Part shown: piece after piece, positions 1 through 64,000 of the stretch
Numbering within the stretch: position 1 is the stretch's first letter
Layout of the letters: every line of letters begins with the position of its first letter
Source of the DNA: Purpureocillium takamizusanense
Lineage: Eukaryota > Ascomycota > Sordariomycetes > Hypocreales > Ophiocordycipitaceae
Assembly (NCBI RefSeq): GCF_022605165.1
Contig: NC_063070.1
Span: 1,054,001-1,118,000, forward strand
DNA length: 64,000 nt
Direction: 5' to 3'
Made by a program: the position numbers and the translations under genes
Notes under the pieces: generated by a model
The model's input: the letters and a program-made list of their open reading frames with translations, nothing else
The model's database searches: none
Told to the model about the DNA's origin: nothing

Positions 1-2300
1 GGGCCTCAGAGAGTCGACGGCGGCGTTCCTCGAAGAACATGGAGAGCGGTTCTGGCCCGCAAGAGTGCAAGCGCCGAGGGAGCGCAGTCGGTAGGGAAAG
101 ACACTTGCACCATGTTCTGTGTGCGTATCGTGCTGACCACGTGCGCGCCCTCCAGCATCGCGGGCATGCTCCATCAGCTCATCTACGCGAGGAACTACTG
201 GAAGCACTACTACGATATGAAGAAGAGCCACGCCCGCGGGGACTATTCGGTCTTGCCAAGAAGGCGTGGGAGACGACGGGCCGGCCCGGTGACGTCGGAC
301 ATTGCGGGCATGGCTCACCCACCACGTGCGGACGGGGGGGAGGACAACAAGCCGTCGACCTCCAGTGTCGATTCACGCATATACGACTATATCGGGTCGG
401 AGTCAGGTAGGAATACGGCCTCTTTGCCTTGGGCGACTGCTGACGCCCATAGATGACGGACCGGAGAGTTCCCACGAGGGCTCGCGGGTTACAACGCCGT
501 CGGGAGATGCTGAACATGTACGTGCTCCGTGGTCAAAACCCTCGACCGCTGTCACGGATGGCTGATTGTGCATAGGGACGCTCAGATGCGGCCGCTCACC
601 GTCCCAGTCCCGGGGACCAGTCCTCGCCCGGACTGCCTCGCACACCTTCTGCGTCTGCTTCTGGGGGTGCAGATGAAGCTCACCGAGATGACACGGACGG
701 CGGGAGCGAGTACTACCCGACAGAAGGCGCCTATGAGGCGTCCGACGAAGAGCCTCCCCGAAAGAAGAAGAAGACGGGCCAGGGGTCTCATTGTACACCG
801 CGTCGAGGCAACGGAGGCCGTGCCGAGCTCGACCCGGCGCGTGCCAGGCCCAAGGCCCCCGAGGCACCGCAACGCTCGCAGCCGACAGACGCCGCGAGAC
901 CTGTCCCTGAAGAAGCGAGACCCCTGACGCCGACCACGACAAGCCCTGGGCGACACGGGCGGGAACCGTCGGGCAAGTGTGCGTATAGCACGCTCCAGTT
1001 CCAACCAACTCCGCACCGCCATGCCGACACGGATCGTGCAGCAAAGAACGTCGACGCCCCCGCGGTTGCCACCGGCGCTTCGCCCCCTACACGTCAAGAA
1101 CAGTCTGGCGACAAGTCTGTCGCCAGCCCTTGCGAGTCCCGTGCGGAACTTGCTAGCGGTGACCAGGTCCGGAGCGCACACCGACAGAGTGCCCCCGAGC
1201 GCACGTCACCGAGACGCCACGACACCGAGACTGGAGCGGACAAGGATCTTGAGCCACCAAAGGTCTTGCCATCTGATGACGCTGCTCGTGGCACGGGGGC
1301 AGAGACGGCACAGCACGGAAAGAACGCACATCAGGGAAAGAACGCACGGCACGAAAAGCATCAACGGCCCCTGGCACCGTCCACAGCCCTCGCCGACCCC
1401 GGGACGTCGTCTGCCTCCATCCCTGCAGTCACCGAGCAGGTCGCTGCGGTGCAACCATCGAAGCTGACAAGCCCGCAAGGCCAAGCGCCACACGAGCCGC
1501 ATCCTATGCCAAGTCAAGAGAAGGCGCAGGCGCCGCGGGCTGGCCCTGAGATGTGTAACACACCGTCGCAGCAAGACACGGCACCCGACGCGGAGAGAAT
1601 GCCCCCTCCGGCTGCTATACCGTCGGCCACGAGGCGTGTACGGGCGCAGACGGAGCCTCCTTGGCAGCAGGGGCCCGTCAAGAGTGCACCATCACCCCTA
1701 CCATCGCAAAGACCAGCTGCCGCACAAGCTCCGCCGCCGCCGCCTACGCCTCGCGCAGCCATGGCGACCCCGGCCGAGGACGTCTCAGTTGGTTCGACCC
1801 CGGGTCGACCCAAAGATGCAACGGCGTCACAGTCAAGTGCCCAGGCCGAGCAGCAGAGCGTCCCCCCGAAACCCGCTGCCGACTCTCGCCAACACAAGAC
1901 TGCAGGGCATCCTGCTGCCCAAACGGGATACGAATGGGAATACATCGTCAAGAGACGCACCGTTGGCGAGGTTGTGTGGCTACCCGGCTGCGCCTTTGAG
2001 GAGCTGACGCTATCTCAGCTCACGGCGGAGATTATAGCAAAGACAAAGGTTGACCTTGACGGGACTGGCACCGAGGGCATCTCCTTCAGGGTGGAGGGGC
2101 CGGGCATTCCGGACGAGCAGGCACCCCCTTTTCTGCAGTTCCACGGGGTCCCCGAGACGTTCGCGACCCTCAAGAAGAGGATACAGAGATGTGCCCGCCT
2201 CGCAGCGCAGCGCTACAGGTCGACAGGGGCGCCCGCGGACGAGGTTCTCGTTTACAGTCTGGTTGTTGAGGCGTTTACGGATATCGATGACATAGCGTAG
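1..2300 (+). CDS. Unrecognised protein, 5' end outside window
   Basis: I do not recognise this family. A consistent spliced reading frame can be built: exon 2-90, intron 91-155, exon 156-406, intron 407-452, exon 453-517, intron 518-575, exon 576-2300. Phases match at all three junctions, and the introns are 65, 46 and 58 nt with GTAGGG/GTAGGA/GTACGT donors and CTGAC- or CTGAT-like branch points. About 709 residues are visible. The first part (LRESTAAFLEEHGERFW) is helical in character. The middle, about 450 residues, is Pro/Ser/Ala/Gln-rich and probably disordered, with a KKKK basic patch. The last 120 residues (from about YEWEYIVKRRTVGEVVWLPG) look folded, with alternating hydrophobic positions, and end ...FTDIDDIA. 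The start codon lies upstream of the window. Exon structure is inferred from splice signals only. Confidence 0.6.
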
Positions 2301-3240
2301 ACGAGCTGCATGCAATATACTGTCCCGATGTTATATGCGTGTGATGTCTGCTTATTCCACCAGACATTGACGATGTATAGTAACAGCGTAACGGGCGCGG
2401 GAACATCATTGATGAAGATTCTTGCACCAACGGAGGAATATCTAACGCAGCCGACCTGACCTGGAATGTCTCGTTTCTCGTCGTCAATCTCTGCTTCATC
2501 CCCTGTCGTCGACAACATCGGCGCCCCTTTCTCGCCGTCGGCTTGGCTTGACCCCTAAGCAAGCGGCGAGCGAGCGGCCGCCAGACACGGCTGCTCCCGG
2601 CACCGGGCCGTGTCCGCTCCAAGACAAGTGACGCAAACGCGGGGATCCAACAGCAGAGTCCATCCGGATGCCAGGCTGAGCTTTGAGCCCATGGCCGCTT
2701 TACCAAGGCCGCTTTACCATCAGCTGCCCCTGCCGGTGTCACGGCTGCCAGCCCTTGTTGGCGCTCTCAGTGATTTGCACCCACGCTATACGAGCTCTCC
2801 AGGGGGGCAGAAGTAATTTCAGTTACGTTATTTGTGCAGAACGAGGACTCGCGACCAACATAAAGTCGTATTCTCTAGCACCGTGACTAACCGCAGGGCG
2901 GGCGGCATGATAGAGCGAGGCGACTAACACCGACCGGGGCCCCTGCAGCCGGCGGAGTGGCCGGTACGGGTCGGTTTATTTTCTCGCCAGAATCTTCCAG
3001 CCCCCATCTGTCGCTCGCCTCACTGACAGATGTGCAGTATCCGGGGAGCTCTAGCCGGCTTCCGAAATCACAGAGCGAGCGGAGGCCTCCCAACGGTGAC
3101 GCGGTTACAGATGCTGCCAGACGCACCTGCTTTAAAATTCAGTCGAGGCAGAGACGCTCTCACACAGAGGGGCGAGTCACGAGTAGACAGACATTTACTG
3201 TAGCCCAGATCTATACGCTGCTCAGGAGTATCAGACATGG
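2301..3240. other. Intergenic, no gene seen
   Basis: Short overlapping open frames on both strands show no family resemblance and no coherent splicing. I see nothing supportable here. Confidence 0.5.
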
Positions 3241-3935
3241 ACTCTAAACCCGATACTAGAGCAGAGGCTAACGGGCGTACTTTCTATACTTATATTAAGT
3301 ATATCGGCGTAAGTATATACTATACGTATAAAACACTATAGCTCGGCGAGGTATGTTAGGGTCGTATATAAGGTGGACCTAGCGAGCCCGATGTTATATC
3401 CGTCCGTGCTCTCTATAACGTCGTTACTGGCCCGGCGTCGACTAGATATAGTACGGGCCCGGCCGAATCGCTAAGACGGAACTGTTTAGCGCGGTGTAGC
3501 AGCTCGAGACGCTCTTTAAGAGGAGCGAGACAGCCGCTATAATTATTAATCATTAATACTATTTCTACCGATATACTCCTAGAGTATCCTAAGAAGCCCG
3601 GCGGCGAGACTGTCTACTACTTGTCGATATCCTTAGCATGGACTATTTACCCCGAGTATTTATATACCTAGATGACATCTAGCGAGATATAAATAAAAAC
3701 ATTAAGAAACAGCCGGTTAATATATAAGAGATTATTATCGCAGGCGATCTTAAAGTTAAATTAGCCAAGCTGTAAGATGGCGGCGTGATATAGTTTATAG
3801 CGTATAGAAAGAATGCTTGTAGGATATTGTGATATTGCAGGCATAAACCATCTCGCTAGAAACATGCGCTTGCGCTTAATACAGCCGTTGCCATCTTTCC
3901 ACGTTTCTAAACCCGCTGCCCCAGCTGTGCTACAC
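3241..3935. repeat. AT-rich RIP-type repeat relic
   Basis: Composition changes abruptly from GC-rich to strongly TA-rich, with many TATA, TTAA and ATTA steps (for example around 3285-3345 and 3535-3800). All six frames are dense with stops. This is the usual look of a transposon remnant mutated by RIP (C to T at CpA) in Pezizomycotina. I cannot name the element. Assignment to RIP is inference from composition; a RIP-index calculation was not possible. Confidence 0.6.
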
Positions 3936-3991
3936 CTGTTTAAACTTCGTTATGCTCGTTGAGCGTCTTCGTCAACCCGTGACTCGTCCGT

Positions 3992-4783
3992 TTACATCCC
4001 AGCAACTCTACCGCGTACATGTAGCGCATCGCCAGGCCCCGCCGGTCCAATGCACGTGGCGTCGAAGTAGCGGAGCAGAAAGGCCACGAGGACTTGCTGT
4101 CGCCGGTGAGGCAGCTGCGGCATCCTCTCGAGGACAGACTCGTAGGTCGCGGCCCCAGCCAGCAGCAGATAGTTGGCAATGGCCGTCTCGCCCCTTTCAA
4201 TGGCGAACAGTAACAGCAAAGGCCTGACCAGCAGCCTCTGCACCCTAGGCTCGACCCTCGCGGCTTCGACGAGGAACTTGATGCAGCCCAAGCTGGAGAA
4301 GGTGACGGCCAGGGATGCCAGGTTGCACCGTCTCAGGAACTTGACGTCCGTGTTCGCCCCGCGCTCGATCAGCAGCCTGGCAAAGGGGACGGCGTCCACG
4401 ACCACGGCGAGCTGCGGCGGCGTGAAGCCGTCCACGTTGACCGCCTCCATGTCGGCCCTGCCCGCGTCGATGAGCACCTCCGCGACGGCCAGGCAGTTGC
4501 TCTCGGCAGCCATGTGCAGGGGCGTGGACTCGCGGTGGTCCCTCGGATTCACGTCGGCCCCCGACGCGATGGCCGTTCTGGCCGTGTTCGGCTGGTGGTT
4601 GAGCGCCGCCCAGTGCAGGAGGCTCCTGTGAAAGCCGATGCGTCTGTCGCGCGCCCTGCGGTATCGGCATGGCTCCAGGAGTGCGCAGAGCCGGCGGCTC
4701 GTCCGTCCTAGGCTGTTGAGGTCATGCTAGCCGAGGTAGCCTGCGATCTTAAGCAGAAGCTCCAACGGGAGTCGGGTGGGCAT
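3992..4783 (-). pseudogene. F-box/ankyrin-repeat gene with in-frame stop
   Basis: Read from the ATG at 4783, the frame begins with an F-box-like helix (MPTRLPLELLLKIAGYLG). It then meets TAG at 4729-4727 and continues in the same frame (HDLNSLGRTSRRLCALLEP) through ankyrin-type repeats (LLHWAALNHQP, STPLHMAAESN, FTPPQLAVVVDAVPFARLL) to TAA at 3992. Without the stop it would be a protein of about 263 residues, a common fungal F-box-ankyrin architecture. The F-box motif is otherwise uninterrupted across the stop, so an intron there is unlikely. The stop is explained by one C-to-T change at CpA on the plus strand (a Trp codon TGG becoming TAG), the RIP-type change, and the locus lies between two AT-rich relic islands. 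A shorter product from a downstream start cannot be excluded. Confidence 0.7.
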
Positions 4784-5782
4784 GGGCGGCGTGCTTGTGC
4801 AAAGTGGCATTTGGTCACGATGGTAGGTAGTCAATGAGCTGCTGGCTACATGTCAGACGTGTTATAAGTGCTGTCGAAACGCGGCGGACCGACATTACGG
4901 CTCCGTGAATGCGATTCGGGACATGAGTCACGCAGTGACAGCGCTGCCAAGATTGGGAGGGCAGTCGGGGGCCAGTTTCAAGCTGGACACGACACGGGAA
5001 GTAGGCAGGTAAGAAGGGATCTAGTCGGTATTGCCGTCGTCGCCGTATAAGTCACTACTATACACGTACACCATCCGGCAAGACGCAGTCACTCGCACAC
5101 AGGCTATAGACGGCTTCGATTATATTATAGATAGCTCTCTTATATATTAAACTTTACTTTTTAATTTTAAATAATAAAGCTACTCCGGATATATATCGCG
5201 CTATAGTATAAGTATATTTAGTCTGTTTCCGCTATTTCTTGCCTTACCCGGTAGTAAATAAAAAGTCAGTAAAGTTACAGTATGAATTTTAACATTACAG
5301 TATAACTCGCATAGCTGCCCAGCCGTTGCCGCCGACACTTCAATTGCACCGCACGTCGATTGCACCGCATGTTAGTGCGCTCCGTGCGTTGCGCCATGCG
5401 TGCAGCAACCGATGGTCGTGAGCTGCAATCGACTGTGCGTCCGGCACGGTTTGTGCATTTCTCTGAAGCCGCCACACCGGCGCCTGATTTCGTCCCCACG
5501 TTCCCCTCTCGACACGCAAGCGCTCCAATGCCAGGTCCGCCACCAGACGACGGGGACGTGCAGCTGCGACGTCCACCGACAACAGGCTAATAAAGGAGTC
5601 CGATCTCACCAGCAGGGATGGAGCTTGGGTGCAGTGACGTGCATTAAATACCCCGCCAGCGCACCTCGACGATGTCGGCTCACGACGTGGCAAAAGATGC
5701 ACCACCGTCCGGAAACGACTGAAATCGCAGCGTTGGTTGGTATTGACAGAGCAGAGTCGGCATTGAGGCACATCCATCTACA
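4784..5782. other. Intergenic with second AT-rich island
   Basis: No gene is supported. Positions 5095-5310 are strongly AT-rich with runs such as TATATATTAAACTTTAC, resembling the RIP relic at 3.2-3.9 kb. The remainder is ordinary GC-rich sequence upstream of the epimerase gene. Confidence 0.5.
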
Positions 5783-6826
5783 ATGAGCGACGACGCCCCC
5801 GTCCAGCTCCTCCCCCTCGGGGCCATCATCCAGTCCTTCAAGGTCAACGGCGTCGACATCGTGCAGGGCTTCCCCACGCAGGAGCAGTACGCGCGGCACA
5901 ACACGCCCTACTTTGGCGAGACCATCGGGCGCGTCGCCAACCGCATCCGCGGCGCGCGCATCGACGACCTCGACGGCCGCCCGCGCGCCCTCGCCGCCAA
6001 CAACGGCCCCAACTGCCTGCACGGCGGCGTCGTCGGCTGGGGCAAGCGCGTGTGGGACGGCCCCGTGCCCGTCGGCGTGCGGCGCGTCCCCGGCGTCGAG
6101 GGCGTCGAGGGCGGCGAGACCGTCGTCTTTTCGCTGCGGAGCGACGACGGCGACGAGGGCTTCCCCGGCGATGTGGAGGCGACCGTGACGTACACGGCGG
6201 GCACGCAGGTGGTGGAGGGCAAGACGGCTACGGTGCTGGGCATCGAGTACGAGGCCCGCCTTGTTGGCGGCGCTGAGGAGACCGTCGTCAACATGACCAA
6301 CCACTCCTACTTTAACCTCTCAGGCACCGGCGGCGAGGGCGCGGCGACCATTGACGGCACCGTCGTCACGCTCGGCGCGCGCGACCACCTCCCCGTCGAC
6401 GCCACCTCCATCCCCACCGGCGCGCCCGTCCCGTACCCGTCCGTCGACACCACCGCGCCGTTTGCCCTCGGCGCCACGGAGCCCCGGTTCGACTACTGCT
6501 TCGCCCTGCCGGGGACCGACCCGGCGGCCGTGCCCATCGACACGCGCGCCCGCCCCCTCGCCCTCAACCTCGCGGCGCACCACCCCGGGACGGGCATCCA
6601 CCTCGAGGTCCTCAGCACCGAGCCCTCGTTCCAGTTCTACACGGGCGACTTCACCGACGTGCCGGCCGTCGACGGCGCGCCCGCCCGCGGCCCGCGGAGC
6701 GCCTTTTGCTGCGAGCCGGGCCGCTTCGTCAACGCCGTCAACGTGCCCGAGTGGCGCGGCATGACGGTGCTGAAGAAGGGCGAGACGTACGGCGCCAGGA
6801 TCGTGTACCGGGCGTGGGTGGAGTGA
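5783..6826 (+). CDS. Aldose 1-epimerase (galactose mutarotase family)
   Basis: Interconverts the alpha and beta anomers of hexoses such as galactose and glucose, feeding the Leloir pathway; probably cytosolic, as no signal peptide is seen. It is an intronless 347-residue protein, the usual length. Family motifs are in order: ETIGRVANRI near residue 46, NCLHGG near 77 (substrate-binding His80), NHSYFNLSG near 173 (catalytic acid His174), RFDYCF near 235 (substrate-binding Asp237), and a CEPGRFVNAVN segment with the expected catalytic base Glu311. The start at 5783 is preceded by ACA and gives the family N-terminus directly. Aldose-epimerase paralogues act on various sugars, so the substrate is not certain. 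Confidence 0.9.
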   Translation: MSDDAPVQLLPLGAIIQSFKVNGVDIVQGFPTQEQYARHNTPYFGETIGRVANRIRGARIDDLDGRPRALAANNGPNCLHGGVVGWGKRVWDGPVPVGVRRVPGVEGVEGGETVVFSLRSDDGDEGFPGDVEATVTYTAGTQVVEGKTATVLGIEYEARLVGGAEETVVNMTNHSYFNLSGTGGEGAATIDGTVVTLGARDHLPVDATSIPTGAPVPYPSVDTTAPFALGATEPRFDYCFALPGTDPAAVPIDTRARPLALNLAAHHPGTGIHLEVLSTEPSFQFYTGDFTDVPAVDGAPARGPRSAFCCEPGRFVNAVNVPEWRGMTVLKKGETYGARIVYRAWVE

Positions 6827-7092
6827 CCGCTGGATGACTGTCGTGCGGTCAGGAAAATAGGATAGGATCATTTCGAATGCAGATGCAGCATGCAGTATGC
6901 GGCATGCGGCGCGCATCGACATTTCGCCGCGAGGCTCGCCGGCCGGGTGGGTAGAGGTCATATGCAGCACATGTCGAGACTGTATTAAGCTGCAGCTTCA
7001 CCGACTCCAACTTCCATGGTGCCCCGTCCAACGCCTCGCCAGATATCGCCAGCATCCGTACACCGTGCATTGACGGCACCTCGACGCCCACC

Positions 7093-7303
7093 CGCGTCCG
7101 TCGCATTAGCCGGAGTCGCTGCCATTGCCCAAAACGCCAGGTCCGCCTGCGCCCGCCGTCTCCTCGCAGCAAATGTGTCCCGCTCGTCGTCGTTGTCCTC
7201 GTCGCCGTCGCGTCAGTCGGAGTCGCTGTCGTCGCCCAAAAACGCCAGGTCCGCCTGCGCCCGCCGTCTCCTCGCAGCAAACGTGTCCCGCTCATCGTCG
7301 TCC
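7093..7303. repeat. Tandem duplication of a gene 3' end
   Basis: Two copies of about 100 bp, offset by 107 bp, share the core CGCCAGGTCCGCCTGCGCCC: copy one about 7093-7194, copy two about 7203-7303. Copy two encodes the last codons and TGA stop of the minus-strand DEK_C/HIRIP3-like gene. Copy one lies just past it in the 3' flank, has its own TAA (7106-7108), and differs by a one-base indel in the A-run plus a few substitutions. Confidence 0.85.
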
Positions 7304-8462
7304 TCTTCGTCATCCTCTTCGTCGCCCCCGTCTCCGCCGCCCCCGCCACCGCCGTCGCTCTCTGGCGTCTCCTCCAGCTTGGTCGACTTGCTCTTGCTCC
7401 GGCTCGCCCGCCCGCCGCCGCCCATGCCCCACAGCCGGTTCATCTCCTGCGCCGCCTCGGCCTCGGCCATGAGCTCCCGCGTCTCCCGAATCTCCCGCGC
7501 CTTGGCCTCGGAGAAGCGCCCGTCCATGCCCAAGTCGGCGAGCATCCGCTTGAGGTGCCGGATCTTGGCGCGCGCGTCGTCGCCGTACTTTTTGAGCTCG
7601 TTGTGCCAGAGCTTGCGCACCCCGCACTTGACCAGCTGTCCTTGGAGCTTCTTGATTTCCGCGTCGTCGGGGTCGTCGGGCGACGATGCCTTGGCGGCGG
7701 CAGACTTTTTCGTCGCCGCTCTGGGCCGCGGCGGCGCCTCTTTGTGGTCCTTTTTTTTGCGTTTCGGCGGCCGCGGCCGCTCGTCAATCACGTCTGAGTA
7801 TTCCTCCTCCTCAGCTACGGAGGGCTTGGCTTCCTCGACGTTGATGGACGACTCGGCGTCGTCCGACTCGTCCTTTGGCGCGGCCGCGTTGGCGCTGCTT
7901 CGCCCCGAGGCTTCCTTGTCGCGCCCGGCATGGTCCTTGCTCTCGCTCTCTTCTTCCGGCGGACTGCTCAGGTCGTCATCCTCGTCCGACGCGGCGGCTT
8001 TGGCTTTGCGCCGCGGCGCAGGCTTGGGCGCATGCTTTGGCTCGTCGTGGTCCCTCTCGTGGCCGCCCTCGGCCGGCTTCGGTTGCGAGGCGCGTCTCTG
8101 GCGCTTGTTGTCGTGTTCCCGGGGCGCCTGCGACTGTCGCTTGGCGCCATTCTTTGGCTTGCTTGGCTCCTTGTCCTTGTCCGTCTCCGGCACCCACCCA
8201 TCAAGCAGCTTGCCCTGTTCGCTTGGTGAGCATCAATTCCGCGGTGGGCAGGGGGAGGGGTCCGCACAACGCATTCCTTGATGAGCGCCTTGCTCCGTTG
8301 CTTCCACTCGTCGCTGGCAAAGAAGCCCTCCCCGAGGCCGAGCTGCTCCTCGACGTGGTGGCGGACCTTGTTGACCGTGGTCGCATCTGGGTCCGCGGTG
8401 AAGACGCGGTGCGTGCCGGCGACGAGCGCTTTCTCGAGTTCTTCCTTGGGCGGGGGCGCCAT
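7213..8462 (-). CDS. DEK_C-domain, HIRIP3-like chromatin protein
   Basis: Probable nuclear histone- or chromatin-associated protein of 397 residues. Exon 1 is 8462-8271, the intron 8270-8215 (56 nt, GTTGTG donor, AACAG acceptor), exon 2 8214-7213. Exon 1 plus the start of exon 2 encode a DEK C-terminal-type helical domain (residues about 1-70, with HHVEEQLGLGEGFFASDEWK). The middle is long, charged and low-complexity, rich in Lys, Asp, Glu and Ser. Residues about 240-310 contain a HIRIP3-like block (KLQGQLVKCGVRKLWHNELK, then RHLKRMLADLGMDGRFSEAK). In HIRIP3 proteins this region contacts H2A-H2B; applying that here is inference. The C-terminus is an acidic/Gly-rich stretch ending in DDSDSD. 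The splice junction restores the expected domain end (IKECGKLLDGW). Confidence 0.8.
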
Positions 8463-9093
8463 TGCGGCAGTGCGATCGACGGGACGGCAGCGCCTGGGGT
8501 CCGGGCGGGTGCTGCTGCGAGGCGTATCACGGTGCGTCGGGTAGCTGACCGCGTCGTGACGCGCTGCGATGAAGCTGGAGTCGCAGGCAGACCCATGCCC
8601 GCAGCTGCGAGCGGGTGGATCCATGTCGGTGCCGGGCTGCGGCCAATCAAGGCGGCGGCGTCTGCCGGATGCGACGGCCATTGTAGACGCTACAGTCTGG
8701 CGGCGGGTGCTGGTCGGGCTGCAGCGATACCTGTAGGTGGGTACACTACAGTGCTGTAACTTGACGTACCGTGCAACAGTGGACGCTCGGCAAGAGGCCG
8801 GCAAGTGCTTTGGTCGAAGAACGTCACATAGAGGACAAGCACGCGGGCCAAGATTCAAAGCCTGCGAGTCAAGCACTCCTGTTCATCTCGATGCGCCGCG
8901 ATTGCAGTCGACTCCGTGCCGTGTAACAAACGAGCCGCCCGCCCGCCCGCCCGCCCGCCCGCCGTGGAGCCCGCGGCCCACTGTTTTCAGCGGCAGCGCA
9001 ACTGACGTCGGCACTCTAACGTACCTACAATCCCACCGCCCGCAACAGCCTGCCATCACCAACACATCGCCAGCGTCACCCGCGGCCGTCATC
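8463..9093. other. Divergent promoter region with CCCG repeat
   Basis: Lies between the divergently transcribed HIRIP3-like gene and mdm35. It holds a perfect tetranucleotide run of GCCC/CCCG units at about 8937-8963. No further coding sequence is supported; the small frames here are shadows. Confidence 0.5.
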
Positions 9094-9564
9094 ATGTCGG
9101 CGTCACTGGCCCCAGAGTGCAACGAGGTCAAGGAGCACGTTCCCCCCCCCCCCCCCCCCCTCCGCGCCCGTGGCCATCCGCTGACCATCCCCAGGCGCTA
9201 CGATACGTGCTTCTTGAAGTGGTACAGCGAGAGTGAGTCGCCCCCTCGCCACCGCGCCGTCCAGATTCTCACAGACCCAGAGTACCTCCGCGGCGCCGAA
9301 AAGGACAACAAGGAGTGCGCCGGCCTGTTCAAGGACTACCAAAAGTGCCTCGCTGTACGGCAGAGCCAGCCCATGTTGCCGCCGGGATATGGAGACGCTG
9401 ACCGCAGGGCAGGTTGCGCTCAAGGACAGGGGCATCGACAAGCTCCTCGACGAGGCCCGCGAGGACAACAAGGAAAACGACGCGAGGCTCACGACGCCGA
9501 AAAGTGAGTCCCGCCTCCGCGACGGGTGATTTGTCCCGCAGCAGCTGACAGCGGCGCAGAGTAA
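9094..9564 (+). CDS. mdm35: Mdm35/TRIAP1, twin CX9C protein
   Basis: Intermembrane-space chaperone that partners Ups/PRELI lipid-transfer proteins. Five exons: 9094-9134, 9195-9232, 9281-9354, 9413-9503, 9560-9564, giving 82 residues, close to the family length. The first CX9C is C-NEVKERYDT-C and the second C-AGLFKDYQK-C; DEARED follows as in homologues. Intron 1 is unusual: only a GC donor (GCACGT at 9135) with the CCCCAG acceptor gives the conserved ...NEVKERYDTCF. The nearest GT (9139) shifts the frame. This intron also holds an 18-nt C homopolymer. The other introns are GTGAGT/GTACGG types of 48-58 nt with CTGAC branch points. The last exon contributes only the end of a Lys codon and the stop. 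Confidence 0.88.
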
Positions 9565-10242
9565 ATGGGTTGAGCGGTTGCGGTTCATGGTTCGGCGTTG
9601 GGGACACGATATATACTGTACGCTGTAGATCGCCACTTGCAGCATTGCCTGAATATACCTTGCATAGGAACTGCGTCCACGGGAGCTGCCTTGAGTGCAT
9701 GCTGCGACTGCTTGCCGTGTTTGACGCCCACGCTGCATGCCATCGTCGGGATCGGGACGCCGTCGAGTCGCAACAGCGCCGAGGACTGAGGTGTCGACTG
9801 CGCCACGTGATCTGGACGCCCAGCGCCACACCCACAATCGCCCCCCTTGGCTTGGTGGCTCGTCGTCGCTCGTCGCCCTGGCGGACGGGTGGAGACACCA
9901 AGCTCCAGCTTCCACGATCCCTCGAGACCAGGGGCCCGATTGCCCCAACGTTCCGAGCCGCTTCCGCGCGCCGCCATTGATCCTCAGCCTCGCCGGTCGT
10001 AGCCTCCGTTTGGCCTCGATCGACTGTCGGCTGCCAGCGTCCCCCTCGCCTCGCACCCGCCCTCAACGACGCGCCGTCCGACAGCTCCCCGCAAGCAGGC
10101 CCGACCAGCGCGCGATCCCGTGGCGACCGCTGAAAGTCTGCCCGAGGCTGTTCGCCCATCCTCGCTCCCAGGCATCCCCCGACGCAAGCGACTTGGCATC
10201 AGATACGCCGTCGACGGCATGCGTTACCGAGCATAACAATCT
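9565..10242. other. Intergenic, no gene seen
   Basis: No conserved coding sequence on either strand. It presumably holds the mdm35 3' UTR and the promoter of the next small gene. Confidence 0.45.
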
Positions 10243-10645
10243 ATGCATCCGTTCTCCATCCTGACGCTCGGCATCTTTGTAGCTGGCTACATCACCGCCC
10301 GCTGGGACCTCGTCACCCGCCTGTACGAGCTCGCCATCTTTGCGGCGGAATACGGAGTAGTGGTATGCATGCGTCCCCGGTGCGGCCGGCCCCCCCTCGA
10401 TCGCGACAGTTGATAACGCCAGACAATGATAGATTCGCGTTGCCAGGGGCGTCGTCGGCTTGACCGCTCTGTTTCTCACCATATTCCTCCCCGTCGTGTT
10501 TCTCGCGCGCAAGGAGACCCATCTGGTGAGCATCCCGAGCCCGGCCCCCTCGACCTTGTTCGTCGCTGAGCCTCGGCAGCACCCCCGCGCGCCCGGATTC
10601 GGCCTCTCGGCGCGAGAGCAGCTCCGACGGCGCGGCTCCTTTTGA
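10243..10645 (+). CDS. Small two-helix membrane protein
   Basis: I cannot assign a function. Exons 10243-10362, 10433-10525 and 10580-10645 give 92 residues. The first hydrophobic helix is at about residues 4-18 (FSILTLGIFVAGYITA) and the second at about 46-64 (VVGLTALFLTIFLPVVFLA), with an amphipathic stretch between. Intron 1 (70 nt) joins in phase and is needed to connect the helices. Intron 2 (54 nt, GTGAGC donor) is a multiple of three and open, so retention would simply add 18 residues. The C-terminus (LSAREQLRRRGSF) is basic. The stop lies 35 nt before the gpi1 start on the same strand. Confidence 0.6.
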
Positions 10646-10680
10646 GCGCTCGAGCGCCCTCCCCATAACAGTCGCTTGTC

Positions 10681-13001
10681 ATGGTAGAACATGATGGCTT
10701 GATGAGAGTGTTTTGGCCGACGGACGCCTGCAGCTCCGATCGGCCTGGCGTGGTGGTGGGATGGAGGAACTCGACGCTCGACGTGCTCGTCGTCGCCATC
10801 CTCGAGGATGTGGATGTACGTCCCCCCCTTCTTACCTTGACATTGTGCGTGCGCAGCGCCGTCTGACAGACCAGGCCCGCGACGTCGAGTTTCACCTCAA
10901 GCTGGGCACCTTTTTCCGCAGCTGTCCCCATAGCCCCAACCGCATCTTCGACACGTGCGGCCACTCGTCGATGCACGTCCTGGGCGTGTCCAACAGGGCC
11001 AAGGCGGACGAGGTCGATGCCTCGTGGGTCTGCGCGGCCATGACGGCGTCGTCGAGGCGGCCGACGATTGACTGCGCGCGGGCGTCGAGCATCCAGCTCA
11101 TCCTCTACGACCGGCCCGAGCCGCGGCGCATGCAGTACATCTCCCTCGACCCCATCGCGCTGGCGCTCGGGGACAAGAGCTCCCGGCTCGAGGACCCGCC
11201 CGTCGACGGGCCCGAGGGCGAGATGGAGAAGCAGGAGCGCGAGGCCAAGGAGACGCGGCGCAGGCTCGTCGAGAAGCTCAAGCAGCACACCATCACCCAC
11301 CGGGCCCCGTCGGCGCGCGACCGGGCGCTTCCCAAGATTGTCAACCAGGTCAACTGGTCGTGGGAGGTGGACCGCACGCTGCAAAAGAACGTCGGGCGGC
11401 TCGGCCCGCGGCCCCGGCGGACCCAGAGCGTCTCAGAGCGCGTCGTCGAGTCGGCCACGACGATGCGCAACTACGTCCTGCGGCAGCTGTGGGCCTTCTT
11501 CACCGTCTACCTCTTTCCCACCATCCGCCGCGGCTTCTGCGTCTTTTTGCTCGGCCATCGCATGGTGGCCGAGGTGCTGCTCGTCATGTTCGAGTTTCGG
11601 CCCAAGCCGGGCGGCGCCGCGCTCAAGGACATCTCGGCGACGGCGCAGCAGATTGAGATTCGGCTGCAGCAGTTTTGCTACTGGCCCATGCAGTACTCGA
11701 CGCTGCGGCAGCGCAAGATGAACTGGGCCAGCGTGACGACGAGCCACCCAGACTACATTCGCTTCTACAACAGCCTGTGGCTGGTGGCCAACGACGTCAT
11801 CATCGGCATGGCGCTCGGGTCGTACATCATCGAGCACGCGGACTGGGTCGCGGCGCGCATAGGGGACCTGCTGCGCGAGTACACGGTCGAGGCGCTGCGG
11901 AGCAGCATCGAGTGGCTGATGGGATGGCCCGCCGGCCTCAAGCTCAACGGCGAGCTGGCGGCGTTTCTGGGGGACCTGTTCCTGTGGGTCATTGACTACT
12001 GGTCGAGTGAGTGCCCGGCTTCGCGTGAACTTAGGAAGGGCTTTGAGACGCTGACTGCGCAGGCTGCATCGACATGCTGAGCCCGCTGCTGCCGCGGCTT
12101 GTGTGGTTCATAGGCTTTTCGTCATTCGCCGGCGCCAGCATGCCCATTGCCGTCTTCTCCGACCTGCTGTCGGTGCTGACGGTGCACATCTACTCGTTCT
12201 ACCTGGCCTCGGCGCGCATCTACCACTGGCAGCTCACGATCCTGCAGTCGCTGTTCCACCTGTTCCGCGGCAAGAAGCACAACGTCCTGCGCAACCGCAT
12301 CGACTCGTGCGACTACGACCTGGACCAGCTGCTCGTCGGCACCATCCTCTTCACCCTGCTCTTCTTTCTGCTGCCCACGGTCGGCGTCTTTTACCTCAAC
12401 TTTGCCATTGCCCGGATGATCATCATCTCCATGAAGGCCGGCTTCGACACGATGCTGTCGTGCCTGAACCACTTTCCGCTGTTCGCGCTGATGCTGCGGA
12501 TCAAAGACCCGAGGCGGCTGCCGGGCGGCATCCGCTTCGAACTACGCGACACCCACGACTGCGCGCGGGCGGCCGTCGACGCCGACGAGTCCAACGAGCC
12601 ACCGCTGCCGCCGCCGCCGACGTCTGTCATTTACCTCAAGGTAGGTTGTCGCCGCAGGGAGCAAATCGGTGTCATTGCTAACGCCGGCCCAGTCCATCCC
12701 GCTGAGCTTCGGGGCCATGTTCCACCAGTACTCGCAGATGGCCCACCGCATACGCAAGCACTACCTGTCGCCGCGGGTGCTGCTGTGCCTGCTCACGGGC
12801 CAGTTCGTGCCGCCCATCAACCGCAAGAACCTGTACAGCCTGCAGTACAGCATGCTGCCCGCGCGGAGGGCGACGGTGTGGGAGATGTGGCGGGCGCTCA
12901 ACGTGGAGCTGCCGCAAAAGAAGGCATTCCCGCTGCCCGCCATCCCGCCGCTGCCCAACGGACGGAGGGGCGCGGCCGGGCGGACGAGGTCGTACCACTG
13001 A
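10681..13001 (+). CDS. gpi1: Gpi1/PIG-Q, GPI-GlcNAc transferase subunit
   Basis: Subunit of the ER complex that transfers N-acetylglucosamine to phosphatidylinositol, the first step of GPI-anchor synthesis. Exons 10681-10815, 10857-12006, 12063-12640 and 12693-13001 give 723 residues. The N-terminus (MRVFWPTDACSSDRPGVVVG) is characteristic of fungal Gpi1; initiation could also occur at the second Met (10702). The membrane-embedded second half includes the PIG-Q signature around YHWQLTILQSLFHLFRGKK and SCDYDLDQLLVGTILF. Introns are 41, 56 and 52 nt, the third with a perfect GCTAAC branch point. The basic C-terminal tail ends RTRSYH. It is very close to the small membrane-protein gene upstream. 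Confidence 0.92.
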
Positions 13002-13576
13002 GAGCTGTCATATACCCTTGTACCGAGTAGCGAGTAGCAAAATAATGTAGACACAGCGCGCAGCGATGTTGTGCATCTGCGTGGCACCACGACTGGCTCT
13101 GGTGGTGCATGCCCGATGACGTCGGCGAAGCGTGAGGTCGCAGCAGTGCAGGTGGTGTGGCGGGACCTTGTGTGGGGTCAGCCCCTCTCTGGTCTGCGAT
13201 TGATGGCGGTCATTCAGCGCCCGGGTGAAGTGAAGTGGTGGTGTGAGTCGGTGCTGTAGCTGCCCAGAGCTGTGTGGGGAGACGGGCCACTTATCCCAAG
13301 CTCGCCGTCGCCTCATCATGAGACCTGCATGCACCTTGACATTCGACCTTGACAGTCCAGTCTTGTTTGTCGCTCGGCGCTGCTCACTCGACCGACGACC
13401 CAACAACGTTTGCGACAGTCGTGCGCGCGACACCCTTCACAGCTCGGCCCGACAGCTTGCTCCCGCCGCTACAACAGCATCGCCATAACCCGGCAGCTGC
13501 TGTCTCGTGCCAGTCGACGACGGGCCGGCATCGTCGAACCCAGCATCGGACGCCTGTGCCCGCGGGCCGCCCCGCC
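13002..13576. other. Intergenic, no gene seen
   Basis: Separates the gpi1 stop from the cofactor C start. No supported coding or RNA feature. Confidence 0.45.
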
Positions 13577-14933
13577 ATGGATCCCAAGCAGCGCTTCTAC
13601 CGGCACTTTCAGGACAGCGTCGCGGGTGAGTTTGGACGACGACGACGAGCCATGCGTTTGCACGACAGACGGCTGACATGCGCGTGCCCTCTCTCCTTGT
13701 TCAGTCCTACAGGACCAGATCGATCAGCTCGAGTCTGTGGGCGCGATCCCGGGCGAGCGCCAGGAGGCCATCGACCATGTCCTCGCCGGCATCGCCAAGC
13801 TGCAGAACGAGGTGGCCGACGCTGCGGATGAGACGCCGTCGTACGACAGGAGGCAGTATGCCGAGGTTTGTCTGTCCAGGATGCGAACCGACTGACCGTC
13901 CCTCCTCCTCCATCGCATCGTACAGTCTAACGCGGTGGTGGCCTTGACCCCAGACAGTCAAGAGCCTGCAGGACAGCCTCCGCGAGACCATCGCCAAGGT
14001 CACGCCCAAGGCTCGCTTCCAGTTCAAGCGCTCGGCCGCGGGCGCCAGGCACGTCGACATGGGCGCGCCCGAAAACGATCCCCGCCTGAATCCGGGCAGC
14101 TTCTCGCGCAACCCGCACGCGGCCCATCCCGAGCCCTTCAACGCGGGGGTGGCTGACGACAACGACGACAAGGTCAGCGACCTGCCGGCCAGCAGCACCA
14201 GCACCAGCACCAGCACCAGCACCAGCCTCAAGGACTACAACCGCGAGCTGTCGTCGCAGCCGGGCCCGGCGTCGGGCATCCGCAAGCCCAGCTTCTCCAT
14301 GGCCAAGAACATTGGCATCGCGAACCAGGCGGGCCTGCACATCATCCTGCCCGAGTCGGCGGCGCGCGCGACGTCGTCGGGCAGCCTGACGGACCTCAGG
14401 GACTGCATCGTCGACATGTCGGTCCCGACGAGCCAGGGCCGGCCGTTCCCGGGGCTCGCGCTCCGCGACATCAGCAACAGCCTCGTCGTCGCCGGCCGGG
14501 TCAGCGGGCCGGTGCACATCACGGGCGTCACCGACAGCATCCTGGTGGTGGCGGCGCGCCAGGTGCGCATCCACGAGTGCAGGCACGTCGACGTGTACCT
14601 GCATTGCGGCAGCCACCCCATCATCGAGGACTGCACGGGCATGCGCTTTGCGCCGCTGCCGAGCTGCTACGTGCGTGCGCGCCTTGTTGTTCCCGAGCCG
14701 TGAGAGTGCAGAGACTGACGCGCGGGCAGATGACCGAGGCCGACGCGGCCGTCGAGAACCAGTGGGACCAGGTCGACGACTTCAAGTGGCTCAAGGCCGG
14801 CCACAGCCCCAACTGGACGACGCTGTCGCAGCACCAGGTGCTGCCCGACGACGTCTGGACGCGCGTGGTGCCGGGACAGCCAGGGGCGAGCGTCGCGGAG
14901 ACGCTGCGCAAGGTTGGCATCCCGCGGAGGTAG
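13577..14933 (+). CDS. Tubulin-binding cofactor C
   Basis: GTPase-activating component of the tubulin-folding supercomplex in the cytosol. Exons 13577-13625, 13705-13865, 13954-14670 and 14730-14933 give 376 residues. The N-terminal part is helical (LQDQIDQLESVGAIPGERQE). A low-complexity (ST)n run occurs near residue 160. The C-terminal beta-helical C-CAP/cofactor C domain includes GPVHITGVTDSILVVAARQV. QVRIH carries the expected catalytic arginine finger (QxRxH motif). Intron 2 (13866-13953) has a weak GTTTGT donor but gives the continuous YAETVKSLQD; a variant using the AG at 13925 breaks the frame. Introns are 59-88 nt. Confidence 0.9.
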
Positions 14934-15154
14934 CAAGGGAGACTCGTGTATCAGTGTCCGTACGAAGCTGTGTTACACGTTACAAGCGTGCCGTTACAAG
15001 CGTGCCGTCTGATGAATATGCCCCAACGCCCCAACGCCGTGCCAAAAAAGAAAATGATGCCATCCGTTTCCTCCGCGACGCTCCGTGCTCGCGATGCGTG
15101 CCCCAATTCATGCCCGATGCATGCCCGATGCATGCCCAGTGCACGCCCGTCACC

Positions 15155-15694
15155 TCACATGTCCATCTTGACGTCGTCGCCGCCCGCGCCCTCGTCCCCC
15201 TTGCCAAACCGCACGCCCCTCTCGCGCAGCCGCTCCAGCAGCCCGCGCTGCCGCTCGATGCGCGCCTCGAGCTCTTCAATCTCGCGCCGCTGGTCGTCGA
15301 CGGACCGGTCCATGTCGGGCAGCGCGCGGATCTGCGCCCGCGCGTGCTGCAGCTTGTGCTTGATGCCGTCGGTCGCGCCGGGCACGTCCTTGAAGGAGAG
15401 CTGCTGGGCGCCGTTGCTGCCGCCGCCGCTGCTACCGCTGCCCGCACCACCAGTATTGGAAGAAGAAGCTGCAGCACCGCTGGCTCCTCCGCTGCCGGCG
15501 TTGTTGTTATTGTTGCTGTTTTGGTGGTTCGCCGCCCCCGGGGTGGTGCCCGTGCCGGTGAGCCCCGAGGCGGACTGGATGCCGGCGCGGACCTTGGCGA
15601 GGACGGTGGACAGCTCGGAGAGGGTGTCGAGGTCGTCGGGCGAGAGCGTGGCGGGGAGGGCGAGGGCGTGCCGCGATGAGGGCTGGGCGGCCAT
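15155..15694 (-). CDS. med9: Mediator complex subunit 9
   Basis: Middle-module subunit of the RNA polymerase II Mediator, nuclear. Single exon, 179 residues. A short N-terminal helix (LSPDDLDTLSELSTVLAKVR) is separated by a Ser/Gly/Asn low-complexity linker (residues about 50-95, with a run of Asn) from the conserved Med9 C-terminal coiled coil (KDVPGATDGIKHKLQHARAQ then EIEELEARIERQRGLLERLR). The length and the helix-linker-coil layout match filamentous-fungal Med9. It converges with the cofactor C gene, whose stop is 222 nt away. Confidence 0.85.
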   Translation of the reverse strand: MAAQPSSRHALALPATLSPDDLDTLSELSTVLAKVRAGIQSASGLTGTGTTPGAANHQNSNNNNNAGSGGASGAAASSSNTGGAGSGSSGGGSNGAQQLSFKDVPGATDGIKHKLQHARAQIRALPDMDRSVDDQRREIEELEARIERQRGLLERLRERGVRFGKGDEGAGGDDVKMDM

Positions 15695-16213
15695 GGTGCA
15701 AGCGAGCGAGCATGCGTGCTTGACTGTGTGGTTGTGTGCGCGAGATGTGCCGCGGCGGTCGTGGGCGCAATTGGAACTGTTCAGGACGGTCGGCGCGTGC
15801 GAGCTGGAGGTCGACGGGCTGGAGTGGACAGGGCAGCCTTGGAAGCTGCGAGAGCGGAGCTGCCACTGCCACTGCCGGTAGTGAGGCGCGCTGAGGCGTA
15901 CCGCGTTCCATTTCCTTTAGCACCCGACCATATCAGTGGGCGATTAGTCAGTGGGCTGCCCCCAAACGACGGGCTATCGGCACCTGCAGCCATGACATCG
16001 GCCCGTATGCGGGCGGGAGAAAAAAAACACCCCACCACCTCCTGTTTCTGCTCCGTTGCAGCTCCGTTCCCCAAATAGCGCAGGCAGGTCTTTTTACTTC
16101 GCTCGTCGTCTCCCTCTGTCCTCCCTCTTCCCTCATCTCACACAGGCCAATTGGCAAATCACTTCAATCCCGTCTCTTACCGTCGCTCTCGAAGCGTCCA
16201 CCGCCCGTCGACC
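15695..16213. promoter_or_regulatory. Divergent promoter, med9 / phosphoglycerate mutase
   Basis: The two genes are transcribed away from each other across this interval. Pyrimidine-rich tracts at about 16105-16150 sit just upstream of the mutase start, as is common in highly expressed fungal genes. No specific operator is recognised. Confidence 0.4.
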
Positions 16214-18302
16214 ATGTCCAAGACCGAGCACAAGGTCTGCCTCAGTACGTCTGCTTCCTCTTCCGTGTGCCCCTCCTCGTGCTCCTCCTCGTCGTCATTG
16301 TCGCCCCAACCGTGGCCCCGCCAAGGGGGCGCCGTATCCCGCGACGCGCACCAGCCCGCGACCCCTTCCACGCCGTCACCGTCGCCGTCATCGTCGCCGT
16401 CGCAACGCCGCGTGCCCGGGAGGAGGCGAGATCAGGAGGTGACGGCGCTGCAGCACCCGAAGGTGGGGACGGAGACGGGGCACGGGGGCGGCCCGGCGGT
16501 GGCGTCGTCGGCGGCCCGGCGCCGCCCCGACTACATGCTCGTCGTCTGCTTTGTCCTGGTCTACCTGGAGCTCGGATGGCTAATCCTCTTGGTCCTGCGC
16601 TCGCACAGTCGTCATTGATGGCTGGGGCATCCCCTCGGAGCAGAGCCCCAAGGATGGCGACGCCATCACCAACGCCAAGACGCCCGTCATGGACGGGCTG
16701 TACGCCGACGCCGACGGCTACACGGAGCTCGAGGCCTCGTCCCTCGCCGTCGGCCTGCCCGAGGGCCTGATGGGCAACTCCGAGGTCGGCCACCTCAACA
16801 TTGGCGCCGGCCGCGTCGTCTGGCAGGACGTGGTCCGCATCGACCAGACCATCAAGAAGGGCGAGCTCACCGGCAACCCCGTCATCAAGAAGACGTTTGA
16901 GGGCGCCGCCGCCGGCAACGGCCGCCTGCACCTCTGCGGCCTCGTCTCCCACGGCGGCGTGGTGAGTAGTCTCCGCAGGGCCCTTCTGGGCCTCCCGGCG
17001 GCCGGTTCACGATGCTGACCCGACGCAGCACTCCAAGCAGACGCACCTGTACGCGCTGCTCAAGGCCGCCAAGGAGTACAAGGTGCCCAAGGTCTTCATC
17101 CACTTCTTCGGCGACGGCCGGGACACCGACCCCAAGTCGGGCGCCGACTACATGCAGGAGCTCGTCGAGAACCTGGCCGAGATTGGCGTCGGCCAAATCG
17201 CCACCGTCGTCGGCCGCTACTACGCCATGGACCGCGACAAGCGCTGGGAGCGCGTCGAGATTGCCCTCAAGGGCCTGTGCCACGGCGACGGCGAGGCGAG
17301 CGAGGACCCCGTCGCCACCGTCCGCGAGCGATACGAGCGCGGCGGCAGCAAGGACAAGGACGAGTTCCTGACGCCCATCATTGTCGGCGGCGACGAGTCC
17401 CGCATCAAGGGTATGTCCGCTTGACACGTCTCATTCTTTGTGATTACAGCGACAGGCGCTGACCCCCCCCCCCAGACGACGACACCGTCTTCTTCTTCAA
17501 CTACCGCTCGGACCGCGTGCGCCAAATCACGCAGCTCCTCGGCGACGTGGACCGCTCGGTGCTGCCCGACTTCCAGTACCCCAAGATCAGCAAGCTCGTC
17601 ACCATGACCATGTACAAGACCGACTACCCGTTCGAGGTGGCGTTTGAGCCGCAGCGCATGGACAACGTGCTGGCCGAGTGGCTCGGCAAGCAGAGCGTCG
17701 AGCAGGTGCACATTGCCGAGACGGAAAAGTACGCCCACGTCACCTTCTTCTTCAACGGCGGCGTCGAAAAGGTGTTTCCGCTGGAGACGCGCGACCAGGA
17801 CCAGGACCTCGTGCCCTCCAACAAGTCGGTCGCCACCTACGACAAGGCGCCCGAGATGTCGGCCGACGGCGTCGCCGACCAGGTGTGCAAGCGCATGGCC
17901 GAGCAAAAGTTCCCCTTTGTCATGAACAACTTTGCGCCCCCCGACATGGTCGGCCACACGGGCGTCTACGAGGCCGCCGTCGTCGGCTGCGAGGCCACGG
18001 ACAAGGCCATTGGCAAGGTGCTCGAGGGCTGCAAGAAGGACGGCTACATCCTCTTCGTCACGGCCGACCACGGCAACGCCGAGGAGATGAAGTTTGCCGA
18101 CGGCAACCCCAAGACCAGCCACACCACCAACAAGGTGCCGCTCCTCATGGCCAACGCGCCCGACGGCTGGAGCCTCCGCAAGACGGGCGGCGTCCTGGGC
18201 GACGTGGCCCCGACGGTCCTCGCCGCCATGGGCCTGCCGCAGCCCGAGGAGATGACGGGCGAATCGCTGCTGGCCAAGGACCTCAAGAGGAGTGCCGAGT
18301 AG
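16214..18302 (+). CDS. gpmI: Phosphoglycerate mutase, cofactor-independent
   Basis: Converts 3- to 2-phosphoglycerate in glycolysis, cytosolic, Mn-dependent. Exons 16214-16244, 16609-16961, 17029-17410 and 17476-18302 give 530 residues. Alkaline-phosphatase-superfamily metal motifs are present: VIDGWG near residue 12, the phosphoserine nucleophile in NSEVGHLNIG near 75, NYRSDR, MVGHTG and TADHGNAEE. Exon 1 codes only ten residues plus one base. Intron 1 (364 nt, GTACGT donor) is several times longer than nearly all others here, which suggests a regulatory first intron; the other two are 67 and 65 nt. The 3' UTR starts with a GAT/GAC triplet run at 18306-18344. Confidence 0.93.
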
Positions 18303-19994
18303 GGATGTTGATGATGATGATGATGACGACGACGACGACGACGACCGGAGATGCGAGGGTTGCACGGTGTCGAGGAGTTGAGGATGTAGGGATAGAATGC
18401 GGTTCGCGGTGACAAGGGTTGATGACATGGGTTGATAGACGGCAAACGCAGTGCGCGATACAAAAGCAGATATACAGGCAGAATACACTATGGCTCAGCA
18501 GCGTTCTTCAGACTGTATTACCTAGTAGCTCGTGTGCGGCCCGTGGTAGCAGCACCGTATATTGTTCCGGCTGCGAGCCGTCATGTCACGCCAAGGAGCT
18601 GATGGAATCACATGCGGATAGGACATGTCAGTCGCGATGTGTCTCGCTGGAATCGCAAACCCTCTGGGGCTACACATCCAGCAGATATGCCAGGACAGGT
18701 ACCGAGCCGTACTCCCACCTTGCGTAGTACACGGTTGGAGCCGCCGGAGCCCAGGACCAGCATGTCCGCTGGGACCCGCTGCGCAGACGCCTACGCAGGC
18801 CGGGGGTAAAGGAGGCACGCGACAGTCGGAGAGAGGGGGGTCATTGGTTTGCGACCGGAAGCTGCAAGAGATGGCACCCAAGGGGTGGGGGCAACAGGTA
18901 TGAATAAGACGGCAGTAGTGGCCGCTGACCAGAGGCTCATGCTGCAGGCCGGGCCCCGGGGCTTGCAGACGGGCTCACGATGCCGTCTAGGGTCGGGGGG
19001 CGTCGTGATCGACGCTTCAGGGTCCTACGTGCAGCTGCGAGCTCCGCGACAGGTAGTCAGGCACCCGGTTCAGCTGCCCAGGGTGAGTCTGCCGAGATGT
19101 GTCTGGGGTGGCAGAACCAGATCCAAAGGGAGTCTGGCCAAGGGGAGGGAGGGGCGTGTCCCAGAGAGCGGCAAGCCAGGAAACATGGCAATCCCTTCTC
19201 TTCACTACCTAATCCTGATGGGCAAGATGGACGGAAACGAAACAAAAGGGGAAAAGCAAGGTCGGATGGCAAAGACAGATCTGCCCCCCCCCGAGCCGGC
19301 ACGAAGCGCCCGGATCGCCCATCGCGCCGGCAGAGGCGTGATCTCTGGCGCCTTCCCTTCGCTCTGGTGGAACACACGCACACGAGCACGGCGAGCGGCT
19401 CCCATGATCCGGGCTACGGCTGCGTGCCTCCGCGATCGAGGCAAAAGGTTATCTCGCACGCGTTCGCGGCGCGCGCCCAATCACGGCGGGCCGTGCCTCG
19501 AGGGGGGACCCCTGTGGCGTCGGCATCGCGCCGGAGCGCGGGAGGGGAGATGCAAGATTGATTGTACATCTACAGTATATACTTTGTAGGATTCTTGATT
19601 CATTGTGCCAGCCACCATCTCGGGAGCCGAGTCCCCCCACACTTTTGCCACCTCCATCTGCCCTGACGGGGTGTTGCCCTGCTCCAACACGCACGTCGTG
19701 GGACGGGGACGCGGTGGTGGGGCTGGAGCTGGTCGACGACGTCTCCAAAGGACAGGCAGGCAGCCAGCACGCTTGGTGGTCGCCGCGGCATCGGAGGCCC
19801 GGGACTGAGCAGTGAGGTGCAGGCGGCAGGATCCACAGACCGGGGCGGGGCGTGTGGGCCCGCGCCGGGCCATGACACGGCGGCGTCGCGGCGCCCAGCC
19901 TCTCTCCTCTGTGGTGTCCCGCTCTGGCTGACCGCCTGCGTCACCGGCTCGGCTTTCCGCAGAGAGAGCATCGCTGACGGACGGCCACACGCGC

Positions 19995-20012
19995 AATCGA
20001 ATCGAATCGAAG
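19995..20012 (-). promoter_or_regulatory. Candidate GATTC tandem, possible light element
   Basis: On the minus strand the sequence reads CTTCGATTCGATTCGATT: three consecutive GATT(C) units. White-collar complexes bind closely spaced GATNC-type repeats upstream of frq in Neurospora. The site lies about 3.7 kb before the frq ATG. Spacing differs from the classical elements, so this is only a candidate. Confidence 0.2.
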
Positions 20013-20174
20013 GCGAGGACCCTGAATATCTTCAGGCCCGCTTGCGTCACGGGAGGGGGGGCTCGGGACCCTCTGAGATACGGGACCCTGACTGCCTCGG
20101 GCTACGTCAGCGGGTGCCCGACCAGGGCAGGGATCGCCGGCGTGCGGAGAGGGGGAGTCGAGTCTCGAGACGGA

Positions 20175-20284
20175 AAGAGAGAGAGAGAGAGCGAGGACGC
20201 GAGCGTGCGTGAGGGTGGGAGGTCGACGAGCTGCACTATTATGTACATAACGGGGGGGTCACTGAGTGTGTGTGTGTGTGTGTG
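20175..20284. repeat. GA and GT microsatellites
   Basis: A GA dinucleotide run at about 20175-20191 and a GT run at about 20265-20284. Other simple repeats nearby are a near-pure T tract at 21748-21769 and CAG triplets at about 21877-21892. Confidence 0.85.
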
Positions 20285-23200
20285 AGTGGTGTGGCATGTC
20301 TCGCAGCGTTTGTGGGCGCTGCAAGGGGGGGCCGGGGTTCCATGACTGGCTGGCTAATCCTCTACAGCACATGCAGCCATGGATGCAGCGCACGGAGCGA
20401 GTCCACTGTTTTGTCTGCTAAATGACGTCGGGGACTCCATCGCGGCTGGGGGCGTCGAACGCAGTCGTCGCTGACAACGGCACGACAAGAATGTTTGTGG
20501 GTGGTGCCCTCGGCTGATGAGCGACGAGATTCACACAACTGCCAGGCGGCAAGAAGCGTGACGAGGAGCGCGGCACGGTGCCCGTCCGGACCGCCCCCTC
20601 CCCTTCGTATCTCCTCAGGTGGGTGTGGTCGGTCCCGTGGCCTGGGCTGGTCTAGACCGCCGCCGCGGCAGCCCTGCGGCGCTGGCAACCGTGAGCTCGT
20701 TTGGTGTCTTGTTCGCTGACACCCAGGGGGAGGGGGTCGCACAAGGGGGATGGGGGAGGAAAGGCTGTGGAATGGAGGCCACCTGCCGGAGTCGAGCTCA
20801 GGCCATTCATGTCGAGGGAAACCTTGCAACAGCAGCGCAGCCGACATGGGCCGGGCACCCTCACCTGATGATGGCTGGGGGAGGGCGGCGGCGGCGGCGG
20901 CGGCGGGCGGGTGGTCGATTGTGGTGTCGTAGGGAGCGAAGCACTATGCGTGAAGCGCCAACGGGAGCCGATGCGTGTTTGTGATAAGGTGAGAACGGAC
21001 GGCCGCATCGGTGCGCGGGTGCACATCGATCGAGGCATCACCGCGGCCGACGAGACACCAGAGTCATAATACGGGCTTGGAGGAACGAACGGACGGTGCT
21101 GGCGCACTCACTGCCTGCATTGCTGCCGTGGTGCTGCTGCTGCCGCCGCCGTCCACAGCGATGGCTGGCTGGCCCCAGGGGTTTCCGCCCCTGTACCCTC
21201 CAGCCTTCCCAGTGCAAGACTCGCGCTGGAGCACCCGCCTCGATGACCAGCCAAAAGCCAGATCACGGGGAGACGCAGGGGGCCACCCACCCGCGGTCCC
21301 TGGGCCTGGTTGTCGTCGTCAGTCCGCTCAGGTTCTGTGCAACCCGGCGACGACGGACGACGACGATATGATGGTCGTGGGGTGTGCGCCGAATACGCCG
21401 GTTCGCGGCCAGTACGAACTGCATAGCGTAGCTGGACATCCAGAGCGCTCGGTGAGGGCGGTTTGGCTGCACCCAGGAAGCAAACAAGCCGTGGTGTCGT
21501 GTTCATGCATCGCGAGCACGACAAGTCAAATCGCCGGTGGCCTCGAAACCGTGGCATTTGTCAGGGACGCGGAGACGATGCAACGTCTTGTCCGTCCGTC
21601 CGATCGTCATTCTAGAATCCCCCAACGTGACCCCGGACTCGCCCTGCTCACCCAGGCATCCAGGATGCCAGGCGCCGCGGTGCCTGATCCGCAGCGCAAA
21701 CGCGGCTGCGTCGGGGATGGAAAAGGGGCAAGAGGCGCGCTGTCAAGTTTTTTTTTTGTTTTTTTTTTTGCCACTGGCCGCCGGGCGAAAAAAGTGAGGG
21801 CATTCGCAGATGTGGGGATGCTGATGACTGCCCTCGTAGAGACACGCCCCTCTGTGTCGCTGGGAGGGGTGGCCAGCAGCAGCAGCAGCAGCTGAGGTGA
21901 ATGGATGCACTGCGCCGCGCCGCTGCTGTTGGACCCTGGATCTGCCCAGCCTTGGCTCTGGCTCTGGGCGTGCAGCCTGGCCCCCCGATGACTGGTGATC
22001 GCGCCGCGCCCCCATAGGGCGTGGACATCGGGGCAATGAGCGCAGGATCTGGCGGCCCTGGCCCCCCCATCGATGGTGGGCTCCAGCACCCGCCCACCAC
22101 CGCCGCCGCCGCCGTCGCCACGACCACGCGCCCAGCACGGCGCCGCACCGCAGCAGCATGTACCAAGCTACCAACTTACCCACGCCGGCCGCCTGCCCAG
22201 CGGTCTCACGATGCCTGCTTCGGGGCATCGGTCGCTGTCAGTGATTTGACGGCGGGCGTGCCCAGTTTTGTCTCCGGCCCAGCCCAGCCCACCACGGACG
22301 ACAGACTCCTCCTGCTCCTCCTCCGCCCTCCGCAAAGCCTGCCCTGCCCTCTTCCGGTTTCTCGCCATCTTGCCTCCCGAGCACAATTTCCCATTTCAAA
22401 GAATTCGGCTTGTTGAATCGTCTGCCCGTGGCCTTGTATTTTCCCCATCTTGCGCAGACGATCCTTGCGCCCCCAGTGTCCTCCTACTGCTGCCACCGGC
22501 TAGCGATCATCGTGAGTACAACACCAACCCGCGCGCGCCTCGTCTCGCCTGCACGCCGCGGCGTCCCCTCATACCCCCCTCACGTCCCTGCCGCGATCGT
22601 CGCCGTCGCTGGCGTCTGGTGAGCGCTGCAATCGTCGGGCATACGCCAGCCTGCGTGGTGCCGGTGCTGGTGCTGCCGTGGCTGCAGTCGCTCGGGCGTT
22701 CGCTCGCCGCCAACGGGTGCAAGTGGTGGCCGTCCATCTCATCGAGCCCGTTTCGTCGCGCGTCGATTGGAACCACGACTCTGACTGTCATTGCCGTGCA
22801 GGTCAATTCGCGTCACTTTCGGAAAGCCCGCGTCGGCCGCCGTTTTGCCAGTTTGACCCAGACGCCTCTCGCTACGCCCTCGCTTTGACGCTCCCGCACG
22901 TTCGCACGCCCAGATCTCACGCCTGACGTGGATTGCGACGTTCATCGCCGCCGAGACTTGATCAAGGGCCGTCAGAACGAACGCGTCACACATTGCCCAA
23001 GACGCTGCGCGTCCGTCATCTGGCTCTCGACCGACAGGCAGCCACCGAGACAACAGCAACCTTGCGGCATTGCACCCGGCGTTGACTGGCTCGTCGCGAG
23101 AAAACAGACGTCGACGGCCATCTCGCATTCACCTGGCCCATCGCCGGCATCTCCATCATCACCAGCCAAAGCATCAGCGGCAGCAGGATCATCACCAAGC

Positions 23201-23745
23201 CCCCCCGACCCCGTCGAATCAAGACAGAGTCGTACCATCCGAGACCCCTTCCCGCGGCTAGATCCCAGGGCCAGACCTCGATCGCCAGAGGCCCTGCGGC
23301 AGAAACTCAAAGAAGCAGCCCCTCAGCAGCGAGGCGTTCCTGGTGAGTGACAGCCCTCCCCCCCGCTCTGCTCGTCATACGCCAATTAGGGCCGCCATCG
23401 ATCGAAGATGGTCGCGGCCGGCCAATCACGGCGCGTGGAACCCCGTCCGCGCACCAATCCCTTACTCGCATATCCTCCACCGCCGTGTGGCCTGTTGACG
23501 GCCCCCCGAGCACCCGGCTAATATTCTTGTAAGAGGTTGCCAAAACGGCTGCCCCAGCAGGGCCCAGCGGGCTACGTCACGCTCCCGCGGCTGAATATAC
23601 ACTCGGCACCACCCCCGGCACAACCACCACGCTGGCTCCGTCCACCACCACAAGTCCCTCGACCACGACCACGACCACGACCACGACGGCGACGAAACAT
23701 GCTCCTATAGCCCACCCTCAGCAACACGCCCATGACACGACGACG

Positions 23746-26700
23746 ATGCAATCGACCGCAAACAAGTCACACGGCACGCAACCCCCTCCAGCCTCGCCCA
23801 CCGGCCACCCCCTCCCGCGCCGCGCCTCCCCCGCCAACTCGGTGACCCTGCGGCACCACCGCCTGGCCCGCGATGCCTCCCTCCGCGCGAGCCCCGGCTC
23901 CGGCCCGGCCGTGACCAGCCAGACCACGTCGTCGCCGCGACGCAACTCGTCGGGCGAGAGCCACGAGACGGGCCAGAGCGACCCCAAGAAGTGGTTCGAC
24001 CAGTCCAACGAGAACCCGACGGCGACGTTTGACAACAACACCATGGATGGTATGTGCCCCAGGCTATCCTACTTCCTCGGGCCAGGGCAGCCAGCTGACA
24101 CGCGCAGTCGATCCGCCCTTTTTCCAAAAAGAGTCCGACTCGTCCAACGAGGAAAAGGTATACCGCCACCAGCAGTACCTCGCCGCGCCGCCCAGGCTCA
24201 CGGGCGCCCAGAGCAGCAGCGCCGACGAGTACCGCAGCGTCATCGACGACCTGACCGTCGAGATCCAGAAGCTCAAGGACGAGCTCAAGCGGTACAAGCA
24301 GATGGGCCCCGACATGCTGCGCAAGGAGAAGCTGTTCGAGATCAAGATCCACGGCCTGCCCAAGCGGAAGCGGCGCGAGCTCGAGGCCACGCTGCGCGAC
24401 TTCACCGCCGGCCTGGAGCAGTCGCCCGACGCCTCGTCGTCGCAGCGCAAGAAGTCGTCGAAGCGCAACAGCGGCAGCGGCGGCGGCGGCAACCGCGGCG
24501 ACAATCGCGGCGACCACGCCTACGCGGGCTCCGGCTCCGCCTCCAAGCACGCGTCGTCGTCGTCGGGCTCCAACGCGCGCCCGGCCGACTCGGCGTACGC
24601 GTCCATGTCGACGGGCGCCAACTCGTCGGGCACGTCGCTGAGCCGCCCGCCCAACAACTCGCGCGCCAAGACGTCGGAGCAAAAGGTCGAAAACTACCTC
24701 AAGGACATCCCCGAGGGCCTGTACCCGCGCCACATGGCCATGACGGTCAAGGAGAGGAAGAAGCTGGTCGTCCGGCGGCTCGAGCAGCTCTTTACGGGCA
24801 AGATGGGCGGGCGGCACGCGGCGAACAAGCCGCGAGGCGCCGCCGCCCCTGCCGCTGCCGCGGACGTGGCCAACAACCCCGGCCTCGCCCCCGTCGTCAC
24901 CGGGGACCGCGCGCAAAACACGCAGCTGTCGCACCAGCCGCCGAGCCTGGCCACGGTCGAGCCCTCGCGCGAGGCGCGGATCCATCCCGCGGACCAGCCA
25001 CACCCGCCGGCGGGCCACGGGGCCGGCGGCAAGAAGAGCAGGTCCCGCGGCGACAACGGCTCCGCGTCCAACTCCAACGGCGACCAGACCGAGTCGGGCG
25101 GCAACGGCGGCACCACCACGACCACCGCCGCCGGCAGCTCCGGCGCCAACATCTCGCCGACCAACATGCCGCCGCCCCCGGAGCAGCGGCCGACGCATCC
25201 CAAGGACCTCGACCCCGACCGCGTGCAGGTGCCCTCGGAGAACATGGAGTACATCCGGCACCTCGGCCTGGTGCCCCCGGAGCTGCTCGCCGAGGAGCCG
25301 CAGTTCACGCCCGACGTGCACGCCGACGCCGAGGGCTGGGTGTACCTGAACCTGCTGTGCAGCCTGGCGCAGCTGCACATGATCAACGTGACGCCGGGCT
25401 TCGTGCGCTCCGCCGTGTCCGGCATCAGCACCAAGTTCCAGCTGTCGCCCGACGGCCGCAAGATCCGCTGGCGCGGCGGCAGCGAGGGCACCAAGTTCTC
25501 CAGCGACAGCTCCGGCGACAACTCGCAGCGCAGCCCCGACGATTCCGACGGCGGCTCCGACGTGTCGAGGAAGCACGTGTCCTCGTCGCGCAAGCGGCAG
25601 AAGACGGGCCACTCGACCGGCGAGGGCTACCACTCGGGCCACTCGAGCAAGAACAACCACTTCCACAAGCCCGAGCTGCACGCGTCCGGCTCCTCTGACA
25701 CGTTCCACTACAAGCCCATGTTCGCCCAGCAGGAGTCGCCCAACGGCGGCACCTCGCCCGACGACACCCTGTCCTCGTTTGGGCCCGTCGAGGACAGCAA
25801 CCTCGGCGAGTCGCGCTGGGGCCTGAGCGGCTCCGGCACCACCGGCCGCAGGAAGCGCCGCCACGACGGCGCCATCATCTACTACAGCGGCGCGCCCTTT
25901 TGCACCGACCTGTCCGGCGACCCCGGCGACGTCTCGCCCACCACCTACATGCTGTCCAGCGGCCAGGCCCGCGACGACGACGACGACGACGCCGAGTCCG
26001 ACCGCGCGCGCCCCTCGCTGCAGAGGTCCTACTCGGGCTCGTCGCTCCACTACAGGCCTTTGTCCGACGGGCTACGGAAGCAGCTGGGTCGCGGTCGCGA
26101 CGACGACGACGACGACGACGCCAAGATGGACATTGACAGCGAGGGCGAGCCCCCCGGCCTCAGCGGCGACTCGGGTAACGACATGACCGACGTCGAGCTC
26201 GAGCCCACGTGGTCGGGCGACCAGCAGTACATGGAGATGGTCCCCCTGGAGCCCTGCGGCCTGGGCGGCGTCGTGCCCGAGGACCACTTCATGGTGTTGG
26301 TCACCACGCAGCGGCCCAAGGACGTCAAGCAGCTGACGCGCCCCCCTCTCGTCCGCGCGAGGACGGACGAGGCGACCGAGGGCATCATCTGCCGGCTCGC
26401 CACCATGTCCACGTCGTCGCCGGGCCCCATGATGGCCACGACGAAGCCGCCCAGTGAGCCGACGGTCGAGATCGACTACGTCTCGGGCCGCATCAAGCGT
26501 CTGCCCCCGGTCCCGCTCCCACCGCCCGCCATCTTCTTCCCCCCCTTTAGCTCCGACGGCTCGAGCGACACCGATGACGACCTCGAGTCGGAGGCCGACG
26601 GCTCGGAGCTGGAGTCGTCGGAGGAGCTGATGAGCCGCCGCGCGAACCCGCACCACTCGGACGGGTATCCCGACGGCGTGGACCTGAGCAGCGGCGACGA

Positions 26701-26947
26701 GGACGGCGAGGACCCCGACGACGACGAGCCCGAGACGCAGCGCATGTACGACGTCGACATGCAGGCGCGGCCGCTGGACATGGTCCGCAAGGAGCCCAGG
26801 CAGCAGTCGCTGAGCAGCGCCGAGGTCGCCCCGCCGTCGGTGCGCGGCCGGAGCAAGAGCGCCAGCGAGGCCCTCGCCCGGACCGGCGGCAGCTCGGCCG
26901 CCACGGCCGGCGTGGAGAGCGGCTACAGCAGCGACGAGAGCAGCTAG
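23746..26947 (+). CDS. frq: FREQUENCY, circadian clock protein
   Basis: Core negative element of the fungal circadian oscillator; it forms a complex with FRH and casein kinase 1 to inhibit the White Collar complex. Exons 23746-24049 and 24108-26947 (58-nt intron) give 1047 residues. FRQ landmarks: [20 protein letters not shown] near residue 25, [48 protein letters not shown], the dimerising coiled coil at about 140-165 ([20 protein letters not shown]), the basic LPKRKRREL near 184, [20 protein letters not shown] near 470, [14 protein letters not shown] near 695 and [13 protein letters not shown] near 825. The second in-frame Met is codon 100, directly before the intron, matching the short-FRQ start of Neurospora. 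Acidic, Ser-rich PEST-like segments are frequent. The start at 23746 gives the expected N-terminus. Confidence 0.96.
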
Positions 26948-29139
26948 CTCCACCTCGTCCAATAACTTTTCAACTATTTCCCGTTGGGTTACACTTATCC
27001 CCTGTATCCCCTCAGCTCTTACCATGTATCCTCTACCGCCCGTCTGGCATTTGTGCGGTTTGGAGAACTGTTTTATTATGTTGTATGGGGCTGAATGGCC
27101 CGAGAGATACCCAAATGCTTTTCCATTTTGAGTTTGTACAGGCCGGGGCAGCGCGGCATGATGGCAGCCGCCGCCGCCCGTCGCGCCGAGAAAAGGCATC
27201 TTGGATGAGCCGGCAGCAGCGGTTGAGATTAGCGTGCAGTTGAATGAAACCCTAGGCTTAACATGTTGAAATGTGATGCCGTGCAAGCGTGATGTGTGGG
27301 GTGACGTAGTCAGGGCTGTTATGGTGGTATGAAATAAGGCGTTCTATGGAAAGGGGTCACGGTTTACAGTAAGGAATGCTATTCGCACAACGAAACGTCT
27401 CGCCGCAGACGTCTCGAGTTTACAGCCTGCTAAGCTTGCCGCATCACGGATCGATATAAGAAGCCGGGAAAGATGGAAATCGACAAGCAGCTACTATCGA
27501 CTGCTTTAGACACCTTAAACATATAAATGAGGAATGCTTTACGCCAGACTGTGCCGGTATAGCGCGCTCTGCCGGACGTACGCTAGAGCTCTAAAATATA
27601 ACGATTACATATGTAGTAGAGTCAGTAATAGACGAGAGCACGCAATGAGACCCCGGGTGATTTCGGATACTAGAAGTCGAATCTGTTCCTCTTTATGAAT
27701 GCAGTCTTCATGAACGCAAGCTCTAGCTATGCTCAAGTCCTGAGCGCTGGACACTGGACGGAGCGGGAAGACCGTTGGGTCTAGTGGCAGCCCCGCCGCC
27801 CCGGCCTTGCCTGGATGGTTGTAACGATTAAGACTCGACAAGTCCGGGCTGAGAGCACAGGCCCATGATGATGCGCCATGACGCCGCATGTGTCGGTGAC
27901 GCTCTCGAGCGCCATGTCAATTTGAAACGCAGAGGGTGTGCGTTCTGTCATGTCACGATCCTGCGGTGTCGCTCAGCGTAGCCGCGACGGCAACTCCACT
28001 GGAGCACAATGCCATCTACCATCACGCATGCTGCGACAGCCGACGCCGGGGCGAGGCGCTGGGGCGAAGCACGAGAAACGTCTATATGTAGCGTCGGCAA
28101 GGAAGAGTCCGCTCGAATCTGCTATGCCGCAGCGCGCGGACCAGCTGCCAGTGCAACCGTGCGGCAGCAACGATGCAGCATCGAGCGGCAGGATTCCAGC
28201 CCTCAGTGGCCGTGCCGCGACCCGAGCCTTCATTCTGTAGCCCGCGCCACTCTATTCTTCACGTAACCTCGACGGCGGAGGCTCGCCCGTGGCAGCAGAC
28301 GGCCCGTGCCGCTGGCATCATCCTTGGTCCCCAAATAGATGAGACGCGGGCTGCGCTGAGTGTGTCCTCGGTTGCAGCGTCTTGATCCCGTCGTCGCGGA
28401 TGAGTCTGTACGCATCTCCATGTCCCGCTGCACGTCGCTGGAAACGCTGACACCGGGTCTAGTTGCGAGCCGCTTTATGATGATGTGCCGGGGTTAACTT
28501 ACACGAGCTGCGGGTTGTGGGTCCCAGGCGGGAAGCCGACGCTATTTCGGGCTGCTCCACCAGATTACAGTAAAGTATCATCTGGCTTGCAGGGCTGGAT
28601 GAATGAACCATCCAGCTACGCGCGCGGTGCGGAATACTACGGTTGGCATCCGCGGCCTGGTGTGCCAGATGTCATGCCAGATGTCATGTCGCACTGCTGC
28701 TGCAGAACTGGTGGTGTCGTTGATTGAACACACGACGTAATTGCAGACATTGCGCTTTCGTCACGTGATGTCCCGAGATACCAGTGCCGCCCTCTAGCGC
28801 TGAGCACCGACTGCCGGGGGGGGTGGGTGGGTAGGTAGGCCTGGCAGTGGAGCCCGCCTGAGACGGGCCCTGGCTGCAACCCGAGCTCCCTGTGATCCTC
28901 GCGCCGGGGGCCCCAGGCTCCCTGTACGCTGCGGGAGCTGCCTGCTCGCCAGCATCGAATACGTAAGTACGAGGCCCGGCCTGGCACGCTTCATCGCCTC
29001 CATTCCGTCATCCCACCGCATCCGCAGGCCGAACAGCATCACCACTGCCAGACGCGGCATCGCCACGACCTGAACGCGACATCACCACTGCCAGACACTA
29101 TCCCCACGGCCTAACGCAGCTTCACCAAGCTTCAGCACG
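26948..29139. other. Intergenic with AT-rich patch
   Basis: frq 3' UTR (pyrimidine/AT-rich, about 26948-27080) followed by sequence with no supported gene. About 27380-27620 is AT-rich with TATA-rich steps and resembles the RIP relics. The remainder up to the next start contains only shadow frames. In Neurospora an antisense qrf transcript starts downstream of frq; no signal for it can be verified here. Confidence 0.45.
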
Positions 29140-30876
29140 ATGCGCTTGTCCTGCGCGGGTTTCGCGGGGGTGGCTGCCTTGGCAGCGGCCGCCACGCACC
29201 AGCCGGCTGTTGGGAGCCGCGCGGACCGCGTGAACAATGTCGCCATCATCGGTGAGCACAATGCCCGCAGACAATGACCACGGCTGACGCCTTGCCACGC
29301 GGGCAACAAACGCAGGCGCCGGCGCCGCGGGGGCCTCGGCCGCCTACCACCTGCAGCGGTACGCCGCGCTCGAGGGCGTGCCCGTCAACATCACCATCCT
29401 GGAGAAGACGGAGCACGTCGGCGGCCGCTCCGTCACCGTCAACATCTACGACGACCCGGCCCTGCCCGTCGAGCAGGGCGCGTCCATCTTCGTCGCCGTC
29501 AACCACATCCTCTACAACGCCACCGAGCGCTTCGGCCTGCCGCGGAGCAGCCTGCGCGACGACGAGCCCGACGACATCACCGCCATCTGGGACGGCGACG
29601 ACATCGTCTGGCAGTCGGCGGCGGGCTCGTCGTGGTGGTGGGACGCGGCGCGCATGTGGTGGCGCTACGGCCTGGCGCCCTACCGCGCCGTCCGGCTCGT
29701 CAACGACGTCGTCGCCACGTTCCTGCGCCTCTACGAGGAGCCGCACTTTCCGTTCCGCTCGCTGACGCAGCGGGCCTTTGAGCTCGGCCTGCACAAGGTG
29801 ACGGCCGTGACGGGCGAGCAGTTTCTGGCCGAGAAGAATGTCGGTCCCCTTTACAGCAGTAGACCAGGAACGAGAAGCTGACGGACGGCGGGCAGGTCGG
29901 GGGCGGCTTCGCCTCCAACATCATGCAGGCGGCGACCCGCGTCAACTACGCCTCGAACCTAGCGCACATCCACGGCCTCGAGGCCATGGTCTCGTTTGCC
30001 GCCGAGGGCGCCATGTCCGTGGCGGGCGGCAACTGGCGCATCTTTGACAAGATGGTGCTCGCCAGCGGCGCCGCCGTGCTCCGCAACGCGACGGTCGCCT
30101 CCATCGCCTTTGCCAAGGGCGGCGGCGACGACGACGACGCCCAAAAGTACGTCGTTTCCACCAGGGACACGGGCGAGCCGTCGGCCGAGGCGCGGGAGCT
30201 GCCCACGGCGTTTGACAACGTCATCATCGCCTCGCCCTGGCAGTTTAGCAGCATTGATGCGGCCAAGGGCGTCCTCAAGCACCGCATCGACGAGATTCCC
30301 TACATGAAGCTCCACGTGACGCTGTTCGCGTCGCCGTTCAAGCTGCGCGCCGAGCACTTCAAGCTCAAGCCCGGCAGCAGGGCGCCCAGCAACGTCTACA
30401 CGACGCTCGCGCCGGGCGAGGACGCGGGGCAGGGCCCGGACGGCGTCGGCAGGACGGGCTTCTACTCCATCAGCACCCTCCGCCGCGTCGTCAACCCCAA
30501 GACGCGCCGGCGCGAGTACGTCTACAAAATCTTTTCCGCCTCGGCCGTGACGCCCGCGTTCCTGTCGAGCATCCTCGGCGCCCGGGTCCCCGACACGTTC
30601 GTCGGGCCGTCGTCCGAGGCCGCCGTCGAGGCCATCTCGTGGTTCCGCCCGCACTGGTTCCACTCGTACCCCGTCGAGCTGCCGCGGGTGACGTTCCAGG
30701 ACCCCGTCGTCGGGCGCGGCCTGTACTACACCTCGGGCGTCGAGAGCTTCATCTCGACCATGGAGACGAGCGCGCTCATGGGCATGAACGTGGCGCGCCT
30801 CATCGCCGACGACGTGGCAGGCAAGCGGCGGCCCGAGGCGGAGGGCGAGAAGACCGACGCGCAGGACGAGCTGTGA
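29140..30876 (+). CDS. Prenylcysteine oxidase-like FAD protein
   Basis: FAD-dependent thioether oxidase of the prenylcysteine lyase family, which frees cysteine and a prenyl aldehyde from prenylated-protein breakdown products; normally lysosomal/vacuolar or secretory. Exons 29140-29251, 29316-29839 and 29896-30876 give 538 residues. There is an N-terminal hydrophobic signal-like segment (residues 1-20). NNVAIIGAGAAGASAAYHL is the Rossmann FAD motif, split by intron 1. EKTEHVGGRSVTVNIYDDP, VTGEQFLAEKN and MQAATRVNYASNLAHIHGLE are family blocks. Intron 2 (56 nt) has a poor donor (GTCGGT) but an excellent GCTGAC branch point and restores the frame (AEKN|VGGGFASN). Without it the protein stops early at 29881. 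Confidence 0.85.
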
Positions 30877-31308
30877 CGAGTGATGTGCATGCCATGTTTC
30901 GAGCCAGCGATTTGACAGGTTAGACTCTGCAATGTTTGCAAAATGCAAAATGCAAAATTACTATTTGCATAATACTCGGCCATTAGTTAGTAGACCATGT
31001 GCGAATAGAAACCCTTGACTGTAAATTTACAATTGCAGTAAAGGCACACGGCTTCCACTCGGTTTATAACGGACGTCCGCTATTACCATTACGTTACGGC
31101 TAGTGGGGAAAAGAGGTCTTATTCTCTGCGAAAAACCCGTTGCGGGCGATGCTAGCGGCTATTATAGCCGGCATGTCTTGTCTTATGGCGCTAGAGGCAG
31201 CCTGGTGCCCGACCTTGCCGTCTGCATGTATATCCTCGGGATCCCGTCCCGACCGGTCCCCGGCGTCGTGCTGCCTTATGGCCGAAGACGCCGGCCTGGC
31301 AAGCCGAC
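30877..31308. other. AT-rich intergenic patch
   Basis: About 30930-31130 is AT-rich, with a short GCAAAAT tandem (about 30937-30958) and TTTACAATT-type sequence, like a small RIP-type relic. No gene. Confidence 0.45.
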
Positions 31309-32025
31309 TTACTGCTTCGTCTTAGGGATGATGTGGCAGATGTACTCGCGCTGCGGTATGTCAGACTGGACTCGACGACGACGACGACAGCAACAGCAAC
31401 GGCCAACGCACGTATATCCGGAGGAATGGGGGCACTCACCATCTTGCTCGTGGCGTCCTCGTCGTCGGCCTCGTAGCAATCGTCGCACTGCACCCAACGA
31501 ACGCATCGAGTCAGCGGGCACGGCATAGCAAAAGGGGGCATGGGAAACTATCAGACGTACGCCCTTCAAGTCCGCGCCGCACCAGGTGGCCACCTCGAAG
31601 AGATTCTGCGTCCGCGGGGTCAGATCTTATAGCAGGAGGAACGAAGCGGTGTCAAGTCCATACGTTGTCCTATTGCGCATGTCAGCACATGAAGCCATCC
31701 AGAAGCAAGCGACAGGAAAGCCGAAGGACACTTACCGGAGAGCCTGGAAGCCTGGCGCAGATGGTGTAAGCCGTGTCGGGGGCCTGGGGCTGTCTCTTCT
31801 GTCAGCTGGCTGATATGACGCACCATCTGCGCGTCTCCCAACGACGACACGACACGACGACGACGGGACACTTGCCGCTCGGCAGTAGATGGCGCCCTTG
31901 CCCTTGAGCGCGAGCAACTTGTCGTTGGTGATCTTGTGGAACGGGAGCGCCGTTTCGTTGGCATCCGCGGCGGCAAAGCTCATGAGGGCGCAGAGGGACG
32001 CAACGGCAGCGGCAAACGTCTTCAT
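31309..32025 (-). CDS. Small secreted cysteine-rich protein
   Basis: Candidate secreted effector-like protein; no known family recognised. Proposed exons 32025-31876, 31789-31736, 31605-31561, 31487-31440 and 31344-31309 give 110 residues. Residues 1-20 (MKTFAAAVASLCALMSFAAA) are a clear signal peptide. The mature part then has six cysteines: 48, 61, 77, 84, 87 and 102 (AIYC, YTIC, TWC, CDDC, YIC), an even number suited to disulfides. All junctions are phase 0. Intron 1 uses a GC donor (GCAAGT at 31875); the others are GTAAGT, GTACGT and GTGAGT. The first two junctions are the least certain: an unspliced reading of exon 1 is also open to 31732. A TATA-like TATAAG lies about 120 nt upstream. 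Confidence 0.6.
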
Positions 32026-32143
32026 CTTGACGAGCTGTGTGAATCTGGCGATGTTTGGGTTGACTGTGGTGCTGTGATGATGCTGTGATGTCTCGGATGC
32101 GGTGGTTTGTGTGCTGCTGTCGTCGTGCTGCCGCTGCTGGCTT

Positions 32144-32281
32144 CTTATACTGGTCGGGTTTGCGCCCCTGTCGTGTCGCATGCTTTTGGCCAAGGAGAAT
32201 TTCTCGTCGGGCAGATGAAGGTGATGCACGTAGCTTTGGCCAAGGAGAGTCTTGAAGCTGCATGCACGTAGCTTTGGCCAA
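32144..32281 (-). promoter_or_regulatory. Promoter with three TTGGCCAA palindromes
   Basis: Upstream of the secreted-protein gene, the 8-bp palindrome TTGGCCAA occurs at 32186-32193, 32236-32243 and 32274-32281, each inside a longer repeat (TTTGGCCAAGGAGA or a close variant; two share GCACGTAGC before it). A TATAAG element (minus strand, 32149-32144) lies between the palindromes and the start codon. Spacing suggests a multi-site activator element; the factor is unknown. Confidence 0.5.
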
Positions 32282-33744
32282 GTAGAGCGGCCTTGTCGTC
32301 GGGCATGTGAAACTGTCTGCTGCTAGGCGCTGGCATCGCCATCGGACACATGATGCGAGCTTGGAGGCGGTTTCCGGCTCACCTTGGCGAGTCTCTACAC
32401 CGCTGCAAGTCCATCACAAAGCGTTATCCGAGGCTCATGACCTGCCCATAACGGGACTTATTCCCTCGACCCCCACGTTTCAATAAAAGGTCCCCAAAGT
32501 GTGGCACTCACGACGTGGACTCGTGGCCCGTTTTTACCACGTACTCTATAACAGTTGCTAAGATGCAAAACGCTGCATAAATCCACATCTAGCACTTTAG
32601 GTTTTAGGCTTCAGGGATAGGTTTTATACTGCTTAGGGTTGGAGTCAGGGCTGGCCTGGCATGTACCCTTTCTGTCTTCGTGTTGGTATAGCCAATTGAA
32701 TATCAAAACCACCAAAGGGAAGAGCATGAGCCACAATTAGCAAGTTTCTAGCAAAACGCCCGGGTCGAGGATCAGTTGCCGCGCACAACCCGTCCTCGCA
32801 TAACCCGTCCTCGCATAACCCGTCCTCGCATAACCCGTCCTCGCATAGGCCGTCATCCCGCGACGGGCCTGCTCGCGCCCTCTGGCTCACGCATGTCATG
32901 CGCCCAGCCAACGACAACGCAGCAGCCAAGGCCGCGGTGGCCTGATGCCCGCTAGATGGGTTGCGGCGGCGATTCCAGCGTCCATCACATTGCGCGGCGC
33001 GCGCCTGGTGCCACCCTGCCGCGGTCTCGTCCCCGGTGGCTCCGGATGCGCAGCGCGTGACGTCGAGCGCTGGCCCTCGGTTGCTTGGCCGGCCACGTTG
33101 TTATGGTAGGTAGGTATGAAAGCCAGATCACGCGCATGGCCGGATACTATGTGGAAAATACGGTACGACCGGTACGTGCAGTCGTGAGCTCATGCGTTGC
33201 CGTGGGCGGAGATGGCGGTTGGGCTGCGTCACTGACGATGTCATCATCAAGCACTCCAAACCACAGACGGCAAGACGGACTCGGCAGATCGACGCCTAGT
33301 GCGGATACCTCGACATGGCGTGTCGGTCCGATGGCGTATCTCCCGGCGGCGTGATGTGCATACCGCGATGCAACGTCCTGTCTCGTACGACACTGGACGT
33401 CCCTGGGGTCATCGCATGAGGCCACCGGTGCAATCTTGGTACACCAAACACCTCAACCGCGGCTGCATCGTCACGTCCTTGGAGCTACGCGCGGCAGACG
33501 TCAACAAGGACGGGACGCGTCGTTTCAAGTACGGTGCTCGTTGAGCTCACCTGTTGGTCCAAGCCGGTCGGCATAAGTGATAAGTGATTTGATGCCGTGG
33601 TGACCCTGTCCCTGCCCCTACCCCTGCACGCACGCACGCACCGCACCTGGCCGCATAACCGGCCGCATAACAGATTGGCGCATCCGCAACCACAATCGCA
33701 AAATCACGACTTCAACGCCGTAGACGTCAAAAAGAAGAAGAGCA
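32282..33744. other. Intergenic, no gene seen
   Basis: Contains the 15-bp minisatellite listed separately and only shadow reading frames. No conserved coding sequence. Confidence 0.4.
32787..32846. repeat. 15-bp minisatellite, four copies
   Basis: Unit AACCCGTCCTCGCAT repeated perfectly four times, flanked by partial copies. One minus-strand frame would read repeated EDGLC pentapeptides, but no gene structure supports translation. Confidence 0.9.
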
Positions 33745-34075
33745 AAACGGCAAAAAATTACATACAACAGCCGGTGTTCGCTGGTCGTCACCGACCCAAC
33801 TACTAATCTGCCCCTTACCAGCTTAACTATGGGAGAGCGGACGGGATCCCGTGCTTTCTGGTAGGTATGGTCGTATGTGCTTGACACACCAGACAAATCG
33901 GCCTAAGAGCCGCAAAACGGATATCAAGAGCAAAAACAAAAAAACATACAACAGCCGGTGTTCGCTGGTCGTCACCGACCCAACTACTAATCTGCCGCTC
34001 ACAAGCTTGTCTATGGGAGAGCGGACGGGATCCCGAATATTCTTGTGGCTATGGTCGTATGTGCTTGAATGCTCG
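33745..34075. repeat. About 184-bp direct repeat, two copies
   Basis: Copy one begins around 33745 and copy two around 33929. The strongest match begins at CATACAACAGCCGGTGTTCG (33761 and 33945) and runs about 120 bp through GAGCGGACGGGATCCCG and GGTCGTATGTGCTTGA. The copies differ by scattered substitutions and small indels. No transposon termini are evident. Confidence 0.85.
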
Positions 34076-35172
34076 AGCAAATCGACTTATACCCGCAGAC
34101 TGAACGAATATCCAAATCGCACGAACCGCGTCGGTGTGCTGTCGCCGCCGACGGGCATGGTGATCACGGACAGACCAAATGTGCTGATCGAGCGCTCTTC
34201 TACTCCAAGTCCACGACAGCAGGGCCAGCGTCTGTCCATGGCACCAGGCCCAAGTCCGTCCGCGCCCCGTGCTCTCGCGTCTCGATGGCCAAGGAAAGCC
34301 ACTGTCTGGACGCCGACGAGGAGTCGAGGGTCGCCGGGGTCGGTGGGTCACCCGGCCCGGGTCGGGGCTGTGGGTCCACGGGCTCGCTCCGTGAGATGGA
34401 TGCCGAGGAGATACGGGGCGCAACAGATTTTACGATGGCACCAACGCACGCTGCTCGAGCCTGGAGGAATGTCTCAACTCGCGAGACCCCCCGGCCAACG
34501 AGGATCAGTGAACCATACCGACATGAGCAATGGGGCCAGGGGCTGGACCGGGAATGAAATGATGGTGGCTCATCTTGGTAACAATCATTTCTAAATTCCA
34601 CTCTCTGAAGGCTCTTTGGCCGTGTAGAATCATCATCCTGAACTTGCTGGCTAGCTGTACCTGACGTTGCGGGGTCGATGGGGCATGCCTGTTGGCGGTT
34701 CCAACTGATGCCGTTCGTACAGCAATGACGCCTCAGACCGGCCAACCGCATTGGGACGGGCCGGAGCGTTGCAGCGAGGCGGACCCCCAACGTACTTCCG
34801 GAAGCCGACGCGGCAGGTAAACCCGCGGTGGGGCGGCCCGTGTGCGACGCCGGGTCGCAGCCGAGGAAGGTATCCGCGAGCATGCCACCAACACGACGCG
34901 GGGTCGCTTGGCGTCGTCGGCAGCACTTGCTAGAGGACCCTCCCGAGCATCTGTTTGTATCATGTGCTTCTGGTGGAGACGGATCTCCTTGACAATGTGC
35001 ATGGAAGGCCTCGGCGACACCAGCCGAACGCACACGAAGCGAATCGGGACGAAACCGCGCTCGCTGGGGGCACACGCTCATAAGCACCCGATACGCCGCA
35101 CCAACGCCGCGGCTCACCACCTCACGCTCTCCATTGTGCCCATCCACCTCTGCCCCCCGGTCACATCGCACC
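34076..35172. other. Intergenic before catabolic cluster
   Basis: No supported gene. A 329-codon open frame on the minus strand (34200-35189) has no recognisable domain and a biased Arg/Ser/Pro composition. The last part holds the promoter of the DapA-superfamily gene. Confidence 0.4.
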
Positions 35173-36096
35173 ATGGCGCACGAGATCAAGGGCGTCTACG
35201 CCGCTCTCGTCACCCCCTTTACGCACGACCAGGGGCCCATCGACTTTGACGCCCTCGACGAGCACATCAACCGCCTCGTCGACGCCGGCATCCACGGCCT
35301 GGTGCCCGGCGGCAGCACCGGCGAGTTCACGGCGCTCACCACCGAGGAGCGCAAGCGGCTCGTCGAGGCCGTCGTCAAGTCTGCCAGGGGCCGCGTGGGC
35401 GTCATGGCCGGCGTCGGCGACCTATCCACGGCCAAGACGGTCGAGCTCGCCGAGCACGCTGCGCGGGCGGGCGCCGACTCGCTCCTGGTGGTGCCTCCTT
35501 TCTACGACGCCCCGACCCTGGCGGAGCTCAAGGAGCACCTCGCCGAGGTCCACAGGGCGTCCGGCCTGCCCATCGTCTACTACAACATCCCCTCGGCCAC
35601 GGGGCTGGCCCTCACGCCCGCTGAGATGGCCTCGCTCGGCGACGTCGGCGTGCGCTACCTCAAGGACACGTCCGGCAACGCCGCCGCCCTGACGGACATG
35701 ATCCTGAGCGACGAGCTTGCGTCCAGAATCACCGTCTTCAACGGCTGGGACACGCTGACCTTTTACGGCCTCGCCGCCGGCGCCAAGGGCTCCGTTTGGG
35801 GCGCCGCCAACATCGTCCCCGAGCTGTGCGTGCAGCTGTGGGACGCCGTGGCCGTCCGCGGCGACCTGCGCGAGGGGCGCGAGGTGTGGAAGAAGATCTT
35901 TCCCATATGCAAGCTGCTCGAGTCGGGAAACTACGCGGCCGCCGTCAAGACGGCCATGGAGCTGCGGGGCTGGAAGACGGGCGGCGTGCGCAAGCCCTTT
36001 GCCATGACGGGGGGCGACGCGCGACGGAGGCTCGCCGCAGCCCTCGCGGCCGCGGGCGTGGGCACAGACGGAGCGGGGGAGCGTAGTCCAGACTGA
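35173..36096 (+). CDS. DapA-superfamily lyase/deaminase
   Basis: Class I aldolase-fold, Schiff-base enzyme; single exon, 307 residues. Motifs: GGSTGEF at residues 47-52, YYNIPSATG with the conserved Tyr137, and YLKDTSGN with the Schiff-base Lys164. The position equivalent to E. coli DapA Arg138 is Ala142. That, and the fact that fungi make lysine by the aminoadipate route, argues against dihydrodipicolinate synthase. Family alternatives are 4-hydroxy-2-oxoglutarate aldolase and pyrroline-4-hydroxy-2-carboxylate deaminase. The neighbouring epimerase and D-amino-acid oxidase favour the deaminase role in hydroxyproline breakdown (inference). No targeting peptide or PTS1. ATG at 35173 has an ACC Kozak context. 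Confidence 0.85.
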   Translation: MAHEIKGVYAALVTPFTHDQGPIDFDALDEHINRLVDAGIHGLVPGGSTGEFTALTTEERKRLVEAVVKSARGRVGVMAGVGDLSTAKTVELAEHAARAGADSLLVVPPFYDAPTLAELKEHLAEVHRASGLPIVYYNIPSATGLALTPAEMASLGDVGVRYLKDTSGNAAALTDMILSDELASRITVFNGWDTLTFYGLAAGAKGSVWGAANIVPELCVQLWDAVAVRGDLREGREVWKKIFPICKLLESGNYAAAVKTAMELRGWKTGGVRKPFAMTGGDARRRLAAALAAAGVGTDGAGERSPD

Positions 36097-36333
36097 GCAT
36101 GGCAGGCCTATACTGGGCACGACCCGGGCGTAATACAGTGTAGCTCTGCCTCGCCAACTGCATGCCTGTGATGGTCATGACGCATGCCCACGTTGCTCGC
36201 TCTACCTGCAGTGTGTTTGGTGGCCATGCGCGACGAACCAGTTCGACTGCGCCGTTCCCTGAGGCCGCCCGACATGTTTATCATATCGTGGGTCAACTCA
36301 CGATGCGGAAACATGAGTAGACGCACGCCAACT

Positions 36334-36426
36334 GCGGTCCACGGCTCGATCTGCCATGCGGTCACGGCTCGATCTTCCATCGCGGTCACGGTTCAATCTG
36401 CTATGCGGTCATGGCTCCATCTGCAT
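36334..36426. repeat. 24-bp tandem repeat at a gene 3' end
   Basis: Four units of 22-24 bp (GCGGTCACGGCTCGATCT-type) at 36334, 36358, 36382 and 36405. The last unit covers the stop codon and final five codons of the minus-strand Zn2Cys6 gene; the others extend into its 3' flank. Confidence 0.85.
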
Positions 36427-38546
36427 CACGTCGGGCCATCCGTACGCATAGTCGCACGTCCTGCGCCTGTGCTCCCAGACGGCCTGCGCCACCGCGCTCG
36501 GCTTCCTGCCGTCGACAAACATGCCGCTGTCGTCGACGGCCTCGAGGCACCGCAGCCCCATCGCCTGCAGGTCGGGGGTGGCCGCCTCCGAGGCCGCGAT
36601 AAACGTCGACCAGCCGATGGTGACGGAAAAGTCGGCGTCGACCCACGGCATCTCCAGGCACGGCTGCGCGAGCTCGAGGGCCTTCCTGACCTGGTCCTGC
36701 ACGACCATGGCGCTGAGGTTGTGGACGCGGCGGTAGAAGAAGATGATGAGGGCCTGGTGCATCGAGAGGACCATCGACTCCACGTGCTGCCTGCGCGGAG
36801 CGTCGGCCTCTCCCGGCAGACACGGCGGCACGGGCCCAAAGGGCGCGCTCGTTCGTTGTAGGTTCCACGACCAAATATCTCGCTCCAGCGTCTTGACGTG
36901 CCGGGCCACGGCCGCAGACACGGTCGCGTCGCGCAGGCTGGCGGCGTGCAAGCGGGGCCTCTCGTTGACGAAGCTGATGGTCTGCGACAGGAGCGTCATG
37001 AGCGCCTCGGGCACGCCAAAGATGTCCGGGTACAGCGTGGCCCGCCATACGCCCGACACGTCCAGGTGGATGTCATTGTAGCCGACGTCGTCGGGCTTCG
37101 GATGCGTGGCGTCCAGCTTGCCGAGTTGCTGCGCGTCGACGCGGAACTGGCCCGCCGCCGCTCCCGCGAGCCGGGACGCGTGCCTCTCTCGTTGCCCTTC
37201 CGAGGGCACGATGCTGGTGCTCTCCATGATGATTCGCAGATGCGTGTACAGGTGGTGCAGGACGCGATGCGCAAAGGTCTTGGTGGCGGGCAGCCCCCGG
37301 GCGCGAATGAGGCGCTCCGCCTCCAGCAGCAGCCTCTTGACGACGCGCGGGCCGTGACGATGCACCTGCGGGCTGGTCAGCTGGCGCCTGGGTGACCCGA
37401 CGTTGCACGTACGGAGATGACAGCGACGCCCAAGATTGCCATGAGCGTCTCGGTGTACTGGGAGGTCCCCGGCTCCGTCTGCAGGGCAGCCCCGAGGTGC
37501 CTCTGCGCGTCGCGCTGGTGGTCGGCGCCGACGCGGAGCCAGAACGAGGCGGCCGACTCGTCGTGCGCCGCCGACTCGCCGAGATGGAACGCGCTCTTTG
37601 CCAAGAGGACCGAGAGGACGCTGCGGCGGGCCTGCGTCGTCGAGTCCCAGAGCTGGACCTCGGCAAACGTCTCGAGCGCACAGGGCAGCAGCAGCAGCTT
37701 CCACGGGGACATGCCGCGCGCGGCCGAGGCCGTGTCATTCAGCACACGGGCCTTGAGGTGGCGGAGCAGGGCGGCGGCATGCTGCGGTAGCGACGTGCCG
37801 CTGCTCGGAGCACGATTCAGGGGGAAGACGTCGACGACGGAGCGGAAGCCAGGCGAGCCGTGAACGGTGGCGGGTTGCCGAGAGAGAGTCGGCTTGTGCG
37901 TCACGAGCGCCTCGATCACGCTCGGCGACGGCGGCACGTCAAAGCCTTCGGAGAGGCTTTCGTCCCACGGCAGGCCCAGGCCCATCCACTCTTCAGATCC
38001 CGCAAGTTCAGCACCAAAGAGCGACGGCTGGTCGAGGTCTGCAAACACGTCGGCCGGCGGCGATAGAGCATCGTCCCGTGGGAGGTCGAGAGAGACGTGT
38101 TCCTCGCGGCCATCGCTCGACGGGTCCTCGCCATCGCTCGACGGGCTGTCCGGGCGCTGTCCCGTGCCCTCGCACGCCTTGAAAACACCAAAGGGGCCGA
38201 CCGCGTGCAGCCCGTCGCCGGACACGGACTCGGCGTCGAGGTCGAGCAGAATCTCTCCGGCCGCCCGTCGCCCGAGGCTCCGCACCATGTCGGCGCTCAT
38301 CGAGGACCTGTGCGCCTCGGTGAAGAGGGGGTATCGGAACGCGCCGCCCTCGGGATCCGCGCTCGACGCCGGCGAGGCGATCCACAGCAGCCGCGGGGCA
38401 TATCCCCGGCAGGGCAGGTCGAGGCGGCGGCAGGTCGAGCAGGTCGGCTTCGCCTCGTCGCACTTGAGGTGGCGGTTCCGGCAGGTCCCGCAGCCGGTAA
38501 AGGTCCTCGACCGCGGCTGGTCTCGCGCGGATGCTGCAGGCTTCAT
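36409..38546 (-). CDS. Zn2Cys6 transcription factor
   Basis: Nuclear DNA-binding regulator, probably of the surrounding catabolic genes (inference from position). Exon 1 is 38546-37413, the intron 37412-37366 (47 nt, GTACGT donor, CTGAC branch, CGCAG acceptor), exon 2 37365-36409; 696 residues. The binuclear zinc cluster lies at about residues 19-46: C-x2-C-x6-C-x6-C-x2-C-x6-C (CGTCRNRHLKC, CSTCRRLDLPC). The remainder matches the fungal-specific factor domain type 2 layout, with an acidic Ser/Asp-rich linker and helices such as ETLMAILGVAVIS. An alternative acceptor would leave a 32-nt intron, which is improbably short. The extreme C-terminus lies in a tandem repeat. Confidence 0.85.
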
Positions 38547-39202
38547 GGGCGGACCGAAATGACGTTGCTGAAGCTATTCCGCAGCTGGGCAATGTGCTTG
38601 CCGGGATCAATCGTCGTCTTGGTTCAGAGGCTGTCGTTGGCGCAGGATATGCGAATGGCCTCCGAAGCGGGCGGCACGTCTCCAGTCGAGCCGTCTCGGT
38701 GTTCGACTCAGAGTGCCCGGATCAACGGCCGACAGACAGGGGCCGACGCCGTTCAAGGCAAGTTTCCCCGACGGCTCGGCCACGATCCCTGTCAATCTGC
38801 AGCATCCATCCATGTCGACGACCCCTGTCTGTCTGGGGAAATGGAGACTTCCCCGCATCCCCGGACCCATCGCCAACGACGCCTTTCGTCTGTGGAGTAA
38901 GTTAGTATGGCGGCGTCGCGGGCCGGACTCAGGACTCAGGACCATGGTCTCAAGACGAACAAGCTCACGCGGGGTCTGCAGAGGATTCAAAGAGAGTGCT
39001 GAATTCCATTCGGAGACGAAGCGACGATGGTAGAGGAAGCTGGGCGGGGCGGTGAAATGAAAAGCCACCAGGGCTGACTAACACAAAATCACAATCAAAT
39101 TGGCTGCACAGTGTCACCATGTGAGCTAGCCATCGCCAGACGAATGCTGCTCCTTCATTCTTCTATCACGAACACCCCCCCAGCCCCGGCCACCAGACCA
39201 GG
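38547..39202. other. Intergenic, TF promoter
   Basis: Promoter of the Zn2Cys6 gene and 3' flank of the permease gene. It contains an inverted repeat GGGGAA-N8-TTCCCC at 38835-38854. No coding sequence is supported. Confidence 0.4.
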
Positions 39203-40806
39203 TCAGCTCGAGTTGGAGTTGTCCGCGCACGACCACGCAGACGTCCCGCCCTTGGCCCTGTACGAATCGACGATGCCCACGATGCTGCCGTACGTGCCCG
39301 CCACCATGAGGAACGTGCCCGAGGCAATGACAAACAGGCTCCAGCACACCATCAGCCGCCAGCGCCAGCCCGGGCTCGCCTTGCCCTTGCCGCCGCTCCA
39401 GTTGTCGTAGAGCCACATGCACCCCATGGGCTGGAACGACAGGAGGGTGCCGAACAGCGCCCCGGCCAGCGACACGATGCCGTTGAAGACGGGTATGGCG
39501 CTGGCGAGCATGTACGCCACGATGCAGACGCCGAAGCTGCAGCCCAGCCACGTCGCCCAGTGCGTAAGCGTGTTGGACGTGAGGTGGTCCGACCCGCGCA
39601 GGATCCGCACAAAGACGTACTTGTTTGATACCTGCAGCGATCAGCTCGATACGTCCATCGAGACGGGCGACTCACGTGGGCGAGGAGGATGCCGCTGACG
39701 AGCAGCCCCGGCAGGGCGATGCCGTACGAGACCTTTTTGATGGTGGTGCCCGCGGACCCGAGCGCAGGCGAGGCAACGTACGACCCGCAATTGTAGTACA
39801 CCACGATGCCCACAATCAAGAAGACGACGGTGATGACGGTCTGGCAGAGCGCCAGGGCCCGCGGATACAGGCGCGGATCCCGCATCTCGGACACGATGGG
39901 GAAGAAGGCGCCCGTGCCGGCGTAGGCAAAGATGAGCGTCGACACGGCCGAGCTGGCCTGCGCAAAGGTCGGGCTCCCAAACAGCTTGTAGTCGGACTGC
40001 CAGGGGCCGTCGCGAGGGGCCGTCGGAGGGCGGTCCTGGACGCCCGTCGCGATTGTCACGGTGAGCACTGGGCGTGTCAGCGACGGCCACGGCAGGGGGG
40101 GGCCACGGAGTGCGCACCGGCGATGATGATGGCCACGACACCGGCTATGGCAAGCCAGGTCATGCGTCCGAGGGTGCGGATGCTGGAGAGCACAAACACC
40201 ATGATGAAGGCGACGGCGACGAAGACGGCCGTGCACGCGCCGTGGTCGGACAGCGCGTTGAGACAGATCGAGATGCTCAGCATGGCCGACCCGGCCGTCA
40301 TGACGTACTCTAGCCACGGTGAGCAGACGACGCCCCGACGGCGATGCGGAATACGTACGGCCCATGAAGGCGACGGCAAACAGCTCCCGCCCGACGCGCC
40401 CAAACATGAGCTGGCCGGCATCGTCGACGCCGTAGACGTGGCGGTGCCGGAGCTTGAAGACGCCGACCATGTAGTCTGACCACGTGGTGATGCCGGCGAC
40501 GGTGCAGAGCAGGACCACGCCCGGGATCATGCCGAGGGTGTCGAACACGGACGGGAACGACAAGACGCCCAGCCCGATCTGGGCCTTCATCATCAAGCAC
40601 GCCGTGCCGAGCCAGCCGACCTAGAGTTTGTCGTCTGTGAGCTGCTGTCACGGAGGGCTGCCGCCCGGGAGACGTACGTTGCGGAAGTTGGGGCCGTCTT
40701 GCTTGAGTTTCCCAAACACGGCATCGTGTCGCGCGTCGTCCACCTCGCCGGCGCTCACGTCGGGGGTCTGGACGTGAGCAGACGACGGCTTGAGCTTGCT
40801 TTCCAT
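39203..40806 (-). CDS. AAAP-family amino-acid permease
   Basis: Plasma- or vacuolar-membrane amino-acid transporter. Exons 40806-40678, 40620-40359, 40309-40118, 40067-39676 and 39631-39203 give 467 residues, with about eleven hydrophobic segments expected for the family. Family blocks: VGWLGTACLMMKAQIGLGVL (first helix), SIRTLGRMTWLAIAGVV, TIATGVQDRPPTAPRDGPW, SDYKLFGSPTFAQASSAVST, AYAGTGAFFPIVSEMRDP and KYVFVRILRGSDHLTSNTLT. Introns are 44-57 nt. Intron 3 uses the GTGCGC donor at 40117, the only choice that links IIIA to VLTVTIATG in frame. The substrate cannot be read from sequence; the neighbours suggest an imino acid such as hydroxyproline. Confidence 0.88.
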
Positions 40807-41264
40807 GGGGGCGTTTGACCGAGGAGAAGGATGGGTGGAAGAGCTTGGATCAGAAGCTCGGCTGGCGTAGCATTGATGAACATTACGCAGTCGGCCGTTG
40901 GGGTGGCTTCCCCGGATTCTCCTGCAGTCGGTCGTTGCGAGCGCACAGACACACCCGACGATCGTCGTCACTTGCCTCCGGGCGAGACCTGACACGGACT
41001 GGGCGCCGGCGCAGCCAATGGCCCCTCATCTACATGATTCATTCGCCCACGCCGGCGGGCTCTCGCGGCGCGGAAACCTGCCCGTCTCGCTGCAGGGGAC
41101 GTCGAGATGTGCCTGTCGCCGCCTCACCGCTTCACCAAAGCACCACATTCCTAGGGAGACCTGCGCGTGTCTGAGCAGGAGATTGGCGTCACACTGATGC
41201 AATGAGACAACGGCCGCAAGGGCTGCCGCTGAGGTGAAACTTGACTACGTACTACGTCTGAAAA
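40807..41264. promoter_or_regulatory. Permease promoter region
   Basis: Upstream of the permease start and downstream of the epimerase stop. At 40900-40913 it contains GGGGTGGCTTCCCC, similar to the inverted repeat in the epimerase/oxidase promoter. No coding sequence is supported. Confidence 0.35.
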
Positions 41265-42278
41265 CTACAGCTGAAAGCCTTCCTGGAATGGATCGTCAGG
41301 GTCGACGTATATCTGCTTCTCGCCCGTGATCCACGCCCTGCCTTTGATGCTGGGAACGACGGCCGCAAGCCCCCCCACCGTGAGCGTCGCCCTGACCCGT
41401 CCCAGGAACCGCGTCTCAATGACGCTCCGAAACTCGACCGGCTGATCCACCCCAATCCGCTTCCTCGCATGCAGAATCGCCAGCCGCGCCGAGCTCCCGG
41501 TCCCGCACGGGCTCCGATCCAGCCTGCCGGGGGTGACGACGACGGCGTGCTTGACGGACAGCCGCCCGTCGGGGCCCGCCTCGAGGGGCGCGGTGATGAT
41601 GACGTTGTGGATGCCTCGGATGGCCGGGTTCTCGGGGTGCGTGGGCGTGCAGAGGTCGAGCACCGCCGCCCTGACCAGCGCGCCGAGCTCGACGAGGCGG
41701 TTCCCGCAGGCCGGCGCGACGTCGACGCCCAGCGCCTCGGCCTCGGCCACGGCGTACCACTGCCCGCCGTAGGCCACGTCGACGAGGACGCGCCCGACGC
41801 CCGGCACGGCCACCTCCAAGTCCAGCGCGTGCACGAACGCGGGCACGTTGTCGAGCGAGACGGACCGGCACGCCCCGTCGGCGCACTCGGCCGTGGCGGT
41901 GACGAGGCCCGCCGCCGTGTCCAGCCTGACGGTCGTCGAGGGCTCCGTCATGGGCACCATGCCCGTCTCGAGCAGCACCGTCGTCGTGCAGATGGCGTTG
42001 GACCCGGACATGGGCACCCAGTCGCCGGGGGCCATGATGAGGAAGCCCGCGTCGGCGCGCGGGTCGCACGGCGGCAGCACGATCATGGCGCTCGACTCCA
42101 GCCGGCCCCGCGGCTCGTGGAGCAGCAGCCGGCGCAGCCCGTCGTGCCGGGCCATGAACTTGACGAGCTTCTCGTGCATCGTCGCCGCGGGCACGTCGAG
42201 GACGCCGCCGATGACGACGTCGCCGGCCTCGCCCTCTGCGTGGCAGCACACGAGCGAGATGGTGCGCCGCGATCTCAT
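41265..42278 (-). CDS. Proline racemase family, hydroxyproline 2-epimerase-like
   Basis: Cofactor-independent epimerase/dehydratase, single exon, 337 residues. The two catalytic acid/base positions are Ser91 (VPMSGSNAICTTT) and Cys258 (GRLDRSPCGTGSS). Cys/Cys pairs occur in proline racemase and many 4-hydroxyproline epimerases, Cys/Thr in trans-3-hydroxyproline dehydratase; Ser/Cys pairs have been reported among hydroxyproline epimerases. The adjacent D-amino-acid oxidase fits an epimerase making a D-hydroxyproline, but 3-hydroxyproline substrates remain possible. No signal peptide or PTS1, so probably cytosolic. Divergent from the oxidase gene, sharing a 402-bp promoter. Confidence 0.87.
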   Translation of the reverse strand: MRSRRTISLVCCHAEGEAGDVVIGGVLDVPAATMHEKLVKFMARHDGLRRLLLHEPRGRLESSAMIVLPPCDPRADAGFLIMAPGDWVPMSGSNAICTTTVLLETGMVPMTEPSTTVRLDTAAGLVTATAECADGACRSVSLDNVPAFVHALDLEVAVPGVGRVLVDVAYGGQWYAVAEAEALGVDVAPACGNRLVELGALVRAAVLDLCTPTHPENPAIRGIHNVIITAPLEAGPDGRLSVKHAVVVTPGRLDRSPCGTGSSARLAILHARKRIGVDQPVEFRSVIETRFLGRVRATLTVGGLAAVVPSIKGRAWITGEKQIYVDPDDPFQEGFQL

Positions 42279-42680
42279 TTCGGGTGTGGTTGAGGAACAC
42301 TCGACGCGCCTTCAAGGTTTGGGCACCAGGCGCCGTGATATACTCGACAGGTTGTACTCGACGAGTTTGGCCAGCACGGCGGCGGTGGGAATCGGGGAGG
42401 CCTTCCCGTTTGGGCGGCCGTCACTTACACGCCGCGGCACCGATCGGGCGACGGATGCATGCGCTTACAGTGTTTGTGTAGCAGATGGCCGCTTTGTTCA
42501 GTCGTGACTGGTTTGAATACCCCGCTGCCGCGCTGGTCAAGCACGGCTCGTGAGCCCAACCAGTTCAGTGTGATCCAAGCGTAGCGTCTTGACCATTTGT
42601 CTTGACCATTTGCACATCGCCACTCTATATCACGCCCGTGCTACGGCTCGCAGCTCGATCGGTGTCTTGCACGCGCAGAC
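42279..42680. promoter_or_regulatory. Divergent promoter, epimerase / oxidase
   Basis: Shared 402-bp interval between two divergently transcribed catabolic genes, so a single regulator could control both. It contains the near-perfect inverted repeat listed next. Confidence 0.55.
42393..42408. promoter_or_regulatory. CGG-N10-CCG inverted repeat
   Basis: CGGGGAGGCCTTCCCG is a 16-bp near-palindrome with one mismatched pair and CGG/CCG ends spaced by ten bases, the general form bound by dimeric Zn2Cys6 factors. The cluster encodes such a factor. Binding is inference. Confidence 0.4.
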
Positions 42681-43920
42681 ATGGCGGATACCGTCGTCGT
42701 CGTCGTCGTCGGGTGAGTTTACCCCCCTGCAACAGAGCAGACTGACGGGAACAGAGCCGGTGTCTCGGGCCTCACGTCGGCTCTCTTGCTGTCCAAGAAC
42801 AAGGGCTACAGCATCACGGTGGTGGCAAAGCACATGCCGGGCGACTACCACGGCGAGTACGCGTCGCCGTTTGCGGGGGCCAACATCGTCCCGTGAGCGT
42901 TCCCCCTGTGGCCGTGGCGAGTGCGAAAGCGTCCTCACCAGCTGCCTAGCATGGCCGACGAGGCCGGCAAACGATGGGAGTCGGAGACGTGGCACGAGCT
43001 GAAGCGCCTCGCCCAAGAGGTGCCCGAGGCCGGCATTCACTTCCAGAGCACGTCGCCACCGTCACGTCGCTGTCCGCAACACCTCCGCCTACACGGCTGA
43101 AGAGTGTCAGATCCACCGTCGGAGCCGCGACCTGGCCACGGACGCGGGGTTCCCGGCGCAGACCTTTAGCAGCGCGCCGTGGTACCGCGGCCTGTTTGAC
43201 GACTACCGCGACCTCCCGCCGGCCGACGTGCTGGACGGCTACGACTCGGCGTCCGAGTATACGGGCGTCTGCATCAACACGGCCGTGTACCTGCCGTGGC
43301 TCGTGGGGCAGCTCCTCCGCAACGGCGTCGTGGTGAAGCGCGGCATCCTCGCGGACATTGTAGAGGCCAAGGCGCTCGGCCACACGGGGCGGCCCGCGTC
43401 CGTCATTGTCAACGCGACGGGCCTGGGCTCGCACAAGCTGGGCGGCGTGCGCGACCCGGCCCTCTACCCGGTGCGCGGGCAGACGGTCCTCGTGCGCAAC
43501 GAGACGACGCCCATGGTGCTGTGCTCGGGCTCCAGCGACGGCCCGGGCGAGGAGCTGTACGTGATGCAGCGCGCGGGAGGCGGCGGCACCGTGCTGGGCG
43601 GCACGTACGACGTCGGCAACTGGGACACGGAGCCGGACCCCAACGTGGCGTCGCGCATCATGGCCCGCGCGGTGAGGGCCCGGCCGGGGATGGCGGGCGG
43701 AAGGGGGGTGGCCGGGCTGAGCGTCATACGCCACGCCGTCGGGCTGCGGCCGGCGCGCAGGGGCGGCGTGCGGCTCGAGAGGGAGGCGCTGGACGGGGCG
43801 ACGACGGTGGTGCACAACTACGGGCACGGCGGGTTCGGATACCAGTCGTCGTACGGGTACGCGGCGGGCGTCGTGGAGCTGGTGGGCGAGATTCGCAGGC
43901 AGAGGGCTGCGAAGCTGTAA
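42681..43920 (+). CDS. D-amino-acid oxidase, peroxisomal
   Basis: FAD enzyme oxidising D-amino or D-imino acids to the oxo/imino product plus hydrogen peroxide. Exons 42681-42712, 42755-42892, 42950-43047 and 43103-43920 give 361 residues. The FAD Rossmann motif VVGAGVSGLTSA is split by intron 1. PFAGANIVPMADE and the signature VHNYGHGGFGYQSSYG are classical. The C-terminus AKL is a type 1 peroxisomal signal. Intron 3 needs a GC donor (GCACGT at 43048, 55 nt) to join HFQ to CQIHRRSRDL; the nearest workable GT would leave a 37-nt intron. D-proline-type imino acids are good substrates for this family, consistent with a cis-4-hydroxy-D-proline step (inference). Confidence 0.9.
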
Positions 43921-44528
43921 CGAAGGTGACAGGTGAGCGAAGGAGTGAAGCTGTGGACGGTCCGGCCAGTCAGTGCCAGTGGACGAGTGAGTGAGCGCGA
44001 GTGAGTGAAAGCGAAGATGAGTGAGTGGCTGCGGTTGAATATGAATGAATGGCCAAGTGAATGACCGAGTGAGAGTGACGAGTGAGTGAAGTGAGTGGAG
44101 TTGCGACACCCGTGGCGACTAGAGCGCACCGCCACTGTGGCAAAGTCCCAACGCCATCCCACCCACCACAATCTGCCCCTCCACCCACTTCGCTTCACAG
44201 GCAGACGCCGCCCTCCAACTTTCTTGTTTGCTTCCCACCGGCCGCTGCGTGACTGCGTATGACGCATCTGCCGCGTTGAGAGGGGCAGCCTTGTACTTTC
44301 GCCTGCCTCTTGCATGCAACAAACACCACCTGTCCACAGCCGTCGCTGCTGCTGCTGCTTCGTCGTCCCTCACCAACCGCTGCCGTCGTTGCCAGCGCGG
44401 AGCCCTCGTCGACACCGACTGCTGCGGCGCCCGGCCGACCGAGCCTTGTTGACACCAGCAGCTGACTGCCGCGAGTGAGGGGTCCCGCGAGTTTGCCTGG
44501 CACGACACGTGTGCCCGCCGCTGCGACC
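43921..44528. repeat. Degenerate GAGTGA repeats, vid27 promoter
   Basis: About 43935-44100 is built from degenerate GTGA/GAGTGA/GAATGA units. The rest is the promoter of the Vid27 gene. No gene is supported. Confidence 0.6.
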
Positions 44529-47117
44529 ATGTTTGTCCTGCGCAATGGTGAGCCGCCCTTGTTCCCTGCACTACCGCCAGTCGCAGTCTCGCACGCTGCA
44601 CCTTGCACGTTGCATTTGCACGTCGAGCATCGCCCGCCCGATCGACGGCTAACAACCACAGTCGGCAAGCTCATCTTCGGCTCCAGCGCCCAAGAGTCGC
44701 TCATCGAGCTCCCCCAGGGCCAGCTGTACCTGGTCCGCCCGCTCTCGCCCAAGGGCTACTCGGAGCTCATCTTCAAGGACGCGGCCATCCGCATCCGCCG
44801 CACCAACCAAGACTTCCACTACCAGCTCGTCGTGCAGCGCGTCTTCGAGGAGGGCGAGGCCGAGCTGCTGGCCGAGGAGGAGGGCGACGACGCCGAGCTC
44901 GACGCCCTCGCCGCCGAGCGCGACGAAAAGACGTTTCTGCTGGGCGAGGAGCTGCGCCTCCGCGCCGAGTTCCGCGAGGGCGAGGAAAAGGTGCTGGCCT
45001 GGCGGGACCTGAGCGGCGACACGGGCGACGTCTACGAGTTTGTCTGCGACGCGCAGGTCTCCGAGGCGCAGGTCCGGCAGTTTGTGCGCGCCGCCCAGGA
45101 GTGCCAGTACGAGCGCAAGTACCGCAAGCCCCACGCCACGGCCGCCGACGACGACTTTGAGCAGTTTGAGTTTCACCAGGAGAACCCCATCCCGCCCGCG
45201 AGCCCCATCCACAGCCCGACCCTCGCCCGGTCCATCGAGTCGGTCGACGACATGTACAAGCAGCGGACGCCCGCCAACGCGTCGGCGAAGCGCATCGACG
45301 CCGCCGCCGCCGCCGCCGCCGCCGACCCCGTCACGCCCGAGAAGCCTGCGGCCACGGCGGCAACGCCGGCACCCGCCAGCCCGCAGGCGCCGCCCAAGCC
45401 CATCGAAATGTACGCCGCCGTCACCGCGGAGCTGCACCTCTTCGACCCGCAGCCCGGCCACTTTGTCATGATGGACGAGTCCGTCGTGGCGACCGTGTCC
45501 GAGGTCGGCAAGTGGGAGTACTGGCTGCAGATTGACGGCAGCGAAAAGTCGTGGCTGGGCACCCCCGTCGTCGCCGAGTTCAACCCCGTCTTCGACTTCG
45601 AGTACCTCTCGTTCGTCTTCAACCACTTTGGCAGCGACGGGTCGGCGCGGTCGTGGCTGCTCCGGTTCAAGGACCAGCCGACGCTGGAGCGGTTCCAGGA
45701 GGCGGTCATGCAGGCCATCTGGGAGCGGCTCAACGAGACCAAGTGGGCCAAGATTCAGGAAAAGGAGCGCGAGTACGTGCTCGACTCGTTTGGCGACCTC
45801 AACATGGAGGACGCGCCGCCCATTGAGGAAGAGGAGGAGGAGGAGGAGGAGGAGGAAGAGGCCGACGAGGACGAGGACGAGGGCATCCGCAGCGAAGAGT
45901 ACGACTCCAAGGACGAAGAGGCCGACGAGGACAGGCGGGACGGCGAGGTCAACTCGCAGCTGGCCGTCGGGTACAAGCACGACCGGTCGTTTGTGGTGCG
46001 CGGGTCCAAGATTGGCGTCTTCTCGCACACGCCCGACAACCGGCTCAAGTTCTCGACCAACATCTCCAAGGTCATGACGCCCAAGGGCAAGCTCATGAGC
46101 CCGAAAAAGGTGATGCTGCACAGCGAGGACCGCGACATGATCATCCAGAACAGCGTCGACCCCAACAAGCTGTACCGCATGGACCTCGAGTACGGCAAGG
46201 TGGTGGACGAGTGGAACGTGCACGACGACGTGCCCGTCGTCAACTTTGCGCCCGAGAACAAGTTTGCGCAGATGACGGGCGAGCAGACGTTCCTGGGCGT
46301 GTCGCACAACGCGCTGTACCGCGTGGACCCGCGGCTGGCCGGCAACAAGCTCGTCGACGCCGACATGAAGCAGTACGCGTCCAAAAACGACTTTTCGGCG
46401 CTGGCGACGACGGAAAAGGGCTACATCGCCGTCGCCAGCAACAAGGGCGACATCCGGCTCTTCGACCGCCTCGGCATCCGGGCCAAGGCGCAGCTGCCGG
46501 CGCTCGGCGACCCCATCACCGGCATGGACGTGTCGGCCGACGGCCGCTGGATCCTCGGCACCACCAAGAACTACCTGCTGCTCGTCGACGCGCAGCAGCG
46601 CGGCGGCAAGAACGAGGGCAAGCTGGGCTTCGAGAAGCCCTTCGCCGCCGACGCCAAGCCGCAGCCCAAGCGCCTCGCCCTCACGCCCGAGCACGTGGCG
46701 CAGTTCTACCACGAGACGGGCAAGCCCATTTCCTTTACGCCCGCAAAGTTCAACACGGGCGCCGGCGCCGAGGAGACGAGCATCATCACCGCCACGGGCC
46801 CGTACATTATCGAGTGGAACCTGAAGCGCGTGCTGCGCGGCGTCAAGGGCGCGTACAAGATCAAGCGCTACGTCGAGGAGGTCAAGGCCGACGACTTCAA
46901 GTTTGGCTCCGACAAGAACGTCATCGTCGCCCTGCCCAACGAGGTCAACATGGTGGCCAAGCAGAGCCTGCGGCGGCCCACGCGCGAGAGCATCATTGGC
47001 GACGTGCGTCTGAGCGGCGGCGGCGGCGGCGGCCGGAGGAGCTCGGCGCGCATCGGCACCCTCGACAGCGGCCGCTACAAGCTCGGCAAGGACGACATTG
47101 TGGACTCGCCGTACTAG
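44529..47117 (+). CDS. vid27: Vid27, vacuolar import and degradation protein
   Basis: Cytoplasmic/vesicle-associated protein linked in yeast to vacuolar degradation of fructose-1,6-bisphosphatase. Exon 1 44529-44547 codes six residues plus one base; intron 44548-44661 (114 nt, GGCTAAC branch); exon 2 44662-47117; 824 residues. The N-terminal half carries PH-like segments (VGKLIFGSSAQESL; SWLGTPVVAEFNPVFDFEYL). A strongly acidic linker at about residues 395-430 contains an uninterrupted Glu run. The C-terminal Vid27 beta-propeller region includes FLGVSHNALYRVDPRLAG, GYIAVASNKGDIRLFDRLG and TGPYIIEWNLKRVLRG. The very short first exon is typical of this gene in filamentous fungi. Confidence 0.92.
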   Translation: MFVLRNGEPPLFPALPPVAVSHAAPCTLHLHVEHRPPDRRLTTTVGKLIFGSSAQESLIELPQGQLYLVRPLSPKGYSELIFKDAAIRIRRTNQDFHYQLVVQRVFEEGEAELLAEEEGDDAELDALAAERDEKTFLLGEELRLRAEFREGEEKVLAWRDLSGDTGDVYEFVCDAQVSEAQVRQFVRAAQECQYERKYRKPHATAADDDFEQFEFHQENPIPPASPIHSPTLARSIESVDDMYKQRTPANASAKRIDAAAAAAAADPVTPEKPAATAATPAPASPQAPPKPIEMYAAVTAELHLFDPQPGHFVMMDESVVATVSEVGKWEYWLQIDGSEKSWLGTPVVAEFNPVFDFEYLSFVFNHFGSDGSARSWLLRFKDQPTLERFQEAVMQAIWERLNETKWAKIQEKEREYVLDSFGDLNMEDAPPIEEEEEEEEEEEEADEDEDEGIRSEEYDSKDEEADEDRRDGEVNSQLAVGYKHDRSFVVRGSKIGVFSHTPDNRLKFSTNISKVMTPKGKLMSPKKVMLHSEDRDMIIQNSVDPNKLYRMDLEYGKVVDEWNVHDDVPVVNFAPENKFAQMTGEQTFLGVSHNALYRVDPRLAGNKLVDADMKQYASKNDFSALATTEKGYIAVASNKGDIRLFDRLGIRAKAQLPALGDPITGMDVSADGRWILGTTKNYLLLVDAQQRGGKNEGKLGFEKPFAADAKPQPKRLALTPEHVAQFYHETGKPISFTPAKFNTGAGAEETSIITATGPYIIEWNLKRVLRGVKGAYKIKRYVEEVKADDFKFGSDKNVIVALPNEVNMVAKQSLRRPTRESIIGDVRLSGGGGGGRRSSARIGTLDSGRYKLGKDDIVDSPY

Positions 47118-47320
47118 CTCGCCGCCACCGTGTTTCTGCCGCGGGCGGGTCGCCTCGCCCTTTCTCTTACGCATTTGAGATGCCTCCTTTCTGTTGCAGC
47201 AGACCGCAACCCCCACAACCCCCCCGATGTCTCCGCCTGGTCTGCCACTGCATGCGATGTTTGTCCATTCTCGGCTGCGAATCCGGCTTAGCTAGTCTAT
47301 GTAGATGTGATAATAACACT

Positions 47321-47504
47321 GGGACATGATCAAGACACGGGCATGGCTCGTAGGTACACTTTGTTTTTGGTGAACACAAGAACTACATGACGCGCTCCCA
47401 GACGCCGCATGGGATATGATCACGACACGGGCACCTGGTCCTAGGTAAACTTCGTTTTTGGTGAAACCCGAATAAGTACATGACGCGCTCCCAGACGCCG
47501 CAGG
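47321..47504. repeat. 90-bp tandem duplication between vid27 and tps1
   Basis: Two units offset by 90 bp (47321-47410 and 47411-47504) share GACACGGGCA, TTTTTGGTGAA and ACATGACGCGCTCCCAGACG. They lie in the 3' flank of tps1. The rest of the 47118-47612 interval holds only the two convergent 3' regions. Confidence 0.88.
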
Positions 47505-47612
47505 GCCAGTAAATCCTCAAGTGCCCAAGGACGGCCGCAGACGCCCAATATTGAAACGACTGAACCCGTCCTTCCCGTCGCCGCCAACGCCGCCGCAGAG
47601 GTCGGCAGCGGG

Positions 47613-49267
47613 TCACTTGGCCGCAGACTCGCCACCCTCGCCCTCGCCCTCGCCCTCGGCATCCCCCGCGACGGCCTTGGCGACGGCGTCGGCGGCCTGC
47701 TGGACCCGGTGGGCGGCGCCGACGAGGGCGCCCGAGACGTTGCGCAGCGTCTTGGGCTTGGCGGTGTCGGCGCTGAGGCGGACCATCTCGCTGACGAAGC
47801 TGGCGCCCCACCAGGCGCTCGTGTACTTGAAGACGTAGCGCTGGAGCTTGCGGTAGTTTGCGGCGCGCTGCTCGGGGCTCATGGTGACGGCGTCGTGGAT
47901 GGCGTTGGCGAGCTCCTCGGTGTTCCAGGGGTTGACGATGAGGCTGCCGTTGAGGGACTGGGCGGCGCCGGTGAACTCGCTGAGGATCATGACGCCGTGG
48001 TTGTGCTGCTGCGTGGCAATGTACTCGTACGAGACGAGGTTCATGCCGTCGCGCGTCGACGACACGAGGCACACGTCGGACACGGCGTAGAGGGCCGTGA
48101 GCTCGTCGAAGCTGACCGACTGGTGCAGGAAGTGGATGGGCATGAACTCGATGGTGCCGAAGCGGCCGTTGATGCGCCCGACGAGCTCGTTGACCACGGC
48201 CCGCAGGTTCTGGTACTCCTCGACGTCCTGCCGCGACGGCACCGCCACCTGCACCAGCACAATCTTGCCGATCCACTCGGGGTGCTCCGTCAGAAACACC
48301 TCGAGCGCGTGCAGCTTCTGCGGCACGCCCTTGATGTAGTCGAGCCGGTCCACGCCGACGATGAGCTTGACGCCCTCAAACTTGCGGCTGAGCGCGGCGA
48401 TGCGCTCCTGCACCTTGGGCTTCTTGAGCCCCTCGACAAACTTGTCCGGGTCGATGCCGATGGGGAACGCGCCGATGGTGACGAAGCGGCCGTTCCAGTC
48501 GACGCCGTTGGGCGTGGTCGAGCACCCGAGGATGCGCGAGCAGCTGCTCAGAAAGTGGCGCGCGTAGTCGAAGGTGTGGAACCCAATCAGGTCGCAGTCG
48601 AGCAGGCCCGCGAGCAGCTCGCGGCGCACGGGCAGGATGCGGTAGATTTCGCTGCTGGGGAACGGCGTGTGCAGGAAGAAGCCGATCTTGACGTTCTTCT
48701 TGGCGTCGCCAATCTCCTCGCGCAGCATCTGCGGCAGCAGCATCAGGTGGTAGTCGTGCACCCAGATGAGGTCGCCGTCCTGCACGTCCTTGATGACCGT
48801 CTTGGCGAAGAGCCGGTTGACCTCTTGGTACGCGATCCACGCCGACTCGTCAAACGTGATTTCGCCCGGGTGGTAGTGGAAGAGCGGCCAGAGGATCGAG
48901 TCTGCCAAAGGACGTCAGCCGTCAAGCAAGCGGAGCACAATGCAAAAGGAGCCGACGCACTCGAAAACCCGTTGTAGTGGCGGTCCGCCAGCTCGTCGTC
49001 GATGAAGACGGGGTGCGCGCCGTACTCGTCCTTGAGGCGCTTCTTCATGTGGTCGACCTCGTTCTCCGGCACCTCGAGCCCCGGCCAGCCGTACCACTGG
49101 AAGCTCGTCGTCTTGCTCAGGCCGCTGAGGCCCGTGACGAGCCCGCCCGAGGACATGGACAAGGTGTAGCTGCCGTCGTCGTCGCGCTTGATGGTGATGG
49201 GCAGCCGGTTGGAGAGCAGCAGCAGGCGGCCCGGCGGGGCCTGCGCGTTGTCGACGGCCGCGGGCAT
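47613..49267 (-). CDS. tps1: Trehalose-6-phosphate synthase
   Basis: Cytosolic GT20 glycosyltransferase joining UDP-glucose and glucose-6-phosphate; trehalose protects against stress and the product regulates glycolysis. Exons 49267-48961 and 48901-47613 (59-nt intron, GTGCGT donor) give 531 residues, the usual Tps1 length with no phosphatase domain. Motifs: LLLLSNRLPITIKRDDDG, the splice-spanning HYNGFSNSILWPLFHYHPG, WVHDYHLMLLPQMLRE, GFFLHTPFPSSEIYRILP, GVDRLDYIKGVPQKL and RDGMNLVSYEYIATQ. The C-terminal tail is a Gly/Glu repeat (GEGEGEGGES). ATG 49267 is the first Met; eight upstream codons remain open (GTG at 49291). Two AGGGG stress-type motifs lie at 49666 and 49676. Confidence 0.95.
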
Positions 49268-50372
49268 GATGGCGGCGGCGGCGGCGGTCACGGGGGCGGC
49301 AGGGCCTCTGTGTCTGTTCCGGGTGATGTCCGTGGTGTCCGGTCGGCGAGCATGCAGGCCGGCAGAGGAGGTGATGGTGACGCTCGAGGCGAGTCGGCCG
49401 CGAGCTGGAGGAGCTGCGTGGGGCGAGTCGACGTCACGCTGCCTGGGTATGGATCGGAGGCGTTGCTAGCGGACAGCTTGAGTTTGACGGCACGTCTCCA
49501 CCAGAGCCGTGCGCTTCGCTCGAGAAGCAGACAGGGCGTACGAAGTACTAGGTAGGTATGTAGCAAATGGAGCTACGCAAGCTGGGAGGAATGGGCGGCG
49601 AGGTCGAGCGCAGATGAGGTCGAGCGCAGATCGGCGTAATAGCAACGTACGTTGGCTGAGTGCGGAGGGGCAGCGAGGGGCACCGACGTCAGGCGGCGAG
49701 CCCTGTACTTTCAGGCTGGCAGGCACTCCACTGTTCTTTGCCCAGCCATCCAGTGCGTCAATCCTGCGAACCGGGAACGTGGCAGTGTCGCGCCTCAGCA
49801 GACGGCGCTCGACGCCACCGTCAGGGCAACGTCAGGCTCGCCTCCGTACCTGGGTTCGATCCCCTGCCCGTTGCATCGTCGTGTCGCAACAACCGCGTCA
49901 TGCGTCGGAGCAATCGCACGCAGGGCCAATGGACGGCGCATGTGCCGGAGGCGTCTGGGGCTGCCCGCGCCGGACCAAACCGCCCGCCGCCTGGCCTGCC
50001 GGCCCTGGGCCCGCTGGGGGATGCCTGATGCCCGCCATGCGCCGGGGCACCAGCCAACGGCCTCGCTTGCGCGAACAACGCACTCGGAGCACTTGTGTGA
50101 CTGAGCCCGGGGCGACAGCCAAGCTGCCAAATTGGCGTTGCACGAGTCCCAGGCCCCGAGCTCAGGGTATACTGTGCCTGCGCAGACGGGTCGGTTCCAA
50201 ACTGGAAACGCCACGGCCACCCGGGCCCCACCGGCGCGGCAGCGCTCACACTCTTATCGATAAGCCCGCGACGCTCAAAGCCCAAATTTCTGCCTCCCCG
50301 TCTCGCCTCGCATCGGCGCCGCATCGAATCTGCTGCCCACAACACCCGGCGCCCTGCCCTCGCGACCGCCCG
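49268..50372. other. Divergent intergenic region tps1 / rrp6
   Basis: Promoters of two divergent genes. AGGGG elements at 49666-49670 and 49676-49680 match the stress-response element core. No gene is supported; a tRNA-like GGTTCGATCC at 49852 lacks matching stems. Confidence 0.45.
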
Positions 50373-53012
50373 ATGGACCGCCCGATGGAGACACCACAGG
50401 ACTTCAAGTCCCTGCAGGACGGCATCCAAAAGTCCCTCGTGTCCGCCGTCAAGACGGTCAACCGCATCGCCGCCGAGGACCTGGGCTTCCAGCGCGCCGT
50501 CGACCCAGACGTCGCCGAGCAGCTCGACGAGAGCACCGCCCGCGTCCTCGCCCTGTCCACGCGCCTGCTCGCGGCCGCCGGCAAGGCGTGCGGCGTCAAG
50601 CCCCCCGCCCTCGAGGATGTCGAGGACATTGACCTGAAGTGGCAGTCCCTGGTCGACGTCGTCGACTCGGCCCTGGAAAAGGCCGACACGGCCCTCGACG
50701 AGTACACCGGCCTGGTCAAGCGAAAGGAGCCGCCCGCCGGCTCCGACCCGGTACGTCTCTGCGCCGCCCTGCGCCGCACCACACCGCGGCGTCGCCCGTC
50801 GCCCGAGCCCGGCGCTCGCTTGCTAACCCATGCCGCAGGCTCCGGGCGCAAAGAGGGCCAAGCCGACCACCAAGGTCGTCCGCAACGCCAACGTCTCCAA
50901 GCCACAGCTCCTCTTCGAGGACAAGCCCGACAACTTCCCCACGGGCCCCTGGAAGCCCATCCTCACCAGCAAGCCTCACGCGGCGGTCCCCCTGGGCGAG
51001 AGCCTGGTGCTCGCCCCGAACGAAAACGGCACGCCCCAGTTCGTCGAACCCCCCTCCTTCTCCGGCCCAACATCCGTTGACGCTGTCTGCAGGTACAAGC
51101 ACCCGTACGAGTCCGAGATTAAGCAAATGACGTATCCCGACCGCGTGTTCACGAGGCAGGACCCCATCCCGCCCCAGCCCGCCGAGTCGACGACGGCGAC
51201 GTGGGTCGACACGTACCAAGGCGTCCTGGACATGCTGGAGGCGCTCAAGGGGGCAGAGGAGATTGCCGTCGACCTGGAGCACCACGACTTCCGCACGTAC
51301 ACCGGACTGGTCTGCCTGATGCAAATCAGCACCCGGGAGCAGGACTGGATCGTCGACACGCTGCAGCCGTGGCGCCGCAAGCTCGAGGTCCTGAACGAGG
51401 TCTTTGCCGACCCCAGCATCGTCAAGGTACGTGCGATGGCCACCCGCGCCCACTCGCGTGCACGCCCTGCTGACCCGGCTGTGCAGGTCTTCCACGGCGC
51501 CTACATGGACATGGTCTGGCTGCAGCGCGATCTCGGCCTCTACGTCAACGGCCTGTTTGACACCTTTTTCGCGTGCGACCTGCTTGCGTACCCCGGCAAG
51601 AGCCTGGCGTTTCTGCTGTCCAAGTTTGTCGACTTTGACGCCGACAAGCAGTACCAGCTCGCCGACTGGCGAATACGGTACGCCGTCCTCTCTCTCGCCC
51701 TCGCCCTCGCACCCAGACGCGCCTGCTGACACTGCTGCTCCCCCCCCCCAGGCCGATCCCCGACGAAATGATGTACTACGCTCGGTCCGACACGCACTAC
51801 CTCTTGTACATATTCGACCGGCTGCGAAACGAGCTCGTCGCCACGTCCGACCGCAGGCACCCCGAGACGGACCTCATCGCCAGGGCGCTGCAGCGCTCCC
51901 GCGACCTGGCCCTGTCGCGGCACGAGAACCCCGACTACGACGAGGGCACCGGGCTCGGGCCCCGGGGCTGGTTCAACTTCTTGCTCAAGCAATCGCACCT
52001 CGGCCTCGACGGCGAGCAGTTTGCCATGTTCCGCGCCCTGTGGAAGTGGCGGGACACGCTGGCGCGCCAGGAGGACGAGAGCCCCAACTTCGTGCTGGGC
52101 ACCAACAACCTCGTCGGCATCGCCCGCGTCAACCCGCCGGACCTCAAGGCCCTGCACAGCCTGCTCCCGGTCACGGCGCCGCTGGCGAGGCCCCGGTTCA
52201 AGGAGATTTGGGAGCTGATGCAGGAGGCCAAGGCCAGGGGCGGCCCCACGGCCCTCGGCTTCTACACGGCGGGCGCGCATCCGCAGGAGCCCGGCGGCGG
52301 CGGCTCCGCTCCCAAGGCGGCCGTCGCGGCGACCCAGATGCCCGGCCCGGACGTGCAGGTGGCCGTTCGGAGCCTGCCGCAGTCGCAGCTGTTTGGGAGC
52401 ATGCCCATCAGCACCCTGTGGGAGAGCAGGCGTGCGCCGCAGCAAGACGAGGGCCACGTCCCGTTTCCGTGGCAGCGCTTCGTGCAGGACGCACCAGACG
52501 AAGCCGTCGTGGAGGCTGCAGCCGCCGCCGTCCCGATAGAGGCCGCGACGGCCGCCGCGGACGCCATGGACGAGGACGTTGACCAAGAAGAGTTCACGCT
52601 CAAAAAGGGGAGGAAGCGCAAGTCGGCGGCCGTCGACGACGAGGCGGAGCAGCCGGCGGCGCCCGCGGAGGAAGCGGACGTCGTCATCAGCATCGAAGAC
52701 GAGGAGGCGCCCGGGTCTCGCAAGAAATCGCACGCCACGAGACGGGCGGAGCGCGAGGCGCGAAAGGCGCAGAGGCGACAGGAGAGACAGCAGAGAGAGC
52801 AGGGCGGCGGGCCAGCGCAGGCCGACGAGGAGCCCTTTGACTACAGCCAGGCGCGGTCGGTCCTGCACGCGAAGCAGGACGGCGCAAGCACGCCGTCGCG
52901 CGAGCCCAAGAAGGTGTTTGACCCGTACGCCAAGACCGGGGACGACGCCCTCAAGGGGGCACGCAGGGCACCGCCCGTGCGCGGCGAGAGGAGCGCCACG
53001 TTCAAGAAGTAG
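50373..53012 (+). CDS. rrp6: Rrp6, nuclear exosome 3'-5' exonuclease
   Basis: Distributive RNase D-type subunit of the nuclear exosome, acting in rRNA, snRNA and cryptic-transcript processing. Exons 50373-50750, 50839-51426, 51487-51677 and 51752-53012 give 805 residues. Order: N-terminal PMC2NT domain (residues about 10-110), linker, DEDDY exonuclease (motif I AVDLEHHDF near 268, motif II FHGAYMDMVWLQRD, motif III YYARSDTHYLLYIF with the YxxxD pair), HRDC domain (QFAMFRALWKWRDTLARQED), then a long charged low-complexity tail with KKGRKRKS and arginine-rich segments, probably nuclear-localising. Introns are 88, 60 and 74 nt, all with matching phases. A second Met at 50385 is an alternative start. 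Confidence 0.94.
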
Positions 53013-53427
53013 CGCTGCGGAGTAAAAGGGCTGTGCATCGGTTTTCTTTTTTTTTCTTTTTTTTGTTTCCTGCGGCTCCAATACGTGTAGTGGTAGAGTA
53101 AGGCCGGCGGCGATGACTGCTGTCGAAAGGGACTGTGTGCCGTTGCAGGGGTACTTATCAAGGGTCGTCAACAACGCCACATTAATGCCGGCCACGCCTT
53201 GGGCCTTTTCTTGGTCTCCCGCCCGATGACGCCAGCAGTCGAGCCCGGCGACCTACCTCGGGCGCTCTCGACTCGCAGCCCGCTGCCGTGCGTTGCGCGG
53301 GGTGTTCCTCGTCAGGCACCACCACCACCGGGCGGGCTGGAGCCGTCTCGGCACCAACGCTCGCCCGGCGACGGCGTAGCAACGCTACGGGCCGTCGAGC
53401 TGAAACACGGCCTCTCCGGCCCACGCG
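53013..53427. other. Intergenic, no gene seen
   Basis: rrp6 3' flank with a T-rich tract (about 53042-53067). No coding feature is supported. Confidence 0.4.
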
Positions 53428-53567
53428 GCGCTCAGCGGCCCGGCGTGGGGGTGCACGAGGACTCGATGCATACGTGACGCCAGGCTGCCCTCTAGAGCTC
53501 TGTATTCGTAGTCTGTTTGCCAAGTGTGCTTTGGTGACGACGGAGGCCCGAGCTTCCGCTGTCGAGG

Positions 53568-53575
53568 TATAAAAG
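53568..53575 (+). promoter_or_regulatory. TATA box of small gene A
   Basis: TATAAAAG, 92 bp before the ATG, inside a promoter block duplicated upstream of gene B. Confidence 0.65.
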
Positions 53576-53659
53576 GCCAACGAGCAGCCTGGATGCTCAC
53601 AGAACAATCAACACACGTTTCACAATCGGACCTCACTGCTAGACCCTAGTCGAGCTACA

Positions 53660-54071
53660 ATGCCGAGAACCACAAAGAACGACGTTTTCGTTGTTCATTA
53701 CCAAACTATAGAGGAGGCGCGAGAAGCCATAGCCCACTTTCGCAAGCATACACCCGGAGTAAGCACCTCTCTTTCAAAACTAAAGCGTTATATCTACCAA
53801 CAGAAGTCCTGATATCCGGAAGATCTGTTCCTATTTTGAGGGGGATATAGAGGAGAATCCTTTCGGCCTGTGCAGGTTCATGTTGGTTAAGCCTCGTCAA
53901 CGAGGTAGCAACGGCCAGGTGAGCGTAGAGTTCAGCTGGACGTTCAGACCGTGTCATTCCATCTTTCCGGTACGTGGCGACATTAACGACTGCCAGCCTG
54001 GGCATGACGTTGAGACTAACGGCAGCCACGGTCGTAGTGCCCTAAAGACGGCGGAGGCTGCAAACTTTTAA
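53660..54071 (+). CDS. Small paralogous protein A, unknown family
   Basis: Not recognised. Exon 1 53660-53758, intron 53759-53822 (64 nt, GTAAGC donor), exon 2 53823-54071; 115 residues, no signal peptide. It is paralogous to the gene 1.1 kb downstream: both start MP, have a 29-33-residue charged helical exon 1 ending PG at the splice site, then a hydrophobic residue plus Cys, 13-14 residues later PFG-x-C (here ENPFGLC), and a shared VRGD after about 50 residues of exon 2. A GTACGT at that point (53970) could be another donor, but no following AG keeps the frame, so read-through to TAA at 54069 is preferred. Expression is supported only by the conserved TATA box and leader. Confidence 0.5.
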
Positions 54072-54550
54072 GTCGACTGGCTTCTCAGGAACCCGCGGAT
54101 TGTACGCTGCCGAAGCTGCCGGAGCCGACGAGTAAAGAGGGAATGGAAGAACTCTATCGGACAACTAGAGTAAGGGTCCCTGGCGCAAACCCTTTTCCGC
54201 CTTGAGGAATATGAGTTTCGAAAGGTCTATTCTGGGCAGGCTGTTTCTTTTGGGGGGGGGGGGGTAATCAACTGAATCTCCTATTTGCTAGCTCCTTCAG
54301 GCCAATATGGTTGTGAGGTCTTGCGTGCATCGAGAGAAAGCGAGAGAGACGTGACACAGGGCTCATAGCACAGATCAAACAGCTCGTCTGTGTGTGCAAT
54401 GATGTGATGATGATGGAGAGGCTAGGCTAGGCTAATCGTATACTGTACATGCTGTGGAGGGCTTTCGAGGAAGCCACCCCATGCGACCTCTGTGTGGGTC
54501 CCAACCATAGTAGCACTTTATTAGAAGAATATCACGGTGCGTCCCTTGTC
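54072..54550. other. Spacer between tandem paralogues
   Basis: Homology to the region after gene B continues to about 54135. The rest includes a G homopolymer at about 54252-54264. No gene. Confidence 0.4.
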
Positions 54551-54683
54551 GCGCTCAGCGCCCTGGCGTGCACGAGGACTGACTTGATGCATACGTAACG
54601 CCAAACTGTCATTTAGAGCTCTGTACTCGTAATATGTTTGCTAAGCGGTTTGGTGACGGCGGCCCGAGCTTGCGCTGTCGGGG

Positions 54684-54691
54684 TATAAGAG
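54684..54691 (+). promoter_or_regulatory. TATA box of small gene B
   Basis: TATAAGAG, 96 bp before the ATG, at the position matching the gene A element. Confidence 0.6.
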
Positions 54692-54779
54692 GCCAACGTC
54701 CCAGAAGCTCACGGAGCTCCGGCCTGCAACACGCATCTCTCACTGCCGGACCTCACTGCCAGACCCTATTCGAGCTGCA

Positions 54780-55107
54780 ATGCCGGCCGTCAATGACCAC
54801 GTGTATTACGATACCAGGAAGGAGGCGGAGCGAGTTAGGAACCGGTTTCATCGAGACATACCTGGGGTAGGTGCCTCGCCTTACAACTCAAAAACGTTCA
54901 TAGTAATAGAAGCATATCCTCAAGGTCTGTTTCTTGCCCAAGAATGACCGCAAATATCCATTTGGTTGGTGCACATATAGCTTGGTCGCGGTTACATACT
55001 TTGAAGACTTGGGCTGGGACGTCATCCCCTATCGGACGAAAAGGAAATGTCAAGCCTGCAAGCCGGTACGTGGCGACACCAACCAGCCTGGCCAATGTAT
55101 CGAGTGA
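54780..55107 (+). CDS. Small paralogous protein B, unknown family
   Basis: Not recognised; tandem paralogue of the gene at 53660. Exon 1 54780-54866, intron 54867-54924 (58 nt, GTAGGT donor), exon 2 54925-55107; 89 residues. Exon 1 is charged (YYDTRKEAERVRNRFHRDIP). Exon 2 has VCFLPKNDRKYPFGWCTYSL, with the Cys and PFG-x-C pattern shared with A, followed by a basic CxxC segment (KRKCQACKP). After the shared VRGDTN the frame stops at TGA 55105, whereas A continues another 30 residues. Nucleotide similarity between the loci extends well past this stop, so B may be truncated relative to A or spliced differently. Confidence 0.5.
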
Positions 55108-57260
55108 CGTTGCGACTAACGGCAGCTACGGCCGTAGTGCCTGGCAAGCGGCGGAGGCTGCTTTGTTGAAGCTGCGACGGCTCGGCGTGCGCTCGCGGAT
55201 TGTTCGCGGCCGCGGATGCCGGTGCCGACGGACGAGGCGGAACCAATACGGATTGCTGAGGAAAACCCGGTGTGGGCACATTGGCTTGATTTTGATTATT
55301 AGAGAAAGAAGATTCCGGATCCAAGGGTGTCTACGGGCTGAAAGGCTGGCCGACTGGCGGGTCGCTACTTTTGTACTTTATGAGTTGGCTACTTGGTGTA
55401 TGTCAAATGTTCAAGCGCGCTGCGGAGGCGGCGCTCATTCAAGCACGAATGCAGTACACGGTGCGTCCGAGTGAGTGCGAGCCACACGCCCCGTGCCTGG
55501 CGTCTGCTCTCGTTCGTAGCGTCACCACAGAGTTTACGGCCGTGGCGCTGGCTGCGCGGCGGCGCCTCGACACCACCACCTGGACCGCGTCTCGCGCGCC
55601 GCGTCGTCGCACTGCCGCGGCATGGCTCGATTCCTGCAGCTCGTCGCTCCACGCCCGTCGTGCACACGTCCCTGTTGCGGAGTCGACGTTGCACGGCCCG
55701 TTCGTCCGCTTATACTTCGTATGTTGGCGGCCTTTGTCCCAGCACGCGAGGTCACATGACCCTGCGTGAGGGGAAGCCGTGAGGGGAAAGAGCGAGCAGG
55801 CCGTCCGTTGTGCCAACACGGCATCTCCTCTCCTCTCCTCATCTCATTTCCTCCTTTTTGACTGCTCGGTGCTTGTCTTGCGACGGCGAGACCGAGGCCG
55901 CCGCCGCGCAGGCCCAATGTCGCGCGAGGGTGGTGATGCATCGTCATGTCGTTTGGGCATCGTCGTCGACCCCGAGTGTGGGCCGGAGTGCGAGGACCTT
56001 GCTGCCTGGTTTGCATCACGCTGACTCTGGTTGCAGCTTCCTCGATGACGGATGCGCGATGAGCGATGACGCGGTCGGCGGTGGCGGTCGTGGGTGCCGG
56101 CATGCTCCAGCCGAGGACCCCCCATGCGGTGCGCAGGCCCGGATGGCCACAGGCGACATGCAAGCACTCGCTTGACGTGTATGGACTGGCCGCCGTCTCG
56201 TCCCGTCGTACGCACTGATGGACCGCCGGCGACGCGTCTCGCGGCATTGCTGTTGAGCATCGGTCAGGAACCCAGAAACGTCGTCCAGATGTCTGTACAT
56301 GGACGAAACGGGTCACCCAGGGCACTCGGCTCGCCCGATGCCCGTCGGAGACCTCGGCGATACAACGCCCCCCGGAGTGCATGCATCACGGAGCGGCGGT
56401 TGCTTCAACGGCGTGCTGAGAGCAGACGGCAGCCTGTCTGCCTGGCTGCGCGACGCCCTGAACTCGAGGGCCCGGCCGGGCACTTATACTTGTTGCCCAG
56501 ACCGTGGCGCCCTGGCCTCCTCCGCGTCCCGAACAGGTCCACCCCCAAACGGTAGCCAGCACCTGCCGCCGGGCGTGGTTTCGAGCGAGCTCGCGGCGCG
56601 GCCCCACGACCATCGGGCACACTTTGGCACCGTGTGGAGCCGTGTCGTCCGGGTGCGCACCAGGGCAACGATCCGACTGCCTGGATTTGCAGGCACCTCA
56701 CCAGGGCTTGGTCATGTGGTGTCGATGCCTCTGGCGGCGGCTCGTCGACGCTCGGGTGCCCTCGGCTAAGCAGAGCAGGTCCGCAATTCCAGGCAAATGG
56801 CCAGCTTGCCCGGGTCTTACGGACGAGCGGTGCTTCACGCCGCAATGCCGGGCACCTGCAAGTGATGCGTGGTCGCTACCGCGTTCCATAGCTCGATACC
56901 GGGTCATTGTCACCACGTCAAGCTGGCATTGTGATTGATGTATTGGGTACAAAGGAGAAAAAGTCTCTTCATGGTCCGAGGATCGAGATGAATGAGGCTT
57001 TTTATTTTACAAGTCGTTTTTGAGGACGACGCCCGAGCTCGCCCAGATCGTCTCCGCGACGTCACTTTTGGACGCCGCTCCCGTTTCTATGCCGTCTATG
57101 ATGCAGTCCCCCTCCGTCCCACGCGTGCCGGCAGGTGAGTCCTCGGTGGCAAGCCGCCAAGACGCCGCGCGAGGCACCCGCCCAGCATTCCCCTCGATAG
57201 TACAGCCCCGTCACGCGGCAAGGCCTTGCCCCAGTGATGAATGGAGAAGAAAACAACAAT
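55108..57260. other. Intergenic, no gene seen
   Basis: Homology to the gene A flank ends near 55215. The rest has only Arg/Ser/Pro-rich shadow frames on both strands without domains or coherent splicing. Confidence 0.45.
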
Positions 57261-57902
57261 TTAGGTCTGCGATGCGAAGTTAGCCCCCCGATGCGCGTCT
57301 TGGAGCATCACGCGGATGCACCGGCCGAGGCGACTTACAAACTTGGCCATGAGGGCAACCATGAGGTCGAAGAGACCAATGGCCTCGACGAAGGCAAAGC
57401 CCAGAATGGCGTACGAGAAGAGCTGGCCGCGGAGGGCAGGGTTGCGGGCGACGGCGTGCAGCAGGGCGGCGAAGACGAGACCGATACCGATACCGGCACC
57501 CGTCAGGCCGATGGCAGCAGAGCCCATGCCGATGTTCTTGGAGACCTCGACCATGGCCTGGGCGATCTCGGAAGAGTAGGCGCGGCGCTGGACCTGGAAG
57601 GCATTCCGGGTGGTGGCCTGGAGCAGGGTGGCGGCCTGCTGGCGCTTGAGGGTCTGGAGAGGGCTGGCAGAGCCTGGAGGAGTCGTCATCAGCCGTCGAT
57701 CCGACCAATTGGCCCTTCAATGGCTCGCCGTGGTCGTCGTCGTCGAGCAAGCCCGGAGCCGGGCCGTGGGGAAAAAGTTTTTTTTCTTACCAGAGATGGT
57801 GCGCTTGGAGGCGGCAGCGACGGGGGCTCGGATGGCAGGGCGAGCAGCCTTGGTGGCCATCTGGGTGGCCAGACGGGAGGCGAAGACACGGGTGGCGGCC
57901 AT
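57261..57902 (-). CDS. atp9: ATP synthase subunit 9, mitochondrial precursor
   Basis: Proton-carrying c-ring proteolipid of mitochondrial F1Fo ATP synthase, nuclear-encoded as in other Pezizomycotina. Exons 57902-57791, 57673-57339 and 57266-57261 give 150 residues. The N-terminal 70 or so residues are a basic presequence ([20 protein letters not shown], then RRAYSS before the mature start). The mature part has two hydrophobic helices with the polar loop RNPALRGQ and the proton-binding Glu in [20 protein letters not shown]. The last exon holds only Thr and the stop, giving the typical AKFT end; reading past the GTAAGT donor would add a non-homologous tail. Introns are 117 and 72 nt. Confidence 0.95.
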
Positions 57903-60605
57903 TGTGACGGTTGTGTGAGGGGAGAGTGTTGTGGTCGACTCGCAAGGTTTGAAGCAGAGGGTGAAGAGGAACTGGGAGTGTGGGATGGGAAGAGCAGAGC
58001 TGTGGGAAGAAAAGGGAAGAGGGAGGAGACTGGATCTGGGGAGAAGGGGGGGGGGGGAGGAAACGAGAAGAGGGTTCCACTCGGAGATGGGGTCAGGGGG
58101 TTCGAGGAGTGGCCAGCCGGGGCAACGACGAGGATGAAGCACGCACAGGAGGTGGATATCGAGGGCGAGAGATTTTTCACGCGAGGCCAGGCGAGGCGGC
58201 GACGGGCTACGTACGGGACGGCGGGTGCGAATCCGGGCGTGGACAGAGACTCGCACGGGCTGGTAACCCGTCGGGGGGACTCGGGTGGGCTGGGGGGGGA
58301 GGGCCATGGTTGGGGCTGCGGACAAAGGAATACGCCAGGTTGACCGTTGGACTGCCTGAGGCGTTTACACGGTTGCTTGCGTGCTTTGGTGGGTGGGCGG
58401 GCCATGAATCATGGTTGCGAAAAAACGGGCGGTGGCGGCGAGCGTTGCGCCAGCGAGGCAACGGCGACGACGGCACAGAGTCATATTGCAAAAACGACGG
58501 TATCCTGGACGACGAATTCCTCCGGCTACGGGTCTACGATTCTTGGAGTCTGTCTGGTGCCCCGGGAGCCAGCTCATGGGGCGGGCACGGGGGCCGGAGG
58601 TTTGGTGTTGTTGTCTGAGGCATGAAGAAAACCCAGCGATATCGACTGATAAGGTTCGCAGCGCAGATTGCCGGAACAGGCTGTGAGGCTCCACGGTCGT
58701 CGAGGCCGGACCAGGGTGCGCGCCCCACTTGGCGGCTCACGACGGGCACGAGGACGACGAGCGCCAATGGCGCCGCGCAAGTGAGACTGCGAGTGCCTAC
58801 GCCCTGACACGTGGGTGGATGCCGGTGGGCTCGGGCATGGGCATGGATGGGCAGGACGTGAGCTCGAGTGCGCGAGGACTCTGGCCGCGGCGAAAGGGGT
58901 CGACGGACGCGGGCGAGCGAGCAGCGGACGAGACGAAAACAATGGGACGTGTCTGCTGGCTGGAGGAAGAGCCTGTGGCACGAGGAAAGGCTGCGACGGC
59001 TATAAGAGGAGGTCGCCCCGATGTCCGTTGTCTTTGTCCGCTGTCTTTGTCAGTTGTCTTTGTCCGTTGTCCGCCTCTAGGCCAAGGCGCCGAGCGTGGC
59101 CGCAAGCCGTGCTACCGACACCGTGCCCCGGAGGCTGCGGTTCAGCACCCTGCGCTGCGTCCGCCCAACGGCATGGTACAGCAGCTCTGCAGCATCTTGG
59201 CAGCATCTTCACAGCGACTTTGCAGCAGCTTTGCAGCATCTTGACAGCATCTTGACGGCATCTTGCAACCTCTTCACAGCATCGCAACGTTTGTCCGGCC
59301 TCGCGGTGACGCGACGCACGGCAGGCCAAGACCCGACCAAGGGCCGCCCCTCGGGTATAGGCGACGCACATCGGAGAGGGCACGGGCGTCTCCCGGCGCC
59401 CGTGGCCGGTGCGTTGCACGGCAGAGGCAGGCAGGCGAGACAGGCCTTTTTTTAACACCCTGGCGTCATCAGCGCAAGCCACCCAATCTGCCAATGGCAG
59501 GGCGGATCGAGGTTGCGAGGCTATGAGTGGGCCCAGCGGTGCGACAGGGTGCGCAGCTCGCGGTCGACGGCAGCGAAAATTTTTTAATGACCCTTGAATG
59601 CTGCTGTCGACGATTTGTCGTAAATGACGCAGGCCGCGCTGCTCGGGCGGGCGGGCGGCGGCGACGTGTCCGCGGTCACGGCGGCGCAGACGTGCGATAT
59701 CGTGCGGTGCGGTACACCGTAGCCGACGGGCATCACCTGGATGCGCGTAACCTGCCGGCGCGGCGCAATCGCGAATTGCTCTGCCGCGGTCGCAGGCCGG
59801 ATGCAGCGACGTTGCCTCAGCCTTGAGGCTGCGGCGGCACTCTGACACCCGGCACCTCGGGACTGAGGTGCGCTGCAGCACACCACCTGCGCCACCGAGC
59901 CGGGCCAACAGCACGCGCTGCTGCACCATCCCGGGTGCCGGCCGCTGTGGCTGCAGGGAAGTTGGAATGCAGGCGGCGGCGGCATGCGGCCCAGCGGCGC
60001 TCGCGGCGGCAGGGGGGGGGGGGGGGGCCGGCGGTGGAAGCGCCAGAAGGCTTCTTCCCGCCAGCAGCGCAGGGGTGCGGTGCCAATTCCAAGCTGTCCG
60101 TGTCTGGGACGAGAATTTCCCGGGCGTCCGCCCATGCTGCCCTGTGTGAAAGCCGGGCCGGGTGCTACGGTGCTGTAGGTATCCGCAGGGGTGTCCGCGC
60201 AGAGACCAGCAGCTCGGGCGCGCCAGGCAGCAAACTTGGGAGTACAGGTACGTACCACTGCAAAGGGGGTGCAGTGCAGCAGAAGCTCAAGTCGAGTGGC
60301 GGACTGAGGCACCAAGCTGATTGCCTGTTTGGGCGAGCTCCCGGCGTCCCGCCTCGGTGCACCCGCCATGGCCCGAGGTCGGCGTCTGCCATCTGCCGCG
60401 GATAGCATCACAAACTTGAGCGGCCCCGTGACGAGAGCCATGCAGGTCCTCGGCGGCATCACCTAGCCACATGCCATGACATCAAATCACTACCTAAGCA
60501 CGGCAGCGCGTGCAAAATACAGACAAGCAGGCCGCGCTGTCAAACAAAACACTGTAGCAATCCGGGTATCATGTCGTTTCCATCGTAGAGGGCGTCAGAT
60601 CAGGC
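57903..60605. other. Intergenic with minisatellites
   Basis: No gene supported in 2.7 kb. Simple arrays: TTGTC-based units (TGTCCGTTGTCTTT-like) at about 59020-59075 and a CAGCATCTTG(A/C)-based array at about 59180-59285. G homopolymers lie at about 58048-58057 and 60012-60026. Open frames here are repeat-derived or shadow. Confidence 0.5.
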
Positions 60606-62790
60606 TCACGCCTCGGCCCCCCCGTCCGCGTCCGCGTCCGCCGCCACCCCCCGCGCCTTGATGGCGTAGCCCGCGACGAAGCCGTCCGGGTCGCACGTCC
60701 GCTCGAGGCTGATGCGGTGCGTCGCCACGAACCGCCGCACCGCCTCCTTGTCGAGGCGCACGCGCGGCACCGCCGGCCTGGCCTCGTCGCTCCTGGCCGC
60801 CGCCGCCGACTCCAGCGGTGCCCTGCCGCCACCGCCCGCGTCCCCGTCGTCGTCGCTGCCGTGCCGCGCCTCGGGCTCCGTCGCGTCCGCCTTGCCGGGC
60901 CCCACGCCCGCGTCCTCGACGACGCCCATGTCGCGCAGCACCGCGAGGCAGTCCTCGGGCGAGATCCACGTGCCGCGGCTCACGTCGTCGACGTCGACGA
61001 GCGTCTCGTGCTGGCCACCCACGTCGAGGCCCAGCAGCCACCGGGCCACCTCGCCGGACCAGAACCGCCGGTACCCCTTGCGGCCCAGGTCCGAGATGGG
61101 CTTCTCGGGCCCGCCCAGGATGCCCTCGCGCCGCGAGATCTCGTACGACGCGCCCATCAGCAGCGCCCCCAGGCCCTTGCGCTGCCACGGCGGGAACACC
61201 AGGATGCAGGCCAGGTTGTTGTTGTCCCACGACATCTTTTCCTTGGAGAAGAAGCCCGTCACCTGCGGGGGGGCCCTCGGCGCGGGCTCCGTCCCGGGCG
61301 GCGGCGTGGGCTTGGCCGGCGGCGTGTACACGAGCAGAAAGTAGTTGAAGCCCGTCACGTCAAAGAAGACGGACTTGTTGTCGAGAAAGAGCTTGGCGAA
61401 GAGCGACAGGTTCTGGCAAAAGAGCTGCGGCGCGTCAGTCAGTACACTTTCACGGCAGTCGCATCGGAAGACGCACCCCGTCCTTTTCGCCGTCCACCTC
61501 CCATATGCTCCATTCGCCCTCGTCCTGCACAATCTCCTCGACGTAGCGTACGCCCCCGTCGCCGCGCCTCCGCTTTGGGCCCGGCCCCGGCGTCTTGCCG
61601 TCGTGGGCGACGAGGATCCGCCGACGGCCCTTGGGGTGGACGTAGACCTTTTCGCCGGGCACGTGGCCGCGTCGCTCGCACAGGCGGACGTGACCCCGCC
61701 AGGCCACCAGCTCGCGGGCGTACTTGAAGCAGCTTGGGCAGACGTAGAGTCGCTCCAGCATGGGCTGCTGGTCCTTTTCCTTCTTGGACGACGACGACGA
61801 CGTCTTGCCACCGGGCGCCACCTGGTCCTTGGCGCCGGCAACGTCCTTGTCCTTGCTGCCGACGCCCTTGGAGGCGTTGCCCGACGCGTCGCCGAGCACC
61901 TCCTTGCCGTAGTAGCTGGGGTACCAGGTCCGGAAGCAGAGGTTCCCCAACACGACCTTATCGATGTTGCGGTCCGCCCGCGGGGGGCCCCGGTCCGAGA
62001 CGGGCAGCGTCGGCGGCTTGGGCGGCGGGACCGGCGTCACGACGGGTGGCGGCGGCCTGTCGAGGCGCGGCGGCGGCGGCGGCAGGGCGGCCGAGGGGCC
62101 GTGAGGGCGGACGAGCGACGACTGCAGGCGGCCGGGCTGGTGCGGCTGCGGGACGTGGTATGTGATTTCGGGCGCCACGAGGTCCGACGGCCGGACGGCG
62201 TCCTTGATGGCGGCGCTCGCGGCGCTCGCGGACGCAATCATGTTGTCTCGAGGGGTGGCAGCGGGGGCGAGCGGGCGCGTCGGCGGCGGGATGCGCGTTT
62301 TCGAAGCAGCCGGGCTCGCGGTGATGGCGACGGCGGCTGCTGGAAACGGCACCGGCACGGGGGTTTCGTGTGCCTGCGTCGACGGCCTGTCGCTGGGCGG
62401 CTGCTGCTGCTGCTGCTGATGCTGATGCTGCTGGACGCGTCCGCGGATGGCGCGTCTCGGTGCGGCGGCCTTGTGCTCGACGGCCAGCGGCGTGGGGATC
62501 GGGACAGGTGTTTCGTGGGCCGCGGGCGGTGCAGGCGCCATTGGTTGTGGTGGTGGTTGTGGTGGTTGTGGTTTTGGTGGTGGATGTGGTGGACGTGGTT
62601 GCGGTTGCGGTGCCGCTGGAGCCCCCGAGGCCCCCCCTGCGGGAGCTGGAGCTGGAGCCGCCCTCGCACTGGCGGGCGCTGCGGCGGGCGCGGGCAGCGG
62701 GGGCACGACGGGCGTTTGACGCGTCGCACGACGCGTTGCGCCGGCGGCCCCGGGCGCTGGATCCGTCGCTCGTTTGCGCTTCGGCGCCAT
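60606..62790 (-). CDS. MYST histone acetyltransferase, Sas2-like
   Basis: Nuclear acetyltransferase of the MYST family; Sas2 acetylates H4 Lys16. Exon 1 62790-61477, intron 61476-61425 (52 nt, GTGCGT donor), exon 2 61424-60606; 710 residues. The N-terminal 270 residues are Pro/Ala/Gln-rich and disordered, with repeated ETPVP segments and a Gln run. The C2HC zinc finger is at about 352 (LYVCPSCFKYARELVAWRGH, then RLCERRGH). The acetyl-CoA region at about 505 includes NNNLACILVFPPWQRKGLG with the family Cys and Q/R-x-x-G-x-G motif, followed by SYEISRREGILGGPEKPISD. The C-terminal tail is acidic/Gly-rich. The catalytic half resembles Sas2 more than Esa1, as no chromodomain is present. Confidence 0.88.
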
Positions 62791-63901
62791 GGCTCTCTTG
62801 AGAGGAGGGCAACGGGGAGGGGCCGTCGTCGGCTCGGTTCGGGTCAGGTTGCTTTTGCCGTCGCGGGCGTCTGTCCGACGGGCGCTGGGCTGGGCCGCCG
62901 GAGCAGTGGACGGGGCCTCGCCGAGGACATGGATGCGCCACCCTGCCGTGCCGTGCTGCGCTGCGCTGCGCTGTGCTGTTGGGTGCACGGAAGCCGAGCC
63001 TGTCGCCGGGGGACGTGGCGCATGCGCGCGTGGGCTCGTCGGGGAGAGGCAGAGGGCTGGCTTCAGCTGTTGGTGTCGGAGAGCGGTTTGCCACTGGAAG
63101 CATCTCGGCAGGAACGCGCCGTAATGTAATGCACACGGGCGGCCAGAGGAGCGCACGAGGGCGGCGGTCACGTGAGGCGGCGGTGGTGTTGACTGTTGTT
63201 GACTGACCGACGCCGCATCGCGACTGTCATTCAAACAGGCATTGCACCACAACGCATCGCGCCTACGCACAGCTCTGCATCCCAGACGACGTACATGAAG
63301 GGTCTGTTACAGGACGGAATCGTGTTGGCCGAGGGGCTCTGAAAGGCACGCGGCTGAGCGCATGGGTCTAGGGTGTCAGCACACACTCAAGGACCGCCGC
63401 ACTCACAAGAGTCGAGACGCCGCGGATGTGCTCCAGCCACTTGGACGAGCCGAGCTCGACAGATTCATGTAGGCCAGCGCGAGGTGCGAGTATATCACCG
63501 TCTTTGGGGCCGTCCATCTCGCCCACGGCAGCGGAGCACCGAGCCTCGACGTCGGTACCGGCCCGGCCCCATCTAGTTCCGCACCTCGGACCGCATGTCC
63601 CAAACGGGCATCCCACAGCGCGGGCCATTCCTCCAGCAGCGGGTCTCGGGTGCCGAAGATCGCCAGCTGTCAGCCAGGCGCTCGACTCCGGAAGACGTTG
63701 GCCGCCGCTGGCCAAGACGGATTCGCCTCGTCGGGCGCAGCTGTACGATAGTCGAGCGGGCGCAGCGCAGAAAGGACAATGTGGTGGTCACGAACGCGGA
63801 CGGTGGATGCATTTAGTCAGATACGAAATGGCATTGTGCTTGCAAACATCAAGACGGCAACTCGCTTCGAGCCCTGCACGCAACTGAAATCAAGCCGCCG
63901 T
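62791..63901. other. Upstream of acetyltransferase; possible gene remnants
   Basis: 63403-63830 on the minus strand has protein-like stretches in different frames (IFGTRDPLLEEWPALWDARL; SVELGSSKWLEHIRGVSTL followed by a GTGAGT at 63408), broken by a stop. I could not assemble a coherent gene. Confidence 0.3.
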
Positions 63902-64000
63902 TTACGCAGCGATCGCGGTCCGCAACACTGGCACGACGCCCAGCTCCCCCACCCTCTGGAGGGTATCATCCCCCTCGTCCCACCGCTTGGCCAGCGCTCC
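63902..64000 (-). CDS. 3' end of unidentified gene
   Basis: The frame is open from the window edge to TAA at 63902 and codes 32 residues (LAKRWDEGDDTLQRVGELGV, then VPVLRTAIAA). The composition is balanced and protein-like, unlike neighbouring shadow frames. The 5' part lies outside the window; no family can be named. Confidence 0.4.
   Translation of the reverse strand, partial: GALAKRWDEGDDTLQRVGELGVVPVLRTAIAA

Follow-up and report, generated by a model that had tools for sequence, protein, structure and literature searches.

A candidate catabolic module for a 4-hydroxylated cyclic imino acid in the fungus Purpureocillium takamizusanense

Five intact, adjacent genes of Purpureocillium takamizusanense probably form a catabolic module for a 4-hydroxylated cyclic imino acid, whichever form its last step takes; we put the probability of this reading at roughly 0.6. 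The genes occupy positions 35173..43920 of the window, the 64,000-nucleotide stretch of contig NC_063070.1 that we analyzed, and encode a DapA-family lyase, a regulator, a permease, a proline-racemase-superfamily (PRS) enzyme and a D-amino-acid oxidase (DAAO). The most likely single substrate is trans-4-hydroxy-L-proline, with another isomer or 4-hydroxypipecolate also possible. Hydroxyproline is plentiful in collagen, including that of the nematode cuticle, and in plant extensins; P. takamizusanense kills insects and, like its relatives, lives on invertebrates and plants. If the reading is correct, this eukaryotic epimerase/D-oxidase/DapA route would clearly illustrate how gene transfer, combined with the recruitment of a native enzyme that is probably peroxisomal, can assemble a pathway.

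Table 1. Features of the cluster, in window coordinates
Feature	Position	Strand	Details
DapA/DHDPS-superfamily class I lyase	35173..36096	+	307 aa, single exon; PF00701, 207.6 bits
Zn2Cys6 transcription factor	36409..38546	-	exons 38546-37413, 37365-36409; 696 aa, spliced model
AAAP-family amino-acid permease	39203..40806	-	exons 40806-40678, 40620-40359, 40309-40118, 40067-39676, 39631-39203; 467 aa; Aa_trans PF01490, 135.5 bits
PRS enzyme	41265..42278	-	337 aa, single exon; PF05544, 378.4 bits
Putative divergent promoter region of the PRS (-) and oxidase (+) genes	42279..42680	.	basis: sequence
DAAO	42681..43920	+	exons 42681-42712, 42755-42892, 42950-43047, 43103-43920; 361 aa; DAO PF01266, 116.6 bits
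Predicted GC-AG intron, third of the DAAO gene	43048..43102	+	55 nt; frame kept, conserved block restored

All five genes gave open reading frames once introns were removed, and Pfam matches confirmed their families, bearing out the placement and family assignments of the initial annotation. The GC-AG intron of the DAAO gene was the best in-frame donor/acceptor pair tried, with a mean alignment score of 1400 against P0243, P0244 and P0247, versus 1381 for the runner-up, an intron of 37 nt; the public DAAO model, P0241, is without 12 residues at this site. The Zn2Cys6 protein matched both Zn_clus and Fungal_trans_2 (123 bits) above cut-off and, from its position, is presumed to be the pathway regulator. 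The AAAP permease, in which a crude scan found eight hydrophobic segments, is the presumed importer. CGG-N-CCG spacings in the divergent promoter region, counted without a control, revealed no common spacing that stood out. On either side, the genes assignable to a named family are of housekeeping type: FRQ and prenylcysteine lyase on the left, VID27 and GT20 on the right.

The five genes might be fortuitous neighbors rather than one pathway, as the regulator and permease could serve other functions and fungi commonly carry DapA-family genes (10 exon-level matches in the P. takamizusanense genome). However, a rough estimate from ∼2 PRS, 7 DapA-family and 7 DAAO-like loci in the 35.6-Mb genome gives only ∼2.4e-5 DapA + PRS + DAAO triplets expected by chance, so chance clustering of the three is unlikely; a recount of 8 DapA-family loci hardly alters the figure. 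Moreover, the linkage of these three genes is conserved in some other ascomycete genera. DapA, PRS and DAAO lie within four consecutive locus tags in Fusarium nematophilum (ACJ41O_010479, 010481 and 010482) and in F. zealandicum (FZEAL_5354, 5356 and 5357), and on equal-sized contigs in Tolypocladium ophioglossoides. Of the 60 nearest PRS proteins, the window's own included, 13 were on a contig of the same size as that of a listed DapA, compared to 0 of the next 60. We therefore consider a fortuitous arrangement very improbable. Another case of neighboring fungal hydroxyproline-type genes is the Aspergillus niger pair of LhpI and a putative trans-3-hydroxyproline dehydratase, which differs in concerning 3-hydroxyproline and AcnX (PMC5144071). 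The AcnX gene of P. takamizusanense lies outside the cluster, at C3:2663189.

The PRS protein matched PF05544 over its full length (cut-off 27; positions 2-325 of 325). Its catalytic dyad is Ser (MSGSN)/Cys (DRSPCGTG), one of the two-base dyads (Cys/Cys or Ser/Cys) that mark 4-hydroxyproline 2-epimerases, and Zhao et al. solved a 4-hydroxyproline epimerase with a Ser/Cys dyad (PMC4113996). By regular expression, a Cys rather than a Thr occupies the second catalytic position in 119 of 120 listed PRS proteins, the window's own included, with one unmatched. The nearest solved relatives are 4k8l, 4k7g, 1tm0 and 4lb0. We presume the protein to be a 2-epimerase, although it scored below the NCBIfam cut-offs of the 4-hydroxyproline 2-epimerase equivalogs (252 versus 376, 150 versus 450 and 105 versus 442) and below that of a further model (215 versus 540). 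Its best NCBIfam model was T3LHypDht (362 bits, below the cut-off of 550), Ser/Thr dehydratases (4k7g) fall within its sister group in the tree, and two listed fungal relatives are so named, which would fit an enzyme acting as a trans-3-hydroxy-L-proline dehydratase. The Cys of DRSPCGTG in place of Thr argues against such a role, as does the presence of DAAO and DapA, for which a dehydratase has no need, and no pyrroline-2-carboxylate reductase family is represented among the five genes; we judge this reading improbable. The same sister group contains genes whose neighbors encode LacI and GMC oxidoreductase proteins, which is not a hydroxyproline context. The genes nearest to the fungal PRS in the tree are mostly alphaproteobacterial, and the fungal enzyme appears to come from a bacterial group.

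The oxidase aligns to PDB 7ct4 at 389.9 bits and, besides its PF01266 match, has the GAGVSG (GxGxxG) motif and the C-terminal block HNYGHGGFGYQ of the DAO family. It is probably a native fungal paralogue, which would have been recruited to the pathway. Its C-terminus, AKL, is a PTS1-type tripeptide, making a peroxisomal location likely; a motif scan found PTS1-like ends in 85 of the 120 proteins listed. Enzymes of this type accept a broad range of D-amino acids, so the oxidase says little about the substrate. A single-chain FAD enzyme in such a module is no novelty of fungi, as bacterial PRS/DapA modules have DAO-type oxidases too (PMC4113996).

The fungal DapA carries GSTGE and KDT motifs, its Schiff-base Lys in YLKDTSGN and a YNIPSATG loop, and falls outside the clade of classical pyrroline-4-hydroxy-2-carboxylate (Pyr4H2C) deaminases. 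The latter, by our own definition from six classical-type loci and one Sinorhizobium meliloti gene, have GSLGE and KEFTGD-type motifs and form a separate clade (support 99/98). The fungal protein does not fit a Pyr4H2C deaminase of the Streptomyces coelicolor/S. meliloti type, as it lacks GS[LM]G and KEF and does not share the clade, and none of the NCBIfam matches was a curated model bearing the name of that activity. The label of deaminase is thus unproven. Dihydrodipicolinate synthase, the name carried by the best solved relatives, does not fit either: the best family model, dapA (TIGR00674), reached 189 bits versus a cut-off of 206, and Ala replaces the Arg of YNVPSR. The Lys-x-Thr motif (KDT/KQT) is common to the fungal DapA and the Escherichia coli class I pyruvate aldolases NanA and YagE; NanA is further alike in YNIPxxxG.xLT and NG[WY]D and, with L068 and L069, groups with the fungal type (95/94), as a long branch in a tree rooted for drawing only. 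In contrast, identity to NanA and YagE is 35-37% over ∼220 aa, their substrates are sugar acids, and the NCBIfam NAL model gave 142 versus a cut-off of 281. The fungal clade is nested among Actinobacteria with starred support, which suggests that the gene was acquired by transfer from an actinobacterial donor. The cluster as a whole appears to be a mosaic of an actinobacterial DapA, an epimerase from a bacterial group and a native fungal oxidase.

Related DAO-DapA-PRS-aldehyde dehydrogenase (ALDH) modules occur in Geodermatophilus, Kribbella, Nonomuraea, Microlunatus and other Actinobacteria (loci L003-L031); the literature searched gave no substrate for them. Their DapA proteins are 47-67% identical to the fungal one, nearly all those read have Y(N)IP/VP...G and KDTSG, and in most a Ser/Cys PRS adjoins DapA. 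They differ from the fungal cluster in their bacterial oxidase, in a PRS of a separate bacterial clade (Streptomyces L014 excepted; L003, L004 and L006 also have a Cys/Cys PRS) and in the amino-aldehyde dehydrogenases found in half of them. Among 30 loci of bacterial DapA relatives, PRS was near in 25 and a DAO-type oxidase in 16 (2 being the queries). PRS was ≤5 kb from fungal-type DapA in 13 of 15 bacterial genomes, compared to 9 of 74 other DapA-family genes. An aminobutyraldehyde-type ALDH was present at 15 of the 30 loci (5/5 tested above cut-off) and a malonate-semialdehyde-type (MMSDH-type) ALDH at 13, one only at a contig edge (2/2 tested above cut-off). Three of 10 neighboring ORFs tested at bacterial loci were class-III aminotransferases; 6 of 15 genomes had such a gene ≤10 kb from fungal-type DapA, versus 0.3 expected (other pairs, 0/8), and 3 of the 6 were distant (34-38% identity). 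A separate second PRS/DapA pair was found in 8 of the 15 genomes, and all four read were classical, each pairing a Cys/Cys PRS with a three-subunit dehydrogenase.

These neighborhoods bear on the textbook route, in which trans-4-hydroxy-L-proline would be epimerized and oxidized to Pyr4H2C, which DapA would deaminate to 2-oxoglutarate semialdehyde and thence 2-oxoglutarate. A PRS + DAAO + DHDPS + ALDH neighborhood is the partly verified signature of Zhao et al. for bacterial 4-hydroxyproline (PMC4113996), S. coelicolor with SCO6293 deleted loses growth on L-Hyp (PMC6608401), and over the whole sequence the similarity of the fungal DapA to classical deaminases (109-129 bits) is about level with, and not below, that to the aldolases NanA (124) and YagE (116) (E. 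coli DapA, 95; the S. meliloti protein, 72). However, the classical motifs, clade and partners are distinct, fungal-type modules coexist with the second pair and have other ALDHs, and the best match in the fungal genome to one classical module's dehydrogenase is not close (30% identity, E 3.6e-8). We regard this route as doubtful, with a sizeable chance of being correct. Since many of the bacterial kin carry amino-aldehyde dehydrogenases and a separate second pair coexists in 8 of the 15 genomes, a different 4-hydroxylated imino acid may be the substrate. 4-Hydroxypipecolate would be epimerized, oxidized and opened to 6-amino-4-hydroxy-2-oxohexanoate and cleaved to pyruvate and 3-aminopropanal, which bacteria would process via beta-alanine and malonate semialdehyde to acetyl-CoA and the fungus by general enzymes. 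The two ALDH types and the aminotransferase near bacterial DapA relatives favor this substrate. Yet we know of no PRS enzyme acting on hydroxypipecolate, half of the six aminotransferases are the distant ones, these partners are missing from the fungal cluster and many bacterial loci, beta-alanine genes may adjoin for other reasons, and nothing in the fungus indicates ring size; we consider it unlikely.

The bacterial trans-4-hydroxy-L-proline modules (S. coelicolor SCO6289-6293, S. meliloti hyp genes, Pseudomonas aeruginosa lhp genes) likewise have a PF05544 C2 epimerase, a PF01266 FAD enzyme, a DapA-family enzyme, a transporter and a regulator in or near one cluster. The fungal cluster differs in its Ser/Cys rather than Cys/Cys epimerase, its eukaryotic DAAO in place of the bacterial dehydrogenase, its DapA subfamily and its lack of an ALDH; the S. 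coelicolor operon is also without a 2-oxoglutarate-semialdehyde dehydrogenase (PMC6608401). The genome matches listed included no ALDH within the window, so the initial description of a complete hydroxyproline pathway was too strong. Its core, an imino-acid catabolic module of epimerase, FAD oxidase, DapA-family lyase, permease and regulator, is supported because the enzyme genes are linked in other fungi and PRS adjoins bacterial DapA relatives.

We infer the substrate, each reaction, their compartment and their regulation as follows. Under control of the Zn2Cys6 protein, the permease would bring in the L-compound, the Ser/Cys epimerase would turn over C2 to the D-form, and DAAO, probably in peroxisomes, would convert this to a cyclic imine, which with water would yield a ring-opened 4-hydroxy-2-oxo-omega-amino acid. 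The DapA-family lyase would form a Schiff base with the latter through its Lys, followed either by retro-aldol cleavage to pyruvate and an amino-aldehyde or, as in the textbook, by loss of water and ammonia to 2-oxoglutarate semialdehyde; a general ALDH outside the cluster would finish the tail. The retro-aldol form is slightly favored because of the NanA-like motifs and grouping and the amino-aldehyde dehydrogenase partners in bacteria. The amino-aldehyde would then be 3-aminopropanal, leading to beta-alanine, or aminoacetaldehyde, leading to glycine. We tentatively suggest, at somewhat less than even odds, that the cluster represents a bacterial pathway not yet described, in a eukaryotic and partly transferred form: 4-hydroxypipecolate or hydroxyproline would be epimerized, oxidized by a flavoenzyme and cleaved by a DapA-family aldolase to pyruvate and an amino-aldehyde, not deaminated to 2-oxoglutarate semialdehyde. 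The coexistence of two bacterial PRS/DapA modules with different dehydrogenases casts doubt on naming every such neighborhood a 4-hydroxyproline pathway and makes the second route directly testable.

PDB 4lb0, which we take to be B9JQV3, the Ser/Cys 4-hydroxyproline 2-epimerase of Agrobacterium vitis, aligned full-length to the fungal PRS at 265 bits and falls in a separate clade of the PRS tree, where its neighbors (L072, L076 and L077) are accompanied by DapA proteins of a third subfamily (KESSG). B9JQV3 shares Ser-Gly-Ser-Asn and DRSPCGTG with the fungal enzyme (PMC4113996). Its accession differs between the text and a legend of that paper.

Our analyses bore out the five-gene cluster reported in the initial annotation, and beyond chance: the frames are open after splicing, and the families lie over their Pfam cut-offs. 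The assembly of Purpureocillium takamizusanense comprises 35.57 Mb in 14 contigs, with the window at G000:C3:1054001-1118000, and the cluster is flanked by frq, the clock gene, together with a gene for prenylcysteine lyase at one end, and by VID27 at the other.

Genes of the cluster, with coordinates in the window
Gene product	Position	Strand	Gene model and family
DapA-family enzyme	35173-36096	+	open frame; over Pfam cut-off
Zn2Cys6 regulator	38546-36409	-	open once spliced; over Pfam cut-off
AAAP permease	40806-39203	-	open once spliced; over Pfam cut-off
Proline-racemase-superfamily (PRS) enzyme	42278-41265	-	open frame; over Pfam cut-off
D-amino-acid oxidase	42681-43920	+	open once spliced; over Pfam cut-off

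The frequency clock protein match is a long open frame (window 23915-26944) aligned nearly end to end with 1280 bits. A 131-bp direct repeat (window 33754-33884 and 33938-34068; 89% identical, starts 184 bp apart) lies upstream of the DapA gene, and the G+C content of the window is 64.5%, vs 57.8% published for the genome (PMC9302088). CGG-N-CCG spacings, examined in four promoters without a shuffled control, yielded nothing informative. The claim that the pathway is complete was given up because the cluster contains no aldehyde dehydrogenase (ALDH) gene. For the ALDH of one classical hydroxyproline module, the best match in the genome was only 30% (E 3.6e-8); the best match to an amino-aldehyde-type ALDH was 41% (E 6e-96).

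A plain GT-AG reading near 43020-43125 gives a broken oxidase frame or loses conserved residues. When in-frame pairs of GT or GC donors and AG acceptors were tried, three relatives aligned best with a 55-nt GC-AG intron at 43048-43102 (mean score 1400), followed by a 37-nt intron (mean score 1381). As read from the sequence, a frameshift pseudogene was rejected as improbable, since the single predicted GC-AG intron preserves the frame and brings back the conserved block EAGIHFQKCQIHRR (12 of its residues are missing from P0241, the public model), and since the model of the sister species (P0242) is gapped at the same site. The predicted 361-aa oxidase aligns nearly end to end with PDB 7ct4 (389.9 bits) and has the C-terminus AKL; PTS1-like ends are present in 85 of the 120 oxidase-related proteins among the matches listed.

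The active-site pair of the PRS enzyme consists of Ser (MSGSN) and Cys (DRSPCGTG). This pair was recovered by a first regular expression in 96 of the 120 PRS proteins listed, with 23 missed at the first motif and one at the second, and it is present in all 26 fungal PRS aligned. The same two residues are the basis on which Watanabe et al. (2015) classed the proline racemase superfamily (PMC4364671), and the structures solved by Zhao et al. include a 4-hydroxyproline epimerase of the Ser/Cys type and a 3-hydroxyproline dehydratase of the Ser/Thr type (PMC4113996). Set against the classes given in the excerpted text of these two papers, the Ser/Cys pair points to a two-base epimerase. A PRS tree (n=70) was built with 26 of the 120 listed proteins, leaving out L010, a short bacterial PRS. 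It unites the fungal enzymes in a single clade (100/99); in the sister group of this clade, Ser/Cys genes of Paracoccus, Shinella, Rhizobium and Streptomyces occur together with Ser/Thr dehydratases. At two sister loci, L073 and L075, the neighbors of the Ser/Cys PRS are a LacI-type regulator and a GMC oxidoreductase, a setting that, to our knowledge, matches no known PRS pathway. No DapA or DAO-type oxidase match was found at either locus, and inference from the PRS alone is therefore weakened. The Ser/Cys PRS adjoining bacterial relatives of the cluster DapA belong to another clade than the fungal PRS, Streptomyces L014 being the exception, and the loci L003, L004 and L006 have Cys/Cys PRS besides. 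The only other PRS match in the fungal genome (G000:C2:5026257-5027255; Cys/Cys type) falls with two genes from Actinobacteria, of which one adjoins an ornithine-cyclodeaminase-family match in Geodermatophilus africanus.

Linkage in other fungi was read from locus tags and from equally long contigs, equal size standing in for the same contig. DapA, PRS and oxidase genes occur together in Fusarium nematophilum (ACJ41O_010479, 010482 and 010481, respectively), F. zealandicum (FZEAL_5354, FZEAL_5356 and FZEAL_5357) and Tolypocladium ophioglossoides (all on contigs of 364733 bp). PRS is paired with DapA in Conoideocrella (QQS21_000185/000190), Sarocladium (NLU13_6678/6674) and Plectosphaerella (both on contigs of 172385 bp), and with the oxidase in P. 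lilacinum (Purlil1_1663/1662) and F. decemcellulare (NM208_g15575/15576). At least 13 of the 60 nearest PRS share an equally long contig with a DapA from the 120 listed, including the window's own pairing and a doubtful one (2,596 bp, different sources); among the matches listed, the 60 PRS that follow gave 0 such pairings (Fisher 1.2e-4). The majority of the 60 nearest PRS have no such pairing among the matches listed; thus, linkage is demonstrated for a minority only. Five of the six cluster-linked oxidases end in SKL, AKL or PKL, and the sixth in ANL. In a tree of 69 of the 120 listed oxidases, all six fall within one half (29 of 69 rows, 95/89), with P0290, the general oxidase of P. takamizusanense, in the other half, and they do not form one exclusive clade (four changes in the tree).

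The DapA tree comprised 52 proteins, 28 of them bacterial and 24 drawn from the 120 fungal ones listed; the fungal proteins form one clade (100/99) nested in Actinobacteria, with Geodermatophilus (100/98; 93/87 in a smaller DapA-family tree), Kribbella plus Nonomuraea (98/90) and Arthrobacter pascens (99/97) as successive sisters. Judged from these sequences, the cluster DapA was probably acquired by transfer, with the donor on the actinobacterial side. PMC5169069 reports that eukaryotes, including fungi, have received D-amino-acid genes by transfer; its excerpted text does not mention this DapA. The 30 bacterial loci with relatives of this enzyme (fungal-type loci) were found by a scan with two peptide patterns and are biased to close relatives. 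At 25 of the 30, the DapA has a PRS in its vicinity; the five exceptions are L011 and L027 (contigs of less than 6 kb), L008 (PRS 13 kb off), L007 (PRS fragment with stops 5 kb off) and L032 (a 31% outlier). With queries drawn from some of the searched loci, and with query loci and end fragments included, 16 of 30 loci have a DAO-type oxidase (at least 42% identity to queries) and 24 of 30 a close ALDH (at least 53% to either of two Kribbella ALDH). Across 15 isolate genomes, fungal-type DapA lies within 5 kb of a PRS in 13 of 15 cases; for the remaining DapA-family genes the count is 9 of 74 (Fisher 2.9e-8), and one of those nine is probably another fungal-type copy. This count kept 89 of 101 rows on the DHDPS side (12 weakest out) and 36 of 46 on the PRS side (10 weak or partial out, among them the A. 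pascens fragment 5 kb from DapA). That fragment, at G005:C60:78744-78926, has two stops.

Of the hydroxyproline pathway initially proposed, the pathway type is well supported by the data; hydroxyproline is a candidate substrate, and the textbook last step, in which DapA would deaminate to 2-oxoglutarate semialdehyde, is one of two candidate forms. Fungal-type DapA proteins carry GSTGEF, YNIPSATG, KDTSGN/D and NGWD, near the GSTGEA, YNIPALSG, KQTSGD and NGYD of NanA, and the motifs GSLGE and KEF[TS]GD, common to the DapA of the classical modules, are absent from them, which speaks against deamination. A protein from the S. meliloti pSymB region, which we take from its position to be HypD, has GSMGD and KEFGG in a partial reading. 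In a tree of 31 DapA-family rows that we selected, the S. meliloti row being partial (268 aa), fungal-type DapA joins NanA and two genes from plasmids (95/94); the classical clade (99/98) is separate. Also at odds with deamination, another PRS/DapA pair is present alongside the fungal-type module in 8 of the 15 isolate genomes; the four of these loci examined have a Cys/Cys PRS, a YNNP DapA and matches to a three-subunit dehydrogenase, the same gene set as S. coelicolor SCO6289-6293, in which epimerase deletion abolished growth on L-Hyp according to the excerpted text of PMC6608401. Against a NanA-like reading, whole-sequence BLAST scores do not tell aldolase and deaminase apart, the top-scoring family model and solved structures for the DapA are DHDPS, and the branch of NanA in the tree is long. 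We slightly favor a retro-aldol form, in which DapA would split its substrate to pyruvate and an amino-aldehyde, over deamination. Identity with the lysine-pathway DHDPS was rejected.

With the two Kribbella ALDH as BLAST queries (at least 53% identity, some matches cut by contig ends), a first kind of ALDH is present at 15 of the 30 fungal-type loci and a second at 13, one of these only at a contig edge. Seven were typed with NCBIfam: all five tested of the first kind exceed the aminobutyraldehyde dehydrogenase subfamily cut-off of 615 (667-722 bits) and fall short of one 2-oxoglutarate-semialdehyde model (319-342 against 770), and the two of the second kind, both of freshwater origin, class as MMSDH (704 and 703 vs 448.5). 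The ALDH of the classical modules L067 and L087 matched no NCBIfam family at E <= 1e-60. Ten selected neighboring ORFs included three class-III aminotransferases (L022, L029 and L031), the others being SDR, ABC binding proteins and a permease. In 6 of 15 genomes, where density predicts 0.3, a class-III aminotransferase lies within 10 kb of fungal-type DapA; three of these enzymes are distant (34-38%). None lies that close to any of the eight other PRS/DapA pairs. An amino-aldehyde product passed on to beta-alanine and then malonate semialdehyde would match the bacterial partners; hypothetically, a substrate with a six-membered ring, 4-hydroxypipecolate, would lead there by its chemistry. Against this, the fungal cluster has none of the bacterial ALDH or aminotransferase partners.

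Among the matches listed from the open-licence literature searched, no description of this fungal cluster was seen, and neither hydroxypipecolate nor three fungal epimerase names occurred. The nearest mention concerns two paired genes of A. niger, LhpI and a putative 3-hydroxyproline dehydratase, in the excerpted text of PMC5144071. An AcnX (LhpI-type) gene of P. takamizusanense (G000:C3:2663189-2664406; 474 bits) lies far from the cluster. Beside the PRS modules of L020, L021, L024, L026, L031, L072 and L077, an SDR-type gene is matched twice in adjacent positions, with the SDR family confirmed for ORFs of L020, L021 and L026; these paired genes might serve inversion or oxidation of the 4-hydroxyl group.
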